Origin: Armatimonadota bacterium
GTDB lineage: Bacteria > Armatimonadota > Fimbriimonadia > Fimbriimonadales > Fimbriimonadaceae
Length of the DNA stretch: 64,000 nt
Reading direction: 5' to 3'
NCBI GenBank assembly: GCA_018268255.1
Contig: JAFDWX010000008.1
Span: 215,269-279,268, forward strand
Positions 1 through 64,000 of the stretch are shown one piece after another (within the stretch, counting starts at the first letter, position 1; each line of letters begins with the position of its first letter). Both the position numbers and the translations under genes were made by a program. A model generated the notes under the pieces. The model was not told the DNA's origin, made no database searches, and worked only from the letters and a program-made list of their open reading frames with translations.

Positions 1-105
1 ATCATCGCTCTCATCGCCGTGCTATTAGCCATCGCGGTACAGGTGGCTCCGTATCTGATGAAAAACGACGATCAGAGGCAGCTAACCGAGCAGTCGGAAG
101 CGTGA
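1..105 (+). CDS. C-terminal end of a membrane protein (partial)
   Basis: An open frame enters at base 1 and stops at TGA 103-105. It encodes 34 residues: a strongly hydrophobic stretch (IIALIAVLLAIAVQVAPYLM) followed by a short charged tail ending in EQSEA. This looks like the last transmembrane helix and cytoplasmic tail of a membrane protein whose body lies to the left. It converges on the proteasome-like gene and overlaps its 3' end by 24 nt. The family cannot be told from this fragment. Confidence 0.5.
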   Translation: MIALIAVLLAIAVQVAPYLMKNDDQRQLTEQSEA

Positions 106-762
106 AGCTTTCCGTGGATCACGACTGAGCAGGGCAAGTTCCGGGCTAAGGTCCTTTGTGAGTTCAGCGAAGCTCTCGCCGTCAGTTGTTTCCGAAAGCG
201 ACACCCAGACCTCCTCAAGAAGTTTTTGCCCGGATTTCAGGTTCACGGGCTTTTCCGCCGCGCCGTGGAGCTTGCCACGAGCATCCTCTGAGAACTCGAC
301 ATCGCCCGAAAGAACAGCCCATTTGGTCCTGGTCGTATAGTCTCCGTCAAAGTCCAGCAGATAGTACAAATCGTCTTGGGGAGCATCGCCAACTTGAGCG
401 AACAACGCTCTGACGATAAACGGCGCGCTGTTCAGATCCCCAAAGGCCCGCTTAAGGGGTGTGCTGAGGGCAGAGATAACCCTTTGGACCGTCACGTCAT
501 CTTCGCTTCGCTGATATCCCTCTTGATGCGTAAAATCAATGGCGGCAACTCTCAACGACTCAATGTCGCTTTGGAGACCAAGACCGGCAAAAGCCAGTCG
601 ATCGTAGATCTCATAGATTTTGCGGGTCTGGCGCCGCACCGTCAGCAAGAGAATGCCCTCTTCCACGGAAAGCGCCAAGGCAGGTGAGCCTCCCGCCAGC
701 CGATTTTCAACATAGGAAGTTCGGTGGCCTACGGCCTCCTGCCAGTCATAGGGAGTCATCAT
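82..762 (-). CDS. prcA: 20S proteasome alpha-type subunit
   Basis: 226 aa, close to actinobacterial PrcA in size. Residues about 1-22 form a helical N-terminal extension like the alpha-subunit H0 helix that gates the axial pore. Next come the alpha/beta Ntn fold strands, with clear resemblance to PrcA in KIYEIYDRLAFAGLG (PrcA: KISELYDRVGFAAAG) and in the later GYQRSEDDVTVQRV stretch (PrcA: GYAYDRRDVTGRQL). There is no processed N-terminal Thr, as expected for an alpha subunit, which is structural and catalytically inactive. A partner beta subunit (prcB) is required for a 20S core, yet none is adjacent: the upstream gene is a 5'-nucleotidase C-domain protein 33 nt away and the downstream gene is convergent. 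No Pup/UBact, Mpa/ARC or PafA gene is visible. Known: non-actinobacterial phyla, Armatimonadota among them, can carry Pup/UBact-proteasome systems. Inferred: a subunit of such a system encoded apart from its partners. Confidence 0.8.
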   Translation of the reverse strand: MMTPYDWQEAVGHRTSYVENRLAGGSPALALSVEEGILLLTVRRQTRKIYEIYDRLAFAGLGLQSDIESLRVAAIDFTHQEGYQRSEDDVTVQRVISALSTPLKRAFGDLNSAPFIVRALFAQVGDAPQDDLYYLLDFDGDYTTRTKWAVLSGDVEFSEDARGKLHGAAEKPVNLKSGQKLLEEVWVSLSETTDGESFAELTKDLSPELALLSRDPRKASRFRLLG

Positions 763-795
763 GCTGCTAGCACGATTCTACGCCACGACGATGGG

Positions 796-1365
796 TTACG
801 GCACAGATTTCCACCGGGGAGCCGAATCAACAGCCGCTTTGCCGCTCAATATCTGCTCCAAGGTCACGCCAGAAACAGTTTTGGTGATCTGGTTCTTATC
901 CCAGACCTTAAAATAGCCGAGTCCGCCACGAGCCAGGGTCATGGGCATGGCTACCGTGTAATCCTTATTTTCGTCGAGCTTTTGGCCCGCGACGGCTATG
1001 GACTTAACTCGCTTGTCTGGGTCGCCCGACTTGCTGAAACTCACTTCAGCATTGGAAATTTGAAGAAAGCAGTCGGTGGGCGAGGGGAACAAAGCGACAC
1101 TTCGCTCAAATGCCGCGCGAACCTGGCTGCCTTTGAGTTTGACAACGGCAAGTTCATCGGACGGATAGCGCATGAGCGTGGCCAGATCCTTTGCGTCGAA
1201 GTTTGAGCGAACAAGTCCCGCGGCCAAGAACGCCATATCCGTTCCGGCAGCTTCACGAAACAGGTCTGCCGCCGTCTGAGACGGCGCGTGGGACTCAAGG
1301 TCGGGTGCGGCAAGCAAGCCAGCACTCAAGCCGACCAAAAAGACTGCCATCACGATTTTTTTCAT
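796..1365 (-). CDS. Secreted stand-alone 5'-nucleotidase C-terminal domain protein
   Basis: 189 aa with a signal peptide (MKKIVMAVFLVGLSAGLLAA). The rest matches the 5'-nucleotidase C-terminal (substrate-binding) domain of the UshA/NT5E family: the AGLVRSNF stretch, the DELAVVKLKGSQVRAAFE strand-helix, FLQISNAEVSF, and DENKDYTVAMPMTLARGG. In family enzymes this domain binds the nucleotide base, while the catalytic metallophosphatase domain precedes it. That domain is absent here, so the protein is unlikely to be an active nucleotidase alone. It may bind nucleosides or pair with a separately encoded phosphatase. It lies 33 nt upstream of the proteasome alpha-type gene on the same strand, so co-transcription is possible. 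Confidence 0.7.
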   Translation of the reverse strand: MKKIVMAVFLVGLSAGLLAAPDLESHAPSQTAADLFREAAGTDMAFLAAGLVRSNFDAKDLATLMRYPSDELAVVKLKGSQVRAAFERSVALFPSPTDCFLQISNAEVSFSKSGDPDKRVKSIAVAGQKLDENKDYTVAMPMTLARGGLGYFKVWDKNQITKTVSGVTLEQILSGKAAVDSAPRWKSVP

Positions 1366-1427
1366 TTACGTTGTCGCCCAGTGTTAGACGTAGATTTGCC
1401 GACCTTGTTTCAATACTATCTGCTGCC

Positions 1428-1471
1428 AAAAAGCAAAACGGGCCGAAGGACAAAGAGGTTCCGTCGGCCCG
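1428..1471 (-). terminator. Intrinsic terminator downstream of rplK
   Basis: On the minus strand an 8-bp perfect stem CGGGCCGA / TCGGCCCG (arms 1464-1471 and 1439-1446) is followed by TTTTGCTTTTT (1428-1438). It starts 24 nt after the rplK stop codon, so it terminates the rplK transcript and separates it from the 5'-nucleotidase-like gene. Confidence 0.8.
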
Positions 1472-1494
1472 ATTCCACGCTGAAACGGGTTATC

Positions 1495-1920
1495 TCAGTC
1501 TTCGACTCGAATGCCCATCGAACGAGCAGAACCCGCGACAATTCGCATCGCCATTTCCTCGTCTTCGGTATTGAAGTCCTTCATCTTGGCTTTCGCCACT
1601 TCCCGCAACTTGTCCTTTGAAAGAACGCCCACCTTGTCTTTGAGTGGGTTGCTTGCGCCTTTTTCTACGCCTGCGGCTCGCTTGATGAGATCGCTCACCA
1701 GCGGCTGCTTGACGATAAATCCATAGGAGCGATCTTCGAAAACTGTAATCTCCACGGGAAGTACATAACCCATCTGAGGAGCAGTCTGCTCATTGAATTT
1801 CTTGAGAAATTCCATCATGTTGATGCCGGCCTGACCGAGGGCGGGACCAACAGGAGGTGCCGGAGTGCCTTTTCCGGCTGGAATATTGAGCTTAATGACA
1901 CCGGTAATTTTCTTTGCCAT
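1495..1920 (-). CDS. rplK: 50S ribosomal protein L11
   Basis: 141 aa, full family length. L11 binds the GTPase-associated centre of 23S rRNA with the L10/L12 stalk and is needed for factor-dependent GTPase activity. The N-terminal domain has the [17 protein letters not shown] motif. The C-terminal RNA-binding domain has [16 protein letters not shown] and ends [16 protein letters not shown]. The usual partners rplA, rplJ, rplL, nusG and secE are not adjacent: ruvC lies upstream, and a terminator separates the downstream gene. The gene therefore appears to be transcribed alone. Confidence 0.97.
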
Positions 1921-2024
1921 GTTTTTGCCTGGTCAATCTGTATTCGAGCCGATGGTGGCTCATCCGAACTCCGGGTCAGAGGGAAGCTTGCCCACGAAGC
2001 CATAAAATTGTACCCAAAATTGAC

Positions 2025-2516
2025 CTATCCAAGCGATTTTCGTATCGAAGGCACTACTCGAAACGAGTGAGTGATCGCGATCGCCAGTGCGTCGGCAACA
2101 TCATCCGGTTTGGGCGGGGACGGCAGCCCAAGAAGCTTGGTCACCATGAACTGAATTTGAGATTTTTCGGCACGTCCGGTTCCGACCACGCTCAGCTTGA
2201 TTTCTGGAGGCGAATACTCGCACCAAGGTAAACCAAGTTTGCTGGTCACGAGCAGCGCAACGCCCAGTGCCTTCGCCACATCCATCGCAGTGGTTTTGTT
2301 CGCCGCGAACAAAAGCCGTTCGGTCGCGACTTCGTCCGGCTTGGTCCGATCGATCACCTCCGTCAGTTGTTCCTCGATGAGGCGCAGCCGATCAGGAAGC
2401 AAGGTGGGAGGCGTCTTGATGAGGCCGTATTCAAGAGCCTCGATCCGTGAGCCCTGTTTGCGAATCACGCCGTACCCCATGCGCTCCAAGCCTGGGTCAA
2501 TGCCAAGGATGATCAT
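2025..2516 (-). CDS. ruvC: Holliday junction endodeoxyribonuclease RuvC
   Basis: 163 aa, normal length. RuvC resolves four-way junctions by paired nicking, together with RuvAB. The RNase H-like fold is clear. The acidic metal-binding residues are D7 (MIILGIDPG), E66 (VATERLLF), and D139/D142 in PPKPDDVADALAIAITH. The ATG start (2514-2516) overlaps the TGA of thyX (ATGA), so the two are translationally coupled in the order ribH-thyX-ruvC. ruvA and ruvB are not nearby. Confidence 0.96.
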   Translation of the reverse strand: MIILGIDPGLERMGYGVIRKQGSRIEALEYGLIKTPPTLLPDRLRLIEEQLTEVIDRTKPDEVATERLLFAANKTTAMDVAKALGVALLVTSKLGLPWCEYSPPEIKLSVVGTGRAEKSQIQFMVTKLLGLPSPPKPDDVADALAIAITHSFRVVPSIRKSLG

Positions 2517-3391
2517 GGCGTGACGCCGGTAAATTCCTCTCCCGTATCGGCTGGTACTGCGGTGCGCAATTTAGCCAACTTCTTCTCAAATCCATCCAGA
2601 GTGCGTCCTTCCAGATTATGTTTCGCACCGGAGAGCATCTGAGCCAGAGCGGCGCATTCTGCCTTGCTGAACCGAACGGATCCTAACACGTGTTCTTCGA
2701 AAGCTTCATAAGCCATGGGAGCCACCGCCTTGGCGCATTGGGCTAACGCTTCGGCATACACCCGAATCTCGTATTGAGCGTGCGCATCCATCCTTAGCCG
2801 AAGAAAATGGAAGAGGTTGTGCAGATCGATTTGCCAATACCACTCCGTGTAGAGAGAGAGAGGCAGGTTGTTTCGAGCGATTTCACGGGCCAATCCGTGT
2901 TCCAGCATCCCCTCATAGTGTTTGTAGACCTCCGCTTGATCCTCGGCCATCTCGATTCGAATGGACTCAGCGATCTCACTTGAAAGACCCTCTTCGCTTC
3001 TCGCTTGTTTGTTGTCGCTACTCTGCTTCCGGAGTTGATCAGCCTCAGGTACGTAGAAATCGTCCTTCATAATCGAGTATCTGCCGCTGATTTCGTTGAG
3101 ACGTGCCGTACGGTGGCGTACCCATTGCCGCGCGACGAAGATCGGCATCTTGGCGTGGAATGTCAACACAACTTGCTCGAACGGGGAAGTGTGTTCGTTC
3201 TTGAGCAGGTAGTGGATGAGACCCTTGTCCTGACGCACGGACTTAGTTCCGGCACCGTAGCTCACCCGAGCGGCTTGGACAATTCGTTGGTCACCGCCAA
3301 GATAATCGACGAGGCGGACAAACCCCTTATCCAAGCACCGGATTTCTTGATCGAGGAGCGCTTCGGCTTCGGGGATAACAATGCGGGCCAT
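2513..3391 (-). CDS. thyX: Flavin-dependent thymidylate synthase ThyX
   Basis: 292 aa from the ATG at 3391 (MARIVIPEAEALL). The open frame extends further upstream, but that part lies over ribH and reads as an alternative-frame shadow. ThyX makes dTMP from dUMP using methylene-tetrahydrofolate and FAD/NADPH. The diagnostic RHR-x7-S motif is present as R92-H93-R94 ... S102, followed by GRYS, and the C-terminal GAKHNLEGR region fits the family. It replaces ThyA, which is not in the window. It overlaps ruvC by 4 nt, and ribH ends 23 nt upstream. The flavin theme (ribH makes a riboflavin precursor, ThyX uses FAD) may be coincidental. Confidence 0.96.
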   Translation of the reverse strand: MARIVIPEAEALLDQEIRCLDKGFVRLVDYLGGDQRIVQAARVSYGAGTKSVRQDKGLIHYLLKNEHTSPFEQVVLTFHAKMPIFVARQWVRHRTARLNEISGRYSIMKDDFYVPEADQLRKQSSDNKQARSEEGLSSEIAESIRIEMAEDQAEVYKHYEGMLEHGLAREIARNNLPLSLYTEWYWQIDLHNLFHFLRLRMDAHAQYEIRVYAEALAQCAKAVAPMAYEAFEEHVLGSVRFSKAECAALAQMLSGAKHNLEGRTLDGFEKKLAKLRTAVPADTGEEFTGVTP

Positions 3392-3414
3392 GACCCCATT
3401 TTGACGTAAATATG

Positions 3415-3864
3415 CTATTCGGCGCGAATCTGATCGAGCACTTGAAGCATATCCAGGAGCGAATTGGCTGCTTCGCGCCCCTTGTTTCCCATTTTCAGGC
3501 CCGCACGATCCAGAGCTTGGTTGAGGTCTTCCGGAGTCAGGATTCCCCAGGAAATCGGCTTGCCAACTTCCAATTGGAGCCGCATCAGTGCGCCGCTCAC
3601 ATCCGAGGCAAGCTGTTGGGCATGGTGCGTCGCTCCCTGCAAAATGCAGCCGAGTGCCACTGCGCCATCGCAATCCTTTTCGAGCAGAGCCTTAATCGTC
3701 AACGGGATTTCCCAAGATCCCGGAACCTGAACGACCGTGATGGATTCAATTCCAGCCGAATCCAAAGTGTCCAACGCGCCTTCCAATAGCTGCTTGGTCA
3801 CTAACTCGTTCCACTCGGTGTAGACCACTCCAATTCGGGCCGAAACTTCGCCTGTGCTCGCCAT
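3415..3864 (-). CDS. ribH: 6,7-dimethyl-8-ribityllumazine synthase
   Basis: 149 aa from the ATG at 3864 ([14 protein letters not shown]). The frame is open another 30 codons upstream without homology. RibH condenses 5-amino-6-ribitylaminouracil with 3,4-dihydroxybutanone phosphate in riboflavin synthesis. Motifs: the W18-N19 region for ribityl binding, GSWEIP (49-54), QGATHH (76-81, with H81 at the catalytic-His position), [20 protein letters not shown] and GNKGREAA. The catalytic loop reads QGATHH rather than the common RGxTxHf, a mild deviation. It is the first gene of a minus-strand run with thyX and ruvC. The start is 108 nt from the divergent aldolase gene. No FMN riboswitch is seen in that gap. 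Confidence 0.93.
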
Positions 3865-3972
3865 ACCAGTGATATTATGGGCTACAAACGCCCTATCCCT
3901 TTGTGCGGCCCCACCTTTTGGGAATCCGCTACAATGGAACAGGCTCGGGCCCACAAGGAGTTATCTAAATAT

Positions 3973-5061
3973 ATGGCTGCGGTTGCAACAAACGGAATTG
4001 ATCAAATCACGGCGATCTTGGGAGATCAGGCAGACCACTACCTGAATTACCAATCTCGCACGGTTGACAAGAGCCTGCTTCACCTTCCCGGTGCTGACTT
4101 TGTCGACCGAATCTGGAGTCATTCCGACCGCAATAACCAGGTTTTGCGAAGTCTAAACGCCATGTATAACCATGGTCGACTCGCCGGAACCGGCTATCTC
4201 AGCATCTTGCCGGTAGATCAAGGCGTGGAACATAGCGCGGGAGCCAGTTTCGCTAAAAACCCGATGTATTTCGATCCCGAGAATATCGTCAAGCTGGCGA
4301 TTGAGGGTGGGTGCAATGCTGTTTGTTCGACCCTTGGTGTCCTAGGAGCGGTGGGGCGAAAGTACGCTCACAAGATTCCGTTCATGGTCAAGATCAACCA
4401 CAACGAGCTTTTGACCTACCCGAACAAAGCTGACGAAATCATGTTTGGATCGGTCGAGCAGGCATGGAACATGGGTGCCGTTGCGATCGGTGCGACGATT
4501 TACTTTGGAAGCGAAGAGTCGGGCCGCCAGATCATCGAAGTCAGCGAGGCTTTTGCTAGAGCTCACGAACTCGGCATGGCCACCGTTCTGTGGTGCTATC
4601 TCCGCAACAATGCGTTCAAGCAGGGAAGCACCGATTATCATGTCAGTGCAGATCTAACCGGACAGGCGAATCACCTTGGCGTGACGATCGAGGCCGACAT
4701 TATCAAGCAGAAACTCCCTGAGAACAATGGCGGATTTAAGGCACTTAACTCAGGAAGCAGCAGCTACGGCAAACTTGATGACAGGATTTATTCGGAGCTC
4801 AGCAGCGACCATCCGATAGACCTGTGTCGGTATCAAGTTTTGAATTGCTATCTTGGTCGGGCGGGCCTCATTAACTCCGGTGGTGCCAGCGGCGCAAACG
4901 ATGAGTTTGATGCTGTTTTGACCGCGGTTGTCAACAAAAGAGCAGGTGGTCAGGGTCTCATTTCAGGACGCAAGGCATTCCAAAAGCCGTTTGAAACCGG
5001 AGTGAAACTCCTCCAAACGATCCAGGATGTTTACCTGTGTCGAGAGATCACAATCGCCTAA
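3973..5061 (+). CDS. fbaB: Class I fructose-bisphosphate aldolase, DhnA/FbaB type
   Basis: 362 aa from the ATG at 3973. An AAGGAG sits at 3955-3960. An upstream in-frame start at 3877 would run into the divergent ribH promoter region. The protein follows E. coli FbaB (350 aa) closely, for example [62 protein letters not shown] and a C-terminus in CREITIA. This family forms a Schiff base with fructose-1,6-bisphosphate on a lysine in the region after SADLTGQ ([14 protein letters not shown]). It acts in glycolysis/gluconeogenesis in the cytoplasm. Confidence 0.96.
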
Positions 5062-5124
5062 AACTGAGCCATCGGTAATTTTCAAACGTCCATCCATCGT
5101 ATCATGAGTGATAGGGTGGTGAGT

Positions 5125-5946
5125 ATGAAATTGAAAGTCTGGTTATCTTTGGCTGTGGCAGCCTTGTCGTTTTCGGCGCTTGCAGTAGGTCAGTTTGGTG
5201 GAACCGAAGCCTCCTTTGGGGCGGTTCCGCCGCCTGAAGGTGTGCCGGGTCAAACAGGATCGGGTGGGCCAGCAAACCCAAGCAACATCCCGCGTGCCCG
5301 CAAGATGGCTCCGTTTTGGGCTTTGGGTCCAAAGTGGCAGCTTGGTTTGCGGCGGGACGTGATGGAGGAAACGGGAATTCAAGTCGAAAAGCTCAAGAGC
5401 TTTATCGACATCATGCGAAAATATCCGCCTCTCAATCCGAGCGACCCCAACGTCACAGAGGCCTCTTACAAACTCCGAATCAAGGAGCAAGACGAAGCAT
5501 TTTATGAGTTGTTGGAAAAGCCTCAGCGCGACCGGCTCGAACAGCTTTACTACCAATTCAATGGATCCCTGGTTCTCACCGTTTACGAGATCAACCAGAA
5601 TCTCGCAATGACCAGTGAGCAGAGAGAAAAGGTCTATGCCATTGGGAAAGACTTAAGCAAACTTGCGAAAAAGCTCTCGAAGCAGATGGAATCCGGCGAA
5701 CTCAAGACTGGCGACGGCGGAATGAAGGAAGCCGTGGAAAAGGCGAAGAAGGACATCGACGCGATTCTCACGGAAGAGCAGCGAGCTAAATTCAAGCAGA
5801 TGCAGGGTGACAAGTTCGAGTTCAAAGAAAGCGGGTCCGTGATGGATCGGCCAGACACGCGCTCGGGCGGACGCGGTGGACGACGGTCTGGTGGCGGCGG
5901 GGGCGATAATGGCTCTGGCCAAACACAGGGCGACGGCGGCTACTAG
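5125..5946 (+). CDS. Secreted helical protein with Gly-rich tail, function unknown
   Basis: 273 aa from the ATG at 5125, preceded by AGGGTGGTGAG. An ATG seven codons earlier lacks such a site. A signal peptide (MKLKVWLSLAVAALSFSALA) leads into a Pro/Gly linker. A charged, mostly helical body (about 80-235) follows, with repeated segments such as QREKVYAIGKDLSKLAKKLSKQ and ILTEEQRAKFKQMQGDKFE. The tail from about 245 is almost only Gly, Arg, Ser and Asp. The LTEEQRAKFKQM-type helices resemble the heavy-metal/stress periplasmic chaperones of the CpxP/Spy kind, but the LTxxQ signature is only suggestive. No enzymatic motif is seen. Confidence 0.7.
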   Translation: MKLKVWLSLAVAALSFSALAVGQFGGTEASFGAVPPPEGVPGQTGSGGPANPSNIPRARKMAPFWALGPKWQLGLRRDVMEETGIQVEKLKSFIDIMRKYPPLNPSDPNVTEASYKLRIKEQDEAFYELLEKPQRDRLEQLYYQFNGSLVLTVYEINQNLAMTSEQREKVYAIGKDLSKLAKKLSKQMESGELKTGDGGMKEAVEKAKKDIDAILTEEQRAKFKQMQGDKFEFKESGSVMDRPDTRSGGRGGRRSGGGGGDNGSGQTQGDGGY

Positions 5947-6000
5947 AATTCGCTGAAGTACACTGATCGGGAATCCAGCCGCACACGAGGCGAGGTCCCG

Positions 6001-8400
6001 ATGTCACTTAACCACCAAGATCACGAAATCGATCACCCGGAGCGCGAACTACCCCACGCGCTCCGGGTGATCGAGTTTGGTCGTGTATTGGACCAGCTGG
6101 CATCCCATTGCGAAACTGAACCGGGGGCGCGTCTCGCTTGGGCCGAGACGCCTCGCTGGGATTACGAGGCTGTCGTTGCTCTTCAAACAGAAACCTCAGA
6201 GGCGTACACCCTGTTGGGGCGTCTTTCCATGCCGTCTCTCTCGGGGATATCGGACGTGCAAAATCCCTGTCGAAGGGCCGCGCGGGGAGGAACGCTTGAT
6301 GGGACATCCCTGTACCGCATCGGCGCGACGCTCTCCACAATGCGGCAAGTGAAAGCAGCATGCACCTCGAGTGGTGAAGCACTTCCCAATCTGATGCCCA
6401 TCCTACTTCGGATGCCAGAAGATGTTCGACTCGAATCCAAACTCATGGATAGCCTTGACGGGGACGGTGAAGTCCGCGACTCAGCGAGTCAGGAACTCCA
6501 AAGACTTCGGCAAACTAAACGAACCACAGCCGCTAGAGTCCTAGAACGGATCCAGAGTTACGCCACCGGGAAAACGCGTGATCTTCTGAGCGACCCGATC
6601 TTCACGACACGCGAGGGTCGATACGTAGTTCCGCTCAAGGCTGAAAATCGGGGCAAGCTCAAGGGTATCGTCCACGATACGAGCGCGAGCGGCCAAACCC
6701 TCTTTGTGGAACCGCAGGATGTCGTTGAGCTTGGCAATGCGTTGCGCGAGGCCGAAGCTGCGGAGCGAGCAGAGGTAGCTCGGATTCTCCAAAGCCTGTC
6801 GGATTGGGTCGGCAAGATCGGGGACCAGATTGCCGCTGGCGTACTGGCTGCCGGTGAACTGGATCTCATTTTGGCGCGGGCTCGCCTGGGTTACGCTCAG
6901 CACGGATGTCTGCTGCGTTTGACGGGCGGCAATAGGATTGAGATTACTTCCGGGCGCCATCCTCTGATCGAGCCGGAAAAAGTCGTTCCGATTTCGATCG
7001 ATGTAGGGTCTCACGCAGATGGGTTGCTGATCACCGGACCCAATACGGGTGGCAAAACTGTTGCGATCAAGTTGGTGGGTCTGTTTGTTGCTATGGCGCA
7101 GTGTGGGATGATGCTCCCTGCGGATCGGGTGGAACTCGGACCCTTCCGCAGGATATGGGCTGACATCGGTGATGAGCAGAGCCTTCAGCAATCGCTCTCC
7201 ACCTTTAGTGCCCACGTCAAGAACATCGCTACGGCTCTGCAGAGCCTGGACGAAGGCCATTTGGTGCTGTTGGATGAAGTTGGCGCGGGTACCGATCCGG
7301 CAGAAGGTTCTGCGCTGGCGAAAGCGATTTTGTTGGCAATCCAAGCTGCCAGAGCGAAGGTCCTCGCGAGTACGCACTATGGAGAGCTCAAAGTGTTCGC
7401 CTATCAGAATGAGGGCTTTGAAAATGCCAGCATGGAATTCGACGTCAAGACCCTCCGACCGACGTACAAGCTCCTGATGGGTTCTCCCGGAGCAAGCCAT
7501 GCTTTAAAAATTGCCCAGCGCTACGGTATGCCCGATTCCGTGATTCAGGCTGCGGAAAATGCGGCTGGGAGCACTCAGCGAGATGTTTCAGCGATGCTCG
7601 AGCGGCTGGAACAAGCGGAAAAGCGAGCACGAAAAGCGCAGAGCGAAAGTGATCGCCTGACTTCCAAACTCCGGCAGGTTGAAGCCGAGACAGATAAGAA
7701 ATTGCGGGAAGCTGATGAAAACAGGCGCAGTGCAAGGAAGCGGGCAGCAGAAGAGCTCGAAGAGGCATTGCGCAAACTTCGTCTGGAGGCCCAGACGATC
7801 TTTGACGAAATCAAAGCCAACCCCACGCAGCAAGGCATTCAACTGGCTCGCGAGAGACTGAAGAAACTGCAGGCAGAGGGAACAGAACAGGTGGCTGAAC
7901 TTAGGCCCCAAGAAACTCGCGCACCAAACCCGGTGCCTACGGTCCAAAAAGGTGACAAGGTTCGAGTCTCCGGATACAACATGGGCGGTATCGTGCTCGA
8001 ACCGCCTCGAGACGGGCAAGCCTATGTACAAATCGGATCGATCAAAATGCGCTTCGCCTTAGATCAGTTGGAAGTTGATACGGCCAAGAGCATCGTGTCC
8101 CATCCGGTTCACAAGCCGGCGGCAAAGAAGAGCTTGGGCCTTCAAAAACTGCAGAGCTCAAGCGCGGAGATTGTGCTGATCCAGATGCGCGCCGAGGTCG
8201 CCGGAGAAGCCTTGGACAGATTTCTGGATGATTCCATCCTCGCCGGAATGCCGAGTGTCCGGATCGTCCACGGCAAAGGGGAAGGGATTTTAAGAAGCTT
8301 GACTCACGACCGGCTCAAAAGGCATCGGGGGGTCAGTTCCTTCCGTGAGGGCGAGCCAGGTGAAGGCGGATCGGGAGTCACCATTGCATACTTTACATAG
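6001..8400 (+). CDS. mutS2: Endonuclease MutS2
   Basis: 799 aa, full length. It has the core/clamp region without the MutS mismatch-binding domain I, then an ATPase with Walker A GPNTGGKT (346-353) and the Walker B/signature LDEVGAGTDPAEGSALA. A long charged coiled coil follows (about 520-640), and a C-terminal Smr nuclease domain contains SVRIVHGKGEGIL. MutS2 proteins act in suppression of homologous recombination or, in some species, in splitting collided ribosomes. Which role applies here is not visible. Cytidine deaminase starts 3 nt after the stop codon. Confidence 0.96.
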   Translation: MSLNHQDHEIDHPERELPHALRVIEFGRVLDQLASHCETEPGARLAWAETPRWDYEAVVALQTETSEAYTLLGRLSMPSLSGISDVQNPCRRAARGGTLDGTSLYRIGATLSTMRQVKAACTSSGEALPNLMPILLRMPEDVRLESKLMDSLDGDGEVRDSASQELQRLRQTKRTTAARVLERIQSYATGKTRDLLSDPIFTTREGRYVVPLKAENRGKLKGIVHDTSASGQTLFVEPQDVVELGNALREAEAAERAEVARILQSLSDWVGKIGDQIAAGVLAAGELDLILARARLGYAQHGCLLRLTGGNRIEITSGRHPLIEPEKVVPISIDVGSHADGLLITGPNTGGKTVAIKLVGLFVAMAQCGMMLPADRVELGPFRRIWADIGDEQSLQQSLSTFSAHVKNIATALQSLDEGHLVLLDEVGAGTDPAEGSALAKAILLAIQAARAKVLASTHYGELKVFAYQNEGFENASMEFDVKTLRPTYKLLMGSPGASHALKIAQRYGMPDSVIQAAENAAGSTQRDVSAMLERLEQAEKRARKAQSESDRLTSKLRQVEAETDKKLREADENRRSARKRAAEELEEALRKLRLEAQTIFDEIKANPTQQGIQLARERLKKLQAEGTEQVAELRPQETRAPNPVPTVQKGDKVRVSGYNMGGIVLEPPRDGQAYVQIGSIKMRFALDQLEVDTAKSIVSHPVHKPAAKKSLGLQKLQSSSAEIVLIQMRAEVAGEALDRFLDDSILAGMPSVRIVHGKGEGILRSLTHDRLKRHRGVSSFREGEPGEGGSGVTIAYFT

Positions 8401-8403
8401 CTT

Positions 8404-8811
8404 ATGAATTGGCCGATCTTGCTCGACTATGCTCAGCGTGCTCGTGAGAATGCTTATGCACCCTACAGCAAATATAGGGTTGGCGCAGCGATTCTGACAA
8501 ACGAGGGACACGTCTTTTCCGGTTGTAACGTGGAGAACCTGTCCTTCGGCGGGACCATCTGTGCCGAACGTGGATCAGTGATGGCCATGGCAGCAGTGGG
8601 AGACCGAGTGATCGATTCTGTACTTGTCGTCTCAAAAGATGGGGTGACTCCTTGTGGAATGTGCCTCCAAGTGCTCGCAGAGTTCGCGTCTCCCAAGTGC
8701 TCAGTCCGCTGCTACTCCGAATCCGGCGAATTCAAAGAGTACGAGTTCAGGGACCTGTTGCCTCACGGATTTCGGACCGAGGAAGTTTCACGCACCGATG
8801 AGGCTGGGTAA
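8404..8811 (+). CDS. cdd: Cytidine deaminase
   Basis: 135 aa, the tetrameric small form. It deaminates cytidine and deoxycytidine to uridine for pyrimidine salvage. The zinc site is explicit: GCNVENLSFGGTICAERGSV carries the CAE motif (Cys ligand and proton-shuttling Glu), and TPCGMCLQVL carries the PCxxC pair. Start ATG 8404 lies 3 nt after mutS2, so the two are probably co-transcribed. Confidence 0.95.
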   Translation: MNWPILLDYAQRARENAYAPYSKYRVGAAILTNEGHVFSGCNVENLSFGGTICAERGSVMAMAAVGDRVIDSVLVVSKDGVTPCGMCLQVLAEFASPKCSVRCYSESGEFKEYEFRDLLPHGFRTEEVSRTDEAG

Positions 8812-8843
8812 GCGTTTACCCAGTAGGGAATAATAGTGATCCG

Positions 8844-9389
8844 ATGCGCCTGAACCAGTCCATTCTCATATCTGTGCTTTTTGCAGTTCTTCTTGCTGCC
8901 CTTTGGGCATGCGGAGGAGGCGGCGGAGGAAGTGCAACCACTTCAGGATCATCATCAGGCTCCTCGTCCGGGTCCAGTTCTGGCAGCAGCTCCGGCAGTT
9001 CATCCGGAAGCAGTTCAGGTGGACTCAATGGCTTCAGCCGAGTCAGCGGCACCGTGATCGTGGAGTCCTTCAACACTCCCGTGCCCAGTATTAGTCTGCA
9101 GTTCTACACAGCATCGGGAGCACTAGCTGGGACAACGCAGACTGACACCTCTGGGGCTTTCACAATTGTCGTGCCCCCCGATACCACGCAGGTTCATGTT
9201 CTCAAGAGCTCAGTAAACGCAACCGTGTTTTACACCTCCTACTTGTTCCAAGCAAAGGCTTTTGCCATGAGCATTCCGACGTGCAGAGCGACTCTGCCGA
9301 CATTGACCGCCGATACGGCCACGGATATTGCCCCGATCCGTTTGATGTACCGATCGGGTCCTGTGCCTCCTCCTCCCAGCTGTCCCTAA
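8844..9389 (+). CDS. Lipoprotein with Ser/Gly linker and carboxypeptidase-regulatory-like domain
   Basis: 181 aa. The signal peptide ends in a lipobox (ALWAC, Cys about residue 23), so a lipid-anchored export is expected. A run of glycines and then a hexad-like SSSG repeat (about 33-60) form a flexible linker. The remaining domain (GTVIVESFNTPVPSISLQFY ... GTTQTDTSGAFTIVVPPDT) looks like a carboxypeptidase-regulatory/transthyretin-like beta sandwich. No catalytic residues are seen. It may be a surface-anchored binding protein. The stop codon is followed by 66 nt and the next plus-strand gene. Confidence 0.7.
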   Translation: MRLNQSILISVLFAVLLAALWACGGGGGGSATTSGSSSGSSSGSSSGSSSGSSSGSSSGGLNGFSRVSGTVIVESFNTPVPSISLQFYTASGALAGTTQTDTSGAFTIVVPPDTTQVHVLKSSVNATVFYTSYLFQAKAFAMSIPTCRATLPTLTADTATDIAPIRLMYRSGPVPPPPSCP

Positions 9390-9455
9390 AATTGCGCCTG
9401 TTGCACCCTTCGAACCGTAAGGATTAGTACAATAGGGAACGGATCGGCTGGGCGC

Positions 9456-10715
9456 ATGCAGGAACTGGAACAACAGCTAACTCCTTCGCGAATGGAAGGG
9501 TCCCAAGAGCTTGTGGACCTGGCGGAGGCTCTTGCTGCCCGGAGCGGTGGCGCGGTCGATGATGCGCTCATCCTCGCTGTGAGCGAGGCGACGGGAGTAA
9601 GCGAGGAATTTGTCCGGCTCGCCTTGATGCAGCGCGCAGCGGACACGAAGCGAACCTCGCTCGGCGTCAGGTTCAGTTCATTCTTTCTCTCGCTGAACCC
9701 AATGACTCGCCTCATGTTCGGAGGCAGCATGATCGGCTTTTTCATGGCAGCGTCCAATGTGATATCCCATTACTGGCGCTTGGGTCAGAACCTCACTACG
9801 TTCCTGATGATGGTCGGGCTGATGCTGGTGGGATGGATGGCCGTACGTGCTCGTGACGGAAAGCACGCCCTGGCTATGGGAGTATCGACCCTGTTTGGAG
9901 CGTGCGTAGGATTTGCGCTCGTGGGCACCTTTGCGAACCTCATCAGCGGAGAGCCTCGCTCATGGCTCGTACCTGAGATGCTCTTTATCGGGCTTCCGGC
10001 AGTTGCGTTCGGCTCGATCGCGTTTCAGTCGCTAGGCAAGAAAATGCTCAAGAAGTTGGGCGTCCGCGATGCGCAGGACGAGCGCCGAGAACTGCTTCAC
10101 CAACTTGTAGAAATTCAGGACAAACTGCGCGTCGGCCAGCGCCAGGTCAGCTTCCTGAGCATCGATATTGTCGGGAGTACGCGGCTTAAGTCGGTGGCGA
10201 ACTCACTGGCCGTGGAATTCACGTTTTCCGAATACCACACATTCGTCGAACGAGCCGTTCACAAGTTTCACGGAATGATACACAGCACAGCAGGCGATGG
10301 CGTGACGGCTGCCTTTGATACGCCGGAGCAGGCGTTTCAGGCCGCCCGAATGGTGCAGTCGGGCCTCCCGGAATTCAATCAGTACCGCAACCGGATCGGT
10401 GAGCCGGTTGTCCTGCGCGCCGGAATCCACCATGGCACCGTAACACCCCAAGGCGACGGAGTAGACACGGTCAACTTCGCAGAGGTTATCGATATTGCGG
10501 CGCACCTGCAGAAAGCCTGCCCTGCGGGCGGTATTACAGTCTCCGACCATGCTGCCTCGCTGTTGAGCGGTGGCGCGGGGTCTGTTGGTTCAGAGCAAAT
10601 CTTGGTTGATCGCGTTCCCGCCTGGATTTGGACGCCGAGAGTCGCAGCGCCCCTGGTTCAGGCAAAAACTGCGCCCGCATTTATGGTGCCTCCGCCCCCG
10701 CCGAGTGGCAAGTAG
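9456..10715 (+). CDS. Membrane-bound adenylate/guanylate cyclase (class III)
   Basis: 419 aa. The N-terminus (about 1-60) is soluble and helical. Residues about 80-190 hold four hydrophobic segments, so a membrane anchor is likely. A short helical linker (DERRELLHQLVEIQDKLRVG) connects to a C-terminal class III cyclase homology domain. Metal-binding aspartates are expected in VSFLSIDIVGSTRLKS and STAGDGVTAAFD, and VLRAGIHHGTV and DIAAHLQKA follow as in Rv1264-type cyclases. It would make cAMP or cGMP from the nucleotide triphosphate. Substrate choice is not readable with confidence. A proline-rich tail ends the protein. A second possible start is ATG 9492. Confidence 0.85.
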   Translation: MQELEQQLTPSRMEGSQELVDLAEALAARSGGAVDDALILAVSEATGVSEEFVRLALMQRAADTKRTSLGVRFSSFFLSLNPMTRLMFGGSMIGFFMAASNVISHYWRLGQNLTTFLMMVGLMLVGWMAVRARDGKHALAMGVSTLFGACVGFALVGTFANLISGEPRSWLVPEMLFIGLPAVAFGSIAFQSLGKKMLKKLGVRDAQDERRELLHQLVEIQDKLRVGQRQVSFLSIDIVGSTRLKSVANSLAVEFTFSEYHTFVERAVHKFHGMIHSTAGDGVTAAFDTPEQAFQAARMVQSGLPEFNQYRNRIGEPVVLRAGIHHGTVTPQGDGVDTVNFAEVIDIAAHLQKACPAGGITVSDHAASLLSGGAGSVGSEQILVDRVPAWIWTPRVAAPLVQAKTAPAFMVPPPPPSGK

Positions 10716-10730
10716 GGTATCCCTTTTCAC

Positions 10731-12008
10731 GTGAGCAATAAGTCGTTCGGACTCAGTCCTCGAATTGCCAAGCAGACTGTCATCGGTCTGTTTCTCATCG
10801 CGGGCCTTTTTTGGGGTTACCAAAAATTCAAGGACTATATGGTGGACCCGGATTCCGGCGTTGCGGACTCTGTGGGCATGATCGCGGCGATCGAACAAAA
10901 AGGCAATGGTCAGCAGGCGGTGGTCTTCTCCGCAGATGGCACCAAAAAACCGTGTCCTGACTATGTCGATGGAACGACTGACAAGGACATTGCGTGGCGA
11001 CCCGACGGCAATAGGCTCTTTCTCAGCAGCGACCGCGAGAAGGGAGTATTTCAGATTTTTCGATGGAATCTTGCCAACGACAAGGTCCAGGCTCGGACGG
11101 CAGGAACGCTCAGTAAGTCTCATGTCGCGTTCGGACCTCCAGGGTTCAAGGATCAGAAAACCGCACTCGTAACCGTGGGAGGGTTCGTCCAGGAGTTCTC
11201 GCCTCGTGACTCGACTTTGCGCCAAGTTCTTCCACCTGTGGGAAACACCCCGGGCACCTCTGAGGAAGGGGGCGGAGGGATTGGCAGTTTCGACTCGCTT
11301 TATCGCGATATTGGATCGAGCTTCCGAGAGGCACGCTGGTCGAAGGATCGCAAAGGCGTATTCGCGGTCCTCGATGGCGAAGTGGGAGAGTCTCTCATCT
11401 ATCAGTCGCTCGCCGTAGAAAAAAAGGCTGATGAATCGGAAGGTCTGGTAAAGCCCCAGGTTTTGGTGACTGGCAATCGAATCGAGTTTGACGTTGCTGA
11501 GGATGGACGAATCGTGTACGCCGTTCTGGATTTTCGATATTTGAATCCTAACCAGATCCCCAAAGAAGCTATCAAGAACGGAGTTGCCGTGGCTCCCTAT
11601 ATGAACGGCGTTTTCGTTGCGGACTTTTTCGCCACAAAGCCATCGCTGGTAACTTTGGGCTTGAGTGCGAACCGCGAAAACGCGATTAGTCGCCCCCGAT
11701 TTGCGCCAGATGGCAAATCAATCATCTGTCGCGTCGGCAAACTGTCTGAGGCGCTTGATTTTGAAACCATTGGTGTCATCCGCGCACCCGTTGAGGAAGG
11801 CGGATTGAGAAACGGAACCGGAGTTGTTCGCGGAGAAATCTTGGACTACGATTGGTCGCCAGATGGATCAAAGATCGTTTTCTGTGAACGTGTCGGCGGC
11901 AAAAGGCGGCTGTTTGTCACGAATTCCGATGGGTCAGAACGAAAGGATCTCAGTTCACCCGACGTTGATACGTTCGAACCGCGCTTCAGCCCACAAGTTA
12001 AACCGTGA
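10731..12008 (+). CDS. Membrane-anchored TolB/WD40-like beta-propeller protein
   Basis: 425 aa from a GTG start (10731), 15 nt after the cyclase stop. An N-terminal membrane anchor (about 15-35, TVIGLFLIAGLFWGYQKF) precedes PD40-type blades: RPDGNRLFLSSDREKGVFQI, RFAPDGKSIICRVGK, and DWSPDGSKIVFCERVGGKRR with NSDGSERKDL. Such propellers usually mediate protein or cell-wall contacts. The stop overlaps the GTG start of prmC (GTGA), indicating a single transcript with prmC-def-fmt. Function unknown. Confidence 0.75.
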   Translation: MSNKSFGLSPRIAKQTVIGLFLIAGLFWGYQKFKDYMVDPDSGVADSVGMIAAIEQKGNGQQAVVFSADGTKKPCPDYVDGTTDKDIAWRPDGNRLFLSSDREKGVFQIFRWNLANDKVQARTAGTLSKSHVAFGPPGFKDQKTALVTVGGFVQEFSPRDSTLRQVLPPVGNTPGTSEEGGGGIGSFDSLYRDIGSSFREARWSKDRKGVFAVLDGEVGESLIYQSLAVEKKADESEGLVKPQVLVTGNRIEFDVAEDGRIVYAVLDFRYLNPNQIPKEAIKNGVAVAPYMNGVFVADFFATKPSLVTLGLSANRENAISRPRFAPDGKSIICRVGKLSEALDFETIGVIRAPVEEGGLRNGTGVVRGEILDYDWSPDGSKIVFCERVGGKRRLFVTNSDGSERKDLSSPDVDTFEPRFSPQVKP

Positions 12009-12823
12009 CCATTCGAGACTTCCTGGCGGGAGTTACCGAGGTCCTCGGTCGCGCGGGCATTCCGACTCCTTCATTGGATGCCCAGGTCCTTGTTGCCGAT
12101 TCACTTGGTGTGGATCGCCCATGGCTTTTTGCCCACGACATGGATGTGTACGACCCGAAAAGAATCGGGAATCGAGTCACACGCAGATTGGCTGGCGAAC
12201 CCATCGCTTACATTGTCGGATGGAGGGAGTTTTTCGGGCGGAGATTTGCCGTGGGGCCAGGAGTGCTTATTCCGCGGCCAGAGACCGAAATTTTGGTCCA
12301 AGCTGTACTCGATCTTGCCACGACCGGTGTGGTGGTGGACTTCGGTGCCGGATCGGGTTGCATTTCCCATACGCTCGCACTTGAATGCCCACGAATGCGA
12401 GTTTTTGGCATGGAGCGCGACCCAGAAGCACTGATCTGGGCAAATCGTAACCGCACCTCACTGTGTTCTGATGCGCGATTGCTGAGAGCAGAGGATCTCA
12501 AGGGATTTGCGCTTCGATCTGTCGATGCCTTAGTTTCGAATCCGCCCTACGTCGCGACCAGCGATGCTCTCGGCCCAGGAGTTGCGGAATTTGAGCCCTC
12601 CGGCGCCCTCTTTGCTGGCGAAGATGGCCTGGATGCTTACCGAATGATCCTAGAGCAAGCTGGGCCGATTCTCAAACCACAAGCACGGGTGTTCTTTGAA
12701 ATCGGGATGGGCCAGCACGATGCCATCGTCGGGTTGGCGTCCGCATTCGGATTCGTGGAGATCGATCGGAGGTTGGACCTTGCAGGGATCATGCGTGTAC
12801 TCGTGTTCGAACCCGCATCATAA
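12005..12823 (+). CDS. prmC: Release factor glutamine methyltransferase PrmC
   Basis: 272 aa from GTG 12005. It methylates the Gln of the GGQ motif in RF1/RF2. An N-terminal helical domain binds the factor; a Rossmann methyltransferase follows, with VVDFGAGSGCISHTLA for S-adenosylmethionine and the NPPY catalytic motif (SNPPYVATSD). The RRLAGEPIAYIVG and GVLIPRPETEIL segments are typical of PrmC. It heads a translation-initiation/termination cluster with def and fmt. prfA, its usual neighbour, is absent. Confidence 0.94.
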   Translation: MTIRDFLAGVTEVLGRAGIPTPSLDAQVLVADSLGVDRPWLFAHDMDVYDPKRIGNRVTRRLAGEPIAYIVGWREFFGRRFAVGPGVLIPRPETEILVQAVLDLATTGVVVDFGAGSGCISHTLALECPRMRVFGMERDPEALIWANRNRTSLCSDARLLRAEDLKGFALRSVDALVSNPPYVATSDALGPGVAEFEPSGALFAGEDGLDAYRMILEQAGPILKPQARVFFEIGMGQHDAIVGLASAFGFVEIDRRLDLAGIMRVLVFEPAS

Positions 12824-12832
12824 TAGAGAGCG

Positions 12833-13372
12833 ATGGAGATCGTCGTCCCAGACGAGTTTAAGCACCTTTACGTCACGAATGCCGAGCGTCCGGTAATCAA
12901 AATCCCGCACCCGGTACTGCGCCAACGTGCCAACGACGTGACTGAAATCACCCGAAAGACTTCTAAGTTGATCGACGAGATGATTCAGATCATGAAGCTT
13001 GCTCGGGGAATCGGTTTGGCTGCTCCGCAAGTCGGCGTGGGTAAGCGGATCATTATCGTGGCACCAGAAGGAATGAAGCCAACGGCTTTGGTCAATCCTG
13101 TGATCGTAGAGAGTGAGGGCGAAAGTTTGGGACAGGAAGGGTGCTTGAGTATTCCTGGACTGTACGGAAACGTGTTTCGTTCCCACAGGATCGTCGTGGA
13201 AGCTTACGATCGCAACGGCAAACCGATAGGTTACGAGTTGGAAGGGATGCCTGCCCGAGTGGTCCAACATGAGATCGATCATCTCGACGGCGTTCTATTT
13301 ATTGACAAGGTTTTGCCAGAAACTCTGCACTGGCAAGACCCTGATGCATCGGATGACGATACCGTCGAATGA
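12833..13372 (+). CDS. def: Peptide deformylase
   Basis: 179 aa. It removes the N-formyl group from nascent proteins. All three family motifs are intact: GIGLAAPQVG, EGCLSIPG (Cys metal ligand) and QHEIDHLDG (HExxH with two His ligands and the catalytic Glu). The start ATG lies 9 nt after the prmC stop. The stop overlaps the fmt start (ATGA), coupling the formylating and deformylating enzymes. Confidence 0.97.
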   Translation: MEIVVPDEFKHLYVTNAERPVIKIPHPVLRQRANDVTEITRKTSKLIDEMIQIMKLARGIGLAAPQVGVGKRIIIVAPEGMKPTALVNPVIVESEGESLGQEGCLSIPGLYGNVFRSHRIVVEAYDRNGKPIGYELEGMPARVVQHEIDHLDGVLFIDKVLPETLHWQDPDASDDDTVE

Positions 13373-14289
13373 AGATCGTCTACTTCGGCACTGCCTCGTT
13401 TGCCGTTCCCGCTCTTCGCCAACTTGCGCCACACGTTCGCCTCGTCGTTTCCCAGCCAGATCGGCCGACCGGGCGAGGGCTCAAGATGCACTCCACCCCT
13501 GTATCCGAGGTGGCTCGCGAGTTGGGGATTCCCTTGATCACCCCAGAAAAATGCCGTGCTCCGGAGGTGATCGAACAGATCATCGCCGTCGAGCCAGATG
13601 TCAACGTTGTTGCGGCGTACGGCCAGATTCTCAACCAAAAGTTGCTAGATTCGGCCCTGAGGGGAAGCGTCAACTTACATGGATCGATCCTGCCGAAATA
13701 CCGCGGTGCAGCTCCGATCCAGCGCGCCATTCTTTTGGGGGAGACGAGCACAGGTGTCACCCTGATGCAGATGGACCGCGGGATGGATTCGGGGGATATT
13801 ATCGCGATTTCCGAAACGCCGATCCTTGCCGAGGAAACCTACGGTGCACTTCAGGACCGCCTTGCGGAAATAGCCGCTGAGCTCATGAAGGCCTGGATAG
13901 AGCGAATTGTGAGAGGGGACTATCCCCGCGAGCCCCAAGACCATCAGGCGATGACTTTGGCTCCAAAGGTGGACAAGGGTGAAGCTCGACTCGATGTTAG
14001 TCAACCGGTTCACGGAGAATACAATCGGTGGAGGGCCTTTACACCGAGTCCGGGAGCCTTTCTCGATACAAAGCGTGGGATGCTGCGGATCCAAGAGGCA
14101 AGGCTCTCAGGAGTCGTCGCTAACCACGGAACTTTGGTCCAATCGGAAGGCGGCTGGCACCTCGGGTTTCACGATGGCTCTATCCAATTGATCACGGTCC
14201 AGCCCGCCGGAAAACCCCAGATGTCGATGCGGGATTACGTCAATGGAGCGCGACTGCAATCTGGTGAGCGATTGGTCGAACAATCCTAA
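13369..14289 (+). CDS. fmt: Methionyl-tRNA formyltransferase
   Basis: 306 aa. It formylates Met-tRNAfMet using 10-formyltetrahydrofolate. Signature elements include MKIVYFGTASFAVPALR, the formyltransferase motif region NLHGSILPKYRGAAPIQRAI, and MDRGMDSGDIIA. The C-terminal OB-like tRNA-binding domain follows (about 200-306). It is the last gene of the prmC-def-fmt run. A weak hairpin (CCTCTCGG / CCGGGAGG, no U-tract) follows the stop codon. Confidence 0.96.
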   Translation: MKIVYFGTASFAVPALRQLAPHVRLVVSQPDRPTGRGLKMHSTPVSEVARELGIPLITPEKCRAPEVIEQIIAVEPDVNVVAAYGQILNQKLLDSALRGSVNLHGSILPKYRGAAPIQRAILLGETSTGVTLMQMDRGMDSGDIIAISETPILAEETYGALQDRLAEIAAELMKAWIERIVRGDYPREPQDHQAMTLAPKVDKGEARLDVSQPVHGEYNRWRAFTPSPGAFLDTKRGMLRIQEARLSGVVANHGTLVQSEGGWHLGFHDGSIQLITVQPAGKPQMSMRDYVNGARLQSGERLVEQS

Positions 14290-14385
14290 ATCCCTCTCGG
14301 TAAATGTGCTTGATTTAGCTCCGGGAGGCGACATTTCCCATATGGAGTTACCAGTTTCTGTCACATGAAGGGGGTTTGGCATGGG

Positions 14386-14415
14386 TTCAACGATGTATCA
14401 TCATGCCTGGATAAT
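14386..14415 (+). promoter_or_regulatory. Candidate promoter of the PEP-CTERM gene
   Basis: TTCAAC at 14386-14391 and GATAAT at 14410-14415 are separated by 18 nt. GATAAT differs from the sigma-70 -10 consensus at one position, while the -35 is weak. The site lies 48 nt upstream of the start codon of the PEP-CTERM protein in the 174-nt gap after fmt. Assignment is by eye only. Confidence 0.3.
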
Positions 14416-14463
14416 CGTGCCTAGGAGTTTCAGGCATCTGATTTGACAAAGGGGACCAAAAGT

Positions 14464-15255
14464 ATGAGCAAAGGAACAGTACTTATTTCGCTTGCTGCTG
14501 TTTTCGGTGCGACTGCGGCTAACGCCCATCTCACTGATTGCCAGTACCATGCGATCATTCTTGATAACCCCGTCCAAAATTCTGATGCCGGCAAAATCAA
14601 CCAGATCAAAGCCAGCAACAAGGTGGACGGCACCGACCTCGCTTTCTATGCGAACTTCGATCAGGCGAGCAACAACAAGAAGGCCAATGGCTTCTGGTTG
14701 GTGCTGAGCCCAGGACCGAATCCAAAGGGCAAGGCCGGCGAACTCGCAATCTTTTACTTTGATGCGAGCAACACGTCCAGCCCGGTTCTGACCTCCTACG
14801 TGTACAACGGCGTTAACGGCGATAACAGCTTTAACAACGGCAACGGCGTGGGCGGCCCGGCAGACAAGATCGTTTCTTCCAAGAACCTCACCAACTGGAT
14901 CAAGGACCTCACCGTTAAGGATGAGGCCAATGGAACCCGAACTCTCGGATTCCGCATCGATCCGACCGTGGTGAATGGATACAACCCGATGTACAACCAG
15001 GGCGTGCCTTACACCGGAGCGAAGTTCGATCAGAAGATCGGCATTTGGTTCCACCCTGTTAACGGTCTTGAGACCAAGTACGGCGTGGATGGATTCTTGA
15101 CCAAGTTCGCTTACGCAAAGCAGGGTTGGTACGATTCACCAGATGGTGGCCTGACCACTCAGTGCAGCACCGATCCTGTACCAGAGCCGGCTTCCATGGC
15201 AGCTCTAGGACTTGGCGTTGCTTCGATTCTGCGACGCAAATCGCGAAAGGCGTAA
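14464..15255 (+). CDS. PEP-CTERM-sorted secreted protein
   Basis: 263 aa from the ATG at 14464, preceded by AAAGGGGA. A TTG start at 14443 would add seven residues without a Shine-Dalgarno site. A signal peptide (MSKGTVLISLAAVFGATAANA) is followed by a mostly beta-type, Asn/Gly-rich mature region with no recognised enzyme motif. The C-terminus is a textbook PEP-CTERM signal: VPEPAS, a hydrophobic helix (MAALGLGVASIL), then the basic tail RRKSRKA. Such proteins are cleaved and anchored or released by an exosortase; a matching exosortase/EpsI pair lies at 60.2-61.7 kb. It is a single-gene transcription unit closed by a strong terminator. Confidence 0.85.
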   Translation: MSKGTVLISLAAVFGATAANAHLTDCQYHAIILDNPVQNSDAGKINQIKASNKVDGTDLAFYANFDQASNNKKANGFWLVLSPGPNPKGKAGELAIFYFDASNTSSPVLTSYVYNGVNGDNSFNNGNGVGGPADKIVSSKNLTNWIKDLTVKDEANGTRTLGFRIDPTVVNGYNPMYNQGVPYTGAKFDQKIGIWFHPVNGLETKYGVDGFLTKFAYAKQGWYDSPDGGLTTQCSTDPVPEPASMAALGLGVASILRRKSRKA

Positions 15256-15275
15256 GCTCCTTCGCTCAAAAACTA

Positions 15276-15314
15276 ATCGGCTCATCCCATTGCGGGATGG
15301 GTCGATTTTGTTCT
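15276..15314 (+). terminator. Strong intrinsic terminator after the PEP-CTERM gene
   Basis: A 13-bp stem (15276-15288 with 15294-15306, two G-U wobbles) encloses a 5-nt loop ATTGC and is followed by TTTGTTCT. The core CATCCC/GGGATG is perfect. It sits 20 nt after the stop codon. Confidence 0.85.
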
Positions 15315-15332
15315 AGGTAGGCTTGATCAGCA

Positions 15333-16496
15333 ATGAACCGAGTTCAGTTGGGAATTGAGAAGCTGGTCGACAAAGATTGGGGGGAGTACCGCAACAAGCG
15401 TGTTGGGCTGGTATGTAACCAGGCGTCAATCTTGAGTGATTACCGCCATGTGCTGGACCACGCGCTGCAGGCGCGACTGGACCTCGGTGCGGTGTTCGGC
15501 CCCCAGCATGGAATTTGGGGCCACACCCAGGACAACATGATCGAATGGGAGGGCTACCGCGATGAACAGCGGAACGTTATCTTCCACTCCCTTTACGGTG
15601 AAAATCGAAAGCCAACCGCGGAGATGCTGCGCGGTTTGGATGCTCTGATCATCGATCTCCCAGATGTCGGATCTCGGTACTACACGTTCCAGTGGACCAT
15701 GGCGCTCTGTATGGAAGCGTGCGACGAAGAGGGGATTCCCGTGGTCGTAACGGATCGCCCCAACCCGATCGGCGGCTATCAGACTGAAGGAACGATGCTG
15801 GATATGGAATACACCAGCTTTGTCGGGCTGTTTCCAATTCCCACACGTCCCGGCCTTACGATCGGTGAATTGGCGAAACACTTCAAGCGGATGTACTTTC
15901 CCGATCTCGATTTGAAGATCATCAAGATGGACGGTTGGGAGCGGGCCATGTACTTCCCTGAAACTGGTCTGCCTTGGGTGATGCCGTCCCCCAATATGCC
16001 CACAGTTGATACGGCATTGGTTTATCCTGGCCAGTGCTTGTTGGAGGGTACGCAGGTCAGCGAAGGCCGAGGAACGACCCGGCCCTTCGAGATGTTCGGT
16101 GCTCCCTATTTCGATGTGCCATCGTTCTGCGAGGAGCTCGGTCGCCTGAAACTCAACGGCGTTGCTTTTCGGCCGATTCAGTTCGAACCCACGTTCCACA
16201 AGTTCGCGAAGCAGGTGTGCCAGGGCGCTTTCATTCACGTCACCGACCGCAACGCTTTTGAGCCCGTGCTCACTTCCGTCGGGATTCTGCAAACGCTCCT
16301 GAAGCTCTATCGCGAGCAGTTTCAGTGGTCTGATCCACCGTACGAGTATGTCTACGATCGTCAGCCGATCGATCTGCTTCTTGGCTCCAAGTGGCTCCGG
16401 CGCGCTGTGGAGGAGGGCTCACCAATTGACTGGATTCGAGATCAAATGCGCGCTGAATCCAAGGGATTCCTGAACGATATTGACTTTCTTTACTGA
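15333..16496 (+). CDS. DUF1343/NamZ-like exo-beta-N-acetylmuramidase
   Basis: 387 aa. The sequence matches the DUF1343 (GH171, NamZ) family: KRVGLVCNQASIL, AVFGPQHGIWG, DALIIDLPDVGSRYYTFQWT, VVVTDRPNPIGG, LPWVMPSPNMPTVDTALVYP and EGRGTTRPFEMFGAP. The B. subtilis NamZ removes MurNAc from the non-reducing end of cell-wall glycan. Unlike that secreted enzyme, no signal peptide is visible here, and MNRVQLGIEKL begins directly with the fold. A cytoplasmic role in wall-sugar recycling is inferred, or a start upstream was missed, but the terminator just before leaves no room. Confidence 0.85.
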   Translation: MNRVQLGIEKLVDKDWGEYRNKRVGLVCNQASILSDYRHVLDHALQARLDLGAVFGPQHGIWGHTQDNMIEWEGYRDEQRNVIFHSLYGENRKPTAEMLRGLDALIIDLPDVGSRYYTFQWTMALCMEACDEEGIPVVVTDRPNPIGGYQTEGTMLDMEYTSFVGLFPIPTRPGLTIGELAKHFKRMYFPDLDLKIIKMDGWERAMYFPETGLPWVMPSPNMPTVDTALVYPGQCLLEGTQVSEGRGTTRPFEMFGAPYFDVPSFCEELGRLKLNGVAFRPIQFEPTFHKFAKQVCQGAFIHVTDRNAFEPVLTSVGILQTLLKLYREQFQWSDPPYEYVYDRQPIDLLLGSKWLRRAVEEGSPIDWIRDQMRAESKGFLNDIDFLY

Positions 16497-16538
16497 AGCC
16501 TTTGGCTCCTAGCTCGATGCGATGCATAATATGGGCGC

Positions 16539-16868
16539 ATGAAGCTGTGCGTTTGCGTTGTCCATAACCGAGATCGGAATAGGCTCAGCGACGAGTTGAT
16601 TCGAACTGGGTTTAAGTTCACCGTGATTGGCTCCAGTGGTGGCTTTCTGCGAGAAGGGAACACCACCGTTCTGATCGGTGTAGAGGAAACTGAGTTGGAT
16701 ACTTTGATGCACGTGATCGGAACAAATTGTCAGACTCGTGAGCAAATCGTCAACATCGGCCCCTACGAAGCAAATCCCGCAGCGGCATTTATCTCAAGCC
16801 CAGTAAAAGTACCTGTTGGTGGTGCGGTGGTCTTTGTCCTTCCCGTCGATCGCTGGGAAAGATTCTAG
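16539..16868 (+). CDS. darA: PII-like cyclic di-AMP receptor protein
   Basis: 109 aa, matching DarA/PstA (DUF970): MKLCVCVVHNRDRNRLSDEL, GFKFTVIGSSGGFLREGNTT, LIGVEETELDTLM, and VGGAVVFVLPVDRWERF. These PII-fold trimers bind cyclic di-AMP at the subunit interfaces. What the protein controls is generally unknown. The stop codon abuts the ATG of holB. In Bacillota darA also lies beside holB (tmk-darA-yaaR-holB), so this linkage is conserved across phyla. A diadenylate cyclase is not in the window. Confidence 0.9.
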   Translation: MKLCVCVVHNRDRNRLSDELIRTGFKFTVIGSSGGFLREGNTTVLIGVEETELDTLMHVIGTNCQTREQIVNIGPYEANPAAAFISSPVKVPVGGAVVFVLPVDRWERF

Positions 16869-17804
16869 ATGGCCATCTCGTCCCAGAGCACGGTGCAGGC
16901 GCTGATCGATGCGGACCAACGAGTCCATGCAGTCCTCTTGTACGGATCGGACGACGCAATCCGTGAGGGCTTGGCGCGACGCTTAGCGCAAGGTTGGCTG
17001 TGTACTTCGGAGGCCCTTCGTCCTTGTGGCGAATGTGACTCATGCCGAGCTTTTGAGAAAGGGAACTCCCTTGACCTCCGCGATGTCTCTCCGAGCGGTC
17101 CTCAAAATTTGATCCGACTTCAATCAATCGCCGAACCCAGTACGCGAGATCCTGGCGATACTACGCAACCGATCAGTGAGTTTGTGCAGCGGCCACCCTA
17201 CAAGGCAAGAAGAAAGGTCGTGCTCATTCATGATGCCGACCGCATGAACAGTGCTGCAGCCAATGCGTTGCTCAAAATGCTTGAGGAACCTCTCCCACGG
17301 GTTGCCATGATCCTCACCGTGGCGGCTGTTGGAAGCGTCTTGCCAACCATCCTCTCAAGGTGTCTGTGCGTCGCTTGCGCCAGCCCGAGTGAGTTGGACA
17401 TCGCAAACGAAATGGAACAAGTTTTGGCCGATGGAACCCAGGGACGACTGGATGCTGTGCGAAGCAAGACCGAGTTCTATACAAGCCTGTGGAGCGTGTT
17501 CCAGAACATTGAGCGGGCGCCAGCGTCTGCAGGATTAGGGATAGCCGAAAAGTTTCGGGCCGTGGCGTCGCTATACGGTGGGGAACAGGTTCCCGCACGG
17601 GTTATTCAGGCGGAGATGCTCCATTCCTTGGGTCTTTGGGTCCGGAACACTTGGCCTGCGGACGTCGAAGCTCGTAGACTAGTGGCAGAGGCGCACCGGA
17701 GAGTGGTGGGAAACGTGGATTTTGCGATTGCCACAGACCCGATGTTTTGCCGGCTTTTGGTGAACGCAAACAACTCGGAACTAAGTTCACGCCGACAGGT
17801 GTAA
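16869..17804 (+). CDS. holB: DNA polymerase III subunit delta'
   Basis: 311 aa. It is a clamp-loader subunit. The zinc module CGECDSCRAF (about 56-65) is intact. The P-loop position is degenerate (LLYGSDDAIREGLA), as expected for a non-ATP-binding delta' subunit. The sensor-like region KVVLIHDADRMNSAAANALL, LKMLEEPLPRVAMIL and the SRC motif (ILSRCLCV) fit. Its start is flush with the darA stop. Confidence 0.92.
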   Translation: MAISSQSTVQALIDADQRVHAVLLYGSDDAIREGLARRLAQGWLCTSEALRPCGECDSCRAFEKGNSLDLRDVSPSGPQNLIRLQSIAEPSTRDPGDTTQPISEFVQRPPYKARRKVVLIHDADRMNSAAANALLKMLEEPLPRVAMILTVAAVGSVLPTILSRCLCVACASPSELDIANEMEQVLADGTQGRLDAVRSKTEFYTSLWSVFQNIERAPASAGLGIAEKFRAVASLYGGEQVPARVIQAEMLHSLGLWVRNTWPADVEARRLVAEAHRRVVGNVDFAIATDPMFCRLLVNANNSELSSRRQV

Positions 17805-17819
17805 TTGAAAAAGGAGATC

Positions 17820-18416
17820 ATGAGCGTGTTTTCGACAACAGTTCAAATCAGGGAGCAGTCGCAGGAAAAGCGGCGCGACCTATTCGAGAGCCTCATGCGC
17901 TCCACAACGCGGCAGGCGTATCACCTAGCCTATCGACTGACCGGAAACACGGTCGAGGCCGAGGATCTGGTTCAAGAGACCTACCTGCGAGCGTTTCGCT
18001 TTTTCCATCGTTACGATGATTCGCTGCCATTTACGAGTTGGCTGTACCGGATCATGACCAATGCCCACATCGACCATGTGCGGCGTCGATCCAAAGTTCA
18101 AGTCACCAGTCTCGACCGGCCCAATCCCGATAGCGCCGGACCATGGGAGTTTCCCGATGAGTCCCAAGCTCCCGATAGGCACGTCGAGGAAAATGGCATG
18201 ACCGATCAGATGGAACTTGCGCTCAAGTCGATTAGTCCAGAGTTTCGATCAGCTGTTTTGCTTGCTGATGTGGAAGGTATGGCTTACGAGGAGATCGCGG
18301 AAAGTATGCAGATTTCGATTGGGACCGTTCGAAGCCGAATTCACCGCGGGCGAAAGCAGCTTCGCAAATATCTGGAGAAGGTTTATCCGAACCTGATCCG
18401 CGAGGTGGTGGAATGA
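17820..18416 (+). CDS. ECF-family RNA polymerase sigma factor
   Basis: 198 aa from ATG 17820 with AAGGAG at 17811-17816. A TTG at 17805 is less likely. Region 2 is seen as YHLAYRLTGNTVEAEDLVQE ... AFRFFHRYDDSLPFTSWLY with DHVRRRSK. Region 4 is seen as SPEFRSAVLLADVEGMAYEE ... GTVRSRIHRGRKQLRKYL. It is RpoE/SigW-like. The stop overlaps the start of a zinc anti-sigma gene (ATGA), followed by RseB-like and HtrA genes: an envelope-stress regulon core. Autoregulation is likely but no promoter was identified. Confidence 0.95.
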   Translation: MSVFSTTVQIREQSQEKRRDLFESLMRSTTRQAYHLAYRLTGNTVEAEDLVQETYLRAFRFFHRYDDSLPFTSWLYRIMTNAHIDHVRRRSKVQVTSLDRPNPDSAGPWEFPDESQAPDRHVEENGMTDQMELALKSISPEFRSAVLLADVEGMAYEEIAESMQISIGTVRSRIHRGRKQLRKYLEKVYPNLIREVVE

Positions 18417-18865
18417 CTTGCCGCAAGACCCAGGCCAGCCTCTCCGCTTACATCGACGGGGAGTTAGGCGGGCAAGAAATGCTCAGAGTCAGGAAGCACT
18501 TGCAGCAATGCCAGGCTTGTGCCGCTGAAGCAGAGGTTCTCCGATTTGCCCAGCAGCTCCTGGCGGACATGCCCTGCCCAGAAGTGCCAATCGGACTCGA
18601 GGATCGCCTTGTCAATCACGTTTTTGCTGGAACCGGGTCGCTCCAGAAGCGCAGCACATGGCGAACCTGGGCGATGAGCAGCACCGTAGCCGCCGCTGCC
18701 GTTGCTCTCGGGCTAGTTGCTTGGACCGTGAGCCACGGAGCCCCTCAGAGACAATCGGACCCAGCGACCTTGGCTCAGTCGGTCGATCAGAACGAAGCCT
18801 ATTTTGCGGGAGGCGATCCGGTGAGTCCTCATGCGCCGGTCTTCTCGGTGAGCGATGCGCCTTAA
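18413..18865 (+). CDS. Zinc-binding (ZAS/zf-HC2) transmembrane anti-sigma factor
   Basis: 150 aa. The N-terminal anti-sigma domain carries the H29-x3-C33-x2-C36 motif with C3, as in ZAS-type anti-sigma proteins. A single transmembrane helix follows at about 84-104 (WAMSSTVAAAAVALGLVAWT), and a short exported tail of about 45 residues completes it. It should hold the upstream sigma factor at the membrane until cleaved. The downstream gene starts inside its last codons (11-nt overlap). Confidence 0.88.
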   Translation: MTCRKTQASLSAYIDGELGGQEMLRVRKHLQQCQACAAEAEVLRFAQQLLADMPCPEVPIGLEDRLVNHVFAGTGSLQKRSTWRTWAMSSTVAAAAVALGLVAWTVSHGAPQRQSDPATLAQSVDQNEAYFAGGDPVSPHAPVFSVSDAP

Positions 18866-19835
18866 TGGCAGACTGTTAAGGACCCCTCTTTGCATCGTCT
18901 GGGCGCTGTCTGTAAGCATTTCCACCGGTGCACCCCCTAAGAACCCGGAGTCGATCCTTCTCCAAATTTTCAAACGCACGGTCGCCGTTCCATACCGCCA
19001 GTTGGTGACGATGCGTGGGGGACCGGGAAGCAAAGGCCACATGAAGGTCTCCATCGTTGGTGACGTCCGGGGTCGGTCAGCAATGACCATCTTGGAGCCG
19101 CTAACGGAGACGGGCCGAACAATCATCGACGATGGGGTGGATTTGACCACCTATATCGCTGACTCGAAGACCGTGATTACCCAGCCTTCGCCTCGGAGAA
19201 CCGAACCGGCTCCAGAAAAGCGTGTTGCTCTTACGAAGCGGAACTACAATTTGTCCATCAAAGATGGTGGGAAAATCGCTGATCGTGCGACTATGGTCTT
19301 AACGGCGTCTCCCAAGGAAGAGTCTTTGCCCAAGCGGGTCTTCTATCTGGATGCTCGAGCCCTTACCATTCTTCGACAGGAAACCCTTCGCCCGGGCCGA
19401 ACCTCAGAGGTGACTCTCGACACTTATCATATCGAGTTCAGTCGAGATATCGATTTGGACGATTTGCGTCCATCCGATACCGCTGAATGGAAACTCTCCA
19501 CGTGGCCCGCTCCACAGCCCTTCAAGGACTGGGAAGACGCCGAGCGGCAGTGCAAACTCAGTTTCGAACCGCCCGTGGATTTTCCGTACGGGTTTGAAAT
19601 CGTCGGTGGTTACCTTATCGAGCGATCTAAGGCCTTGAACATCCGCCTTTCGGATGGACTCGCCCACGTTTCCGTCTATCTGTACAACACCAAGTTGGTC
19701 AAACTGCCGCGCGGGGGCCGATCGGTGGGCAAAGTGGTCAATGACATCGGAATCAACATCTACTCCGATTTGTCCACGTCGATCGAACAGGAGTTCCTCA
19801 AGGTTGTTGCCCAAGGCGTGAAGTCACGCCTTTAA
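18855..19835 (+). CDS. Exported RseB/MucB-like sigma-regulatory protein
   Basis: 326 aa with a signal sequence (PLCIVWALSVSISTGA). Residues about 35-230 show an RseB N-terminal/LolA-like half-barrel pattern (PYRQLVTMRGG, TIIDDGVDLTTYIADSKTVI, KRVFYLDARALTILRQETL). A second domain ends with INIYSDLSTSIEQEFLKVVA. In E. coli, RseB binds the exported part of RseA and senses mislocalised lipids or lipopolysaccharide. Position between the anti-sigma and HtrA genes supports the same role. Sequence similarity is modest. Confidence 0.7.
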   Translation: MRLNGRLLRTPLCIVWALSVSISTGAPPKNPESILLQIFKRTVAVPYRQLVTMRGGPGSKGHMKVSIVGDVRGRSAMTILEPLTETGRTIIDDGVDLTTYIADSKTVITQPSPRRTEPAPEKRVALTKRNYNLSIKDGGKIADRATMVLTASPKEESLPKRVFYLDARALTILRQETLRPGRTSEVTLDTYHIEFSRDIDLDDLRPSDTAEWKLSTWPAPQPFKDWEDAERQCKLSFEPPVDFPYGFEIVGGYLIERSKALNIRLSDGLAHVSVYLYNTKLVKLPRGGRSVGKVVNDIGINIYSDLSTSIEQEFLKVVAQGVKSRL

Positions 19836-19928
19836 GTTCAAATTGGGACTTTTGCGCCAACACTGGAACAATCTGGTAGGCGTAAAGCGTTAACGGAAAT
19901 CAGAATGAGTGTAGAAAGGAACACAAGA

Positions 19929-21563
19929 ATGAGCGTTTGGAAATCCCTCTCTTCAAAACCGTATCTTTGGCTCCTAGCTGGCGTCGTGGTCGGCGGGGCC
20001 GGACTCTCTGCCGTGCGCGAAAGCAAAGCCCATCCCACAAGCGGCATGACAAAGCCTCCGGTGCATGTATCGATGGCTGCTGCCGAATCGCGACGAGCTC
20101 ATGCCAATTTGGCAGAACTCGATCAGGAATTTGTGGACCTCGCTGAGCAAGTTTCGCCTTACGTTGTGGCCATTCAGGGCGGCGAACAGAGCACGGTCGA
20201 TGGCAAGGATCAGTTTGCGGTCCGATCAGAAGGTAGCGGCGTCATTTATCGATCCGACGGATACATCCTGACCAATGACCACGTCGTGAACGGCTACAAC
20301 AAAGTCAAAGTAGTTTTCAATGACGGTGAAGAGGTAACCGGCACCGTCATCCGAGCTGGTGACACCATGAATGACATCGCCGTGGTGAAGGTCGACAAAA
20401 CCAACCTTACCGCCGCGCCGTTCGCCGATAGCGGAGCCGTTCGAACGGGTCAGATCGCTGTCGCATTGGGTGCACCGTTTGGCATTGAGAACACGATGAC
20501 TGCGGGACACATTTCTGGTCTCGGTCGCAGTCAGGCGATTCCCGATCAGCGCTTGAATGGCACTGGAGTACGCGTCTACACAGGCATGCTGCAGACGGAC
20601 GCAGCCATCAATCCTGGCAATTCGGGTGGACCGTTGTTCAACGTCGATGGCCAGGTGATCGGTATCAACAGCTCGATTGCAGCAAATCCCACCGCTTTTG
20701 GCGGCGCGGCTGGAAATGTGGGGGTTGGATTTGCCCTTCCCAGCAACCAGGCCAAGTTCTTTGCGGACTTGATTATCGAACGCGGTGGCAAGATCACCCG
20801 GGCGTACATGGGACTCGCACCCCGCGATCTCAAGCCGTATGAGAAAAAGAAGTTCGATGTTCCGGGTGGTGCATACGTCGCGAACGTGCCAGCCCAAGGG
20901 AGTCCATCACACACGGCTGGCATCAACGAAGGCGACATCGTCACCCGAATCGGTGATCTACCCATCGAGACTGAGCTTGATCTTCGCAACGCGATGTACA
21001 AGTACCAGGCAGGGCAGTCGGTCAAGGTCGATTTTGTACGAAACGGAAAGGTGAACACCGTCGACGTGAAGTTGATCGAAGTTCCCAAGGATCTGGCGAG
21101 GAGCAACCAGCCCCGACAAGACAACTCCCCGTTTGTGCCCAAGGGCAATGATGATGGAGGAATCGACGATCTGTTCAAGGATCTACCCGACCGAATCAAA
21201 CAGTTCCACTTCAAGGGCGATGGCGATTCGAAGGAAGAACCAGCACCCAGAGCGGATCGGTCTGGGAAAGTCTCACTTGGCGTTTCGGTTTCGGAGTTGA
21301 GCTCTGGTCCACGTAATCAGTACAAAGTTCCGGCCAACGTGAAAGGCGTGCTGGTTCTGGGCGTGAACCCCGGATCCAAAGCCGCTGATCTCGGAATCGA
21401 GGAGGGAAGCGTGATCACCAACTTCAATGGCAAGGCGCTCAGCTCCGTCGATGATCTGGTGAGTGAACTCGCAAAGTTGAAATGGGGTGATACGACATCC
21501 ATTCGTTGGGTGAAGTACAACGCGAACGGGATGTCGACTTTTGAGCGACCATTTCAACTCTAG
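19929..21563 (+). CDS. HtrA/Deg-family serine protease with two PDZ domains
   Basis: 544 aa from ATG 19929, preceded by GAAAGGA. A further ATG lies at 19905. The N-terminal hydrophobic segment (LWLLAGVVVGGAGLSAV) is a signal anchor. The trypsin-like domain has the complete triad H118 (LTNDHVVNGY), D149 (MNDIAVVKVD) and S232 (NPGNSGGPLFN). PDZ1 (about 295-380) and PDZ2 (about 445-535, LGVSVSELSS ... VKGVLVLGVNPGSKAADLGI) follow. A charged linker of about 60 residues separates the PDZ domains. It is a periplasmic quality-control protease. Next to the sigma module it is either the site-1 protease for the anti-sigma factor or a target of the regulon. Confidence 0.95.
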   Translation: MSVWKSLSSKPYLWLLAGVVVGGAGLSAVRESKAHPTSGMTKPPVHVSMAAAESRRAHANLAELDQEFVDLAEQVSPYVVAIQGGEQSTVDGKDQFAVRSEGSGVIYRSDGYILTNDHVVNGYNKVKVVFNDGEEVTGTVIRAGDTMNDIAVVKVDKTNLTAAPFADSGAVRTGQIAVALGAPFGIENTMTAGHISGLGRSQAIPDQRLNGTGVRVYTGMLQTDAAINPGNSGGPLFNVDGQVIGINSSIAANPTAFGGAAGNVGVGFALPSNQAKFFADLIIERGGKITRAYMGLAPRDLKPYEKKKFDVPGGAYVANVPAQGSPSHTAGINEGDIVTRIGDLPIETELDLRNAMYKYQAGQSVKVDFVRNGKVNTVDVKLIEVPKDLARSNQPRQDNSPFVPKGNDDGGIDDLFKDLPDRIKQFHFKGDGDSKEEPAPRADRSGKVSLGVSVSELSSGPRNQYKVPANVKGVLVLGVNPGSKAADLGIEEGSVITNFNGKALSSVDDLVSELAKLKWGDTTSIRWVKYNANGMSTFERPFQL

Positions 21564-21582
21564 TCTCTCAAGAGACCCAGTA

Positions 21583-21616
21583 AATGCAGCCTTTGGAACT
21601 TTCCAAAGGCTGCATT
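21583..21616 (+). terminator. Perfect 16-bp inverted repeat after htrA
   Basis: The arms 21583-21598 and 21601-21616 are fully complementary around a 2-nt centre (an effective tetraloop after fraying). It begins 20 nt after the htrA stop and 13 nt before the next start codon. The tail (CATTTGGG) is poor in T, so it may be a Rho-assisted or bidirectional terminator, or an mRNA 3' stabiliser. Confidence 0.65.
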
Positions 21617-21629
21617 CATTTGGGTGTAG

Positions 21630-22142
21630 GTGAGCGAAGAGTTGAATAGGGCCGTGCAGCGTTGGACAGAGCTTGAGGAGCGACGAATAGCTTTGGGCGA
21701 ACGGGTGAGAGCGATGCCCGAGGGACAGCGTACGACGCCTCCCTTTCGAGGTGCACTGGCGCCAGACTCGACCATCCTCCACATGGCCATTGTTGACGAG
21801 TTCTATCCACCACTCTTAGAAGCCGGTCAGAAATCTGGGATCGTTGGACAAGCGGCGAAGCCCAACTTCATGCATCGATTCGCCGTCCGCCGTATGAACG
21901 CGGTGAAGTCGATTCCGACGCCTGGATCGCTCGCACCGAGTTCGGGACTTGATCTGGAAGCGGCGATCAACCGTTGGGCAGAAGTCCGGAGTAGGATAGA
22001 GCCGTTTGTTCATCAGGCTCCCTATGAACGCGCAGCGCTCAAACACCCGTTCTTCGGTTTGCTGAGTTTGAGTGACCTCTTGGACGTGATGGAAGCGCAC
22101 CAGACCTACCACGAGCACCGGCTATCCAAGCCGAAACGGTGA
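21630..22142 (+). CDS. DinB-like metal-binding protein
   Basis: 170 aa from GTG 21630. The four-helix DinB/DfsB pattern is suggested by STILHMAIVDEFYPPLLEAG and the C-terminal HPFFGLLSLSDLLDVMEAHQ with TYHEHR, which supply the histidine metal ligands. Members include thiol-dependent S-transferases and many proteins of unknown function. No substrate can be inferred. The start is close behind the htrA hairpin. Confidence 0.65.
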   Translation: MSEELNRAVQRWTELEERRIALGERVRAMPEGQRTTPPFRGALAPDSTILHMAIVDEFYPPLLEAGQKSGIVGQAAKPNFMHRFAVRRMNAVKSIPTPGSLAPSSGLDLEAAINRWAEVRSRIEPFVHQAPYERAALKHPFFGLLSLSDLLDVMEAHQTYHEHRLSKPKR

Positions 22143-22200
22143 TTCGACGCCCACAGTGCGGCCGAAACGAGTTCCCAAAACCTATGTAGAATGAGGTGTC

Positions 22201-23169
22201 ATGCAATACACCAACTTGGGTCGTTCGGGTCTCAAGGTTAGCCGACTCTGTCTCGGCACAATGAATTTCGGGCCCGAAACCACTGAACAGGATTCGTTCG
22301 CGATTATGGACCGTGCCCTTGAGTTGGGCATCAACTTTTTCGATACCGCCAACGTTTATGGCTGGAAAATCGGAGAGGGCATTACCGAGCAGATTATCGG
22401 GCGATGGTTTGCCCAGGGTGGCGGGCGACGCGAAAAGGTCGTTCTGGCTACTAAGTTCTATGGCGACATGGGCGAGTGGCCGAACGTTTCCCGTGTGAAT
22501 GCTCTCGCCATGCGCAAAGCGGTCGAGGCCTCGCTCACCCGGATGAAAACGGACTACATTGACCTTTATCAGATGCACCACATTTGGCGAGAAGCACCGT
22601 GGGACGAGATCTGGGAGGCGTATGAGACGCTGGTCCGCCAGGGGAAGGTGATTTACGCCGGTTCCTCGAACTTTGCCGGCTGGCACATCGCTAAGGCTCA
22701 GGGAGCCGCCAAATCACGTAACTTCCTCGGCCTGATCAGCGAGCAGAGCAAATACAGTCTCGCTGATCGAATGGTCGAACTGGAACTCCTTCCGGCATGC
22801 GAAGATTTTGGTCTCGGAGTGATTCCGTGGTCGCCTTTGGCAGGCGGTTTGTTGGCGGGCGTTACGAAGGGAATTCAAGGCGGAAGGCGAGCCGGAGACT
22901 GGGCTCAGAATCGTATCGAGAGCATTCGCCCACAGCTTGAAAAGTGGGAAGCTTTCTGCGATGAGATGGGCGAGCAACCAGCGGACGTGGCGCTAGCTTG
23001 GCTGCTGACTCGACCCGCCGTTGCAGCACCGATCATTGGGCCTCGCACCATGGATCAACTCAACGGCTCTCTTCGTGCTCTGGAGATTCAACTTTCGGCG
23101 GAGCAACTGGCAAAGATCGATGAGATCTGGCCTGGCTACAAAACTGCACCCGAGCACTACGCCTGGTAG
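22201..23169 (+). CDS. Aldo/keto reductase
   Basis: 322 aa TIM-barrel oxidoreductase using NADPH. The AKR tetrad is visible: Asp in INFFDTANVYG, Tyr in the same motif, Lys in VVLATKFYG, and His in YQMHHIWRE. C-terminal cofactor-binding residues lie in PIIGPRTMDQL. It is closest in pattern to the bacterial YajO/IolS-like group. A weak -10-like TAGAAT precedes it. Substrate unknown. Confidence 0.9.
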   Translation: MQYTNLGRSGLKVSRLCLGTMNFGPETTEQDSFAIMDRALELGINFFDTANVYGWKIGEGITEQIIGRWFAQGGGRREKVVLATKFYGDMGEWPNVSRVNALAMRKAVEASLTRMKTDYIDLYQMHHIWREAPWDEIWEAYETLVRQGKVIYAGSSNFAGWHIAKAQGAAKSRNFLGLISEQSKYSLADRMVELELLPACEDFGLGVIPWSPLAGGLLAGVTKGIQGGRRAGDWAQNRIESIRPQLEKWEAFCDEMGEQPADVALAWLLTRPAVAAPIIGPRTMDQLNGSLRALEIQLSAEQLAKIDEIWPGYKTAPEHYAW

Positions 23170-23193
23170 ATTAGCCGAGACATTGACCCTTAG

Positions 23194-23232
23194 AAGTCCC
23201 CCTCATGAGCGCGAGCGAATTGAGGGGGACTT
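23194..23232. repeat. 12-bp inverted repeat between convergent genes
   Basis: AAGTCCCCCTCA (23194-23205) and TGAGGGGGACTT (23221-23232) are perfectly complementary around a 15-nt spacer. A G-rich tail (AGGGGGAG) follows. It lies in the 93-nt gap between the convergent aldo/keto reductase and membrane-protein genes. It could serve as a bidirectional terminator. The style (pyrimidine/purine CCCCCTCA arms) is that of REP-like intergenic elements. Confidence 0.6.
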
Positions 23233-23262
23233 AGGGGGAGACCAGCACCAGCCAGAAGTGAG

Positions 23263-23778
23263 CTACCCCGCTGCACCCGCACCTGTACGCCTTCGGTACA
23301 GCCAGAGTTTCAGCGCCACAACAAGAGTCATCGCCACGCTTCCAAAGTAGCTGACGATGTGCGTGGACGCTACTGCTACTGCCCGAGCATCTTCCTCAAA
23401 CGATGGTCTTCGCTTCGGCTCTGGAATCACGATGTGGGCGACCACGAGCATCCCGACGAGCCAACACATTGCGAGCACGAATAGGATGATCGTGGCATTT
23501 CGAAGGGTTTTGGCAAAGACTGGAAATGGTACGGGGTCCGTTTTCCCAAAGAGCGAAATCACGGCTAAAACCAAACCCGCCAATCCCCCAACCCACCAAG
23601 TTGCGATGACACCCCAAAGCAAAGCCATGATGATGGGGTTTTGGGATTCGACGAGCTTTGGGTGGTGAACCGTGAAATAGGGCACCCAAAGGTGCGCCGT
23701 TACCAGATCGTGGGCAATACCGTATCCAACGCTCATCAGAACGGTGTAGCCCACGAACTTTCCGTACTCCGACTGCAT
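23263..23778 (-). CDS. Four-helix membrane protein of unknown function
   Basis: 171 aa. Four hydrophobic segments are seen: about 9-28 (VGYTVLMSVGYGIAHDLVTA), 50-75, 92-115 and 144-162. A polar loop (PEPKRRPSFEEDARAVAVAS) lies between the last two. The motif HDLVTAHLWVPYFTVHHP near the N-terminus recalls small hypothetical integral membrane proteins, but no family is recognised with confidence. It follows the GH3 gene by 13 nt on the same strand. Confidence 0.6.
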   Translation of the reverse strand: MQSEYGKFVGYTVLMSVGYGIAHDLVTAHLWVPYFTVHHPKLVESQNPIIMALLWGVIATWWVGGLAGLVLAVISLFGKTDPVPFPVFAKTLRNATIILFVLAMCWLVGMLVVAHIVIPEPKRRPSFEEDARAVAVASTHIVSYFGSVAMTLVVALKLWLYRRRTGAGAAG

Positions 23779-23791
23779 GGAGATCTGGGGC

Positions 23792-26254
23792 CTATTTTTG
23801 GGAGATCATCACGTCGCGAGACCCTGCAAAATCGACGGAAGAGTTGCCCCAGAGCACTTGGTATTTGCCGCCCGGCACCACCCAATCACCCATGGACTCG
23901 TCGTATCGCCGAAATGCGGTTTTGTCGAGTGGGATGCTGACCTTGGCCGATTCCCCGGCCTTAAGATGAACCTTGGAAAACCCCTTAAGCTCCCGAATCG
24001 CACGGTCTTGTGAAGCCGGATTCTGGACATAGATCTGGACGACGTGTGAACCGGCTCTCTTGCCCGTGTTCGTCACAGAGCAGGTTGCCACCCATCCGGT
24101 CTTCGTGGCCGTCAACTTGAAATCAGCCATTTTGAATGTGGTGTAGGACAAACCAAATCCAAACGGATAGCTCGGCTCGATTCTTGCATGGTCGAACCAG
24201 CGATATCCGACCCAGATATCGTCTTTGTAGGTCTCCTTTCCATGCTCTTCGGTTCCGGGATATCCCTCCATTCCGAACTGGTGGCTGCGCCAGTCCTCAA
24301 GTTTCTTCCCAAAAGTGACCGGAAGCCGGCCGCCAGGATCGGCATGGCCGAGAAGCACATCTGCGACTGCGCTTCCACCTTCCTGGTTGGGATACCAAGC
24401 CTCCAGAATCGCAGCGGCGCTGTTTTTGAACGCTTCCACCGAGATCGGAGCACCGTTGATGAGGACTACGGCAATTTTTGGATTGACTTTGGCGATCTCG
24501 TTAATGAACTCAGCCTGCGGTCCGATGGGGTCGAGGTTGGGCTTGTCAGCACCAAACGGACTTCCCTCGGACCATCCTTCGGAGTCGTAGCTGTGATCGG
24601 TACCTCCCACAAAAACCACCGCGTCCGCGCCTTTGGCCAACGCAACCGCAGTGCTGAATTCGTATTGTTTGGGACTTTTCACGGCCAAGTACATTTCGCC
24701 TTTGCCGATTGAATTGTAAAACTCCAGTTTCAGAGAGACCTTTTGACCCTTCTGGACTTTGATCGTGCCCATCTTGCGTTCGGTGTTGTGGTCGCCCCAG
24801 TTGTCGATGAGCAGTTTGTCGTCGGCGTACAATCTTGAGCCATCGTCGCTTCCGATGATAAGCGTTAGATCTTCCGTGCGAGGAGCGACTAGGGTGCCTG
24901 TCCAACGGTAGCTGTAGCTCCCTCCGTTCGAGTCGGTATTGACGTCGATCTTTTCCGAGTGGCCCGCAGTTGAGGATCCAGTGAAGTCCTGAGTCGACCA
25001 GCGCATCTCGTCAAATCCGCCTGGAACGTAGTCCTTTCCGATGAGTGAAAACGGTCGCGCGAACTCGAAGCCAGGTGCGAAGTCCACTTGGACCTTGCCT
25101 CCCAAAGCCTTCTTCAAACCTTCCAACACTGTAATCTCGTACGGAGGCTCAACTGCACCGCTACCTCCGCCCACAGCTCCGGTTCCAATAAGCGTGTGCT
25201 TCTTGTCCGCGTTCGGACCAATGACCGCAATGCGCTTCAATTTCTTGCTATCGAGGGGGAGCAGTGAATTTGAGTTCTTGAGCAGAACCATGCCATCGAT
25301 CGCGACTTGTTTGGCGATTTGCGCCCGTTCTTCATTGCTAACATTCTTGAGTTTCTTGTCGTCGGGCGGAGCCACGCGGCTCGCCATCAGTAGGTTTCGC
25401 CGAACCGCGTCGTTGAGTGCTTCTTCCGATATCTCTCCCTCGCGTACTCTGTCTGCCAATGCCTGGTCTTTTTTAGCGTCCATCCCAGATGGCATGTCTA
25501 GCGTCGCCCCCGATTCGAGCGCGAGCTTGTCATCGTGCCAGGCACCCCAGTCAGACATGATCACTCCATCGAAGCCCCACTCCTTGCGCAAGAGTTGCTG
25601 ATTAAGCAAGGGACTTGCGGTGCAGTAGTCGCCTTGAACCTTGTTGTACGCCGACATCAGCGACCAGACTTTGCCTTCCTGAATTGCGATTCTGAAGGGC
25701 TCGGCATAGATTTCTTCCAGCGCGCGGCGCGATGAGTACACGTCGATCGTGGTTCGCCAGACTTCTTGCTCGTTGAGAGTGAAGTGCTTTACACAGGCGG
25801 CCACGCCTTGGCTCTGGACCCCTTTGATGTACTCGGCTGCGATGTGGCCGGCGAGGTAAGGATCTTCGCCCATGTATTCGAAAGTGCGACCTCCCAAAGG
25901 CGTCCGCATTATGTTCACGGCAGGACCCAAAATCACTCGGTTGCCCGCCGCCTTCGTTTCCTGGCCAAGGGCCACACCTAATTTCCGAATGAGATCTCGG
26001 TCCCAGGTCGCGGCGTACGTGATGGCGCAAGGAAACGCCGTGGACACACCCTGTCGCACTCCCTGAGGACCATCGTTCATGCCGATTTCGGGCAGATTGT
26101 GGCTCGGCAGTTTGCCAAAAGAGAAACCACTCGAACCGTGCATCAGCGTCGCCTTTTCTTCGAGCGTGAGTCGCTTGAAGATGGAGTCGTATTTTGCTGG
26201 AAGGGAGATTGCAGGGTTGGCGAGAGCCGTAGCCGCCAGGATGGTCCACATCAT
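23792..26254 (-). CDS. Exported GH3 beta-glucosidase with inserted PA14 domain
   Basis: 820 aa with a short signal peptide (MMWTILAATALANPA). The GH3 N-terminal barrel has GVAACVKHFTLNEQE and the nucleophile region GVIMSDWGAWHDD. The GH3-C domain begins with LLKNSNSLLPLDSKKLKRIA and is interrupted at about 380-540 by a PA14-type module (YRWTGTLVAPRTEDLTLIIG, SDDGSRLYADDKLLIDNWGD). It resumes with DAVVFVGGTDHSYDSEGWSE and ends in a fibronectin-III-like domain. This GH3-PA14 layout occurs in many plant-polysaccharide degraders. Aryl-beta-glucosidase or similar activity is expected outside the cytoplasm. Confidence 0.93.
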   Translation of the reverse strand: MMWTILAATALANPAISLPAKYDSIFKRLTLEEKATLMHGSSGFSFGKLPSHNLPEIGMNDGPQGVRQGVSTAFPCAITYAATWDRDLIRKLGVALGQETKAAGNRVILGPAVNIMRTPLGGRTFEYMGEDPYLAGHIAAEYIKGVQSQGVAACVKHFTLNEQEVWRTTIDVYSSRRALEEIYAEPFRIAIQEGKVWSLMSAYNKVQGDYCTASPLLNQQLLRKEWGFDGVIMSDWGAWHDDKLALESGATLDMPSGMDAKKDQALADRVREGEISEEALNDAVRRNLLMASRVAPPDDKKLKNVSNEERAQIAKQVAIDGMVLLKNSNSLLPLDSKKLKRIAVIGPNADKKHTLIGTGAVGGGSGAVEPPYEITVLEGLKKALGGKVQVDFAPGFEFARPFSLIGKDYVPGGFDEMRWSTQDFTGSSTAGHSEKIDVNTDSNGGSYSYRWTGTLVAPRTEDLTLIIGSDDGSRLYADDKLLIDNWGDHNTERKMGTIKVQKGQKVSLKLEFYNSIGKGEMYLAVKSPKQYEFSTAVALAKGADAVVFVGGTDHSYDSEGWSEGSPFGADKPNLDPIGPQAEFINEIAKVNPKIAVVLINGAPISVEAFKNSAAAILEAWYPNQEGGSAVADVLLGHADPGGRLPVTFGKKLEDWRSHQFGMEGYPGTEEHGKETYKDDIWVGYRWFDHARIEPSYPFGFGLSYTTFKMADFKLTATKTGWVATCSVTNTGKRAGSHVVQIYVQNPASQDRAIRELKGFSKVHLKAGESAKVSIPLDKTAFRRYDESMGDWVVPGGKYQVLWGNSSVDFAGSRDVMISQK

Positions 26255-26298
26255 GATTTCATTTTAGCGAACCTGGGAAATACTGATTGAGGCATTCG

Positions 26299-27540
26299 AT
26301 GGAACATCTGTATACTCACTGCATGTTTGTGCCGTTCCTTGCTCTGGCGATCGCCCAACAATCGAACACGTTCGACTTCTGGATGAAAGAGTTTGAGGTT
26401 CACAAGGCGGCACATAAGTATGCAGATTGTGAAAAGTCGCTCCTGCAGGCGCTGCAATACGGGAGTTCGGAGTATGCCTTCGGGAGCTTGGTTTGGTCGC
26501 AAATGAACCAAGACAAAACGGAAGCCGCCTGCTCCACAGCCGCAGCTATGTATCGAACGTACGGTCAAACTGCGTATGCAATGGCGTCTTTTATCGATGC
26601 TCATGTAAAGGACGGTGGCTTTGAGGACGCCATTCGGATGGCGAACGTGGCCTCACGGACCAATGCCATGCAGTGCTCCGATTGGACGAACTCTTACCTT
26701 CGCGATGAAGTAAAGATCGCCTGGTCTCTCAAGGAGCCCGCCATCTACACGCTCCACTGGACGATTCCTGGGGAAACCTTTACCAAAGAATCGCCCAAGC
26801 AAACCTTTCGGTTTCCCATCATTAAGTGTGCTTCTCAGACTTTTGATTACCGGCTTAGTGGAAATCAGAGTTCACGGGTGGTTTCGAGTAGTGAAGATGA
26901 GACCCTCGTTGAGATCGAAGGTGTGCCCGGTCAGCCGGTCTCGGTCGATGGAACCGCCACGATCAAGACACGAGCGGTTGGGGCTCGGACGATTCGCCAA
27001 CTTGCGCGTGTTAATCTAAAGCCCGCACCTGCCAGTGAAATCGGTGTCTTCTATTACGGCACCGAAGTCCATGATCCAGCGGATCCCGCGATCGCTTCTC
27101 TGGCGAAGTTGGTCCATCGTCGCAGCGCGGTCGAGACGATGCAAGCAATTCTAGATTGGCGCGACAAAGAGATGCCTTACCGCAATATCGTTGGGGGGAA
27201 AGGTTCCCACTTTCAGCGGATTATTGATGCAAAGTGCGGGGTATGCCATGACGCGAGCTATATAACGGCTGGTCTGGCTCGAGCCAATGGCATTCCAGCG
27301 TACGTCGTCGGCTGCTACGTGCTTCCCGGTTCCGGCACCTTCAAAGATGTTGAAGGATCACATGGCCATATTTGCGTCAAATTGCCTTCCCTAGGTTGGA
27401 CCGATGTGGAACCGCTCAATCGAACATCCCTTAGGTTCTTCGGAGGATCAAACTACCTCCGATTCACTCGTCAGGAGCAGAAGGACTCTCGAAATGCAAT
27501 TTCATTGCAGGGTTACAAGGTTAGCGGATCCCGTATGTAG
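26299..27540 (+). CDS. Exported transglutaminase-like protein
   Basis: 413 aa from ATG 26299. ATG 26323 would also leave a signal peptide (MFVPFLALAIAQQ), and a TTG at 26287 is less likely. The first third is helical and TPR-like. The middle is a beta-rich region. The C-terminal transglutaminase-like core has the triad Cys (DAKCGVCHDASYITAGLARA), His (GSHGHICVKL) and Asp (WTDVEP). Bacterial members are usually cysteine proteases or protein cross-linkers. It is divergent from the GH3 gene with a 44-nt gap. Confidence 0.8.
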   Translation: MEHLYTHCMFVPFLALAIAQQSNTFDFWMKEFEVHKAAHKYADCEKSLLQALQYGSSEYAFGSLVWSQMNQDKTEAACSTAAAMYRTYGQTAYAMASFIDAHVKDGGFEDAIRMANVASRTNAMQCSDWTNSYLRDEVKIAWSLKEPAIYTLHWTIPGETFTKESPKQTFRFPIIKCASQTFDYRLSGNQSSRVVSSSEDETLVEIEGVPGQPVSVDGTATIKTRAVGARTIRQLARVNLKPAPASEIGVFYYGTEVHDPADPAIASLAKLVHRRSAVETMQAILDWRDKEMPYRNIVGGKGSHFQRIIDAKCGVCHDASYITAGLARANGIPAYVVGCYVLPGSGTFKDVEGSHGHICVKLPSLGWTDVEPLNRTSLRFFGGSNYLRFTRQEQKDSRNAISLQGYKVSGSRM

Positions 27541-28036
27541 AACGAACTACCGTGCGTCGGGTGGACCAATTCTTTGTCGAAGTTCCCAAGCCACGAGGTG
27601 ATACGAATGGTGGATGACTCTCTGAGCGCACGTTCCGCTAACACGGAAACATGCTCGGGCAAGGTCGGGCCACCACCAGTAACGACTTCTCCGCATAAGC
27701 ACTCGTGTTCGATGATTTCTTCGTTGAAGAAGTCACGTAAGAATTCGACCACAGATTCCGCTGCGGTCGAAGGGTCAGGCTGCCAAAAGTCGTACAGGTA
27801 GCCGTAGTGCCAGTAAATCGGAAGTAATCAGTTAAGCCAATTGCGAGTGGTGTTCGAATTACCGGATGTTGCGAACGAAATCTGAGTGTGGGAAACTCAC
27901 TCATTCCACTGAGGTTCCATTCCGGAAATTCTGCCACTCCTGAGTCCACCAACTCGAATTCCCAAGGTCGCTCCTGAAGTAGAACTTCGGTCATCAATGC
28001 TTCGCGCCAAATGTTGCTGTCGGCCGGTGATTTCAC
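27513..28036 (-). pseudogene. Hypothetical gene split by a frameshift
   Basis: Two minus-strand frames join near 27820-27825. The first starts at GTG 28036, overlapping the stop of the upstream TPR gene, and reads MKSPADSNIWREAL ... RTPLAIGLTDYF. It then turns into Ser/Thr-rich nonsense-like sequence. The second frame picks up with IYWHYGYLYDFWQPDPSTAA, continues EIIEHECLCGEVVTGGGPT, and stops at 27513. Restoring one T in a TT run would fuse them into a protein of about 170 residues with normal-looking composition. No family is recognised. It may be a true pseudogene or a sequencing/assembly error. Alternatively, the downstream half may be an independent 79-codon gene starting at 27752. Confidence 0.55.
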
Positions 28037-28710
28037 TAAATCTCGAAGTCCTTATCGACCGGTGGCTTGGGATGCTCGATTTCGATTCGCTTATGGACCT
28101 TCATTTGCGAGGCAGCATCGGCAAGCGCCCACATCCAGGCCACAGAAACCATCCCAAGGGGTAGGAGAACCATGCTGTTGAAGGGGACCTTGGAGAGCCC
28201 AATCAGCCCGAGCAAGCCTTGCAATCCGTTGGGGATGAGTAGGATAAAGAACCAGCCCACGATGTAAGCGGTCATCAGAGCAGCTCCTTTCCTAACTGCG
28301 CCAAGAGCTATCTGGCCGAGTCCGGGAAGCATAAACGAGAGTGTCATCGCTATCTTGCCGCTCGTGTAATTTTCAAAGCCCGAAAGCGATTCGCCTACCG
28401 TATCCCAAGGTTGACCTCCGCTCGCGAGAAGGACCGCCTCTGCGTACTTTCTTTCCAGGGAGGCGTTGGAAGGCTCAAGTTCGTGTGCCTTTTTGTACGC
28501 TTCCTGGGCTCGAGTGAAGTATTTCCGCTCGATGTATTCATCGCCCTGAGCCTCCCAGGCGAAAGGCGAGTCTGCCGCTTCTTCTTTGAGCTGGTTGAGC
28601 ATGGAGTTGACCGCCTCACGCTCTCCTCGTCTGCGAGCCAGAGCGAGCTTTCGCACTAGGGCTTCAATTTCATCTGCTTTGAGCGTTGGTTTTGGTTCAA
28701 GCTCGCTCAT
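28036..28710 (-). CDS. TPR-containing membrane protein
   Basis: 224 aa from ATG 28710 (MSELEPKPTLKADEIEAL). The frame extends upstream without a plausible start context. Residues about 10-55 are charged helices. One or two TPR-like repeats follow (AWEAQGDEYIERKYFTRAQE, AYKKAHELEPSNASLERKYA). Then come three or four membrane segments (MTLSFMLPGLGQIALG, ALMTAYIVGWFFILLIPNG and others). The GLGQIALGAVRKGA segment is reminiscent of TM2/DUF5683-type proteins. Its stop overlaps the GTG of the frameshifted gene. Confidence 0.65.
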   Translation of the reverse strand: MSELEPKPTLKADEIEALVRKLALARRRGEREAVNSMLNQLKEEAADSPFAWEAQGDEYIERKYFTRAQEAYKKAHELEPSNASLERKYAEAVLLASGGQPWDTVGESLSGFENYTSGKIAMTLSFMLPGLGQIALGAVRKGAALMTAYIVGWFFILLIPNGLQGLLGLIGLSKVPFNSMVLLPLGMVSVAWMWALADAASQMKVHKRIEIEHPKPPVDKDFEI

Positions 28711-28864
28711 GGGTTCACTCGTATGGACGTAGCCACGGTGGGATTTTGTTGCGGCGGCCCCACCGATCCCAGTATGAACCAATGGAGGTTCGAGTTCGAA
28801 TCTGAGGCGAACTCGTAGGAAGAGGGCCACGAGAGGTAGACTGAATGACTACACGGAATTTGTT

Positions 28865-30280
28865 ATGCCGACCGCTGATATGCAATTTAAACGCGAGGAC
28901 CTGAATCCTTGCACGATCAAATTCGAGGTTACTTGTACCGCCGACCAGGTGAAAAGTGGCTATGACCGCGCCTACAAGGGTTTTGCCAAACAGATGCGAG
29001 TCCCTGGCTTTAGGCCCGGAACCGCGCCCAAGGCGATGGTAAAGAAGCTGGTTGATCCGCAGCAAGTAACCAACGCTGCTGCAGAGGAAATCATCGGACA
29101 GGCGCTGAAGGACCTGCTCACGGCTGAAAAAATCCAGCCACACGATTCCCCGGCGGTCAACATTCTCAAAATTGAGGAAGAGGAACCGGTTTGCGAGTTC
29201 ACAGCCAAAATTCCGCTTAAGCCCCAGGTTGAACTCGGCGATTACAAGACCCTTACCGTGAGCCGACCCAACGTCGAAGTTTCCGATAAGGACGTGGATG
29301 AGTATCTTGAGACCCTCCGCCAGAAGTCCGGTAAGCGAGAAGTTGTGACCGAACGCGGTGCGACCGATGGTGATATGGCTGTGGTCAACATCCGAGTGGA
29401 TGGCGAAGAGGGCGAGGGCCGAAACTTCATGACCGTGGTCGGAAAGACATTCCCCAAGCTGGACAAGGCATTGGAGGGGATGCGAGCCGAGGAAATGAAG
29501 GTTGAAACACTTGAATTTCCGGCTGACTTCCAGGAGAAGGACTGGGCTGGCAAGAAGGAAAAGGTCAAGGTGACCCTCAAGTCGATCACCACGATCCAGA
29601 CGCCAGAACTCGACGACGATTTTGCTCAGAACCTTCAGAAGGATCTGAAGAGCTTAAAGAGCGAGACCTTGGCTGACCTCAAGGCCAAGGTCAAGGACCT
29701 TCTGACGCGCGCTCGCGAACAGATGTCCCAGGAATATGTGAATGAAGCGCTCCAGCAGCAGCTTCTCGACCTATCGACCGTTCATGTTCCCGATACGATG
29801 TGGGAGAGCGTGGCCAGCCAACGGCTCCGAGAACTGGAAGCCGAAGCTCGCCAGAACGGTAAGACGCTTGAGGATTACGCCAAGAGCAACGGAATGACGC
29901 TCGAGGAAATGATCGAGAGTTGGAACCACGAAGCCAAAATTCAGGTTCAGCGAGCGGTCATCGCACGAGAGATCTTTGCTTTGGAGCGCTTGCAGCTTAC
30001 GAACGAGGATCTGAACCAAAGCCTCATCCAGATGGCGATGGAATACAACGTGCCCGCACCACAGCTCTTGGAGTACATGCAGAAAAACAAGAGTTTCCAA
30101 GAGTTGGAAATTCGCGCAGTGTTCAAGAAAGTCATCGACTTTCTCAACTCCAACGCCACAATCACCGCGGGCGAAGCCGCTCCGGCACCAAAAAAGGTGA
30201 AAGCAAGTGCCAAAGCCGCTGACGAAAGCGGTGATTCAACCGATAAACCTAAGAAGAGCCCCAAGAAAAAGGCTGAATAA
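28865..30280 (+). CDS. tig: Trigger factor (ribosome-associated chaperone)
   Basis: 471 aa. The N-terminal ribosome-binding domain carries [14 protein letters not shown], a variant of the GFRxGxxP signature. A middle PPIase (FKBP-like) domain is at about 165-250 ([20 protein letters not shown]). The C-terminal chaperone arms are at about 265-440. A Lys/Ala-rich tail ([16 protein letters not shown] and on) extends beyond the usual end. clpP begins 29 nt downstream, giving the common tig-clpP-clpX order. Confidence 0.96.
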
Positions 30281-30309
30281 ACAGAACCATCTCAAGGAGG
30301 AAATTGAAT

Positions 30310-30894
30310 ATGGGTGTTCCGTTTGTTATTGAACAAACCGCTCGTGGAGAGCGCAGCTACGACATCTGGTCGAGGTTGCTGAAGGACAGAATTGTATTTT
30401 TGGGTACGGCTGTTGACGATTACGTCGCCAACTTGATCACGGCGCAGCTTTTGTTCCTTGAGAAGGAAGATCCGGATAAGGATATCGACTTCTACATCCA
30501 CAGCCCCGGTGGTTCTGTCTCGGCTGGCTTGGCCATCTACGACACCATGCAGATGATCAAGCCCGATGTAGCCACCATCTGCGTGGGACAGGCAGCCAGC
30601 ATGGGCGCCGTTCTGCTCGCAGGCGGTGCAGCGAAAAAGCGATTCTGCCTCGAAAATGCTCGCGTGATGATTCACCAGGTGAGCGGCGGAACGCAAGGCA
30701 CAGTGGCCGACATGAACGTCGCGTTGCGAGAAGCGAATCGCTACATGGACATCCTGATGCAGATTCTGGCGCGTCATACGAATAAACCAGAAGAGCAAGT
30801 TCGCAAAGATTGCGACCGGGATTACTTTATGTCAGCCGATGAAGCACTAAATTACGGCTTGGTTGATAAAGTTTTGAAGCCAGGCGAACGATAA
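30310..30894 (+). CDS. clpP: ATP-dependent Clp protease proteolytic subunit
   Basis: 194 aa from ATG 30310, with AAGGAGG at 30294-30300 fixing this start over the TTG at 30304. The catalytic triad is at S97 ([11 protein letters not shown]), H122 (VMIHQVSGG) and D171 ([11 protein letters not shown]), the same numbers as the mature E. coli enzyme. The short N-terminus suggests little or no propeptide. It forms the barrel used by ClpX from the next gene. Confidence 0.98.
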
Positions 30895-30914
30895 TCTTCT
30901 AAGGATAGCAACAT

Positions 30915-32216
30915 ATGGCCAGAACACCTGAACGCCGCGATCAATGCGTTCTTTGCGGCAAGAGCAAAGAACAGGTAAAGAAGCTTATCGTGGGCCTGCA
31001 CGGCGCAGTTTGCATGGAATGCGTCGACCTGTGCAACGACATTCTTCAACATGAAACCGATCGCGGTCCGGCACCTACGCGCGAACCGGGATCACGCTCA
31101 ACCGCGCCAACGTCGGCGCCTGTGGCAAAGACGGAGATTCCTAAGCCTAAGGAGATTGTCAAACTTCTCGATTCGTACGTGATTGGGCAAGGCACCGCGA
31201 AGAGGGCATTAGCGGTTGCTGTTTACAACCACTACAAGCGGGTTTCCGAACCCACAGAAGAAGGCGAGGTTGAACTCAGCAAGTCCAATATTCTCCTTGT
31301 CGGCCCCACTGGCTCCGGAAAGACGCTTTTGGCGCAGACCATGGCTAGGATGTTGGAGGTTCCGTTTGCAATCGCTGACGCGACCGCTTTGACAGAGGCC
31401 GGCTATGTAGGTGAAGATGTTGAAAACATCCTGCTTAAGCTGTATCAATCGGCTGAGTCGATGGATCCGAAGCGAGCGAAAGAGCTCTGCGAACGCGGAA
31501 TCATCTACGTTGACGAGATCGACAAGATCAGCCGGAAGGGCGACAACCCGTCGATCACTCGAGATGTGAGCGGTGAAGGCGTCCAGCAAGCACTCCTCAA
31601 GATCTTGGAGGGGACCGTTGCAAACGTTCCGCCGCAAGGTGGGCGCAAGCATCCGCAACAGGAATATATCCAGATCGACACTCGGCACATCTTGTTCATC
31701 TGCGGTGGTGCCTTCGAAGGTATCGAGGAAATCATCCGTCGCAGAATGAAAGAGAACGTGATGGGCTTCAGGGCGGAGCCGCAAAGCAAAAAGAAAGACG
31801 AGACCGTCATTCTCCAAAAATTGCTGCCAGAAGATCTGCTCAAATTCGGATTGATTCCTGAGTTTATTGGCCGCTTGCCGGTTATCACGACTCTGGATCC
31901 GTTGGACGAGGACGCCTTGGTCCGAATCCTCACCGAGCCCAAGAACGCATTGCTCAAGCAATACGCCAAGTTCTTTGAAATGGATGGTGTTGAGCTCGAA
32001 GTGAAGCCCGGAGCACTTACGGAAATCGCCCAGGAGGCCCTCCGAAGGAAAACCGGTGCTCGTGCGCTCCGCGCCATTATCGAAGGTTTGATGATGGAAG
32101 TGATGTACGAGGTGCCCAGCGCGGCCGACGTCCGAAAGGTCGTCGTCCCCGACGGCGTCGTAAGCGAACAGAATCGACCACTTCTTTTAACAGAGGAAAT
32201 GCTCAAGGCGAGCTGA
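30915..32216 (+). CDS. clpX: ATP-dependent Clp protease ATP-binding subunit ClpX
   Basis: 433 aa. The N-terminal zinc-binding domain has C11, C14, C33 and C36. The AAA+ module has Walker A GPTGSGKT (130-137), [14 protein letters not shown], Walker [11 protein letters not shown], the pore/sensor region and the sensor-2 arginine helix [14 protein letters not shown]. It unfolds substrates into ClpP. The gene begins 20 nt after clpP and ends at a strong terminator. Confidence 0.98.
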
Positions 32217-32236
32217 CTCGGCAGTTAGATTAGGAG

Positions 32237-32280
32237 TTCGGCCCAAGATTCAGATCGAGTCGTGGGCCGAATCCTTTTTT
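32237..32280 (+). terminator. Intrinsic terminator of tig-clpP-clpX
   Basis: A 9-bp perfect stem TTCGGCCCA / TGGGCCGAA (32237-32245 with 32263-32271) is followed by TCC and six T residues (32275-32280). It starts 20 nt after the clpX stop. It also rules out the GTG at 32262 as a start for the next gene. Confidence 0.9.
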
Positions 32281-32303
32281 GGGTAGCCGGGCTCTTTGAC
32301 CAT

Positions 32304-32711
32304 ATGAGTTCCATGACACCCGCAACGCGTCCGGAGATCACTGTTCAGTCGATCTATTCATTCGATCAGACGATCAGCCGATTGGAAGCTGCCATCGCAG
32401 AGAATAAGTTCTCCACCGTCTTCGACATCGATCTTGCCAAGAGGCTGAACGACAAGGGATTCATTCAACCCGCGACTCGGATACTTGGGGTCTGCAGCGC
32501 CAGCCATGCTCATATCGCGCTTGGTGACGATGAGCGGGTCATCGCTATGCTCCCATGCCGAATTGCTATTTACCAAAAAGACGATAGCGTGCTGGTTTGC
32601 ACAGCCGATGCTTCGCTCCTTGCTGAAGCATACGAGGGCGAAAACTTGGCAGCTGTTGCTGCGGAAGTAAATTCAGCAATCTTGCGCATCCTTGAATCAG
32701 TTACGAGCTAA
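32304..32711 (+). CDS. DUF302-family protein
   Basis: 135 aa from ATG 32304; ATG 32313 is an alternative. The pattern SFDQTISRLEAAIAENKFST, a central ILGVCSASHAHIALGDDERV, and AMLPCRIAIYQKDDSVLVCT fits DUF302, a small dimeric fold of unknown biochemical role. The two cysteines in VCSASHAH and LPCRI are typical of the family. It lies downstream of the clpX terminator, so it needs its own promoter, which was not located. Confidence 0.75.
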   Translation: MSSMTPATRPEITVQSIYSFDQTISRLEAAIAENKFSTVFDIDLAKRLNDKGFIQPATRILGVCSASHAHIALGDDERVIAMLPCRIAIYQKDDSVLVCTADASLLAEAYEGENLAAVAAEVNSAILRILESVTS

Positions 32712-32744
32712 ATAGAGGCTGGGGACGCCGAAATGCGCCCCCAA

Positions 32745-33725
32745 TTATGCCTCCTGAGGGGTGGAATGAGCTGTCCGCGGTGGCCACAATTTGGACGCTA
32801 GTATGGACAGCGCTAAGATGCCAACAATGACGAGAAGCGAGATGACAATGGGGATTTTGATCTCCCAATAGCTTAGAGTCATCTTGCCTCCGACAAAGAC
32901 TAGGATCGTCGCGAGCCCATAGCTCAGATAGTGGAAAAGTCCCATTAACCCACTGAGGGCGAAGAACAGCGCGCGAAGCCCCAAGATCGCAAACACATTG
33001 GATGTGAAGACGATAAACGGGTCCTTCGTGATAGCAAAGATCGCCGGGATCGAATCAACGGCAAAGATGACGTCAGTAATCTCAACGAAAATAAGTGTGA
33101 TGAGTAAAGGCGTTGCCCAAAGCTTGCCGTTAATGCGCGTAAAGAAGTTCTGACCCACAAAATCTGGCGTAACTGGAATGAGCTTCTTAACGCCGCGAAT
33201 AACTGGATTCTTGTCAGGGTCGATCTTCTTATCTTTGACTGCGACCATCTTGATACCCGTGGCTATCAAGATCGCACCAAATACAAGAAGCATCCAGTGG
33301 AACTGAGTGAGCAGGGAAGATCCGGCCGCGATAAAGGCCGCGCGAAAGAGTAATGCTCCGACAATGCCAAAAAAGAGGACGCGATGCTGGTACTTCGGTG
33401 GAACTTGGAAGTAGCTGAACACCACCAGGAAGACGAAAATGTTATCAACACTGAGCGCCTTCTCTACCAAGTAGCCCGCGAGAAAGGCTTGACCGGCTTC
33501 GGCTGGGGTGTACGGACTGTTGGGTTGAATTGCGTTCCAGAAGAAGAATAGTCCTGCGTTAAACGCCAACGCCAAAGCAATCCACACAGCGCTCCAACCA
33601 AGCGCTTCCTTCATTTTTACCTCGTGAGATTCCTTATGGAAAACTCCGAGATCTAGCGCGAGCATGAGGAGCACAAAAATGAGAAAAGCACCCCAAATCC
33701 CAATACCAATTCCACTAATAACCAT
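32745..33725 (-). CDS. TerC/Alx-family membrane protein (probable Mn2+ export)
   Basis: 326 aa with eight or nine transmembrane segments. TerC signatures include VEKALSVDNIFVFLVVFSYF, IFVEITDVIFAVDSIPAIFA and FVFTSN-type loops (FIVFTSNVFAILGLRALFF). The acidic residues in the two DNIF/DSIPA motifs are those proposed for metal handling. E. coli Alx and related TerC proteins act in manganese homeostasis and are known targets of yybP-ykoY riboswitches. It is the third gene of a minus-strand set that starts with such a riboswitch. The 194-nt gap before it contains two hairpins. Confidence 0.93.
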   Translation of the reverse strand: MVISGIGIGIWGAFLIFVLLMLALDLGVFHKESHEVKMKEALGWSAVWIALALAFNAGLFFFWNAIQPNSPYTPAEAGQAFLAGYLVEKALSVDNIFVFLVVFSYFQVPPKYQHRVLFFGIVGALLFRAAFIAAGSSLLTQFHWMLLVFGAILIATGIKMVAVKDKKIDPDKNPVIRGVKKLIPVTPDFVGQNFFTRINGKLWATPLLITLIFVEITDVIFAVDSIPAIFAITKDPFIVFTSNVFAILGLRALFFALSGLMGLFHYLSYGLATILVFVGGKMTLSYWEIKIPIVISLLVIVGILALSILASKLWPPRTAHSTPQEA

Positions 33726-33774
33726 AGTAGTTCAAAAACTTCAAACGTGTCAAAGACAGTCTCTAAAATTTGCA

Positions 33775-33850
33775 AAACTACATAACCAATGTAGTTTCGT
33801 ACAGTGTTTTGTTTCACTCGATGTCACGGGCAGATCTTTCAGTCTGCCCG
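33775..33850 (-). other. Two hairpins between zinc-ribbon gene and terC
   Basis: An 8-bp stem CGGGCAGA / TCTGCCCG (33827-33834 with 33843-33850) and a 9-bp stem AAACTACAT / ATGTAGTTT (33775-33783 with 33789-33797) lie in the 194-nt gap. Neither has a U-tract on the minus strand, so they are not obvious terminators. They could be mRNA processing or stability elements that set terC levels relative to htpX. Confidence 0.45.
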
Positions 33851-33919
33851 CCCTCGACTATTCATGAATTAGATACTCATACGATCGACGATAGCGGGCA
33901 ACTCACACCCCCGATGTCA

Positions 33920-34201
33920 TTAGTCAAAGTCAAAGAGCTCACCTAGGAAGCTCTTCTTGCGACGCTTTCTCCTGAATTCCAAATCGTCATCATCGTCGGG
34001 ATGCCGGCGTCCCCATTCCGCTGGTGGTGGAGGTGGAATTCTGGGAACGCCAGCTGGTGTCTCGGCGGAAATCGCCCGATCGATGACTTTGTCGAGCTCG
34101 CCACGATCCAGCCAGATGCCTCGGCATTGCGGGCAATAGTCGATTTCGACGCCATGTCGTTCGGTGATGTTAAGCGGTATTGAACATTTAGGACAATTCA
34201 T
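33920..34201 (-). CDS. TFIIB-type zinc-ribbon protein
   Basis: 93 aa. The N-terminal zinc ribbon is explicit: C3-x2-C6 and C23-x2-C26, with CRGIWLDRGELDKVIDRA typical of the zf-TFIIB domain family. A Pro-rich linker and an acidic-then-basic tail (DDDDDLEF, RRKRRKKSF) follow, ending in LGELFDFD. Function unknown. It starts 15 nt after htpX on the same strand and precedes terC, so it is probably part of the riboswitch-controlled unit. Confidence 0.85.
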   Translation of the reverse strand: MNCPKCSIPLNITERHGVEIDYCPQCRGIWLDRGELDKVIDRAISAETPAGVPRIPPPPPAEWGRRHPDDDDDLEFRRKRRKKSFLGELFDFD

Positions 34202-34216
34202 TTTGTTACCAAAGTG

Positions 34217-35065
34217 TTAAGCAATAAGAGCCTTCTCAAGGCGTTGAATTCTCTCCTCGACGGGAGGGTGTGTTGAAAAGAGTTTCATCAGGCCGGAGCC
34301 AACTCCGGCGAATGGATTAACAATGCACATATGAGCCGAACTGGGAGGCATATTTCCAGGCCGCTGCATCACGCCAGCATGAAGCTTGTGTAACGCTCGC
34401 TGCAGACCGACTGGTGAACCAACGAGTTTTGCAGCAGTTGCGTCTGCTTGGAATTCTCGGGTACGAGATACGGCGAATTGGATCATCATTGCAGCGATCG
34501 GCGCGAAGAGCATTGCCAACAACGCAACGAGAGGATTGGAGTCTCCATCATCACTTCGCGAGCCGCCGAACATGGAAGCGAACATCGCCATGTTGGCTAA
34601 AGCGCTAATTGCGCCTGCAAGTGTTGCGACGATCGTACTCGTGAGTGTGTCACGGTGTTTGATGTGCGCAATTTCGTGAGCAATAACTCCTTCCACCTCT
34701 CGCTCATCCAGAATATTGAGCAGCCCCTGGTTCACAGCAACGACACCGTGCTGGGGATTTCTACCCGTGGCAAAGGCGTTGGGCGACATATCAGGAACTA
34801 CATAGAGCCGAGGCATTGGAATTTCCGCTCTCGTAGAAAGTCGTTCAACCATGGCATACAATGCTGGTGCCTGATAGGGAGTGATCGGCTGTGCGCGCGT
34901 AGTGGCCAATACGATCTTGTCGCTGAACCAATACGCAATAACATTGGAGAAGAGCGCGAAACCCAAGGCAATAACGATGCCCGTTGTTCCGCCGAGGATT
35001 TTTCCGAATACCACCAACATGGCGGTAATCGCTGCCATCAACAAACCTGTCTTAATCGTGCTCAT
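34217..35065 (-). CDS. htpX: Membrane zinc metalloprotease HtpX
   Basis: 282 aa. Membrane segments at about 8-48 precede the M48 protease domain with H130-E131-x2-H134 (VIAHEIAHIKHRDTLTS). The downstream Glu ligand lies in SRTREFQADATAAKLVG. The substrate-groove segment NPQHGVVAVNQGLL is typical. HtpX degrades damaged membrane proteins with FtsH. It is the first gene after a manganese riboswitch whose terminator ends 15 nt before the ATG, and GGAG lies within that short spacer. Confidence 0.95.
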   Translation of the reverse strand: MSTIKTGLLMAAITAMLVVFGKILGGTTGIVIALGFALFSNVIAYWFSDKIVLATTRAQPITPYQAPALYAMVERLSTRAEIPMPRLYVVPDMSPNAFATGRNPQHGVVAVNQGLLNILDEREVEGVIAHEIAHIKHRDTLTSTIVATLAGAISALANMAMFASMFGGSRSDDGDSNPLVALLAMLFAPIAAMMIQFAVSRTREFQADATAAKLVGSPVGLQRALHKLHAGVMQRPGNMPPSSAHMCIVNPFAGVGSGLMKLFSTHPPVEERIQRLEKALIA

Positions 35066-35080
35066 CTTTATGGTCTCCGG

Positions 35081-35205
35081 AAAAGAAAAAGACCTTCGTC
35101 ACAGAAAAACTGTGACGAAGGTCTCGCGCTTTGAGCAAGGACCGGCGGCGAACCGCGTATTGACGACCCTTGCTCCCATTTCTGGGTGCTACTCCCCTTC
35201 GGAGT
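35081..35205 (-). promoter_or_regulatory. yybP-ykoY manganese riboswitch with overlapping terminator
   Basis: Read on the minus strand, the aptamer runs from 35201 to 35116. CGAAGGGGAGTAGC opens it, an ACCC/GGGAGC hairpin region and GGTCGTCAATACG follow, then CGGTTCGCCGCCGG and CTTGCTC. It closes with GCGCGAGACCTTCG. The GGGGAGUAGC and GAGACCUU blocks are the hallmark of the family, and CGAAGG/CCTTCG forms P1. The 3' side of P1 is also the 5' arm of a 15-bp perfect hairpin (35110-35124 with 35090-35104) followed by TTTTTCTTTT (35081-35090). Metal binding would hold P1 and block the terminator, so Mn2+ turns expression on. The element lies just before htpX. Confidence 0.9.
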
Positions 35206-35255
35206 TACTTGTATCAACGCCGTTGATGACAAGAAAGTTGCCGACTCGATGAAAA

Positions 35256-36191
35256 TTACGCAGATTTTTCTGCGAGATTCTTCAACGCAAGTTCAATCGT
35301 TGGATAGCTGTATTCGAATCCTGCATCCAAAGCTGCTTTGGGCAGGATGATCGAACCCTTTTCGACCAGACTGGCGTCCGGTCCACCAAAATAGCTGGCA
35401 AGCCTCACCGCAAACAATGGCGTGGGCGGCGCCCACGGGCGATCTAGGCTCTCGCGCATGGCTTCCATAAGCCTGCGCATCGTGCAAGGGTTTGGTGCGG
35501 TGCCGTTGACCAACGCCGGCGTGTTGTCCTGAAGGAGCCAACCGAACAGATGCGCCAAATCAGTGAGATGGATCCAACTTTGCATCTGAGTACCCGGCAT
35601 AATGTGCCCTCCGAGATAGAGTTGGGTCAGTTTGCCGAGGAATGGGTAAGTGCCTCCGCCGATGCCATACACATTACCGGTTCGGAGAACCTTGAGTCGG
35701 ACGGATGACGGACAGGTTTGGTAGGCCGCATCTTCCCACAGTTGGCAGATGTTTGTAAGCATCTGCACTGGCTGTTCAGGGCCATTGGTCTCATCCTTTG
35801 GGGAGTCATCGTTGAATCCGTAGTAGCCGATCGCGCTCCCCTGAATCCATATGGGAGGCGGATCCGAGACCTGGGAAAGTGCTTGGCCAATCGTCCGGGT
35901 TGGATCCACTCTCGAGTCGATGATCTTGCGTAGGTTTTTGGCCGTGAAGCGAGTCGCGATGGTGCTGCCCGAGAGATTGATGACGGCAGCCGCGCCCTCC
36001 AGTTCAGATTTCCAGTCCCCAACCGATACGCCATCCCACAGGCCATACCGAACCTTGTCGTGTGTAGGCTGAGGCGACCGAGTCAGGACCACAATCGAAT
36101 AGCCGAGATTTTCCAGGTGGTGAGTGATGGCGGTGCCGATGAAGCCCGAACCACCTGCTATCACCACATGGCCTAATCGCCGCTCATCCAT
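35256..36191 (-). CDS. TIGR01777/YfcH-type epimerase
   Basis: 311 aa short-chain (extended) Rossmann protein. NAD(P)-binding VVIAGGSGFIGTAITHHLEN and the SDR-type region SAIGYYG fit the family. The C-terminal DUF1731-like tail has LKNLAEKSA. The family (YfcH, plant SulA homologue) is of unknown substrate. A short hairpin CGCAGA/TCTGCG at the extreme 3' end (35259-35274) followed by TAATTTT may terminate transcription just before the riboswitch. Its start overlaps ubiX by 19 nt. Confidence 0.88.
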   Translation of the reverse strand: MDERRLGHVVIAGGSGFIGTAITHHLENLGYSIVVLTRSPQPTHDKVRYGLWDGVSVGDWKSELEGAAAVINLSGSTIATRFTAKNLRKIIDSRVDPTRTIGQALSQVSDPPPIWIQGSAIGYYGFNDDSPKDETNGPEQPVQMLTNICQLWEDAAYQTCPSSVRLKVLRTGNVYGIGGGTYPFLGKLTQLYLGGHIMPGTQMQSWIHLTDLAHLFGWLLQDNTPALVNGTAPNPCTMRRLMEAMRESLDRPWAPPTPLFAVRLASYFGGPDASLVEKGSIILPKAALDAGFEYSYPTIELALKNLAEKSA

Positions 36192-36772
36192 TCTTTAAAT
36201 AACGTTTGTTCCTGTCCAAGCAGCGTCAAGATCCTTGCAACGACTGTGTCGGCGAGGTCCTCAAGACACTTCGGTTGCCCATACCAGGCCGGGCTCGCTG
36301 GTATGATCGTCGCTCCAGCTTCGGCCAGCGAAGTGAGATTTCTGAGATGGATCACGTTGAAGGGCATCTCACGAGGAACCAGAATCAGCTTTCGGTTTTC
36401 CTTAAGGCATACATCGGCCGAGCGGGTCAGAAGATCATTGCTGATGCCGTTCGCAATTCGGCCGACCGTTCCCATGCTGCAAGGAAGAATCACCATGCCA
36501 TCGTGCATAAAGGACCCGCTTGCCGGCGGTGTGAAGTAGTTTTTGGAGTTCAGTAGTTCAATGTTTGAATAGTGCTGTCCCAACCACTGCGTTGTGTCAA
36601 ATGGTTCGGTAGGGATGGTGTAGCCAAGCTCCTGATGCGCGACCTGGTTGGCCTGATCGCTGAGAATGAGGAAGATCCGCTTGTAGCGGAGGACTGCTTC
36701 CCGGAGAAATCGCTGAGCGTAAATCGAGCCACTGGCACCGGTGATGCCGACCACCAAATTTCCAGAATTCAT
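36173..36772 (-). CDS. ubiX: Flavin prenyltransferase UbiX
   Basis: 199 aa. It makes prenylated FMN for UbiD-type decarboxylases. FMN-binding GITGASGSIYAQRFL, CSMGTVGRIANGISNDLLTR and RKLILVPREMPFNVIHLRNL are characteristic. No ubiD is in the window. The gene overlaps the next minus-strand gene by 19 nt. Confidence 0.93.
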   Translation of the reverse strand: MNSGNLVVGITGASGSIYAQRFLREAVLRYKRIFLILSDQANQVAHQELGYTIPTEPFDTTQWLGQHYSNIELLNSKNYFTPPASGSFMHDGMVILPCSMGTVGRIANGISNDLLTRSADVCLKENRKLILVPREMPFNVIHLRNLTSLAEAGATIIPASPAWYGQPKCLEDLADTVVARILTLLGQEQTLFKEWMSGD

Positions 36773-36811
36773 TTATCTGGATTCTACGCGGCTTGTGGGT
36801 TGGCAAGTTTT

Positions 36812-36898
36812 GTGGGCCGCTTTGGCCCGAAGCCACGCCCAATGCTGGGGCCCCGTCGCTTCGCTCCCGCCCAGCATCTCGCCCCCAAAGCGGCCCAC
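36812..36898. repeat. Structured intergenic element, copy A
   Basis: It lies in the 150-nt gap between ubiX and the mutarotase gene. Outer arms GTGGGCCGCTTTGG / CCAAAGCGGCCCAC (36812-36825 with 36885-36898) are 14-bp perfect. The inner stem is ATGCTGGG / CCCAGCAT (36842-36849 with 36870-36877). Between outer and inner 5' arms sits CCCGAAGCCACGCCCA, matched in copies B and C. The apical hairpin is degenerate in this copy. The same architecture occurs at 39294-39374 and 48449-48531. Confidence 0.8.
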
Positions 36899-36922
36899 CA
36901 ACCGAACCCTCGATCCGAGGGA

Positions 36923-37237
36923 TTACAGTTGGAAAATTTGATCCAAGGGAAACCACTTTTGGTTTGGCGCGGCGAACGGGAGTCGCTGCTGGTAGGTCTC
37001 CATCAACGCTTCCCATTCGGCGACCCGAGCCGGAAGTTGGCCTGAATCCGTGGCCGCGCCGGTCGAGGATTCAAGGATCATAAAGAGCCGATTTCCGGCC
37101 CTGTAGATCTCACACGCCGTGATGCCAGAAGAACGTAAATGGGCCACAACTTCGGGCCAAACCGCCCGATGGTGGGCTTCGTATTCGGCGATCAGCACCG
37201 GATCATCCTTCAGGTCCAAGCAGAAGCAGGTCTTCAT
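36923..37237 (-). CDS. L-rhamnose/L-fucose mutarotase family protein (DUF718)
   Basis: 104 aa. The RhaM-like signature is MKTCFCLDLKDDPVLIAEYE ... HHRAVWPEVVAHLRSSGI, with the catalytic His before the AVWPE motif and the CEIYRAGNRLFMILES strand. It interconverts alpha and beta anomers of a deoxysugar. Its start codon abuts the stop codon of the kinase fusion upstream, so the two act on the same sugar pathway. Which 6-deoxysugar is used cannot be decided. Confidence 0.85.
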   Translation of the reverse strand: MKTCFCLDLKDDPVLIAEYEAHHRAVWPEVVAHLRSSGITACEIYRAGNRLFMILESSTGAATDSGQLPARVAEWEALMETYQQRLPFAAPNQKWFPLDQIFQL

Positions 37238-38385
37238 TAGATGGTGCCTCGTCGCCGGATTTTTATCCGAAGCGCTCCGGGGTAGGGTTCGGGTCGGACC
37301 AAAATCAGGTAGCCGCCTCCGCCTGCGCCACTCAACTTGTAACCGAGCGAGTGGGGACCGTGTTCCTTGATCGCATCTTCGATAAATGAATCCACCATGT
37401 ACGGAAACATCGCGACCTGAGCCTCAAAGGAGCGACGGAATGCATCACCAAAGGCTGCGGCATCTTTCGCCATGAGTGCATCCCATGCATCGTTGGCTGC
37501 ATCGGCAAGGCGCATGGCGTCGGCGGCATTTTCGCAGGTTTTGTCTAGAACCCTAAAGCCCGCCGACCTAGGGCTGAGTGGAACCAGATGGAGATGGCTT
37601 TCCAAGAAGGTTAGGATGGATTCGTCGTGGACCGACTCAATCTTGTCGGGCCAATATTGACCCTGGTAATGGAGTTTGTTCAAGCCGGGATAGACGATCC
37701 CGATGCTGTCCTGCGATCCGCTGATGTATTCGGAGCCTGGAGGATTTTCGCAGCAGAACAGCACCTTTGCAATAATTTCCAGATCCCCCGGGGGCAAGTG
37801 GGTGCGCCAAAGCTCGATCGCCTTCCGCCGTGTGCTGGTGCTCATCCCGCTGCGGTCATTGAAATCGTGGGTCGGCTCGATGCTGATGGTGATCATCGGG
37901 CCTGGATGGTGCTGGGAGACAAATGGCTGGTCCAGCCAACCTCCAGCGATATCGATTCGGTAGGGAATATGGCACTCCTGACGGAGAGCAGTGGTGCTGC
38001 GGGCCGTGAGGCCTTGGTGTGGCTCACGGGGAAGGACCACATACTCCACGCCGTAACTGGCGCATAGTGCGGCCTTTTCAGGAGTGTCACCGTCGTGGTT
38101 GACCACAAAGGTTTTCGGGCGAATCTCCGCCAATTCAGGTTCGAAGTCCAGATGCCCGCTTCCTCTGCTGATCCGCACCTCGGAAACGCTGCGGAGCGCT
38201 TCCAGCATGTATTTCCGCTCGTTCTGATTGGTGACGGGCCATCGATCCTTAAGATCCGAGACGGTTTGATCGCTACCGATGCAAACCACCACGTCGCCAT
38301 ACTCGCTTGCCGATTGGAGAAAGGCGATGTGGCCACTGTGGAGGAGGTCGAAACAGCCAGAAACCATCACCTTTGGGCGAACCAT
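37237..38385 (-). CDS. Fusion of a cytidylyltransferase-like domain and a GHMP-type sugar kinase
   Basis: 382 aa from ATG 38385. A TTG at 38409 is possible, and the Shine-Dalgarno site is poor for both. The N-terminus (about 1-130) is a nucleotidyltransferase of the HxGH class (SGCFDLLHSGHIAFLQSASE; H16-x2-H19). The rest resembles a GHMP kinase: PYRIDIAGGWLDQPFVSQ is the sugar-binding N-region, GSQDSIGIVYPGLNKLHY a substrate/ATP segment, and YKLSGAGGGGYLILV the glycine-rich motif 3. A bifunctional kinase/nucleotide-sugar enzyme is inferred, parallel in concept to the fucokinase/GDP-fucose pyrophosphorylase FKP but with different domain order. It is followed directly by the mutarotase gene. 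Confidence 0.75.
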   Translation of the reverse strand: MVRPKVMVSGCFDLLHSGHIAFLQSASEYGDVVVCIGSDQTVSDLKDRWPVTNQNERKYMLEALRSVSEVRISRGSGHLDFEPELAEIRPKTFVVNHDGDTPEKAALCASYGVEYVVLPREPHQGLTARSTTALRQECHIPYRIDIAGGWLDQPFVSQHHPGPMITISIEPTHDFNDRSGMSTSTRRKAIELWRTHLPPGDLEIIAKVLFCCENPPGSEYISGSQDSIGIVYPGLNKLHYQGQYWPDKIESVHDESILTFLESHLHLVPLSPRSAGFRVLDKTCENAADAMRLADAANDAWDALMAKDAAAFGDAFRRSFEAQVAMFPYMVDSFIEDAIKEHGPHSLGYKLSGAGGGGYLILVRPEPYPGALRIKIRRRGTI

Positions 38386-38489
38386 AACCTCAAGTATATC
38401 TTTGCCCAAACACGCTCAACGCAGTTTGATGATTTTGACTGACAAAATGAAATCTTGATTTTTCCGAGGCAATTTTCAATATTTTGTTG

Positions 38490-38640
38490 TAAGATATTTG
38501 CGGGTTAGTTCACGGACGCGAGCACTGAAATATGTCTCTTGCGTCCACGCGATTCGCCTTTAGAGGGAAAGGCAGTCGCAAGGGAGGGCTGGGCCGGATT
38601 CTGGACGCAGATCCGGCCCACGTTCCTTTCTAAAGCACCG
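38490..38640 (+). ncRNA. Candidate structured RNA or 5' leader
   Basis: The 286-nt gap before the LURP-one-like gene contains an AT-rich stretch with an extended -10-like TGTAAGAT (38488-38495). Three successive hairpins follow: GGACGC/GCGTCC (38514-38519 with 38541-38546), GCGA...GCCTTT/AAAGGC...TCGC (38549-38579), and GGGCCGGAT/ATCCGGCCC (38591-38599 with 38611-38619). The third is trailed by CGTTCCTTTCT, a weak terminator tail. No known riboswitch consensus was recognised. It may be a small RNA of about 125-130 nt or a regulatory leader for the next gene. Confidence 0.4.
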
Positions 38641-38671
38641 ATTTTTGGCTTGAAACCGTCTGATTTCGTTG

Positions 38672-39280
38672 ATGGCGGCCGAAGTTTTTCATCCTGTTAA
38701 CGATTTTCAGCAGTTTCCCAATCATCTCTTGGTCAAGCGGAAAATGCTTAAGCTGGTCGGTGGCCAGTATCACATCCATGACGCAGTGAACAACCGCGAG
38801 CTGGCGCTGGCAGTTCAGAAGGGCTTCAAGCTCAAAGAAGACATCCGAATCAGCATCAATGGGGTCGAGAAGTTCGGCATTTTTGCAAGAAAGGTCATCG
38901 ACTTTTCCGGCGTGTATGATGTGGTGGACCTAGAGACTCAGCCAAACACAGTGCTGGCGGTCTTCAAGCGAAAGGGTTGGAAAAGCGCATTTGTTCGAGA
39001 CGAGTGGATTGTTTGCGATGCCCAAGAGCGAGAGGTCGGCACGATGATCGAGGATTCGGTGGCTCTTGGCTTGATTAGGAGGTTCCTGACCAACATCATC
39101 CCGCAGAACTACGACTTTCTGGTAGGCGGTTCTCGGGTTGTGGACTTGCGGCAGAACTTCAACCCGTTCAACTATAACCTGAACGTGATCTACGAAATTG
39201 CGCCCGACAGAATGGACCGCCGGATCGCCATCGCGGGAGCCGTTCTTCTAGCCGCGATCGAAGGCCGTCAGCGTAATTAG
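38672..39280 (+). CDS. LURP-one-related / scramblase-like beta-barrel protein
   Basis: 202 aa from ATG 38672 (TTG at 38669 precedes it). The repeated beta-strand pattern (KRKMLKLVGGQYHIHDAVNN, LKEDIRISINGVEKFGIFAR, YDVVDLETQPNTVLAVFKRK, WIVCDAQEREVGTMIEDS) and a C-terminal hydrophobic segment (RIAIAGAVLLAAIE) resemble the LURP-one/Tubby-like fold. That family is widespread in bacteria without a defined role. No Shine-Dalgarno site is evident. Confidence 0.6.
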   Translation: MAAEVFHPVNDFQQFPNHLLVKRKMLKLVGGQYHIHDAVNNRELALAVQKGFKLKEDIRISINGVEKFGIFARKVIDFSGVYDVVDLETQPNTVLAVFKRKGWKSAFVRDEWIVCDAQEREVGTMIEDSVALGLIRRFLTNIIPQNYDFLVGGSRVVDLRQNFNPFNYNLNVIYEIAPDRMDRRIAIAGAVLLAAIEGRQRN

Positions 39281-39293
39281 CGGGAAGTTTGCG

Positions 39294-39374
39294 CCAGCCC
39301 CGGCCCGGAGGCCACTCCCCGAGATGGGACCCCGACGCTCGCGCGTCGCCCATCTCGCCGCCCCCCGGGGCTGG
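39294..39374. repeat. Structured intergenic element, copy C
   Basis: Outer arms CCAGCCCCGG / CCGGGGCTGG (39294-39303 with 39365-39374), inner stem GAGATGGG / CCCATCTC (39321-39328 with 39349-39356), and apical hairpin CGACGC-TCGC-GCGTCG (39333-39348) are all perfect. The unpaired connector CCCGGAGGCCACTCCCC parallels copies A and B. The inner-stem sequence differs from A and B, yet pairing is kept. It begins 14 nt after the LURP-one-like stop codon and may act as its terminator. Confidence 0.8.
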
Positions 39375-39422
39375 AATCCGGCCTCTCATTTCGTTCTCGC
39401 TTGTACTGATCGCGTTTCTGAC

Positions 39423-39726
39423 ACCACCTCGCCCTAACGGCCACTCCTCCAAGGGAGGAGAATTTTCGCACATTACCTGTTCAAAGAATCCTTCCAACCT
39501 GAAGATGAATTCGAGCCCAATTCCCCGTAGCCGGAGGGGAGTGAGGCGGGAACGAGCGTTTCGCAACTGGAAGCCAATTTCATTTGGCATCCAGATGCCA
39601 AAACCGCCAGACAGGTTGGCCGAAAGTCAACTCAGATTCTGTGCATAGCCGACGATGACAATCTGCAAGCATATTCAGCATGCGAAATTCCCCTCCGCCG
39701 GAGGGGTGCCCGGAGGGCGGGGTGGT
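39423..39726. repeat. Cluster of REP-like palindromic repeats in a gene-free stretch
   Basis: The 436 nt between element C and the CBM9-like gene hold no convincing gene. Two copies of a roughly 46-nt motif lie in opposite orientation: 39423-39469 (ACCACCTCGCCCT ... CTCCTCCAAGGGAGGAG ... AATTTTCGC) and 39682-39726 (GCGAAATT ... CCCCTCCGCCGGAGGGG ... GGGCGGGGTGGT). A third, degenerate copy is at 39519-39550 (TTCCCCGTAGCCGGAGGGGA). A TTTGGCAT/ATGCCAAA hairpin lies at 39583-39602. These look like interspersed REP/BIME-type sequences. No REP-associated transposase is in the window. Confidence 0.65.
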
Positions 39727-39810
39727 CTGTGCCCGGACCTTCGCCGATGAATCCGCCGCCCATGGACCGACGATCTTCGGTGAAAACCAGGTGGCGGGTC
39801 AAATCTCGGT

Positions 39811-40740
39811 TCATTTTGCGCATCGGAACTCGCAGTTCTGATCGATTTCCCACCTCAAATAACGAGCCACGAACCAGGTTCGACAGACCTTGATCTCCAT
39901 ATCCGCGGCCAATTCGGCGGAGTATTCGCCGTGGTCCTGGTGGTGCTTCTTTTGGGCCAAAAAGAGTTCGCCTAATTTTTGGCCTGCTTCGATTTCAGCC
40001 CAGTCCGGTGCTTCACCATGAAACGTCGCGATTCCCCAATGCCAAGGCCGATGCATATCGACAGCGTGCTGTGGACTCCAAACCCAGTTGTCTTCCGGAG
40101 TTTTGGGCCGCTTGGCATATTGCCCATCCACCACGTCAAGATGCCATTGGACCCTGCTGAAATTCAATCGTAGAGAACTCCCTTCAACAGGCGGAAGCTT
40201 CTGGTTAGAAACTTCCGCAAGAGCGGCCCAAGGCAGTGCGACCTCCACCCACCATCGTTGGTCATTGTCGCTCGGATCATTCAGGGTGCCCTCTAGGCGA
40301 ACGGCTGACCGCATTCCTTTGATCTCGTACCCGTTGATCGCCGGCCCTTCTGCCCAATAGGGGCGAGCCAGCAGCAGGTCCCACGTGGTGTTGAGGGCAT
40401 TGATTTCCAACTCCAGATAGCGTTGAAAATCACCGTCAGGGTCAATAAAGATCTCGAAGTCGTTGTCGTTGAAAATGACTGAGTCGTGCTCCGTCAGGGT
40501 CGCCCAGAGATGCGGCTCATCCAGTTCAGCCAAAAACAATAGGTCGGTGTCGGTCCAGGCAATTTTCACTCTTGTGCGGTGACGAGGCTTCGGACCTCGG
40601 GCCCCCAAAATGTCCATGAAATCGCTGGACCACGGTACTGGCTTCCAAAGAAGCTTCTCCGGATCGGCGTCAATGGTAACGGGTCCGGTGACTTTCCGCA
40701 CGCCCAAGTGGAGTGGACGGGGGATACTTACTTCATCCAC
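39811..40740 (-). CDS. Carbohydrate-binding family 9-like protein
   Basis: 309 aa without a signal peptide. The body matches the CBM9-like/DOMON-like sandwich: TRVKIAWTDTDLLFLAELDE, NDNDFEIFIDPDGDFQRYLE, LEINALNTTWDLLL, RWWVEVALPWAALAEV and LRLNFSRVQW. Such proteins bind saccharides at aromatic platforms. The absence of an export signal is unusual. Its start overlaps the 3' end of the beta-lactamase-fold gene by 13 nt. Confidence 0.8.
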   Translation of the reverse strand: MDEVSIPRPLHLGVRKVTGPVTIDADPEKLLWKPVPWSSDFMDILGARGPKPRHRTRVKIAWTDTDLLFLAELDEPHLWATLTEHDSVIFNDNDFEIFIDPDGDFQRYLELEINALNTTWDLLLARPYWAEGPAINGYEIKGMRSAVRLEGTLNDPSDNDQRWWVEVALPWAALAEVSNQKLPPVEGSSLRLNFSRVQWHLDVVDGQYAKRPKTPEDNWVWSPQHAVDMHRPWHWGIATFHGEAPDWAEIEAGQKLGELFLAQKKHHQDHGEYSAELAADMEIKVCRTWFVARYLRWEIDQNCEFRCAK

Positions 40741-42110
40741 AGGCCCGCAATGACTCCACTGGCATCGGTTACTACGGTGAGAGTCAACTTCTTGTCCGAG
40801 CCGACTAGGGTGTATTCGCTGATCGTTGACCCTTGCTCCTCTCGCCTGCTGGTCAATACAAACTCCTTCAGGCTTCCGATCGCCTTGAGCACACCCTTTA
40901 CTTGGGTGAGTACTGCAGGCGTCATTCCAGATTTCATGGCTTCGGTCACCTTGGCGTCGCCCATAGATCCAGTCAATAGGCTCTCATAAAGGGTTCTGTG
41001 GGCTTTGGTCAACTCTGGGTTTTTGTCCTCGATCTTTATAGGTGCCGCATCAGGATCGGCGATATCCGGGATCACCAAGTGGGCCACTCGATCCACCAAG
41101 TTCATTGCCACTGGCATGCTCATCGTGTTTTGCAAAACTATGATCGAGATACCATCCTTAAGGTAGCGCCGAATATGGGCGCTGAAACTGGGTATCCCAC
41201 CACTGTGTTCTACAGCCGGGTGGTTACCGACGTTGGAGACCATCCACGCATATCCGTAGGGGTTCGCCGCACCGCTGTTGAGGGTGAAAGGACTCCACAT
41301 CTTCTTCCACGTCTCCTGCTTGACCAGGCGATATTCCCACATGGCCTTGTCCCATTTGGCGAGATCCACGACTGTGCTGGCAAGCGACCCTGCCGAGAAA
41401 GCCATCATCTGGTGTGGGAGCCTAGCGGTGGTCACCCGTTCCTTGGCCACCCAATAACTCTTAGAAAGCTCTGGCTTGAGGGCGTCCATATCGTACATGT
41501 AGGTTGAATTCATGCCCAATGGGGCAAAAATCCGTCGTTTCAGAAAGCCTTCGTAAGGTTCGCCAGAGACTTTTTCAATCACTCGGCCCAAGAGGTAATA
41601 GCCGGTGTTGCAATACACCATCTTCTCGCCGGGTTTGAAGGCTCGTTCGTGTTTGGAAACCACTTGCACCAATTCCTCGTCGGTCAGTGCCTTGCGGCGA
41701 AAAACCATAGTCGGGCCGTCGTCGGTGTAGTTGAAAAGTCCGGACGTGTGTGTGAGAAGATGGGTGAGTTTGATATCGGACCAAGTCTTGGGTACCCAGT
41801 CGAGGTACTCCGTAATCGGCTTTTCAAGATCCACCTTGCCTTCTTCAACCAGCATCATGAGCGCCGCGGATGTGAACTGCTTGGTGACCGAACCAATGAG
41901 AAACTCCGTGTCGATCTGCACCGGCTTCTTGGCTTCTCGATCTGCGAATCCGAACCCCTTACTGTAAACAATCTCGCCCTTACGAGTGATCGCCATAGCG
42001 ATACCGGGGATATTGTTCTTGGCTCGGTAGCCTTCAACGTATTGCGTGATTTGGGCGTCGCTGGAAGGCGGCGCGAGCATCAGGCCAAGGACCAGGGTGC
42101 AGATTGGCAT
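40728..42110 (-). CDS. Secreted serine hydrolase of the beta-lactamase/DD-peptidase fold
   Basis: 460 aa from ATG 42110. An upstream start at 42170 would overlap the divergent methylase gene. A signal peptide (MPICTLVLGLMLAPPSSDA) is followed by class C/AmpH-like motifs: S74-V-T-K77 (LIGSVTKQFTSAALMML), Y-C-N (MVYCNTGYYLLGRVIE), HLLTHTSGLFNYTD, and GVAWM-type region GYAWMVSNVGNHPAVEHSGG. A C-terminal domain of about 110 residues follows. Likely a peptidase or esterase acting on the wall or on small peptides; true beta-lactamase activity is not implied. Confidence 0.88.
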   Translation of the reverse strand: MPICTLVLGLMLAPPSSDAQITQYVEGYRAKNNIPGIAMAITRKGEIVYSKGFGFADREAKKPVQIDTEFLIGSVTKQFTSAALMMLVEEGKVDLEKPITEYLDWVPKTWSDIKLTHLLTHTSGLFNYTDDGPTMVFRRKALTDEELVQVVSKHERAFKPGEKMVYCNTGYYLLGRVIEKVSGEPYEGFLKRRIFAPLGMNSTYMYDMDALKPELSKSYWVAKERVTTARLPHQMMAFSAGSLASTVVDLAKWDKAMWEYRLVKQETWKKMWSPFTLNSGAANPYGYAWMVSNVGNHPAVEHSGGIPSFSAHIRRYLKDGISIIVLQNTMSMPVAMNLVDRVAHLVIPDIADPDAAPIKIEDKNPELTKAHRTLYESLLTGSMGDAKVTEAMKSGMTPAVLTQVKGVLKAIGSLKEFVLTSRREEQGSTISEYTLVGSDKKLTLTVVTDASGVIAGLWMK

Positions 42111-42181
42111 TTCAGCAATAGTGTACGGAAAACTGTGAATCGAAGTTCTCGGTGAGGCGTTCTGCCACAATACGGCTATCC

Positions 42182-43309
42182 ATGGACCGCGCTGTGAGCC
42201 GCCTGATGCTTAAACAGGCTGAAAATTTGTTTCCGGAGGAGAATGAGCGCGATTCCTTTATTCAGTCGCTGTTGCACGGCGAATCAAAAGAGCAAGCGCT
42301 CATTGTTTTGAAGGATCGCCCGGAAATTTCTGCGTTTCCTCAGCTCCCGCGACTGCCCTGGCAACCTGATTTCGTCGTGCGTGTCAGCGATGATTTCCGG
42401 CCCGGAAAACACTCGCAGCATGACAAGGGCGCATTTTATGTGTTGGACTTCAGCTCAGTTTTTTGCGCAAGCGCCATGCTGGCTATCGAAACTCCGCCCA
42501 AGCGCGTGCTGGACATGTGCGCAGCCCCGGGGGGAAAGTCGGTTTTCTGCCACCGGGCTTTCAAACCCGAACTCCTCGCCTGCAATGAGACCATCCGCAA
42601 GCGGATGCCCTCACTGATTTCCAATCTCCACCGATGTCATGTGGAGGGATCGCTGGTGTGGTCGGCGGACCCAAGTGTGTGGACACGCAAGTTTCCGCAA
42701 GCGTTCGACTTGATCTTGGTTGATGCTCCATGCTCCGGCCAATCGATGCTGGCAAAAGGCGATCCAGCACCCGGTGCATTCTCGCCGACGATGATCGACA
42801 TGTGCGTGGGCAGACAGCGGCGCATAATGGGGAACGCTGCTCAGCTTCTGCGACCGGGCGGGCATATTCTCTACACCACGTGCACCTTCGCCATCAAGGA
42901 GAACGAGAAGGTCGTGGACTGGCTTCTGAAGCAGTACCCCGAGTTGGACGTAGTTGAAGTACCCCATTTGGTCCCGTTCCAGTCCAAGTTTGCAGAGTTC
43001 GCGTGCTACAGGCTCTTCCCGCACCAGGGAATCGGAGCGGGAGGCTTCGCGTGCCTCATAAGGCACACAGGTGAACCGCCAGCGCACCGTGAGCCACTCG
43101 ACGAACTGCGAGGGAGTTGGCGGTACGGAGACCCTTGGTCCAAGACTCGTCCCGGCGAAGAAGAGCCCGAGCCGGTCGTTCCCGAGCCATTTGAGAAGCC
43201 CAAATCTAGCTCGCCGCCGCCAAAACGTCGGTACATACCCAAAAAGAAAACTCCTGAGATCAAGACCCGACGGGGCGCAGGCCGATTTGGGCGAAAGAAG
43301 GGTCGGTAA
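42182..43309 (+). CDS. RsmB/NOP2-family RNA (cytosine-5)-methyltransferase
   Basis: 375 aa from ATG 42182. The methyltransferase core has the AdoMet motif VLDMCAAPGGKSVFC, DLILVDAPCSGQSM (motif IV Cys), and ILYTTCTFAIKENEKVVDWL (motif VI with the catalytic Cys). A C-terminal basic tail (KRRYIPKKKTPEIKTRRGAG) suits RNA binding. It could be RsmF-like or a tRNA methylase. No PUA domain is evident. The start is divergent from the serine hydrolase. Confidence 0.88.
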   Translation: MDRAVSRLMLKQAENLFPEENERDSFIQSLLHGESKEQALIVLKDRPEISAFPQLPRLPWQPDFVVRVSDDFRPGKHSQHDKGAFYVLDFSSVFCASAMLAIETPPKRVLDMCAAPGGKSVFCHRAFKPELLACNETIRKRMPSLISNLHRCHVEGSLVWSADPSVWTRKFPQAFDLILVDAPCSGQSMLAKGDPAPGAFSPTMIDMCVGRQRRIMGNAAQLLRPGGHILYTTCTFAIKENEKVVDWLLKQYPELDVVEVPHLVPFQSKFAEFACYRLFPHQGIGAGGFACLIRHTGEPPAHREPLDELRGSWRYGDPWSKTRPGEEEPEPVVPEPFEKPKSSSPPPKRRYIPKKKTPEIKTRRGAGRFGRKKGR

Positions 43310-43326
43310 TTGGGTTTACTGTTAGG

Positions 43327-44202
43327 ATGTTCGGAGCTTTGTTTGTGGCCGCTGCGATGATGCAGGAGGTCGATGTCTACAACCTCAACATCGGTCCCGA
43401 AGGGACAGTAAAGGTTCGACCAGGAGAGATCACTTCGACCTCGACGGGCAAAAAGGTGTCCACGAAGGATGTTGCCAAGGCGTGCAGCAATGCTCGGTTT
43501 GTCCTCTTGGGTGAGCAACACGACAGTGCTGAGGACCATGCGATGCAAGCGGCGGTGATCGAAGCATTAGTTGCCGCGAAACGCGATGTCGTTGTTGGAT
43601 TCGAGATGTTCACTCGCCCGATTCAGTCCCAGCTCAATAACTGGAGCCTTGGATGGGGGGCGGAAAGCGATTTCATTGTCGAAAGCGATTGGAAAAAGCA
43701 GTGGGGTTTCGACTACGCTTTGTACAAGCCGATATTCGATTCAGTTCGAAGAAACCGCTTGCCAATGGTTGCGCTCAATGTGCCGCGAGATTGGGTGCGT
43801 TCTGTAGGCAAGGGAGGATACGCTGCGCTTACATCCGAACAACGCGCGGAACTCCCAACTGACTTGTTTTTGGGAAATGCGGACCACAAAAAGGTGTTCG
43901 AGGGTCTGATGGGTGGCCATCCGATGACGGGGACCCAGGGAGATAACATTTACGCTGCCCAAGTTTTGTGGGATGAAGGCATGGCCGATACGGCGATCAA
44001 ATGGATGAATCGGCGGACCGATTCCAAACAGCCTATTATGGTGATTCTCGCCGGAGCTGGTCACGTCATGTATGGACAGGGGATCAACTATCGCATCCAA
44101 AGGCGGCTCGGAGAAAAGTCAGTATCGATGGTGATGTTGGAATCCGGTACAGCCAGGGAAGTGCGCAAAACCCTCGGGGATTTTGTGTACGTTTCTCACT
44201 AG
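43327..44202 (+). CDS. ChaN-family protein (DUF399)
   Basis: 291 aa with a short N-terminal hydrophobic segment (MFGALFVAAAMM). ChaN signatures are present: ARFVLLGEQHDSAEDHAMQA, RDVVVGFEMFTRPIQSQLNN, YALYKPIFDSVRRNRLPMVA, LNVPRDWVRSVGKGG and VILAGAGHVMYGQGI. Campylobacter ChaN binds haem pairs; other members are uncharacterised. It follows the methylase by 17 nt. Confidence 0.85.
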   Translation: MFGALFVAAAMMQEVDVYNLNIGPEGTVKVRPGEITSTSTGKKVSTKDVAKACSNARFVLLGEQHDSAEDHAMQAAVIEALVAAKRDVVVGFEMFTRPIQSQLNNWSLGWGAESDFIVESDWKKQWGFDYALYKPIFDSVRRNRLPMVALNVPRDWVRSVGKGGYAALTSEQRAELPTDLFLGNADHKKVFEGLMGGHPMTGTQGDNIYAAQVLWDEGMADTAIKWMNRRTDSKQPIMVILAGAGHVMYGQGINYRIQRRLGEKSVSMVMLESGTAREVRKTLGDFVYVSH

Positions 44203-44256
44203 TGGATTGGCTGGAGGACTTTCAGTTTAGGACCACAATAAGGAGAGAGACCTCCA

Positions 44257-45504
44257 ATGAGCGGATTTGATCCCAAGCACCAATTTCAGCCTGAGTCGCT
44301 GATGATGTCGTACGGCTACAAGCCTTCTCTTTCCGAGGGATCGCTCAAACCTCCTCTTTTTCTAACTTCCACCTTTGTATTCAAAACTGCGGAGGAAGGG
44401 AAGCGGTTTTTCGAGATTGCCTATGGCAAGGCCGAAGCTGCTCCTGGCGAAGAACTTGGGCTGATTTACTCTCGCCTGAATAATCCGGACTTAGAGATTC
44501 TTGAAGAGAGACTGGCATTGTGGGATGGCGCGGAGATGTCTGCCGTATTCGAAAGCGGAATGGCGGCCATTTCGACCTGCATGTTGGAATTCCTGAGACC
44601 TGGAGATGTGTTGTTGCATAGTGCTCCAGTTTATGGAGGCACTCACCATTTTATCCACCACGTTCTTAACCAATACGGAATCGAAGTTGTAGAGTTTTTT
44701 GCTGATCAAGATGCCGAAGAGGTGTGTCAGATTGCTGCGCAGAAAGGCGTTTTGGAACGGGTTAAAGTTGTGTACATTGAGACACCAGCTAATCCCACAA
44801 ACGCTTTGCTGAATTTGACTGAGTTTGCCAATCTTGCCAAGCGACTTAACGCGATTTCCATAGTCGACAATACCTACATGGGGCCAATGTGGCAAAAGCC
44901 GCTCAAGCACGGTATCGACCTCGTATTGTATTCGGCTACCAAGTATCTTGGAGGGCATAGTGATCTCATTGCTGGCTCAGTGAGCGGCAATGCAACGTTG
45001 ATGGCGCGAGTCAAGGCGATGCGGACCTTCCTGGGCAACATGGCGAGCCCACACACCGGGTGGATGCTGATGAGGTCATTGGAAACTCTCAAAGTACGCA
45101 CCGATCGACAAGCACTTAATGCGAAGAAGGTTGCTGATTTCTTAGCTGACCACCCGTTGGTAGAAAAAGTCCACTATTTGGGCCATTTGAATCCTGGCGA
45201 TGTGGGCTATGAGACCTATCGAGAACAATGCAGTTGCGGTGGTGCAATGGTTTCCTTTGACATCGTAAGGGGTGAAAAGGCGGCATTTCGGTTCCTCAAC
45301 GCGCTCAAACTAATGCATCTCGCGGTGAGTTTGGGAGGTACCGAATCGTTGGCGCAACATCCGGCAACTATGACTCATTGCGATATTCCAGAAGACGAAC
45401 AAGCTCGAATGAGCATCTCACCAAAATTGATAAGAATCAGTATCGGCGTGGAAGACCCGGACGACCTCATTGCTGACATCTGCCAGGCGTTCGACGAAGT
45501 CTAA
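44257..45504 (+). CDS. PLP-dependent trans-sulfuration enzyme (cystathionine gamma-synthase/methionine gamma-lyase type)
   Basis: 415 aa with AGGAGAGAG just before the start. The Cys/Met-metabolism PLP fold is clear: GLIYSRLNNPDLEILEERLA, ESGMAAISTCMLEFLRPGD, PVYGGTHHFIHHVLNQYGIE, VVYIETPANPTNAL, the Schiff-base lysine in LVLYSATKYLGGHSDLIAGS, and SLGGTESLAQHPATMTHCDI. The exact activity (synthase, beta-lyase or methionine gamma-lyase) cannot be set from motifs alone. It converges on the NAGPA-like gene with a 4-nt overlap. Confidence 0.92.
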   Translation: MSGFDPKHQFQPESLMMSYGYKPSLSEGSLKPPLFLTSTFVFKTAEEGKRFFEIAYGKAEAAPGEELGLIYSRLNNPDLEILEERLALWDGAEMSAVFESGMAAISTCMLEFLRPGDVLLHSAPVYGGTHHFIHHVLNQYGIEVVEFFADQDAEEVCQIAAQKGVLERVKVVYIETPANPTNALLNLTEFANLAKRLNAISIVDNTYMGPMWQKPLKHGIDLVLYSATKYLGGHSDLIAGSVSGNATLMARVKAMRTFLGNMASPHTGWMLMRSLETLKVRTDRQALNAKKVADFLADHPLVEKVHYLGHLNPGDVGYETYREQCSCGGAMVSFDIVRGEKAAFRFLNALKLMHLAVSLGGTESLAQHPATMTHCDIPEDEQARMSISPKLIRISIGVEDPDDLIADICQAFDEV

Positions 45505-46202
45505 CGCACCCAAACTGCCAATAGGTTTGTCAGTTTTCTACCGGGTTCTTGGTGTGTTTTGCCCTTTCCAAACATCGCAAGCGAGGCACCACCATCGAGG
45601 TTCATGGCCTCGTAGCATCCAAGATTATTCATAATGCTTGCTTCCTGGGCAAATGTCACCGCTTTGCGAATATGGACCATCAGGAGCCTTTTATCTTGGG
45701 TATAGCCGACAGCCATACGTTGCGTTGCGCCAGTGACGTGAGGATCTCGAAATCCCTCTTCCTTAAAATTGACATCGATTTTGCCATCCAATACTAGAGC
45801 TGGACCACATGCCAGCACTGTTTCGTAATCGCTCCAATCTTGGGTTCGATGCCTTTCAACCCGACGAATATCGACATTGTTGTGCGGGTCTATCATGAGC
45901 GCTGTTCCCATCAGCCCTTTATGGAGGAGCTTGCCATCGACCACGATATCACCTATTGGATGCTTTGTGGTTTTGTCGAAATAGGCTCCATCAATTGCAT
46001 AAGTGGCACCGGATATTTTCACCATTTCGCCAAAGCTCTGGTCTGCATCCGGAAAACCGTAAGACACCACAACTCCAACACGAACTTCGGACGAATCTAG
46101 ATTCACTTCGATGACTCGGCACGGAGCACCCTCCACTTTGGGCTCGCTCATTTTCGCGGTCCAGTTCGGGGCCAAGCAGAGAGCTAAGAGAGACGCAACC
46201 AT
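45501..46202 (-). CDS. Phosphodiester glycosidase (NAGPA/DUF2233) family protein
   Basis: 233 aa with a signal peptide (MVASLLALCLAPNWTA). NAGPA-domain motifs are ATYAIDGAYFD (the NGGYF-like site), VLACGPALVLDGK, QRMAVGYTQDKRLLMVHI and NLGCYEAMNLDGGASLAMF (the LDGGGS-like site). In mammals the family removes N-acetylglucosamine from mannose-6-phosphate diesters. Bacterial members act on wall or exopolysaccharide phosphodiesters. It lies 6 nt after purD. Confidence 0.87.
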   Translation of the reverse strand: MVASLLALCLAPNWTAKMSEPKVEGAPCRVIEVNLDSSEVRVGVVVSYGFPDADQSFGEMVKISGATYAIDGAYFDKTTKHPIGDIVVDGKLLHKGLMGTALMIDPHNNVDIRRVERHRTQDWSDYETVLACGPALVLDGKIDVNFKEEGFRDPHVTGATQRMAVGYTQDKRLLMVHIRKAVTFAQEASIMNNLGCYEAMNLDGGASLAMFGKGKTHQEPGRKLTNLLAVWVR

Positions 46203-46208
46203 CAGTGC

Positions 46209-47462
46209 CTAGACGGTACCGGACCCGATGTCGGTGCGGTACCGAAGACCATCGCATTGAATGGCTTGGCAATATCGATATGCGGACTCACGGGCCGATG
46301 CTAAATCTGCTCCAGTGGAGGAGATTCCTAACACTCTGCCGCCTTGAGTCGCCCAGTTGGACCCCTGTGTTGCCGTGCCCGCATGGAAGACAACAACTTC
46401 CTCGGGCGCTGGCGGGAGTGCAAATTCCACGCCTTTCACGTAGTGTCCCGGATAGCCCTTGCTTGCCAGGACGACCGTGAGAGCTGCTTGGTCTGAGACT
46501 GGTACCGGCGGTATCGGCTCACCTGCTGCGCAAGCCCGGAGTGCTTCGGCGAATCCGCTTCCGAGACGGCGAACGACTGTTTGGGTCTCTGGATCACCAA
46601 ACCGGACATTGAATTCCAGAACCTTTGGCCCCCACCTATCCACCATGAGACCTGTGAAGAGCACCCCTCGAAACCCGATTTGTCGTTTTTGCAGTTCGGT
46701 TTGGACTCGGCGCACTACCTCCTCTTCGACCTGACAAACAAGGTCGCTCGACACGCCTGGTACGGGGCTGAAAGTCCCCATTCCGCCGGTATTTGGGCCG
46801 CGATCACCATCCAGAGCTCGCTTATGGTCTTGAGCCACTGGCAGCGAGTGGTAGGACGACTCATTCATCAACGTGAGCAGGCTGAATTCGAAACCGGTCA
46901 GACGCTCTTCGATGACGACAGTGGCACCAGCCTCGCCGAACTCTTGGTCCACCAGCATCATGGCGATCGCCTCGTCGGCTTCTTGGCAGGTTGAGCAGAC
47001 TACAACCCCTTTGCCGAGCGCATTGCCGCTCGCCTTAACCGCGACGGCTCGACCCGAATCAAACATCGCGTGCGCGTATTCAGAGGCGCGCTCAGCATCT
47101 CGAAAGACCTCGAATTCGGCTGTCGGAACATCAGATGCCTTCATCAAGGCTTTGGAAAACGCCTTACTCCCTTCGAGCTGGGCACCTTCCTCACCAGGCC
47201 CCAGTACCAACGTGCCGGACTTGCGAAGCTGATCTGCCAAACCAATGATGAGAGGATCTTCTGGCCCAACAACCACTAGGTCGGGTTTAAGTCGGCCGCA
47301 GAGTGCATCCAGACCGGCGAGGTCGCCTGACTTTACGGAGTACGTCTCGCACGTGGCAGCAATCGCATCGCTTCCCGGAGTGCAGAAAACCTCGCCTTCT
47401 TGCTGCAGCTTCCAAACAAGCGCGTGCTCGCGGCCACCCGACCCAACCACCAAGACCTTCAT
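46209..47462 (-). CDS. purD: Phosphoribosylamine-glycine ligase
   Basis: 417 aa from ATG 47462 (MKVLVVGSGGREHALVWKLQ). The frame is open upstream over recR but without homology. It is an ATP-grasp enzyme of purine synthesis (PRA + Gly to GAR). Motifs: VVVGPEDPLIIGLADQL, VKASGNALGKGVVV, GPNTGGMGTFSPVPG, and LEFNVRFGDPETQTV for the metal-binding acidic cluster. It belongs to the minus run dnaX-ybaB-recR-purD. Confidence 0.96.
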   Translation of the reverse strand: MKVLVVGSGGREHALVWKLQQEGEVFCTPGSDAIAATCETYSVKSGDLAGLDALCGRLKPDLVVVGPEDPLIIGLADQLRKSGTLVLGPGEEGAQLEGSKAFSKALMKASDVPTAEFEVFRDAERASEYAHAMFDSGRAVAVKASGNALGKGVVVCSTCQEADEAIAMMLVDQEFGEAGATVVIEERLTGFEFSLLTLMNESSYHSLPVAQDHKRALDGDRGPNTGGMGTFSPVPGVSSDLVCQVEEEVVRRVQTELQKRQIGFRGVLFTGLMVDRWGPKVLEFNVRFGDPETQTVVRRLGSGFAEALRACAAGEPIPPVPVSDQAALTVVLASKGYPGHYVKGVEFALPPAPEEVVVFHAGTATQGSNWATQGGRVLGISSTGADLASARESAYRYCQAIQCDGLRYRTDIGSGTV

Positions 47463-47478
47463 TTCGACTGTCAGTGTA

Positions 47479-48072
47479 CTAAAGCTCGCGACGATATTCG
47501 AGTGCGCTGAGCAATGTTGCCGAGTCGGCGTAATCCAACTCACCGCCCACGGGCATTCCGTGCGCCAAACGGGTGACCTTGATTCCCAACTGCTTGATTT
47601 GTCGACCCAAATAGAGCGCGGTAGCATCGCCCTCAACGGTGGGATTCGTGGCGATGATGATTTCCTCGATCGGCCCCGAGAGTCTGGACAACAACTCCCG
47701 AATTTTGAGGTTGTCGGGGCCAACGCCATCCATAGGGTTGAGCAATCCGTGGAGCACGTGGTATAAGCCGCGGTACTCGTTCAAACGCTCCATCGCGGCA
47801 ATATCTTTGGGTTCGCCTACCACGCAGATAAGGGTCGAATCGCGCCTGGAATCAGAACAAATCTCGCACCGTGTCTGAGCCGTGACGTTTTGGCATATCT
47901 CGCAAAGCCGAATTTGTTCTCTTGCGGCCACCAACGATTCGGCAAGGCGACGTACGTCGTCCTCTGGCATCCGCAAGATGTGAAACGCAAGCCTCTGGGC
48001 GGATTTTGGACCTACGCCGGGCAAGCGCTCCAAGTGCCCAATCAGCTGGGCGAGCGGCTTAGTGAACGTCAT
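47479..48072 (-). CDS. recR: Recombination protein RecR
   Basis: 197 aa. The helix-hairpin-helix (HLERLPGVGPKSAQRLAFHI), a four-cysteine zinc finger (C57, C60, C69, C72: LCEICQNVTAQTRCEIC) and a TOPRIM domain (LICVVGEPKDIAAMER, ATNPTVEGDATALYL) are present. RecR acts with RecF/RecO in gap repair. The ATGA overlap with ybaB shows tight coupling. Confidence 0.96.
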   Translation of the reverse strand: MTFTKPLAQLIGHLERLPGVGPKSAQRLAFHILRMPEDDVRRLAESLVAAREQIRLCEICQNVTAQTRCEICSDSRRDSTLICVVGEPKDIAAMERLNEYRGLYHVLHGLLNPMDGVGPDNLKIRELLSRLSGPIEEIIIATNPTVEGDATALYLGRQIKQLGIKVTRLAHGMPVGGELDYADSATLLSALEYRREL

Positions 48073-48407
48073 CCGAGAAGGCCAGGAGGCACGTTTGGCA
48101 TGATCTCGTTCACGCGATCGTTGCGCATATTCGTAGCCTTCTCAAACCCCTCGCGGCAGGCCAACGTGATCATGTCGGTGAGGGTGTCCGGATCCTCGGG
48201 GTCGATGAGTTCCTTGTCGACTTCGATGGAGACGACCATGCCTCGACCGTCAAAGGTCACTTTTGCTCCGTTTCTCTCGATGACAAACCGCTCGTTCGCG
48301 AGCTCATCTTCCAGGGTTTTTGCGCGATCCATGGCCTGCTGGGCCTGCTTCATCAGATCGCCCATGTTCATCCCTGCGCCAAGTCCGAATCCTTTTGGGA
48401 GTTTCAT
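48069..48407 (-). CDS. YbaB/EbfC family nucleoid-associated protein
   Basis: 112 aa from ATG 48407 (MKLPKGFGLGAGMNMGDLMK). The body is the small DNA-binding dimer: KQAQQAMDRAKTLEDELANE, GMVVSIEVDKELIDPEDPDT and TDMITLACREGFEKATNM. It keeps the classical dnaX-ybaB-recR order. A 278-nt gap carrying structured element B lies between it and dnaX. Confidence 0.93.
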   Translation of the reverse strand: MKLPKGFGLGAGMNMGDLMKQAQQAMDRAKTLEDELANERFVIERNGAKVTFDGRGMVVSIEVDKELIDPEDPDTLTDMITLACREGFEKATNMRNDRVNEIMPNVPPGLLG

Positions 48408-48448
48408 GATTTGCCTATTGTAGTAGATTTCGGCAGTTCCGCACCTTG

Positions 48449-48531
48449 CCGCCGACGCTGGCCCGATGCCAAACCCCATGCTGGGACCCCGAGGCTTTGC
48501 CTCGCCCAGCATTCCGCCCCAGCGTCGGCGG
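48449..48531. repeat. Structured intergenic element, copy B
   Basis: This lies in the 278-nt gap between dnaX and ybaB. Outer arms CCGCCGACGCTGG / CCAGCGTCGGCGG (48449-48461 with 48519-48531) are 13-bp perfect. The inner stem is ATGCTGGG / CCCAGCAT (48478-48485 with 48505-48512). The apical hairpin is CGAGGC-TTT-GCCTCG (48490-48504). The connector is CCCGATGCCAAACCCC. It has the same nested architecture as copies A and C with entirely different outer arms. Nothing else is recognised in the flanking 150 nt up to the dnaX stop. Confidence 0.8.
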
Positions 48532-48685
48532 GATCCTATCTCCGTTTGCGTGGAGCTTGGTGTCAGAACTCAAGAGGATCTATGCGAACCTGAGGGTGGT
48601 ATCGACGATCGCCGGATTTCCTGCAAACCCAAATGCCATGGAGTAGCGAGCAGATCGTTCACTCAGTTATGTGCTGAAACTTTTG

Positions 48686-50284
48686 CTACACCTGCCCAAA
48701 TATCTGGCGGCCAGCCGCGTTGAGGCGATCCCCTTCCAAAGGAAGCTCCACTGCTGCCTCGTTCAGACCGACGCTATTTTTTTTTTCAATCTCTAAGGAG
48801 ATTGTCAGCGCGGGGTCGGGCGTATGCTTCTTCCAGGTCTCTTCGAGCGTGGGTACGAACTTTGGTTTGCCCTTCATCCAGTCGAGATCGGCCTCACCGA
48901 GCGTAATGATGACGCGGTTTTCATCGATCCGAGCGACCACGGTTCGCTGAAGTCGGCTCATTGCCGTCCGAGATAGCTGGCTGATCTCGGCCACCACCTG
49001 AGCCCAAGCTGCTGCTGCGGGCTGCAACGTTGGGTCTTGGGATTCTGCCGGAGGAACAACAGCAGCGGCTGGTCTTGGATTTGACTTTGGCTCAACTTCC
49101 GGAGCGGCTGATGGTTTTGGCTGGTTGGGTGTCGAAGATTCTCGGACAATGGATTTTGTCTGGGGAACTGGTGGTGCCGCTGCCACAACCACAGACTGCG
49201 CTGGTGGATGGGCAAGCGCAATCAGCTCGGCCTCAAGCCACAAGCGGGGAAGTCCCACATCACGGATTTCCTGTTGGGCGCGCCCCATCGTGGTCCGCGC
49301 TCGATTCAAAAACTCCTCACCCAGATCCACGGCGACTGCGTGAGCATGGGCGGTTACGGCGTGGTCTCCCGATTGATCTCCATCGATGCCATACAGAACT
49401 CGCGTCAGGTCAGAAATGCGATACAGACAGCTTTCGACGATGGATCGAGCGTCGCGCCCAGATTGATAAACCTTATCTAGTCGCTCGATCAGGTTTTTCA
49501 CCTCCTTTCGCTTTATTGCAACGAGGATCTCGTCAATCGTCTCGTCCTGGATGAGGCCGAGTTGGGCGAATACGTGTTCGATGGTCAGATGGCCATCGCA
49601 AGTGAGAAGCGCTTGTTCGAGCAGTGTCAAAGCATCACGGTATCCGCCATCAGCCATTCGGGCGAGGGCGTTCAGAGACGGAGCGTCGGCTGTACAGTTT
49701 TCGTTGGTGACGACGTGCTCCAGACGTTTCACCAGATCACTGAGAGTTGCCCGATGGAAATCGAATTTTTGGCATCTGGAGCGGATGGTCGGCGGAACCT
49801 TGACGAACTCGGTGGTCGCCAGGATGAAAATGATGTGCTCGGGCGGCTCTTCGATGGTCTTGAGGAGAGCATCGAAAGCCTTTGGAGTCAGGTCGTGGAC
49901 TTCATCGATGATGAACACCTTGTAGCGACAGGTGTTCGGCTTGTACTCCACTGCATTGACGATCCGGTCGCGGACTCCTTCCACGCCCGACTCACTCGCG
50001 GCGTCGAGCTCCATGACATCCAGACACGTTCCCGAGGTGATGGTAGTGCAGTTTTCGCACTCGTTGCAGGGCTCTGCGGCGGGGCCCTGGACACAGTTCA
50101 GCGCTTTGGCCAGCAGGCGAGCGGTCGAAGTTTTTCCTGTGCCACGCGGGCCAGTGAACAAGTAGGCGTGCGCAATACGGCTGCTTGCGAGCGAGTTCTG
50201 GAGCGTTCGCACCACATGTTCTTGCCCAACCAAGTCTCCAAATGACTGGCTTCGATACTTGCGGTAGAGCGCGAGGTGGGACAT
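48686..50284 (-). CDS. dnaX: DNA polymerase III subunits gamma/tau
   Basis: 532 aa. It is a clamp-loader ATPase with Walker A in LFTGPRGTGKTSTARLLAKA, a four-cysteine zinc module (PCNECENCTTITSGTC), Walker B KVFIIDEVHDLTP, and the SRC sensor SRCQKFDFHRA. After about 370, a Pro/Ala/Gln-rich linker leads to a short C-terminal domain. A run of ten A residues (48777-48786) near the 3' end encodes EKKN. Slippage in either direction there brings a stop within eight codons, which could give a shorter gamma-like form. The SRP RNA gene lies immediately upstream. Confidence 0.95.
   Translation of the reverse strand: MSHLALYRKYRSQSFGDLVGQEHVVRTLQNSLASSRIAHAYLFTGPRGTGKTSTARLLAKALNCVQGPAAEPCNECENCTTITSGTCLDVMELDAASESGVEGVRDRIVNAVEYKPNTCRYKVFIIDEVHDLTPKAFDALLKTIEEPPEHIIFILATTEFVKVPPTIRSRCQKFDFHRATLSDLVKRLEHVVTNENCTADAPSLNALARMADGGYRDALTLLEQALLTCDGHLTIEHVFAQLGLIQDETIDEILVAIKRKEVKNLIERLDKVYQSGRDARSIVESCLYRISDLTRVLYGIDGDQSGDHAVTAHAHAVAVDLGEEFLNRARTTMGRAQQEIRDVGLPRLWLEAELIALAHPPAQSVVVAAAPPVPQTKSIVRESSTPNQPKPSAAPEVEPKSNPRPAAAVVPPAESQDPTLQPAAAAWAQVVAEISQLSRTAMSRLQRTVVARIDENRVIITLGEADLDWMKGKPKFVPTLEETWKKHTPDPALTISLEIEKKNSVGLNEAAVELPLEGDRLNAAGRQIFGQV
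48777..48786 (-). other. A10 slippery tract in dnaX
   Basis: Ten consecutive A residues on the coding strand span codons near residue 500 of 532. With 9 A the reading gives KKIASV then TGA. With 11 A it gives KKK then TAG. T. thermophilus dnaX uses an A9 tract for transcriptional slippage to make gamma. The length and twin stop codons make slippage plausible here. Confidence 0.55.
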
Positions 50285-50298
50285 TGTGGATTCGAGTG

Positions 50299-50410
<112 letters not shown>

Positions 50411-50458
50411 ATAAGTTTAGCACCCTGCCGGTTTCAGACGCCCTTTATTGTCGTTGTA

Positions 50459-51910
50459 CTAGTTGCTCCCTGGTGCGACCGGGCCACTCGGGCGGCTCGG
50501 TGGAACCATCCCGGGCGGTGGGCCAGTGGGTGCAGGTTTCGGAGCCGACGTGGAGCTTCTCAGGCTTTCCGAGTTGATCACATCGCTTCCAATGGCGTTC
50601 AGACCCTGCTTCTTAAAGTTCGACGTCATACGTACAGGAGCCTTATCTGCCCATTCGCCGCGGCGAAGAATCTCATCGCGCGAGATCTCGAACGAGGTGT
50701 AGATCACCCTCACGCCCGGCCGTATTTCCGTGTTCAAAAAGTTCTTGTCCGTCAAGCCCTGTCCGTCCCAAGAGAATTTATCTTGGATGTGCGGAGGTGC
50801 ATTACGCGGGGAGTAATAGAACTCGAGCAGATACTTGTCCTTGTTGAACGGATACATCGTCGGGTCCGCGCTCATGTCGATCTTTTTCGTAAATCGGCGG
50901 TTACGGACATAGAGTTGATCTTGCATGTAGGTCGTATTGGTTGGAGGGTCGAGATTCACGCTCTCGGCATCTCCGTCCCAATCGACACCGCCCGCAATGG
51001 CGTGTGGGTAATCGGCATCCCGCAGAATCACGCGGATTCGCGTTCCCACCGGAAGCACGTTCCACGTGCCTTCAAATTCAAGCTTCTTCGCGTCGGTCAC
51101 CGTTACCTTAACACTGAATCCGACATCAAATGGAGGTTCGGTGTCGTAAGGAATCGGTCCATGGCCCTTGGTCTTGGCCATCCAGCCGCGTTGGCTCATG
51201 CGGATCATGTGGTTATCGAGGTTGCGCTCGATAGTGTCGCGCATGCTGCTGCTCATCGGGTCGGTGTCGGTTTTGTCGGCAACACGCTTATTCGCTTCTG
51301 CGAGGAGCCCCGCATAGTAGTCCATGGCTTTTTCGATTTGGCCATTTCGGATATACGCCGAGGCAAGCAGATTGCGACGTGCCGGAAGTATGTCCTTTTT
51401 GGTGTTGGCTTCATCCCACCACTTCACCGCACGGTCGTAGCCATCTTCGATCTTGTGGTGCCAGATCCAACCGGTCTCAAAGAACATCTCGTACGTGTCG
51501 GGGTTGTTTTTGGCTCCTTCCGAACCCAGTGCGATTGCTGACGGGAGGTACCGGCGGTCGGATCGCTGCTGTAAATCCGTAAAGTTGTATCCGATGTGCC
51601 ACATGCCGGTGGCGTACACATCAAGCTGGTGCGGGTCTAGCAAGGTGACGATCCGGATGATGGGCAGGATGGCGTCATAGTTGCCATTTTCAAAGAAGGA
51701 GTCTGCTCGCACCCAGAGAATCCCAGCGACCATCTCTCGGAAGCCCGCAAGGGCCGCCAATAGCTGATCAGGATTAAGTCCTGCCGCGACGCCTTTCTGC
51801 TTGGGCATGTAATTCTTTGCCCAAATCGGCTGAAGTGCCAAGCCCAAACCAGCCTGCACCACGAACAGGCCGATCACTGCGGCAACGATCGATGAACGTG
51901 ACTTCTTCAT
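50459..51910 (-). CDS. Membrane-anchored TPR-like protein linked to ABC exporter
   Basis: 483 aa. An N-terminal membrane anchor (IVAAVIGLFVVQAGLGLAL) precedes a helical repeat region (about 45-230; LAALAGFREMVAGILWVRAD, YDAILPIIRIVTLLDPHQLD, NLLASAYIRNGQIEKAMDYY). A beta-rich domain follows (FDVGFSVKVTVTDAKKLEFE onward), then a Pro-rich tail. It starts 5 nt after the ABC permease gene and is therefore the third gene of an exporter operon. Function unknown. Confidence 0.7.
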   Translation of the reverse strand: MKKSRSSIVAAVIGLFVVQAGLGLALQPIWAKNYMPKQKGVAAGLNPDQLLAALAGFREMVAGILWVRADSFFENGNYDAILPIIRIVTLLDPHQLDVYATGMWHIGYNFTDLQQRSDRRYLPSAIALGSEGAKNNPDTYEMFFETGWIWHHKIEDGYDRAVKWWDEANTKKDILPARRNLLASAYIRNGQIEKAMDYYAGLLAEANKRVADKTDTDPMSSSMRDTIERNLDNHMIRMSQRGWMAKTKGHGPIPYDTEPPFDVGFSVKVTVTDAKKLEFEGTWNVLPVGTRIRVILRDADYPHAIAGGVDWDGDAESVNLDPPTNTTYMQDQLYVRNRRFTKKIDMSADPTMYPFNKDKYLLEFYYSPRNAPPHIQDKFSWDGQGLTDKNFLNTEIRPGVRVIYTSFEISRDEILRRGEWADKAPVRMTSNFKKQGLNAIGSDVINSESLRSSTSAPKPAPTGPPPGMVPPSRPSGPVAPGSN

Positions 51911-51915
51911 CCGAT

Positions 51916-52707
51916 TCAGACCTCCTTGCGTTCAAAGACCAAAATACCGATCAGCAGGAGAATGATAATGTAGACCACGCCGTAAAGGGCCGTGCCAATG
52001 TAATACATCGACTCGTTGCCGATTTGCTGGTTCGGGTTGATCAACGGGTTTTGGACGTTGAATTTTCCGAAGTTCGGCAGGATACTCATCACAAGCTGTG
52101 AAATCGCTTTGGTCACCGGATGAACGCCGCGGTTCTCCTGGAAGGTCTCGAAAATTGTCCCGAACAACGTGCCGACCAAGTAGATGCCGCCGGTCAAGAA
52201 GAAGTTCAAAATTGGCTGGACCATTGCGCTGAGGCACATGGCAACCGCCGCCAGAAGACTCATCTGGAAGAAGAACATCAGTGGGCCTTTGGCGAGAGGA
52301 GCCAGCTGGGCCGGATCGCGGGTTCCTTGCTGAAGCGCAAACACAATGATGAGCAGCACCGTCATGGCGGCCATCATCACGCCGAGAGCGGTGACCGCTC
52401 CTAAGTACTTCCCAACGAAGAACTGCCAACGCCGGACTGGCTTGCAAAGGATGGTGTAAATCGTTCGTCGTTCTATCTCGTTCGGGATGAGATAAACGGT
52501 GAGGACGATGGCTATGAGAGCGCTCGTTAGCTGGATTACGCCAAGGGTGAACCCGACCAACACAGTGCGCTCTTGCCGGGCGCTTAATACGTTGAGTCCC
52601 GGGGCGACGGCAAGAAAAGTCACACCGATGAGGAAGATGATGAATAAGACCTTTCGGCGGATGGCTTCGGCAAAGGTCGTCCGCGCGATAGAAACGATGG
52701 CATTCAT
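51916..52707 (-). CDS. ABC-2 type transporter permease
   Basis: 263 aa with six transmembrane segments. It begins MNAIVSIARTTFAEAIRRKV, a typical amphipathic ABC-2 entry. The segment ELERRTI-like NEIERRTIYTILCKPVRRWQ is the coupling-helix region seen in NosY/copper-type and related permeases. The start codon overlaps the stop of the ATPase gene by one base. Substrate unknown. Confidence 0.88.
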   Translation of the reverse strand: MNAIVSIARTTFAEAIRRKVLFIIFLIGVTFLAVAPGLNVLSARQERTVLVGFTLGVIQLTSALIAIVLTVYLIPNEIERRTIYTILCKPVRRWQFFVGKYLGAVTALGVMMAAMTVLLIIVFALQQGTRDPAQLAPLAKGPLMFFFQMSLLAAVAMCLSAMVQPILNFFLTGGIYLVGTLFGTIFETFQENRGVHPVTKAISQLVMSILPNFGKFNVQNPLINPNQQIGNESMYYIGTALYGVVYIIILLLIGILVFERKEV

Positions 52708-53651
52708 TAAGATGCGCCTCCGACATTCTGGACTGGCCGGTCATCAGACACGGTTTCGACGAAGAGATCTTCCAGCCGCTTGCGGCGTGGGATGATGCTT
52801 TGGATAAGCCCACCGGAAGATCGGATCGTGTCGATAATGCTGTTTTGATCGACCGAATCGGGGACGTCCACGATCAGCCGTCCGCCGTTCCAACTCACGA
52901 TGCCGTCAGAAAGGCTACTTCTGAATGTTGATGCAACGGATTCGGACACATCGCTCGCCGTTACTTCAATTCGACCTCCCTGAAGAAGGTCTTCGAGCTT
53001 GCCTTGGGCTGCAATTTTGCCCTTCTTGATGATGGCCACGCGGTCGCAGATGCGTTCGACATCGCTCAATTCGTGGCTAGAAATGAAGACAGTCTTTCCC
53101 TCATCGCGGAACTGCAGAATCAGATCTCGGATTTCTTTGTGAGCAATCGGATCCAAACCTCCCGTGGGCTCATCCAAAAAGAGGAGTTTGGGATCGTTCA
53201 ACAGACTTTGTGCGAGTCCGATTCTCTGCTGCATGCCTTTTGAATACTGCGCGATCGGCTTTTCTCGGTCGTTATACAGATTGACTTTCTTCAGAAGGCC
53301 CTCGCATTTTTCCTCATCCTTAATGCTAAACAAGGATGCGTAGAATCGGAGGATCTCCATTCCCGTCATATGCTCGTAGTAATACGGCTTTTCCGGCAGG
53401 TAACTGATGATCTTGTGGACCGTCATATCATCGAGCTCGTGGCCAAAAATAGTTGCCTCCCCTGATGTTGGCTCGATGATGTTCAACAGCATCTTGATCG
53501 TGGTAGTTTTCCCAGCGCCGTTGGGACCCAAAAATCCGAAGATTTCGCCTTCTTGGACCTCCAAGTCGATTCCATCAACAGCGTTGGATTTGACTCCACT
53601 TCTAAGAGTGTAAGTTTTGGTAAGATTCTTAATAGATATGGCTGCTCCCAA
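52707..53651 (-). CDS. ABC transporter ATP-binding protein
   Basis: 314 aa from TTG 53651, chosen because GGGAGG sits a few bases upstream and a TATAAT promoter lies between this codon and the alternative ATG 53774. Walker A GPNGAGKTTTIKML, signature YSKGMQQRIGLAQ, Walker B LLFLDEPTGGLDP and the switch His in FISSHELSDVERIC are intact. A C-terminal domain of about 80 residues follows (GRIEVTASDVSESVASTFRS). It pairs with the next permease. Confidence 0.92.
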   Translation of the reverse strand: MGAAISIKNLTKTYTLRSGVKSNAVDGIDLEVQEGEIFGFLGPNGAGKTTTIKMLLNIIEPTSGEATIFGHELDDMTVHKIISYLPEKPYYYEHMTGMEILRFYASLFSIKDEEKCEGLLKKVNLYNDREKPIAQYSKGMQQRIGLAQSLLNDPKLLFLDEPTGGLDPIAHKEIRDLILQFRDEGKTVFISSHELSDVERICDRVAIIKKGKIAAQGKLEDLLQGGRIEVTASDVSESVASTFRSSLSDGIVSWNGGRLIVDVPDSVDQNSIIDTIRSSGGLIQSIIPRRKRLEDLFVETVSDDRPVQNVGGAS

Positions 53652-53681
53652 GCGGAGACCTCCCAATGGTATTGCCGCGTG

Positions 53682-53709
53682 ATTATACCTATCGTCTCTC
53701 TGGCTCAAA
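53682..53709 (-). promoter_or_regulatory. Sigma-70-type promoter of the ABC operon
   Basis: On the minus strand TTTGAG (53704-53709), a 16-nt spacer and a perfect TATAAT (53682-53687). Transcription would begin near 53675, 24 nt before the TTG start of the ATPase gene, with its GGGAGG in the leader. Confidence 0.6.
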
Positions 53710-53843
53710 CCGAATACGAGGGGCAAACTGTTGGGCGCCCGCAAATGTACGGTGGTCGAGAATGTGACACACATTAAGAGATTTTTGAAAATTGCTTTTC
53801 AAATAGCAAGAATTTGCTGTCACATTTTGACGAACCCTGGTAC

Positions 53844-53972
53844 TATGACTACAGCAAACCCAGTTACTCACGTTGTAGACAGCGATCTGCAGGAGAGGCG
53901 TAGAGTCAAGGTTTGAACAAGAAGTAGCGGGAACGTGCTTTGCTCTCCTTTCAGCGTTCCCGCGTTTTTTTT
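53844..53972 (+). ncRNA. Small transcript with strong terminator (sRNA or tiny ORF)
   Basis: The 344-nt gap between the ABC operon and trpF holds a plus-strand unit ending in a textbook terminator. Its stem is GCGGGAACG / CGTTCCCGC (53927-53935 with 53955-53963), followed by G and eight T (53965-53972). No gene precedes it on this strand for kilobases. Upstream are TTGACG (53833-53838) and, further up, TTGAAA with 17 nt to AAGAAT. A 23-codon frame (ATG 53844 to TGA 53915, MTTANPVTHVVDSDLQERRR plus VKV) is present but lacks a Shine-Dalgarno site. Either a small RNA or a very short peptide mRNA is inferred. Confidence 0.45.
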
Positions 53973-53995
53973 GCCAACAGGTCGGTCGAAACCCT

Positions 53996-54595
53996 TTAAC
54001 GTCCCTTGGCTGCGGCTATAAAACGTGCCACCTTCTCTCGATCCTTGATTCCAGGAGTAGTCTCCACACCGCTAGCCACGTCCACGGCGTACGGCGAATA
54101 TCGAGATATGACGTCGGCGACGTTCTCCGGGTTCAATCCCCCTGCGATTATTACACGCTGTCCATGGAGGGCCTGGGACCATTCAGTAAGCAGGCCAGAG
54201 TCGATGCGATGCCCGGTTCCGCCGAATTGGCCGGGAACGCTTGCGTCAAGGAGCACAGCATCAGCGTGGGCAGCACGCTCGATATCTGCTTCAGTGGGCG
54301 AGGAAGCAACTTGGATCGCAAGGATCTTCGAGCGACTTCCGCACGGCGGCAGATCGGACGCCTGAATCGCGAAGCGGTCGAGAAGTTGAATCTCGGGCCT
54401 GAAGTAGCCGAACACCGCAACGGTCGTGATGTACGGCCCTAGTCTCTTCGAAGCTTCTTCCAACACGTCCAATTGACTCAGGCATCGTTTGCTGGTGGGT
54501 TCAAGGATGAAACCCACCGCCTCTGCGCCAGCATCTTCAGCAAATAGGGCGTCGTCGAGAAGTGTGAGACCGCAGATCTTTACGCGAGTTACCAT
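53996..54595 (-). CDS. trpF: Phosphoribosylanthranilate isomerase
   Basis: 199 aa from ATG 54595, overlapping trpC by 7 nt. A TIM barrel of tryptophan synthesis. VKICGLTLLDDALFAEDAGA (catalytic Cys), GFILEPTSKRCLS, VLLDASVPGQFGGTGHRID and IIAGGLNPENVADVI (with the phosphate-binding VDVASGVETTPGIKD) are typical. It is the last gene of trpD-trpC-trpF. Confidence 0.95.
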   Translation of the reverse strand: MVTRVKICGLTLLDDALFAEDAGAEAVGFILEPTSKRCLSQLDVLEEASKRLGPYITTVAVFGYFRPEIQLLDRFAIQASDLPPCGSRSKILAIQVASSPTEADIERAAHADAVLLDASVPGQFGGTGHRIDSGLLTEWSQALHGQRVIIAGGLNPENVADVISRYSPYAVDVASGVETTPGIKDREKVARFIAAAKGR

Positions 54596-55368
54596 CCCAT
54601 GACTTCCTTTACTGCTGCACCCACATCCGGCTTCGAACAAAATGCAGTGCCGATCAGAACAGCATCGGCACCTGCCTCGGTGATTCGCTGGACGTCGGAG
54701 CGTGAATGAAGTGCACTTTCGCTCACCAAAGTCGCCCTCCCAACCAATTGAGGCAGCAGGCGGAGGCTGATCTCGGGCGAGGTTTCAAAACTTGCTAGGT
54801 CTCGATTGTTGATTCCGAGCAGCTTGGCTCCCGCAGCTAAAGCTCGTTCCGCTTCACCTATGGTGTGTGCTTCGAAGAGGACGTCGAGTCCCAATTCCTC
54901 TCCGAGTTGGGAAAACTCGTGCAGCTCCGAGTCTTCGAGGCTATAGCATATGAGGAGGATGGCATCGGCTCCCATGGCGCGAGCCTCGTACACGTGATAT
55001 TCGTCAGCCGTAAAGTCTTTTCGAAGAATGGGCAGTTGGATCGAATTTCGAACCGAAATCAAATCGTCTTCAATTCCTTCAAATCTGGAGTCCGTGAGGA
55101 CACTCACGCACGATGCTCCCGCGGATTCATAGGTAGTTGCGATTGCAACTGGATCGAAGTCGGCACGAATCATGCCCTTGACGGGACTCTTCTTCTTGAC
55201 TTCAGCGATGAGCGCCGGTTTGGATGGGGCGGATTTGATGGCCCTCAGAAAGCCCCTCGTCGGAGGTTGATCCAACGCCATCGCCTTCACGTCGGCCAAT
55301 GGGCGGGTGGCACGCAATCGCTCAAGTTCCTCGCGTTTTGCCGCGAATATTTGGTCTAAAACGTTCAC
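54589..55368 (-). CDS. trpC: Indole-3-glycerol phosphate synthase
   Basis: 259 aa from GTG 55368, which overlaps the TGA of trpD (GTGA). Motifs: FAAKREELERLRATRPLADV, ALIAEVKKKSPVKGMIRADF, SVLTDSRFEGIEDDLISVR, LRKDFTADEYHVYEARAMGA, LGINNRDLASFETSPE and LVSESALHSRSDVQRI. It closes the indole ring in the tryptophan pathway. Confidence 0.96.
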   Translation of the reverse strand: MNVLDQIFAAKREELERLRATRPLADVKAMALDQPPTRGFLRAIKSAPSKPALIAEVKKKSPVKGMIRADFDPVAIATTYESAGASCVSVLTDSRFEGIEDDLISVRNSIQLPILRKDFTADEYHVYEARAMGADAILLICYSLEDSELHEFSQLGEELGLDVLFEAHTIGEAERALAAGAKLLGINNRDLASFETSPEISLRLLPQLVGRATLVSESALHSRSDVQRITEAGADAVLIGTAFCSKPDVGAAVKEVMGW

Positions 55369-56375
55369 TCCCGAGACGCCTCCTTCCACTCCTCCAATTT
55401 GCTGATCGCACGACCATCCAGCATCGCTTGCCATGCCATATCTGCACCTTCCTTGAGCGTGGGAGCAAGGCCCGCTGCCCAGAGAGCAGCGGCAGCATTG
55501 GGGACGATGGCTCTGCTTCGCTTCTGGTTCTCGCCGCTCAACGCAGTCAACAGGAAGAGCGAGTTCTGAACTATGGACTGGCCCGCATTGCGGTCCACCT
55601 CGTTATCGTTCAGCCCAAAGTCGCTAGGATGCAGGGTCAGTGGCTCCACGGCTGAGTCCTCGATTTTGGCGGCGATGGTCGCACCATTGGAGTCGATCTC
55701 ATCCATTCCGCACTCCGCGTGAACAACCCATCCACGGTCGCAGCCCAATGCCACGAGAGCGTGGGCGACCGTTTCCACATAGGCGGAATCGAAAACACCC
55801 ACAACCTGCGACTTGGCACCAGCAGGATTGGAGAGTGGCCCGATCATATTAAATACTGTGCGAACTCCCAGTGCCTTACGAGCTGGACCCACAGCTTTCA
55901 TAGCTGGATGAAATGCCGGGGCGAACAAAAATGAGATTCCCACCGTGTGGAGCATCCTGCTGGCCTGGTGAGGGTCGGCAGTCAGATGAATTCCGAGGTG
56001 TTCGAGCACGTCGGCACTCCCGCACTTGCTGGTCACTGCACGATTTCCATGTTTAGCCACAGCGGCGCCGCATGCCGCTGCGACCACAGCCGCGCCGGTG
56101 GAGATGTTAAAGGTGTTCAGTCCCCCACCCGTACCGCAAGTATCGACGAGGTTCTCCGGAGGATCAGGGATGGGTACGGCGTGGTTTCGGACGCTGAGGA
56201 CCAAACCAGTCAGTTCTTCCGAAGAGACGCCCTTGGTTCGCATCGCTGCCAACACACCACCGATCCAAGCTTCGGTTGCCTCTCCCGAAAGGAGGTGCTC
56301 CATGATGCTCTGAGCTTGGGAAGAGGCAAGGTCCTTTCGATTCACGAGGTTCTCTAGCAACTCGATCGGATCCAT
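55365..56375 (-). CDS. trpD: Anthranilate phosphoribosyltransferase
   Basis: 336 aa from ATG 56375. It has the PRPP-binding DTCGTGGGLNTFNISTGAAV and KHGNRAVTSKCGSADVLEHL, and FLFAPAFHPAMKAVGPARKA with RTVFNMIGPLSNPA. It is first in the trpD-trpC-trpF unit; trpE/G and trpA/B are elsewhere. The divergent nuoA starts 61 nt away. No trp leader peptide or T-box was recognised. Confidence 0.96.
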   Translation of the reverse strand: MDPIELLENLVNRKDLASSQAQSIMEHLLSGEATEAWIGGVLAAMRTKGVSSEELTGLVLSVRNHAVPIPDPPENLVDTCGTGGGLNTFNISTGAAVVAAACGAAVAKHGNRAVTSKCGSADVLEHLGIHLTADPHQASRMLHTVGISFLFAPAFHPAMKAVGPARKALGVRTVFNMIGPLSNPAGAKSQVVGVFDSAYVETVAHALVALGCDRGWVVHAECGMDEIDSNGATIAAKIEDSAVEPLTLHPSDFGLNDNEVDRNAGQSIVQNSLFLLTALSGENQKRSRAIVPNAAAALWAAGLAPTLKEGADMAWQAMLDGRAISKLEEWKEASRE

Positions 56376-56436
56376 GTTGCGGGATTTTACACGTGCCGAC
56401 GATGTGCAAGCTGATCGAGTAACATAGTCAACAGCC

Positions 56437-56907
56437 ATGAATTCGGACTTCACCCCGATTTTAGTCTTGGTGGGAGTTGCCGCGACCGTTTGCGCCGCGA
56501 TGGTTACCCTAAGCTGGGTGCTCGGCCCCAAAAAGGTCACGCCTTACAAGCAGGCGCCGTACGAGTGCGGTGTCGCTCCACTAGGCGATGCACGCGAGCG
56601 CTTTCCGATCAAGTTCTACTTGGTCGCGATGCTCTTCATCTTGTTTGATATCGAGGTCGTTTTCCTTTGGAGTTGGCTGACAGTTTTCAAAAACGCACCG
56701 GTGGACTACCAGGTTTTCAGCTTCTGGGCTGTGATGATCTACATGGTCTTGTGGGTGATCGGTGACGCCTACGTTCTGAGGGTGAACGCCATCGATTGGG
56801 ACGAAGCGACATCGCTTGCTCCCGAGAAGCTTGTGGACAGCCCGGCGATCTCCTTGACGCAAGCACCGCGTGACGCACAAAAACTCGCATCGGAGTCCAA
56901 CTCGTGA
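56437..56907 (+). CDS. nuoA: NADH-quinone oxidoreductase subunit A
   Basis: 156 aa with three membrane segments. Complex I subunit A features are present: KQAPYECGVAPLGDARERFP (the conserved Cys loop), IKFYLVAMLFILFDIEVVFL, and LWSWLTVFKN. A C-terminal extension of about 35 residues exceeds the usual length. The stop overlaps the GTG start of nuoC. Confidence 0.95.
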   Translation: MNSDFTPILVLVGVAATVCAAMVTLSWVLGPKKVTPYKQAPYECGVAPLGDARERFPIKFYLVAMLFILFDIEVVFLWSWLTVFKNAPVDYQVFSFWAVMIYMVLWVIGDAYVLRVNAIDWDEATSLAPEKLVDSPAISLTQAPRDAQKLASESNS

Positions 56908-57488
56908 GTGACCGACTTGAGGCCAAGAAGGTTGCTGACCGCTTCGGAGCGGCGCTCATCAAGGTGAAAGAGGATCGGGGCGACCTCTTTTTGTGTGTCG
57001 AACGGGATCGCTTGCCAGAAGTCGTTGAGTTTCTTAAAAACGACCCGGACCTCAGCTACGACTATTTCAGCGAGTGTGTCGGCGTGGATTACTCGGCGTG
57101 GACAAGCGAGCGAGATTTTCCAGATCGGTTCGAGGTTGTGTACAACCTGATGTCAACAAAGACTTGGAGTCGGGTCTTTGTCAAGATTGGTGTGAACGAT
57201 GGAGAATCGGTGCCAACCCTGGTCCCACTATTTCTCGGCGCGGAGTACCCGGAGAGGGAAGTGAACGACCTGTTTGGTATCGATTTTACGGGCAACAAGC
57301 ATTACGGACGATTCCTGCTCCCGGACGACTGGGTGGGTTATCCATTGCGAAAGGAATATCCGCTTGGCGGCGAGGACGTCGTCTTTGATCAGACGACACG
57401 AGGCCCTGCCGTGGAAGATGTTATGATGCCGCACGCCGGCGAGAGCTTCGAAGGCAAGACGGGAAGCGAAGACGTTTCCGGCCGCTAG
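56904..57488 (+). CDS. nuoC: NADH-quinone oxidoreductase subunit C
   Basis: 194 aa from GTG 56904. The 30-kDa-subunit signature is EYPEREVNDLFGIDFTGNKH followed by GRFLLPDDWVGYPLRKEYPL. NuoC is part of the peripheral arm. nuoB, normally between nuoA and nuoC, is absent, and nuoD does not follow: the next gene is convergent with a 4-nt overlap. The rest of complex I must be elsewhere. Confidence 0.95.
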   Translation: MSDRLEAKKVADRFGAALIKVKEDRGDLFLCVERDRLPEVVEFLKNDPDLSYDYFSECVGVDYSAWTSERDFPDRFEVVYNLMSTKTWSRVFVKIGVNDGESVPTLVPLFLGAEYPEREVNDLFGIDFTGNKHYGRFLLPDDWVGYPLRKEYPLGGEDVVFDQTTRGPAVEDVMMPHAGESFEGKTGSEDVSGR

Positions 57489-58549
57489 GGAATCTCAACC
57501 TGGCTTGAATCGCCGAGCACAAGAGACAGCGTTTTCGGCACTCGATCGGACTGGCGGACCACTGCGCCGCGCCCGATGAGTGAGCTTTCGATTCGGTTGT
57601 GGGCGTTCTCGATGTGGCATTCAGCTAATACAATGCTGTTCTCGATCTCACTTGAGCGAAGGGTCGTGCCGGCATCGATAGCCGTAAACGGGCCAACAAA
57701 AGAGTTCTCGATCAGGCAGTCTGAGCCAATGATTGCTGGACCTCGAACCACGCTCTTCACGATGCGTGCTCCCCGAGCGATTGAAACTCGGCCTTCGATT
57801 CTCGACTCCGAATCAACCTCGCCCTCGATTTTCGTTTCAAGGTCTTCCAAGATAAGCCGATTCGCCTCAAGCATGGCCTCAACGGTCCCAGTGTCCTTCC
57901 ACCAATCCTGCACAACATGGGAGCGGACAACTTGCCCTTGGTCGATCAGTCCCTGAATCGCTTCCGTAATTTCGTACTCTCCACGAGCCGAAGGTTGGAG
58001 TTTCGCGATGATGTCGTGGATTGCGGAGGAGAAAATGTAGACCCCTACCAGTGCAAGATTGGAACGCGGTTCAGCGGGTTTTTCCTCCAATCGTCTCACG
58101 CAATCGCCATCCATCTCGGCAACACCGAATTGGGATGGGTTCTTGACTGGAGAGAGGAGAATTGTGGCGGACGGACGATGGAACTGAAATTCTTCGATCA
58201 GCGCTTCCAAGCTGGACTTCACCAGGTTGTCGCCAAGATACATCACAAAATCGCTTGATCCCAAAAAAGGTTTCGCGGTTGCGACTGCGTGGGCGAGCCC
58301 CAACGGATCCGGCTGAGGGATATAGGTGATTTCTGCGCCCCAACGTGAGCCATCACCCAGTGCTGCCATGACGGCATCGGCAGTATCTCCCACGATCACG
58401 CCAATTTCCTTGACTCCGGCGCGGATGAGTGCCTCCAGGCCATATTCGACCACAGGTTTGTTGGCAACGGGGACCAATTGCTTGGCCATGCTGTAGGTGA
58501 TCGGGCGGAGCCGGGTCCCTTTTCCACCCGCTAAAATCAGCGCTTTCAT
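57485..58549 (-). CDS. Glucose-1-phosphate thymidylyltransferase (long, RmlA-like)
   Basis: 354 aa. The nucleotidyltransferase domain has MKALILAGGKGTRLRPITYS, QLVPVANKPVVEYGLEALI, DFVMYLGDNLV and EEKPAEPRSNLALVGVYIFS. A C-terminal left-handed beta-helix of hexapeptide repeats (about 240-340) distinguishes this StrD/long type from short RmlA. It makes dTDP-glucose. The ATGA overlap with the dehydratase gene shows operon structure rmlC-rmlB-rmlA. rmlD is missing here. Confidence 0.94.
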   Translation of the reverse strand: MKALILAGGKGTRLRPITYSMAKQLVPVANKPVVEYGLEALIRAGVKEIGVIVGDTADAVMAALGDGSRWGAEITYIPQPDPLGLAHAVATAKPFLGSSDFVMYLGDNLVKSSLEALIEEFQFHRPSATILLSPVKNPSQFGVAEMDGDCVRRLEEKPAEPRSNLALVGVYIFSSAIHDIIAKLQPSARGEYEITEAIQGLIDQGQVVRSHVVQDWWKDTGTVEAMLEANRLILEDLETKIEGEVDSESRIEGRVSIARGARIVKSVVRGPAIIGSDCLIENSFVGPFTAIDAGTTLRSSEIENSIVLAECHIENAHNRIESSLIGRGAVVRQSDRVPKTLSLVLGDSSQVEIP

Positions 58550-59568
58550 AGATCTTCTCCGAGCCCTGGGCCGTAGTACCTTTTCACAAACTCCACAGTG
58601 TCGGTCCGATCAACGACCGGCTTCCACCAATTCACATTGTGGCGATACCATTGGATGGTTTTAGGCAAGTCGACTTCGAGCGAATGCTCCGGAGCCCAGC
58701 CCAAAGATCGAATCTTGTCCGTCTTCATGGAATAGCGAAAATCGTGAGCTCCCTGACGTGGATCGGGGATCTTGCGGACGGAATCGTCGTCGCGTCCCGT
58801 TTCCCTCAGGAGGGTGTCCACCACCGAGCGATTCGTGGCCTCGTCATGCGTGCCGATGTTGTAGATTTCACCATCGGTTCCATTATTAAGAACAAGCTCA
58901 ATCGCTGAGCAATGGTCCGCAACGTGAATCCACTCTCGGCTCTGGTTCCCCTCGCCGTAGAGCGGAACTTTCTTCGCTTGCAGCAACCGAATGGTGAAGA
59001 ACGGAATGAGCTTTTCGGGAAATTGGTAAGGACCGTAGTTATTGCCGCCGCGCGTGACAATAACTGGGGTTTTATAGGCTTTGTGGTGGGCTCGGCAGAG
59101 AAGGTCGCCGCCCGCTTTGCTGCTGCTATAGGGCGTGTTGGGTTCAAGGGGGCTTTGTTCCGTGAAAACTCCGTCGGCTGTTGACCCATAGACTTCATCC
59201 GTGGAGATATGGATCATTCGAGTTAAACCGAACGTGCGCGTGGCCTCCAAAAGCACCTGTACGCCAATGGTATTTGTTTCAATAAAAGAAGTAGCGTCCA
59301 ACATGGAGCGATCATTGTGCGTTTCGGCCGCGAAGTTGACAATATGCGAGATATTTTGGGATCGAATAATCCCCTCGACAACCGTACGATCTTGAATTCT
59401 GCCGGGAAAGAACTGAACGTTCGGCAGGAAGTCCTCCATCGTCGATAGATTCCCAGCGTAGGTCAGAGCATCCAAAACGGAGATTCTCGCCGACGGGTTT
59501 GATGCGAGAAGCCGACGGACGAAATGTGACCCGATAAACCCTGCGGCACCTGTGACCAGTACGTTCAC
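58546..59568 (-). CDS. rfbB: dTDP-glucose 4,6-dehydratase
   Basis: 340 aa. It is an extended SDR: NAD-binding VTGAAGFIGSHFVRRLL, HISTDEVYGSTADGVFTEQS, and the Tyr/Lys pair in NTPYSSSKAGGDLLCRAHHK. It converts dTDP-glucose to the 4-keto-6-deoxy sugar. Both ends overlap neighbours by 4 nt. Confidence 0.95.
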   Translation of the reverse strand: MNVLVTGAAGFIGSHFVRRLLASNPSARISVLDALTYAGNLSTMEDFLPNVQFFPGRIQDRTVVEGIIRSQNISHIVNFAAETHNDRSMLDATSFIETNTIGVQVLLEATRTFGLTRMIHISTDEVYGSTADGVFTEQSPLEPNTPYSSSKAGGDLLCRAHHKAYKTPVIVTRGGNNYGPYQFPEKLIPFFTIRLLQAKKVPLYGEGNQSREWIHVADHCSAIELVLNNGTDGEIYNIGTHDEATNRSVVDTLLRETGRDDDSVRKIPDPRQGAHDFRYSMKTDKIRSLGWAPEHSLEVDLPKTIQWYRHNVNWWKPVVDRTDTVEFVKRYYGPGLGEDL

Positions 59569-60014
59569 AGTTTGAACCTCGAATTTGGATCGCTCTCGTG
59601 GCGGATCTCATCGACCTGCTCACTCTTGCCCCAGCCCGCATAGAGCTGGTTGGGAAAATTCAGCACCATTGCTTCGCTGTCGCCAACGTTCCTGTAAGCG
59701 TGAACCACTCCGGGAGGCACCCAAACGGCGCATGGATTCTGTTCACCGACGTCGAGAATGTCCTCGGCATCCTGGAGCCCCGGTCGATTTTCCCAAAGAT
59801 GGAGTTTATAGGAGCCCTGTAGAAACACGAAAAGGTCCGTTTGGTGCACATGTTCGTGGGGTCCACGAGCGACTCCCGGAAGCGTGCAACTAATGTAGCC
59901 CATGGTCGGATCGAATCCTTCGGGGAGCTCGTCGTCGCGAAAAAGCTCAGTCAGCCAGCCGCGAGAATCTCGAAACGTTGTGAGCGGTTTGACAATGACG
60001 CCAGGAATCGACAT
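59565..60014 (-). CDS. dTDP-4-dehydrorhamnose 3,5-epimerase-like cupin
   Basis: 149 aa from ATG 60014. A start at 60068 would add 18 residues, and neither has a good ribosome site. The RmlC cupin is visible: FRDSRGWLTELFRDDELPEG, the His-containing GPHEHVHQTDLFVFLQGSYK, and WVPPGVVHAYRNVGDSEAMV. Sequence in the active-site region departs from classic RmlC, so it may be a sugar 3,4-ketoisomerase or epimerase of related type. It leads the operon with the dehydratase and thymidylyltransferase. Confidence 0.8.
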   Translation of the reverse strand: MSIPGVIVKPLTTFRDSRGWLTELFRDDELPEGFDPTMGYISCTLPGVARGPHEHVHQTDLFVFLQGSYKLHLWENRPGLQDAEDILDVGEQNPCAVWVPPGVVHAYRNVGDSEAMVLNFPNQLYAGWGKSEQVDEIRHESDPNSRFKL

Positions 60015-60167
60015 AGATTGGAATCTAAGATTACCGTCGATCCTTGCGTTCCGGTCCCCATCAGCCATAATTGGCATATCAATTGCAGCATGAGAGACTG
60101 CATCGCCGTGTGTTCGTCACATTGAGGGAACTCGCGGCGTACAATCCTATGTAGCTTGGGAGGAGTC

Positions 60168-61055
60168 ATGGCGACCACAACGGCTGAGGCCCTAGAACCA
60201 CAAGAAAAGCCCAAATTTAACTTTGAAACGATCAGAAACCACCCCGCCTTTTGGCCGGGCGTTGCGGTTCTGGTTGGAATAATCTTTTGCTTTTGGCCGT
60301 TAATGTCCAAATTGCCCGATCTGTGGCTGGCCGACGATGGTTATTATTCGCACGGTTTCCTCGTGCCGATCATCGCTGGAATGATCATTGTCCGATGGTG
60401 GCCAAGGTTTAAGGACCATGAGTTCAAGACATTTTGGCCAGCGCTCATTCCACTGTTCTTTGTGATAGCAGTCTTTAGGGCGGCCTATGCAACAGACATC
60501 CCGCAGATCATGTCGCTTTCATTATTGGCGGCCTTGTTCTTTGGTGTTTGGTTTGCCATGGGTGGCAAATGGGCATGGAGAATGTCCTTACCCATCGGCT
60601 ATCTCCTCTTCATGCTTCCGATCTGGACCGGCCTCATCGATAACTACACGAACCCGTTACAGAGGCTTTCCACTCGAGTCGCGTTCCAAATGCTCAATGT
60701 CACTGGCTTCGAGCCCCACCAAGACTCGGAAACCGTGATTTATCTCAACAACTTTGTTTTGGACGTGGGTGTGCCTTGTTCCGGTTTCAAACTCGTTTTG
60801 GCCGTTACGGCATTTATGATCTTCTTTGTGGCCATCGCCAGGTTGAACGTTTGGTCGAACATGATCATGTTTGCTTCAGTTCTGCCGATTTGCTTATTCA
60901 TTAATGGTCTCAGAATTGCTCTGATCGGTGTGGTTGGAGACTACTATGGCCGAGAGGCTGGAATGACTTTCCACGACTATTCGGGCTATATAACGCTTGT
61001 CGTGTGCTTCTTCATGCTCTTTAAACTAGCGAGGTGGTTAGGATGGAAGGACTGA
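60168..61055 (+). CDS. Exosortase (PEP-CTERM sorting transpeptidase)
   Basis: 295 aa from ATG 60168 with GGGAGGAG just upstream. Eight hydrophobic segments are present. The Cys-Arg-His triad of exosortases is at C204 (VGVPCSGFKLVLAV), R249 (FINGLRIALIGVVG) and H269 (TFHDYSGYITLVV). It processes PEP-CTERM proteins at the inner membrane, often with exopolysaccharide export. A candidate substrate is at 14464-15255. It is divergent from the deoxysugar operon and overlaps the EpsI-like gene by 13 nt. Confidence 0.93.
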   Translation: MATTTAEALEPQEKPKFNFETIRNHPAFWPGVAVLVGIIFCFWPLMSKLPDLWLADDGYYSHGFLVPIIAGMIIVRWWPRFKDHEFKTFWPALIPLFFVIAVFRAAYATDIPQIMSLSLLAALFFGVWFAMGGKWAWRMSLPIGYLLFMLPIWTGLIDNYTNPLQRLSTRVAFQMLNVTGFEPHQDSETVIYLNNFVLDVGVPCSGFKLVLAVTAFMIFFVAIARLNVWSNMIMFASVLPICLFINGLRIALIGVVGDYYGREAGMTFHDYSGYITLVVCFFMLFKLARWLGWKD

Positions 61056-61714
61056 TAAAACGCGCATACGTTCTGGCTGGCATCTTCGTGCTTTCCGGCG
61101 CGCTCGTCATGGCGACGAAGCCGAAAAACAACTACGAACGGAAATCCGAAGAGGATCTGATCGCTTTGGCTCCAACCCAAGTTGGTTCGATGCATTTTGT
61201 GAAAGACCCGAGCGGCAAGGATGAACGGATTACATACAAGATGGATCCGACCACGTATCAGGTGCTCCAACCGTTTGGAATTGTAGCGCGCGTCTTTACG
61301 GACGGCACAAACACTTACGATGCGGTTGTGATTGCAAGCCAAAGCCGGGCATCATTCCACGACCCTCAGGTTTGCTTTTCGGCTCAGAGATGGGTGATCA
61401 CAGCCTACTCACCGATTACGGTCCATACCAAAACTCGGGGCGATGTGCCGGTGATGCGGGTTTTGATGTCGAACGAGACCGACAAGAATCGATTGGCTGC
61501 GTTTTGCTATCGCGGGCCCAGCGGGAAGTTCTATGCGTCTACCCAAGGACTGAAAATTGGAATGTTTCTCGACCAGTTCATGGGTAAGGACAAGATCTAC
61601 GGTGTCTTTTACCGATTCATGGTGAATTCACCCAACACGACCGAGGACGAGTTTAAGAAGTTTATAGGTGACTACCTGGATGCAGCCAAGGCATCCAGTA
61701 ACGACTACTTCTAA
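61043..61714 (+). CDS. EpsI-type exosortase-associated protein (DUF3485)
   Basis: 223 aa from ATG 61043; a GTG lies at 61034. A membrane anchor (RAYVLAGIFVLSGALVMA) precedes the EpsI domain with its characteristic SFHDPQVCFSAQRW motif and FCYRGPSGKFYASTQG. Many exosortases carry this domain fused or encoded next door. Function within sorting is unknown. Confidence 0.88.
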   Translation: MEGLIKRAYVLAGIFVLSGALVMATKPKNNYERKSEEDLIALAPTQVGSMHFVKDPSGKDERITYKMDPTTYQVLQPFGIVARVFTDGTNTYDAVVIASQSRASFHDPQVCFSAQRWVITAYSPITVHTKTRGDVPVMRVLMSNETDKNRLAAFCYRGPSGKFYASTQGLKIGMFLDQFMGKDKIYGVFYRFMVNSPNTTEDEFKKFIGDYLDAAKASSNDYF

Positions 61715-61734
61715 ACCGAAATCACGCAAGGTCC

Positions 61735-61761
61735 ATGGCCGAGATCGCCGATCTCGGCCAT
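61735..61761. terminator. Bidirectional hairpin between convergent genes
   Basis: ATGGCCGAGATC / GATCTCGGCCAT (61735-61746 with 61750-61761) form a perfect 12-bp stem with a GCC loop. It lies between the convergent EpsI-like and speE genes, 20 nt and 5 nt from their stop codons. T-rich flanks are modest (TTGTGTT on the plus strand). Confidence 0.65.
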
Positions 61762-61765
61762 TGTG

Positions 61766-62584
61766 TTATGCAAACTTCAAAGGTGTGAATGCGAGATCGA
61801 GCTTGATTTGGTCCAGGGTTATCAACCCATCGATATCCGGGAGCTTTGGCAGAAGTTCATGCTTGCCGGCGTAGCAAAATCCGCTGAATCCGCCAAACGA
61901 CGGCACCATGGCCCAATAGCTGCCTACCACTGGGAAAGTTCGCTGAAAGTTTTTGACGATCTCCTCAAGAGAATATGGGCAGAACAGAAGGTTATCGGCT
62001 TGGGTCACCACAAATCCGTCGTTCGACAAGATGCGCAAGCAGTCTTGGTAAAAGACGTCCGTGAATAAACTGGCGCTGATCTCCCCATCCTCTTCTTCGT
62101 AAGTATCCGTGGCATCGATTACGATCAGATCGTAGGGTTCAAGTTCATGCTTCACGAACGGGAAGGCGTCTCCGATGGTGAGGTGGACGCGCGGATCATC
62201 AAACGCGCCATTGCTCAGGTTGGGAAGGTGCGTACGGCATGCATCGACAACCCCTTGATCGATTTCGACCATGTCGATACGCTCGAGCGGGTGCTTGCAG
62301 AGTTCCCGGAGCACGCCACCATCGCCTCCGCCCACGACCAACGCTCTCTTTGGGTTGGATACAGCGCCGAGGGGAATGTGGACCAAAGCCTCATGATATG
62401 CATGCTCGTCCAGCTCTGCGAGCTGGATATGGCCGTCCAAAAGCAGCATCTTCCCAAACACTTCTGTGTCCAGAATTTCGATGTGCTGAAACTCAGTCTG
62501 GTTAGCAAAAACTCGGTCCGATACCTTCACGTTGAACGTGAATTTATCGGACCGAATTGGATATGAAAGCGAACTCCCGGCCAT
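61766..62584 (-). CDS. speE: Spermidine synthase (polyamine aminopropyltransferase)
   Basis: 272 aa. Motifs: NQTEFQHIEILDTEVFGKML, LDGHIQLAELDEHAYHEALV (with the catalytic Asp region), RALVVGGGDGGVLRELCKHP, VEIDQGVVDACRTHL and DLIVIDATDTYEEED. It transfers the aminopropyl group from decarboxylated AdoMet to putrescine or a related diamine. speD is not present in the window. Confidence 0.94.
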   Translation of the reverse strand: MAGSSLSYPIRSDKFTFNVKVSDRVFANQTEFQHIEILDTEVFGKMLLLDGHIQLAELDEHAYHEALVHIPLGAVSNPKRALVVGGGDGGVLRELCKHPLERIDMVEIDQGVVDACRTHLPNLSNGAFDDPRVHLTIGDAFPFVKHELEPYDLIVIDATDTYEEEDGEISASLFTDVFYQDCLRILSNDGFVVTQADNLLFCPYSLEEIVKNFQRTFPVVGSYWAMVPSFGGFSGFCYAGKHELLPKLPDIDGLITLDQIKLDLAFTPLKFA

Positions 62585-62602
62585 CGTCGGGAGGATACCG
62601 AG

Positions 62603-64000
62603 TTATGATCCGAACTGGTCGAAATGACTGCTCATGATCAGGTAATCGAAGATCGTAATGAACTTATCTCCATCGAGGTCTGCGCCTTCGTTGGGACTTG
62701 AGAGCGCAACGGCCGTGTCGAACGCATTGCTCAGCATCACGTAGTCAAAAATCGAGACCACGTTATCCCCGTCACAGTCACCGTTCCTCAACGAGGCGTT
62801 CACGTTGGAAGCACTGCTACTTGAGTTAAGATCGACCGTTCCAGCGTTGGATTTTAGCCAGTGGCTGGCCTTGATCTTTACCAAATAATCCCCGTTTGCC
62901 GCGGGCATAGTCGCTGTGTAGTTGCCGCTGGCGTCCAAAGTGGTCGAAACCCATTGTTGGAGTTGCGTGCCGGCGGTGTTCCAAAGTTCGACGGTGATCG
63001 GTCTTTTGAGGACCGTGCCAAGAAACTCCTGCAGAGTGACTTTGCCGGAGATGGTCTTGGAGCCAACCACGTCCCCCGTGTTGACGAGCAACCGAAAGTC
63101 GTTCCAGGTTCCGACGTTGCCCGCTGTCGTGTCGTAAACATCGACTCGCCAAGTGCCGGTCGCCGACTCGCCCCAGAACGCGTTGCTCAAAAACGTCCAG
63201 TCAATGAGGCTCCCGTTATCGCTGGTCGAGCGGTAGCTCATTCGGCTGGTGTAACCCGATGGCGAGGTCACCTTGATTTGGATATCACCACGAAACGGGT
63301 GGGTGATTCGGGCTTTCACCCGGACATCTTCCACTTTTCCGCTGCCCGTCACTGTATAGGAACGTGAGACTGCTGCACCATTGTCGGGAATAGCAGTGCT
63401 GACATCGATGACGCCTGAATCAAACGTGACCCTTGGGGTCGTGCCAGCGTAAGTTGCAGCCTGCTGGGTGATCGCGTCCGCATCAATAAGGCCGAAACCG
63501 TAGTTCTGATTAAAGTGGTAGCCGGCGGCGTTTGTTCTCCAGCCTCCATCGCTCGAAAGCGTCGAATCTCCGGAGTTCACGATCTTGCACGTTCGAGCAA
63601 GAAGGTGTTTGGCGAAGCGACTATCCGCGTTCGGGTTGACTTGCTTGACCAGCGCCATGATGCCCACAACAAGGGGAGTCGCAGAACTCGTCCCTCCGAA
63701 CCCGTTGGTGTAGTTTTGGTCGGCCATGCCGTTATAGCCGAGCGATCCGGTTCGATCGGTGGTAGTAATGCCGAGACCACCGCTGGCGCTGCTGGGGGCG
63801 GTGCAGGTCACGTTCGCTCCGAAGCTGGAGTACGACGAGAAACTTCCCGTGCTTCCCAGGGCAGCAACCGTTACGACATCGCTGGAGGTCAGCAGATCCT
63901 GCTTGTTGGCATCCTGCGCCCAACTGCCTCGCCAGTTGCCCGCGGCATAGCAGTGGATCGTCTTGGCTGCCATCGAGAGCTCGGTAGCTGCCACTCCAAG
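62603..64000 (-). CDS. Subtilisin-like (S8) protease with P-domain and dockerin-like tail (partial)
   Basis: 466 residues are visible; the N-terminus and the catalytic Asp and His lie beyond base 64000. The Ser motif is NGFGGTSSATPLVVGIMALV. A proprotein-convertase P-domain follows (about 195-315: ITHPFRGDIQIKVTSPSGYT, ESATGTWRVDVYDTTAGNVG). Then come a beta-sandwich of carboxypeptidase-regulatory type (KTISGKVTLQEFLGTV ... DASGNYTATMPAANGDYLVK) and two EF-hand-like dockerin repeats (GDCDGDNVVSIFDYVMLSNA, GADLDGDKFITIFDYLIMSS). It is an exported protease, probably attached or assembled through its C-terminus. Confidence 0.9.
   Translation of the reverse strand, partial: LGVAATELSMAAKTIHCYAAGNWRGSWAQDANKQDLLTSSDVVTVAALGSTGSFSSYSSFGANVTCTAPSSASGGLGITTTDRTGSLGYNGMADQNYTNGFGGTSSATPLVVGIMALVKQVNPNADSRFAKHLLARTCKIVNSGDSTLSSDGGWRTNAAGYHFNQNYGFGLIDADAITQQAATYAGTTPRVTFDSGVIDVSTAIPDNGAAVSRSYTVTGSGKVEDVRVKARITHPFRGDIQIKVTSPSGYTSRMSYRSTSDNGSLIDWTFLSNAFWGESATGTWRVDVYDTTAGNVGTWNDFRLLVNTGDVVGSKTISGKVTLQEFLGTVLKRPITVELWNTAGTQLQQWVSTTLDASGNYTATMPAANGDYLVKIKASHWLKSNAGTVDLNSSSSASNVNASLRNGDCDGDNVVSIFDYVMLSNAFDTAVALSSPNEGADLDGDKFITIFDYLIMSSHFDQFGS

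What the first reader, a model, noticed from the sequence alone, without database searches (positions are those of the whole stretch)
37237..38385. Nucleotidyltransferase-GHMP kinase fusion next to a deoxysugar mutarotase
One protein carries an HxGH cytidylyltransferase-like domain followed by a GHMP kinase-like domain with an SGAGGGG motif. Its stop abuts a RhaM/FucU-type mutarotase gene. This looks like a salvage route taking a free 6-deoxysugar through anomer conversion, C1 phosphorylation and nucleotide activation. It parallels FKP, but with reversed order and a different transferase family.
Basis: partly seen in the sequence, partly recalled or inferred. Interest (0 to 1): 0.5.

Follow-up and report, generated by a model that had tools for sequence, protein, structure and literature searches.

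The report
A second kind of fucose-recycling enzyme
A bacterial protein family that joins a sugar kinase to a nucleotide-attaching domain most likely turns free L-fucose into activated fucose, doing the job of the known enzyme FKP with an unrelated first half; this rests on neighbouring genes and conserved residues and has not been tested at the bench.

Summary
Window 38385-37237 (-) encodes 382 residues: an HxGH nucleotidyltransferase domain, then a short GHMP-kinase domain. Its stop overlaps by one base the start of a RhaM-like (PF05336) mutarotase gene.

Context points to L-fucose. Of 79 loci, 24 have a RhaM-like mutarotase (7 in the same polypeptide), 17 a FucP-type permease, 13 a GH29 fucosidase, 7 GDP-mannose dehydratase, 7 GDP-fucose synthase; 42 have none of these. 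FKP's fucose-contact residues (R592, W599, D601, Q761, D762) are kept in 31 of 31 relatives found without motif selection. FKP's own transferase domain is above cut-off in 0 of 52 fusion genomes.

Best reading: an FKP analogue, L-fucose to L-fucose-1-P to NDP-L-fucose, probably GDP. Sugar, nucleotide and phosphoryl donor are inferred. A split version beside GDP-mannose 3,5-epimerase suggests a GDP-L-galactose counterpart. New variant of a known kind.

The parts
37237..38385 (-). fusion gene, 382 aa: nucleotidyltransferase domain then GHMP-kinase domain
37978..38382 (-). HxGH nucleotidyltransferase domain (residues 2-136)
   Evidence: PF01467, TIGR02199; TagD 1coz Z 17.5, Fom1 CyTase 5x3d Z 16.9, HldC 5xf2 Z 15.6
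38329..38340 (-). HxGH motif, residues 16-19
   Evidence: in an unselected set of 31 relatives H16 is kept in 29, QxGH in 2
37240..37977 (-). short GHMP-kinase domain (residues 137-382)
   Evidence: PF08544; WcbL 4usm Z 22.7, FKP kinase 9iip Z 21.4 at 24% identity
37930..37965 (-). motif 1 PYRIDIAGGWLD (residues 141-152); R143, W150, D152 align with FKP R592, W599, D601
   Evidence: PMC11982464 section 8
37828..37851 (-). probable phosphate-binding motif 2 SGMSTSTR (residues 179-186), in place of GLGSS
   Evidence: my assignment: spacing to the catalytic Asp (46) close to FKP G717-D762 (45), and variants L183, L184 read GSGLSTST at this place
37708..37722 (-). SGSQD (residues 222-226); Q225 and D226 align with FKP Q761 and D762
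37312..37332 (-). motif 3 SGAGGGG (residues 352-358)
36923..37237 (-). RhaM-like (PF05336) mutarotase, 104 aa, start overlaps the fusion's stop by one base
   Evidence: 55% identical to the L070 and 36% to the L102 mutarotase, both near other fusions

Best explanation
The gene pair is an L-fucose salvage unit. The RhaM-like protein interconverts anomers of free L-fucose (inferred). The C-terminal GHMP domain phosphorylates C1 to give L-fucose-1-phosphate (inferred from fold and conserved fucose-contact residues). The N-terminal HxGH domain then transfers a nucleotide, most likely GMP from GTP, to give GDP-L-fucose (inferred from gene neighbours). It would do the job of FKP with an unrelated transferase domain and a much shorter kinase. 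Shown here: domain content, conservation, gene neighbourhood, and lack of an above-cut-off FKP transferase in the fusion genomes examined. Not shown: any activity, the sugar, the nucleotide, the phosphoryl donor. Split relatives beside GDP-mannose 3,5-epimerase may do the same for L-galactose.
For: (1) Neighbours, local tblastn over 79 GTDB loci: RhaM-like 24 (7 inside the same ORF; Pfam check on one of them, L067), FucP-type permease 17, GH29 13, GMD 7, GFS 7; 37 of 79 have at least one. The listed FucP hit (17 of 17), RhaM hit (24 of 24) and GFS hit (7 of 7) lie on the fusion's strand, GMD 6 of 7. Chance expectation in these flanks is 0.35 for RhaM, 0.19 for gmd and 0.75 for FucP. L095 reads GMD-GFS-fusion-RhaM, L102 RhaM-fusion-FucP-GMD-GFS; the L102 permease passes the fucP equivalog cut-off (323 over 280). 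(2) Residues that contact fucose in FKP are R143, W150, D152, Q225, D226 here; kept in 85 of 85 rows of A2 and in 31 of 31 relatives taken from a protein search, 9 of which match neither scan motif. (3) Kinase domain: FKP is the best PDB sequence match (8.8e-9), next heptose kinase 3k85 (0.026). (4) PF07959 (FKP transferase) above cut-off in 0 of 52 fusion genomes; in 247 genomes of one order, FKP in 17, fusion in 32, both in 0. (5) Own genome: gmd and a GFS-like gene side by side, 6 GH29 matches, no PF07959 match, no gmhA match at 1e-10.
Against: I know of no HxGH-family guanylyltransferase (recall), and the nearest solved relatives are cytidylyltransferases and HldC. Fold scores do not separate fucokinase from heptokinase: WcbL Z 22.7, FKP Z 21.4. 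FKP's T602 is replaced by Q153. W150 to G180 is 30 residues against 118 in FKP, so the nucleotide side of the kinase site must differ. Local hhalign against six FKPs covers only residues from SGSQD on; motif 1 aligns in phmmer and in forced global mode. FucP has no match at 1e-20 in any of 12 Armatimonadota genomes, this one included. 42 of 79 loci show none of the listed neighbours (many contigs are short). The exclusion test is weak: P 0.09 and 0.02, completeness of most genomes is not known, and 8 of the 52 have weak partial PF07959 matches below cut-off. In A2 all 77 GTDB rows contain the scan motif AGGW.DQ, so that part of its conservation is by construction.
Confidence: 0.66

Rival explanations
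1. Same L-fucose salvage, but the product is CDP-L-fucose or ADP-L-fucose rather than GDP-L-fucose.
For: The nearest solved relatives of the transferase domain are cytidylyltransferases (TagD, Fom1) and HldC (HldC's use of ATP is recalled).
Against: Neighbouring GMD, GFS and GDP-mannose 3,5-epimerase act on GDP-sugars. One full-text search found no paper holding the term CDP-fucose.
Confidence: 0.2
2. Heptose-1-phosphate kinase plus nucleotidyltransferase (HddA/WcbL-like joined to HldC-like) for ADP- or GDP-heptose.
For: WcbL is the top structural match (Z 22.7), rfaE_dom_II the best NCBIfam hit, and 45 of 60 genomes have a gmhA-type match at 1e-10, 11 above its cut-off.
Against: The rfaE_dom_II score is far below cut-off. 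Mutarotase, FucP, GH29, GMD and GFS neighbours are not heptose genes (heptose genes were not searched for in the flanks). Own genome and 14 other genomes have no gmhA match at 1e-10. The Trp that stacks on fucose in FKP is kept.
Confidence: 0.07
3. L-rhamnose salvage to an NDP-L-rhamnose.
For: The mutarotase is in the RhaM family; a GH106 rhamnosidase lies near the G148 copy.
Against: A solved L-fucose mutarotase (7byw) matches about as well as rhamnose mutarotases; the YiiL rhamnose equivalog score is 21.2 against a cut-off of 99.6; FucP, GH29, GMD and GFS are fucose genes.
Confidence: 0.06
4. The GHMP domain is no longer an ATP-dependent kinase (other donor or a binding role) and only the transferase is active.
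For: Motif 2 is SGM[SA][ST]S[TS]R instead of GLGSS and a segment before it is missing.
Against: Substrate Arg, Trp, Asp and catalytic Asp are kept in 31 of 31 unselected relatives, which is not what decay would leave.
Confidence: 0.08

Closest known systems
FKP, bifunctional L-fucokinase/GDP-fucose pyrophosphorylase (Bacteroides fragilis)
   Same: Transferase first, GHMP kinase second; fucose-contact residues; place in fucose metabolism
   Different: Transferase is HxGH type instead of PF07959; 382 aa instead of 949; 88 fewer residues between motif 1 Trp and motif 2 Gly; FKP transferase above cut-off in 0 of 52 fusion genomes
HldE domain II / HldC and TagD (HxGH nucleotidyltransferases)
   Same: Fold, HxGH and STT motifs of the N-terminal domain
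   Different: Fused to a GHMP kinase; below the rfaE_dom_II cut-off; invariant G75, G77, D80, G99 and near-invariant VN.D in this family
HddA/WcbL heptokinases
   Same: GHMP fold (Z 22.7)
   Different: Sequence closer to FKP than to heptose kinase 3k85; fucose-type gene neighbours
RhaM/YiiL rhamnose mutarotase and FucM-type L-fucose mutarotase
   Same: PF05336; weak matches to 7byw (L-fucose) and 1x8d, 2qlx (rhamnose) mutarotases
   Different: Below the YiiL equivalog cut-off; here paired or fused with the kinase-transferase

Membership tests
FKP family | N-terminal GDP-fucose pyrophosphorylase domain (PF07959) | tested here: not met
   not among the Pfam hits up to E=1; no match in the whole genome
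FKP family | C-terminal GHMP kinase with the fucose-contact residues | tested here: met
   R143, W150, D152, Q225, D226; T602 position is Q
FKP family | transferase N-terminal, kinase C-terminal | tested here: met
FKP family | makes GDP-L-fucose from L-fucose, ATP and GTP | not testable with these tools
   needs an enzyme assay
GHMP kinase superfamily | fold and C-terminal domain PF08544 | tested here: met
   21.9 bits, cut-off 21; Z up to 22.7 over 238-239 residues
GHMP kinase superfamily | classical motif 2 (GLGSS) / PF00288 N domain | tested here: not met
   no PF00288 hit up to E=1; motif is SGMSTSTR
HxGH cytidylyltransferase-like superfamily | HxGH and PF01467 | tested here: met
HldE domain II / HldC (TIGR02199) | equivalog score cut-off | tested here: not met
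   59.1 against 181.5 bits
RhaM mutarotase (PF05336) | family profile | tested here: met
   92.6 bits, cut-off 23.4
YiiL L-rhamnose mutarotase (TIGR02625) | equivalog score cut-off | tested here: not met
   21.2 against 99.6 bits

The most novel reading that the evidence does not exclude
An independently evolved bifunctional (in some Bacteroidota trifunctional, mutarotase-transferase-kinase) route from free L-fucose to GDP-L-fucose, using an HxGH-family guanylyltransferase and a minimal GHMP kinase; with a split Armatimonadota version that salvages L-galactose to GDP-L-galactose beside a bacterial GDP-mannose 3,5-epimerase.
Probability: 0.42. Interest if true: 0.72.

Novelty: new variant of a known kind. 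Interest (0 to 1): 0.6.

Why it matters
A 2025 phylogeny of FKPs (PMC12732313; abstract and section 4 read) favours one fusion of FUK and GFPP as the origin of all known bifunctional fucose-salvage enzymes. This family would be a second, separate origin with an unrelated transferase. In one Bacteroidales sample it is about twice as frequent as FKP (32 against 17 of 247), so annotation that looks only for FKP would miss fucose salvage there. It would also put a guanylyltransferase in a superfamily whose nearest solved members use other nucleotides. At 382 residues it is less than half the length of FKP, which is used to make GDP-fucose for fucosylated products.

Tried and rejected
FKP membership: rejected for the transferase half (no PF07959). 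Heptose route: held less likely, although 45 of 60 genomes have a gmhA-type match. Chance or artefact: rejected. Plasmids and phages: the whole protein finds 25 plasmid records, and the 20 rows listed all lie in the transferase half; the kinase domain finds none among phage or plasmid records. A single-protein viral scan found nothing; the alignment found 8 viral contigs.

Compositional sign of recent transfer: looked for, not found. GC 0.57 and third-position GC 0.66 are like neighbouring genes, although the gene is missing from two same-genus genomes and the tree puts it beside sequences titled Flavobacteriales or Bacteroidetes.

Conservation bias: the GTDB scan used the motifs AGGW.DQ and SGSQD as search patterns, so I took 31 further relatives from the protein search and checked them.

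Literature searches (open-access library only) showed no paper on this fusion in the listings; I read parts of three papers only (PMC11982464, PMC12732313, PMC11199699).

Full report
What is there. Window 38385-37237 (-) is a 382-residue ORF. Residues 2-136 are an HxGH nucleotidyltransferase domain (PF01467, 1.5e-10) and residues 137-382 a GHMP-type domain (PF08544, 21.9 bits, cut-off 21). The stop overlaps by one base the start of a 104-residue PF05336 (RhaM-like) mutarotase gene at 36923-37237. Each is found once in the genome. The next two genes (flavoprotein; epimerase with DUF1731) have no evident link.

Distribution. In a search of 61 genomes (own included) no other full fusion was found, only transferase-domain matches and one weak kinase-side match. 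In 291 genomes of the phylum at E 1e-12, fusions occur in G000, G148, G065 and G149 (the last cut by a contig end). In families f12 (G088, G089, G090, G092, G093) and f30 (G213, G216) kinase and transferase are separate genes; in the loci I translated (L047-L050) the transferase is two tandem copies, the first without HxGH. G134 also has a separate kinase, the next gene being cut by the contig end. In 77 of these 80 an HxGH transferase and the kinase share one ORF; the other three (L068, L097, L124) run off a contig end. The 80 are the closest relatives and were found by motif patterns, so they are not a random sample.

Neighbours. Local tblastn, with seeds taken from the loci themselves, over 79 of the 80 loci (L053 left out, being G148): RhaM-like 24, 7 of them inside the same ORF (L063, L067, L071, L074, L105, L115, L116); FucP-type 17; GH29 13; GMD 7; GFS 7; class II aldolase 4; GDP-mannose 3,5-epimerase 2, both seeds; FucU 0. 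37 of 79 have at least one of these (aldolase not counted); 42 have none. A seed counts as a hit in its own locus. Using genome-wide matches in 48 of these genomes (66 RhaM, 36 gmd, 139 FucP pieces), chance would give 0.35, 0.19 and 0.75 in these flanks. L102 reads RhaM, fusion, FucP, GMD, GFS; L095 reads GMD, GFS, fusion, RhaM. The L102 permease passes the fucP cut-off; the L095 synthase scores 492 on the GDP-L-fucose synthase model, just under its cut-off of 500.

Own genome. gmd (590 bits, over cut-off) and a GDP-fucose-synthase-like gene (431 bits, cut-off 500) lie side by side near C8:340-342 kb. There are six GH29 matches, no PF07959 match, no FucP match at 1e-20 and no gmhA match at 1e-10. 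Two same-genus genomes without the fusion have one and zero GH29 matches.

Active site. In FKP, fucose is contacted by R592, W599, D601, T602, Q761 and D762; W599A and D601A lose more than 3000-fold in kcat/Km, E751A and D762A are inactive (PMC11982464, section 8 read). phmmer aligns FKP 590-619 with the window's motif 1 without gaps. hhalign with six FKPs aligns GGWQD with SGSQD; motif 1 is included only in forced global mode (probability 99.3; local mode 97.8, from SGSQD on). R143, W150, D152, Q225 and D226 are invariant in the 85 rows of A2. That set is partly motif-selected: all 77 GTDB rows contain AGGW.DQ. So 31 relatives from the protein search were checked: the five residues are kept in 31 of 31 (30; L182 misread there, right), and 9 of the 31 match neither scan motif. 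H16 is kept in 29 of 31. Q153 stands where FKP has T602; in two variants it is V. Position 213, a possible equivalent of E751, is E (72) or D (13) in A2. I assign motif 2 to SGMSTSTR: G180-D226 is 46 residues against 45 for FKP G717-D762, and variants L183 and L184 read GSGLSTST there; hhalign did not align it. W150-G180 is 30 residues against 118 in FKP. From recall, the missing segment helps bind adenine in other GHMP kinases, so the phosphoryl donor is an open question.

Structure. AlphaFold2 on A2: mean pLDDT 90.4, pTM 0.68. Kinase: WcbL heptokinase Z 22.7 (18% identity), FKP kinase Z 21.4 (24%); transferase: TagD 17.5, Fom1 CyTase 16.9, HldC 15.6. Folds do not fix the substrate.

Exclusion with FKP. 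Of 60 genomes chosen from the loci, PF07959 is above cut-off in 0 of 52 with the fusion and 2 of 8 with the split type (G092, G093); 8 fusion genomes have weak partial matches below cut-off. In 247 genomes of the order of G299 (titled Bacteroidales): FKP 17, fusion or its 35% variant 32, overlap 0 where 2.2 are expected (P 0.09). For 0 of 52 at that background P is 0.02. Completeness of these genomes is not told. Suggestive, not strong.

Split version. L047 and L051 read LacI-like (by eye), epimerase, kinase, tandem transferase, RbsD/FucU, ManC-like; L049 is similar and L048 partly so. The L047 epimerase is closest to GDP-mannose 3,5-epimerase (269 bits; next family 96), as is the one beside the L088 fusion (261 against 95). 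That enzyme makes GDP-L-galactose (established knowledge), so the pair has both GDP-L-fucose and GDP-L-galactose enzymes as neighbours. Against a firm label, the L051 RbsD/FucU gene passes the D-ribose pyranase cut-off (102.8 over 93).

Evolution. The window sequence and G148 form a clade (97/86), sister to five Bacteroidota sequences (100/99), in line with transfer between phyla; composition gives no sign of recency.

Prior knowledge. PMC12732313 (abstract and section 4 read; a term search for cytidyl, nucleotidyl, mutarotase, Armatimonad, non-homologous and convergent gave 0 hits in the main text) favours one fusion event for all known FKPs. The protein passes no NCBIfam equivalog cut-off. 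The nine literature searches named in Tried and rejected listed no paper on this fusion.

Noticed in passing
L134, L138, L139 (viral contigs): The fusion gene sits between the same two neighbouring gene clusters in three contigs; the downstream one in L139 is a phage portal protein (PF04860, 366 bits). Fucose-contact and HxGH residues are kept, so some phages may carry fucose activation. In 50,697 phage records only one short transferase-domain match was found.
   Followed up: partly
L047:6943-11395, L051, L049, L048: Armatimonadota cluster: GDP-mannose 3,5-epimerase, short GHMP kinase, tandem transferase, RbsD/FucU, ManC-like; possible bacterial GDP-L-galactose route.
   Followed up: partly
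L144:7165-8514 and L145:6942-8291 (L183, L184): 35%-identical variant of about 450 residues with an N-terminal extension in two genomes of the sampled order; QxGH instead of HxGH and GSGLSTST at motif 2; may act on another sugar.
   Followed up: partly
L047:8876-9697: Tandem nucleotidyltransferase whose first copy lacks HxGH and looks degenerate.
   Followed up: no
L043:4070-7312: GH106 alpha-L-rhamnosidase (647 bits) near the G148 fusion and its mutarotase.
   Followed up: no
window 38669-39280 and 39811-40740: Two neighbouring ORFs without any Pfam match at 1e-5.
   Followed up: no
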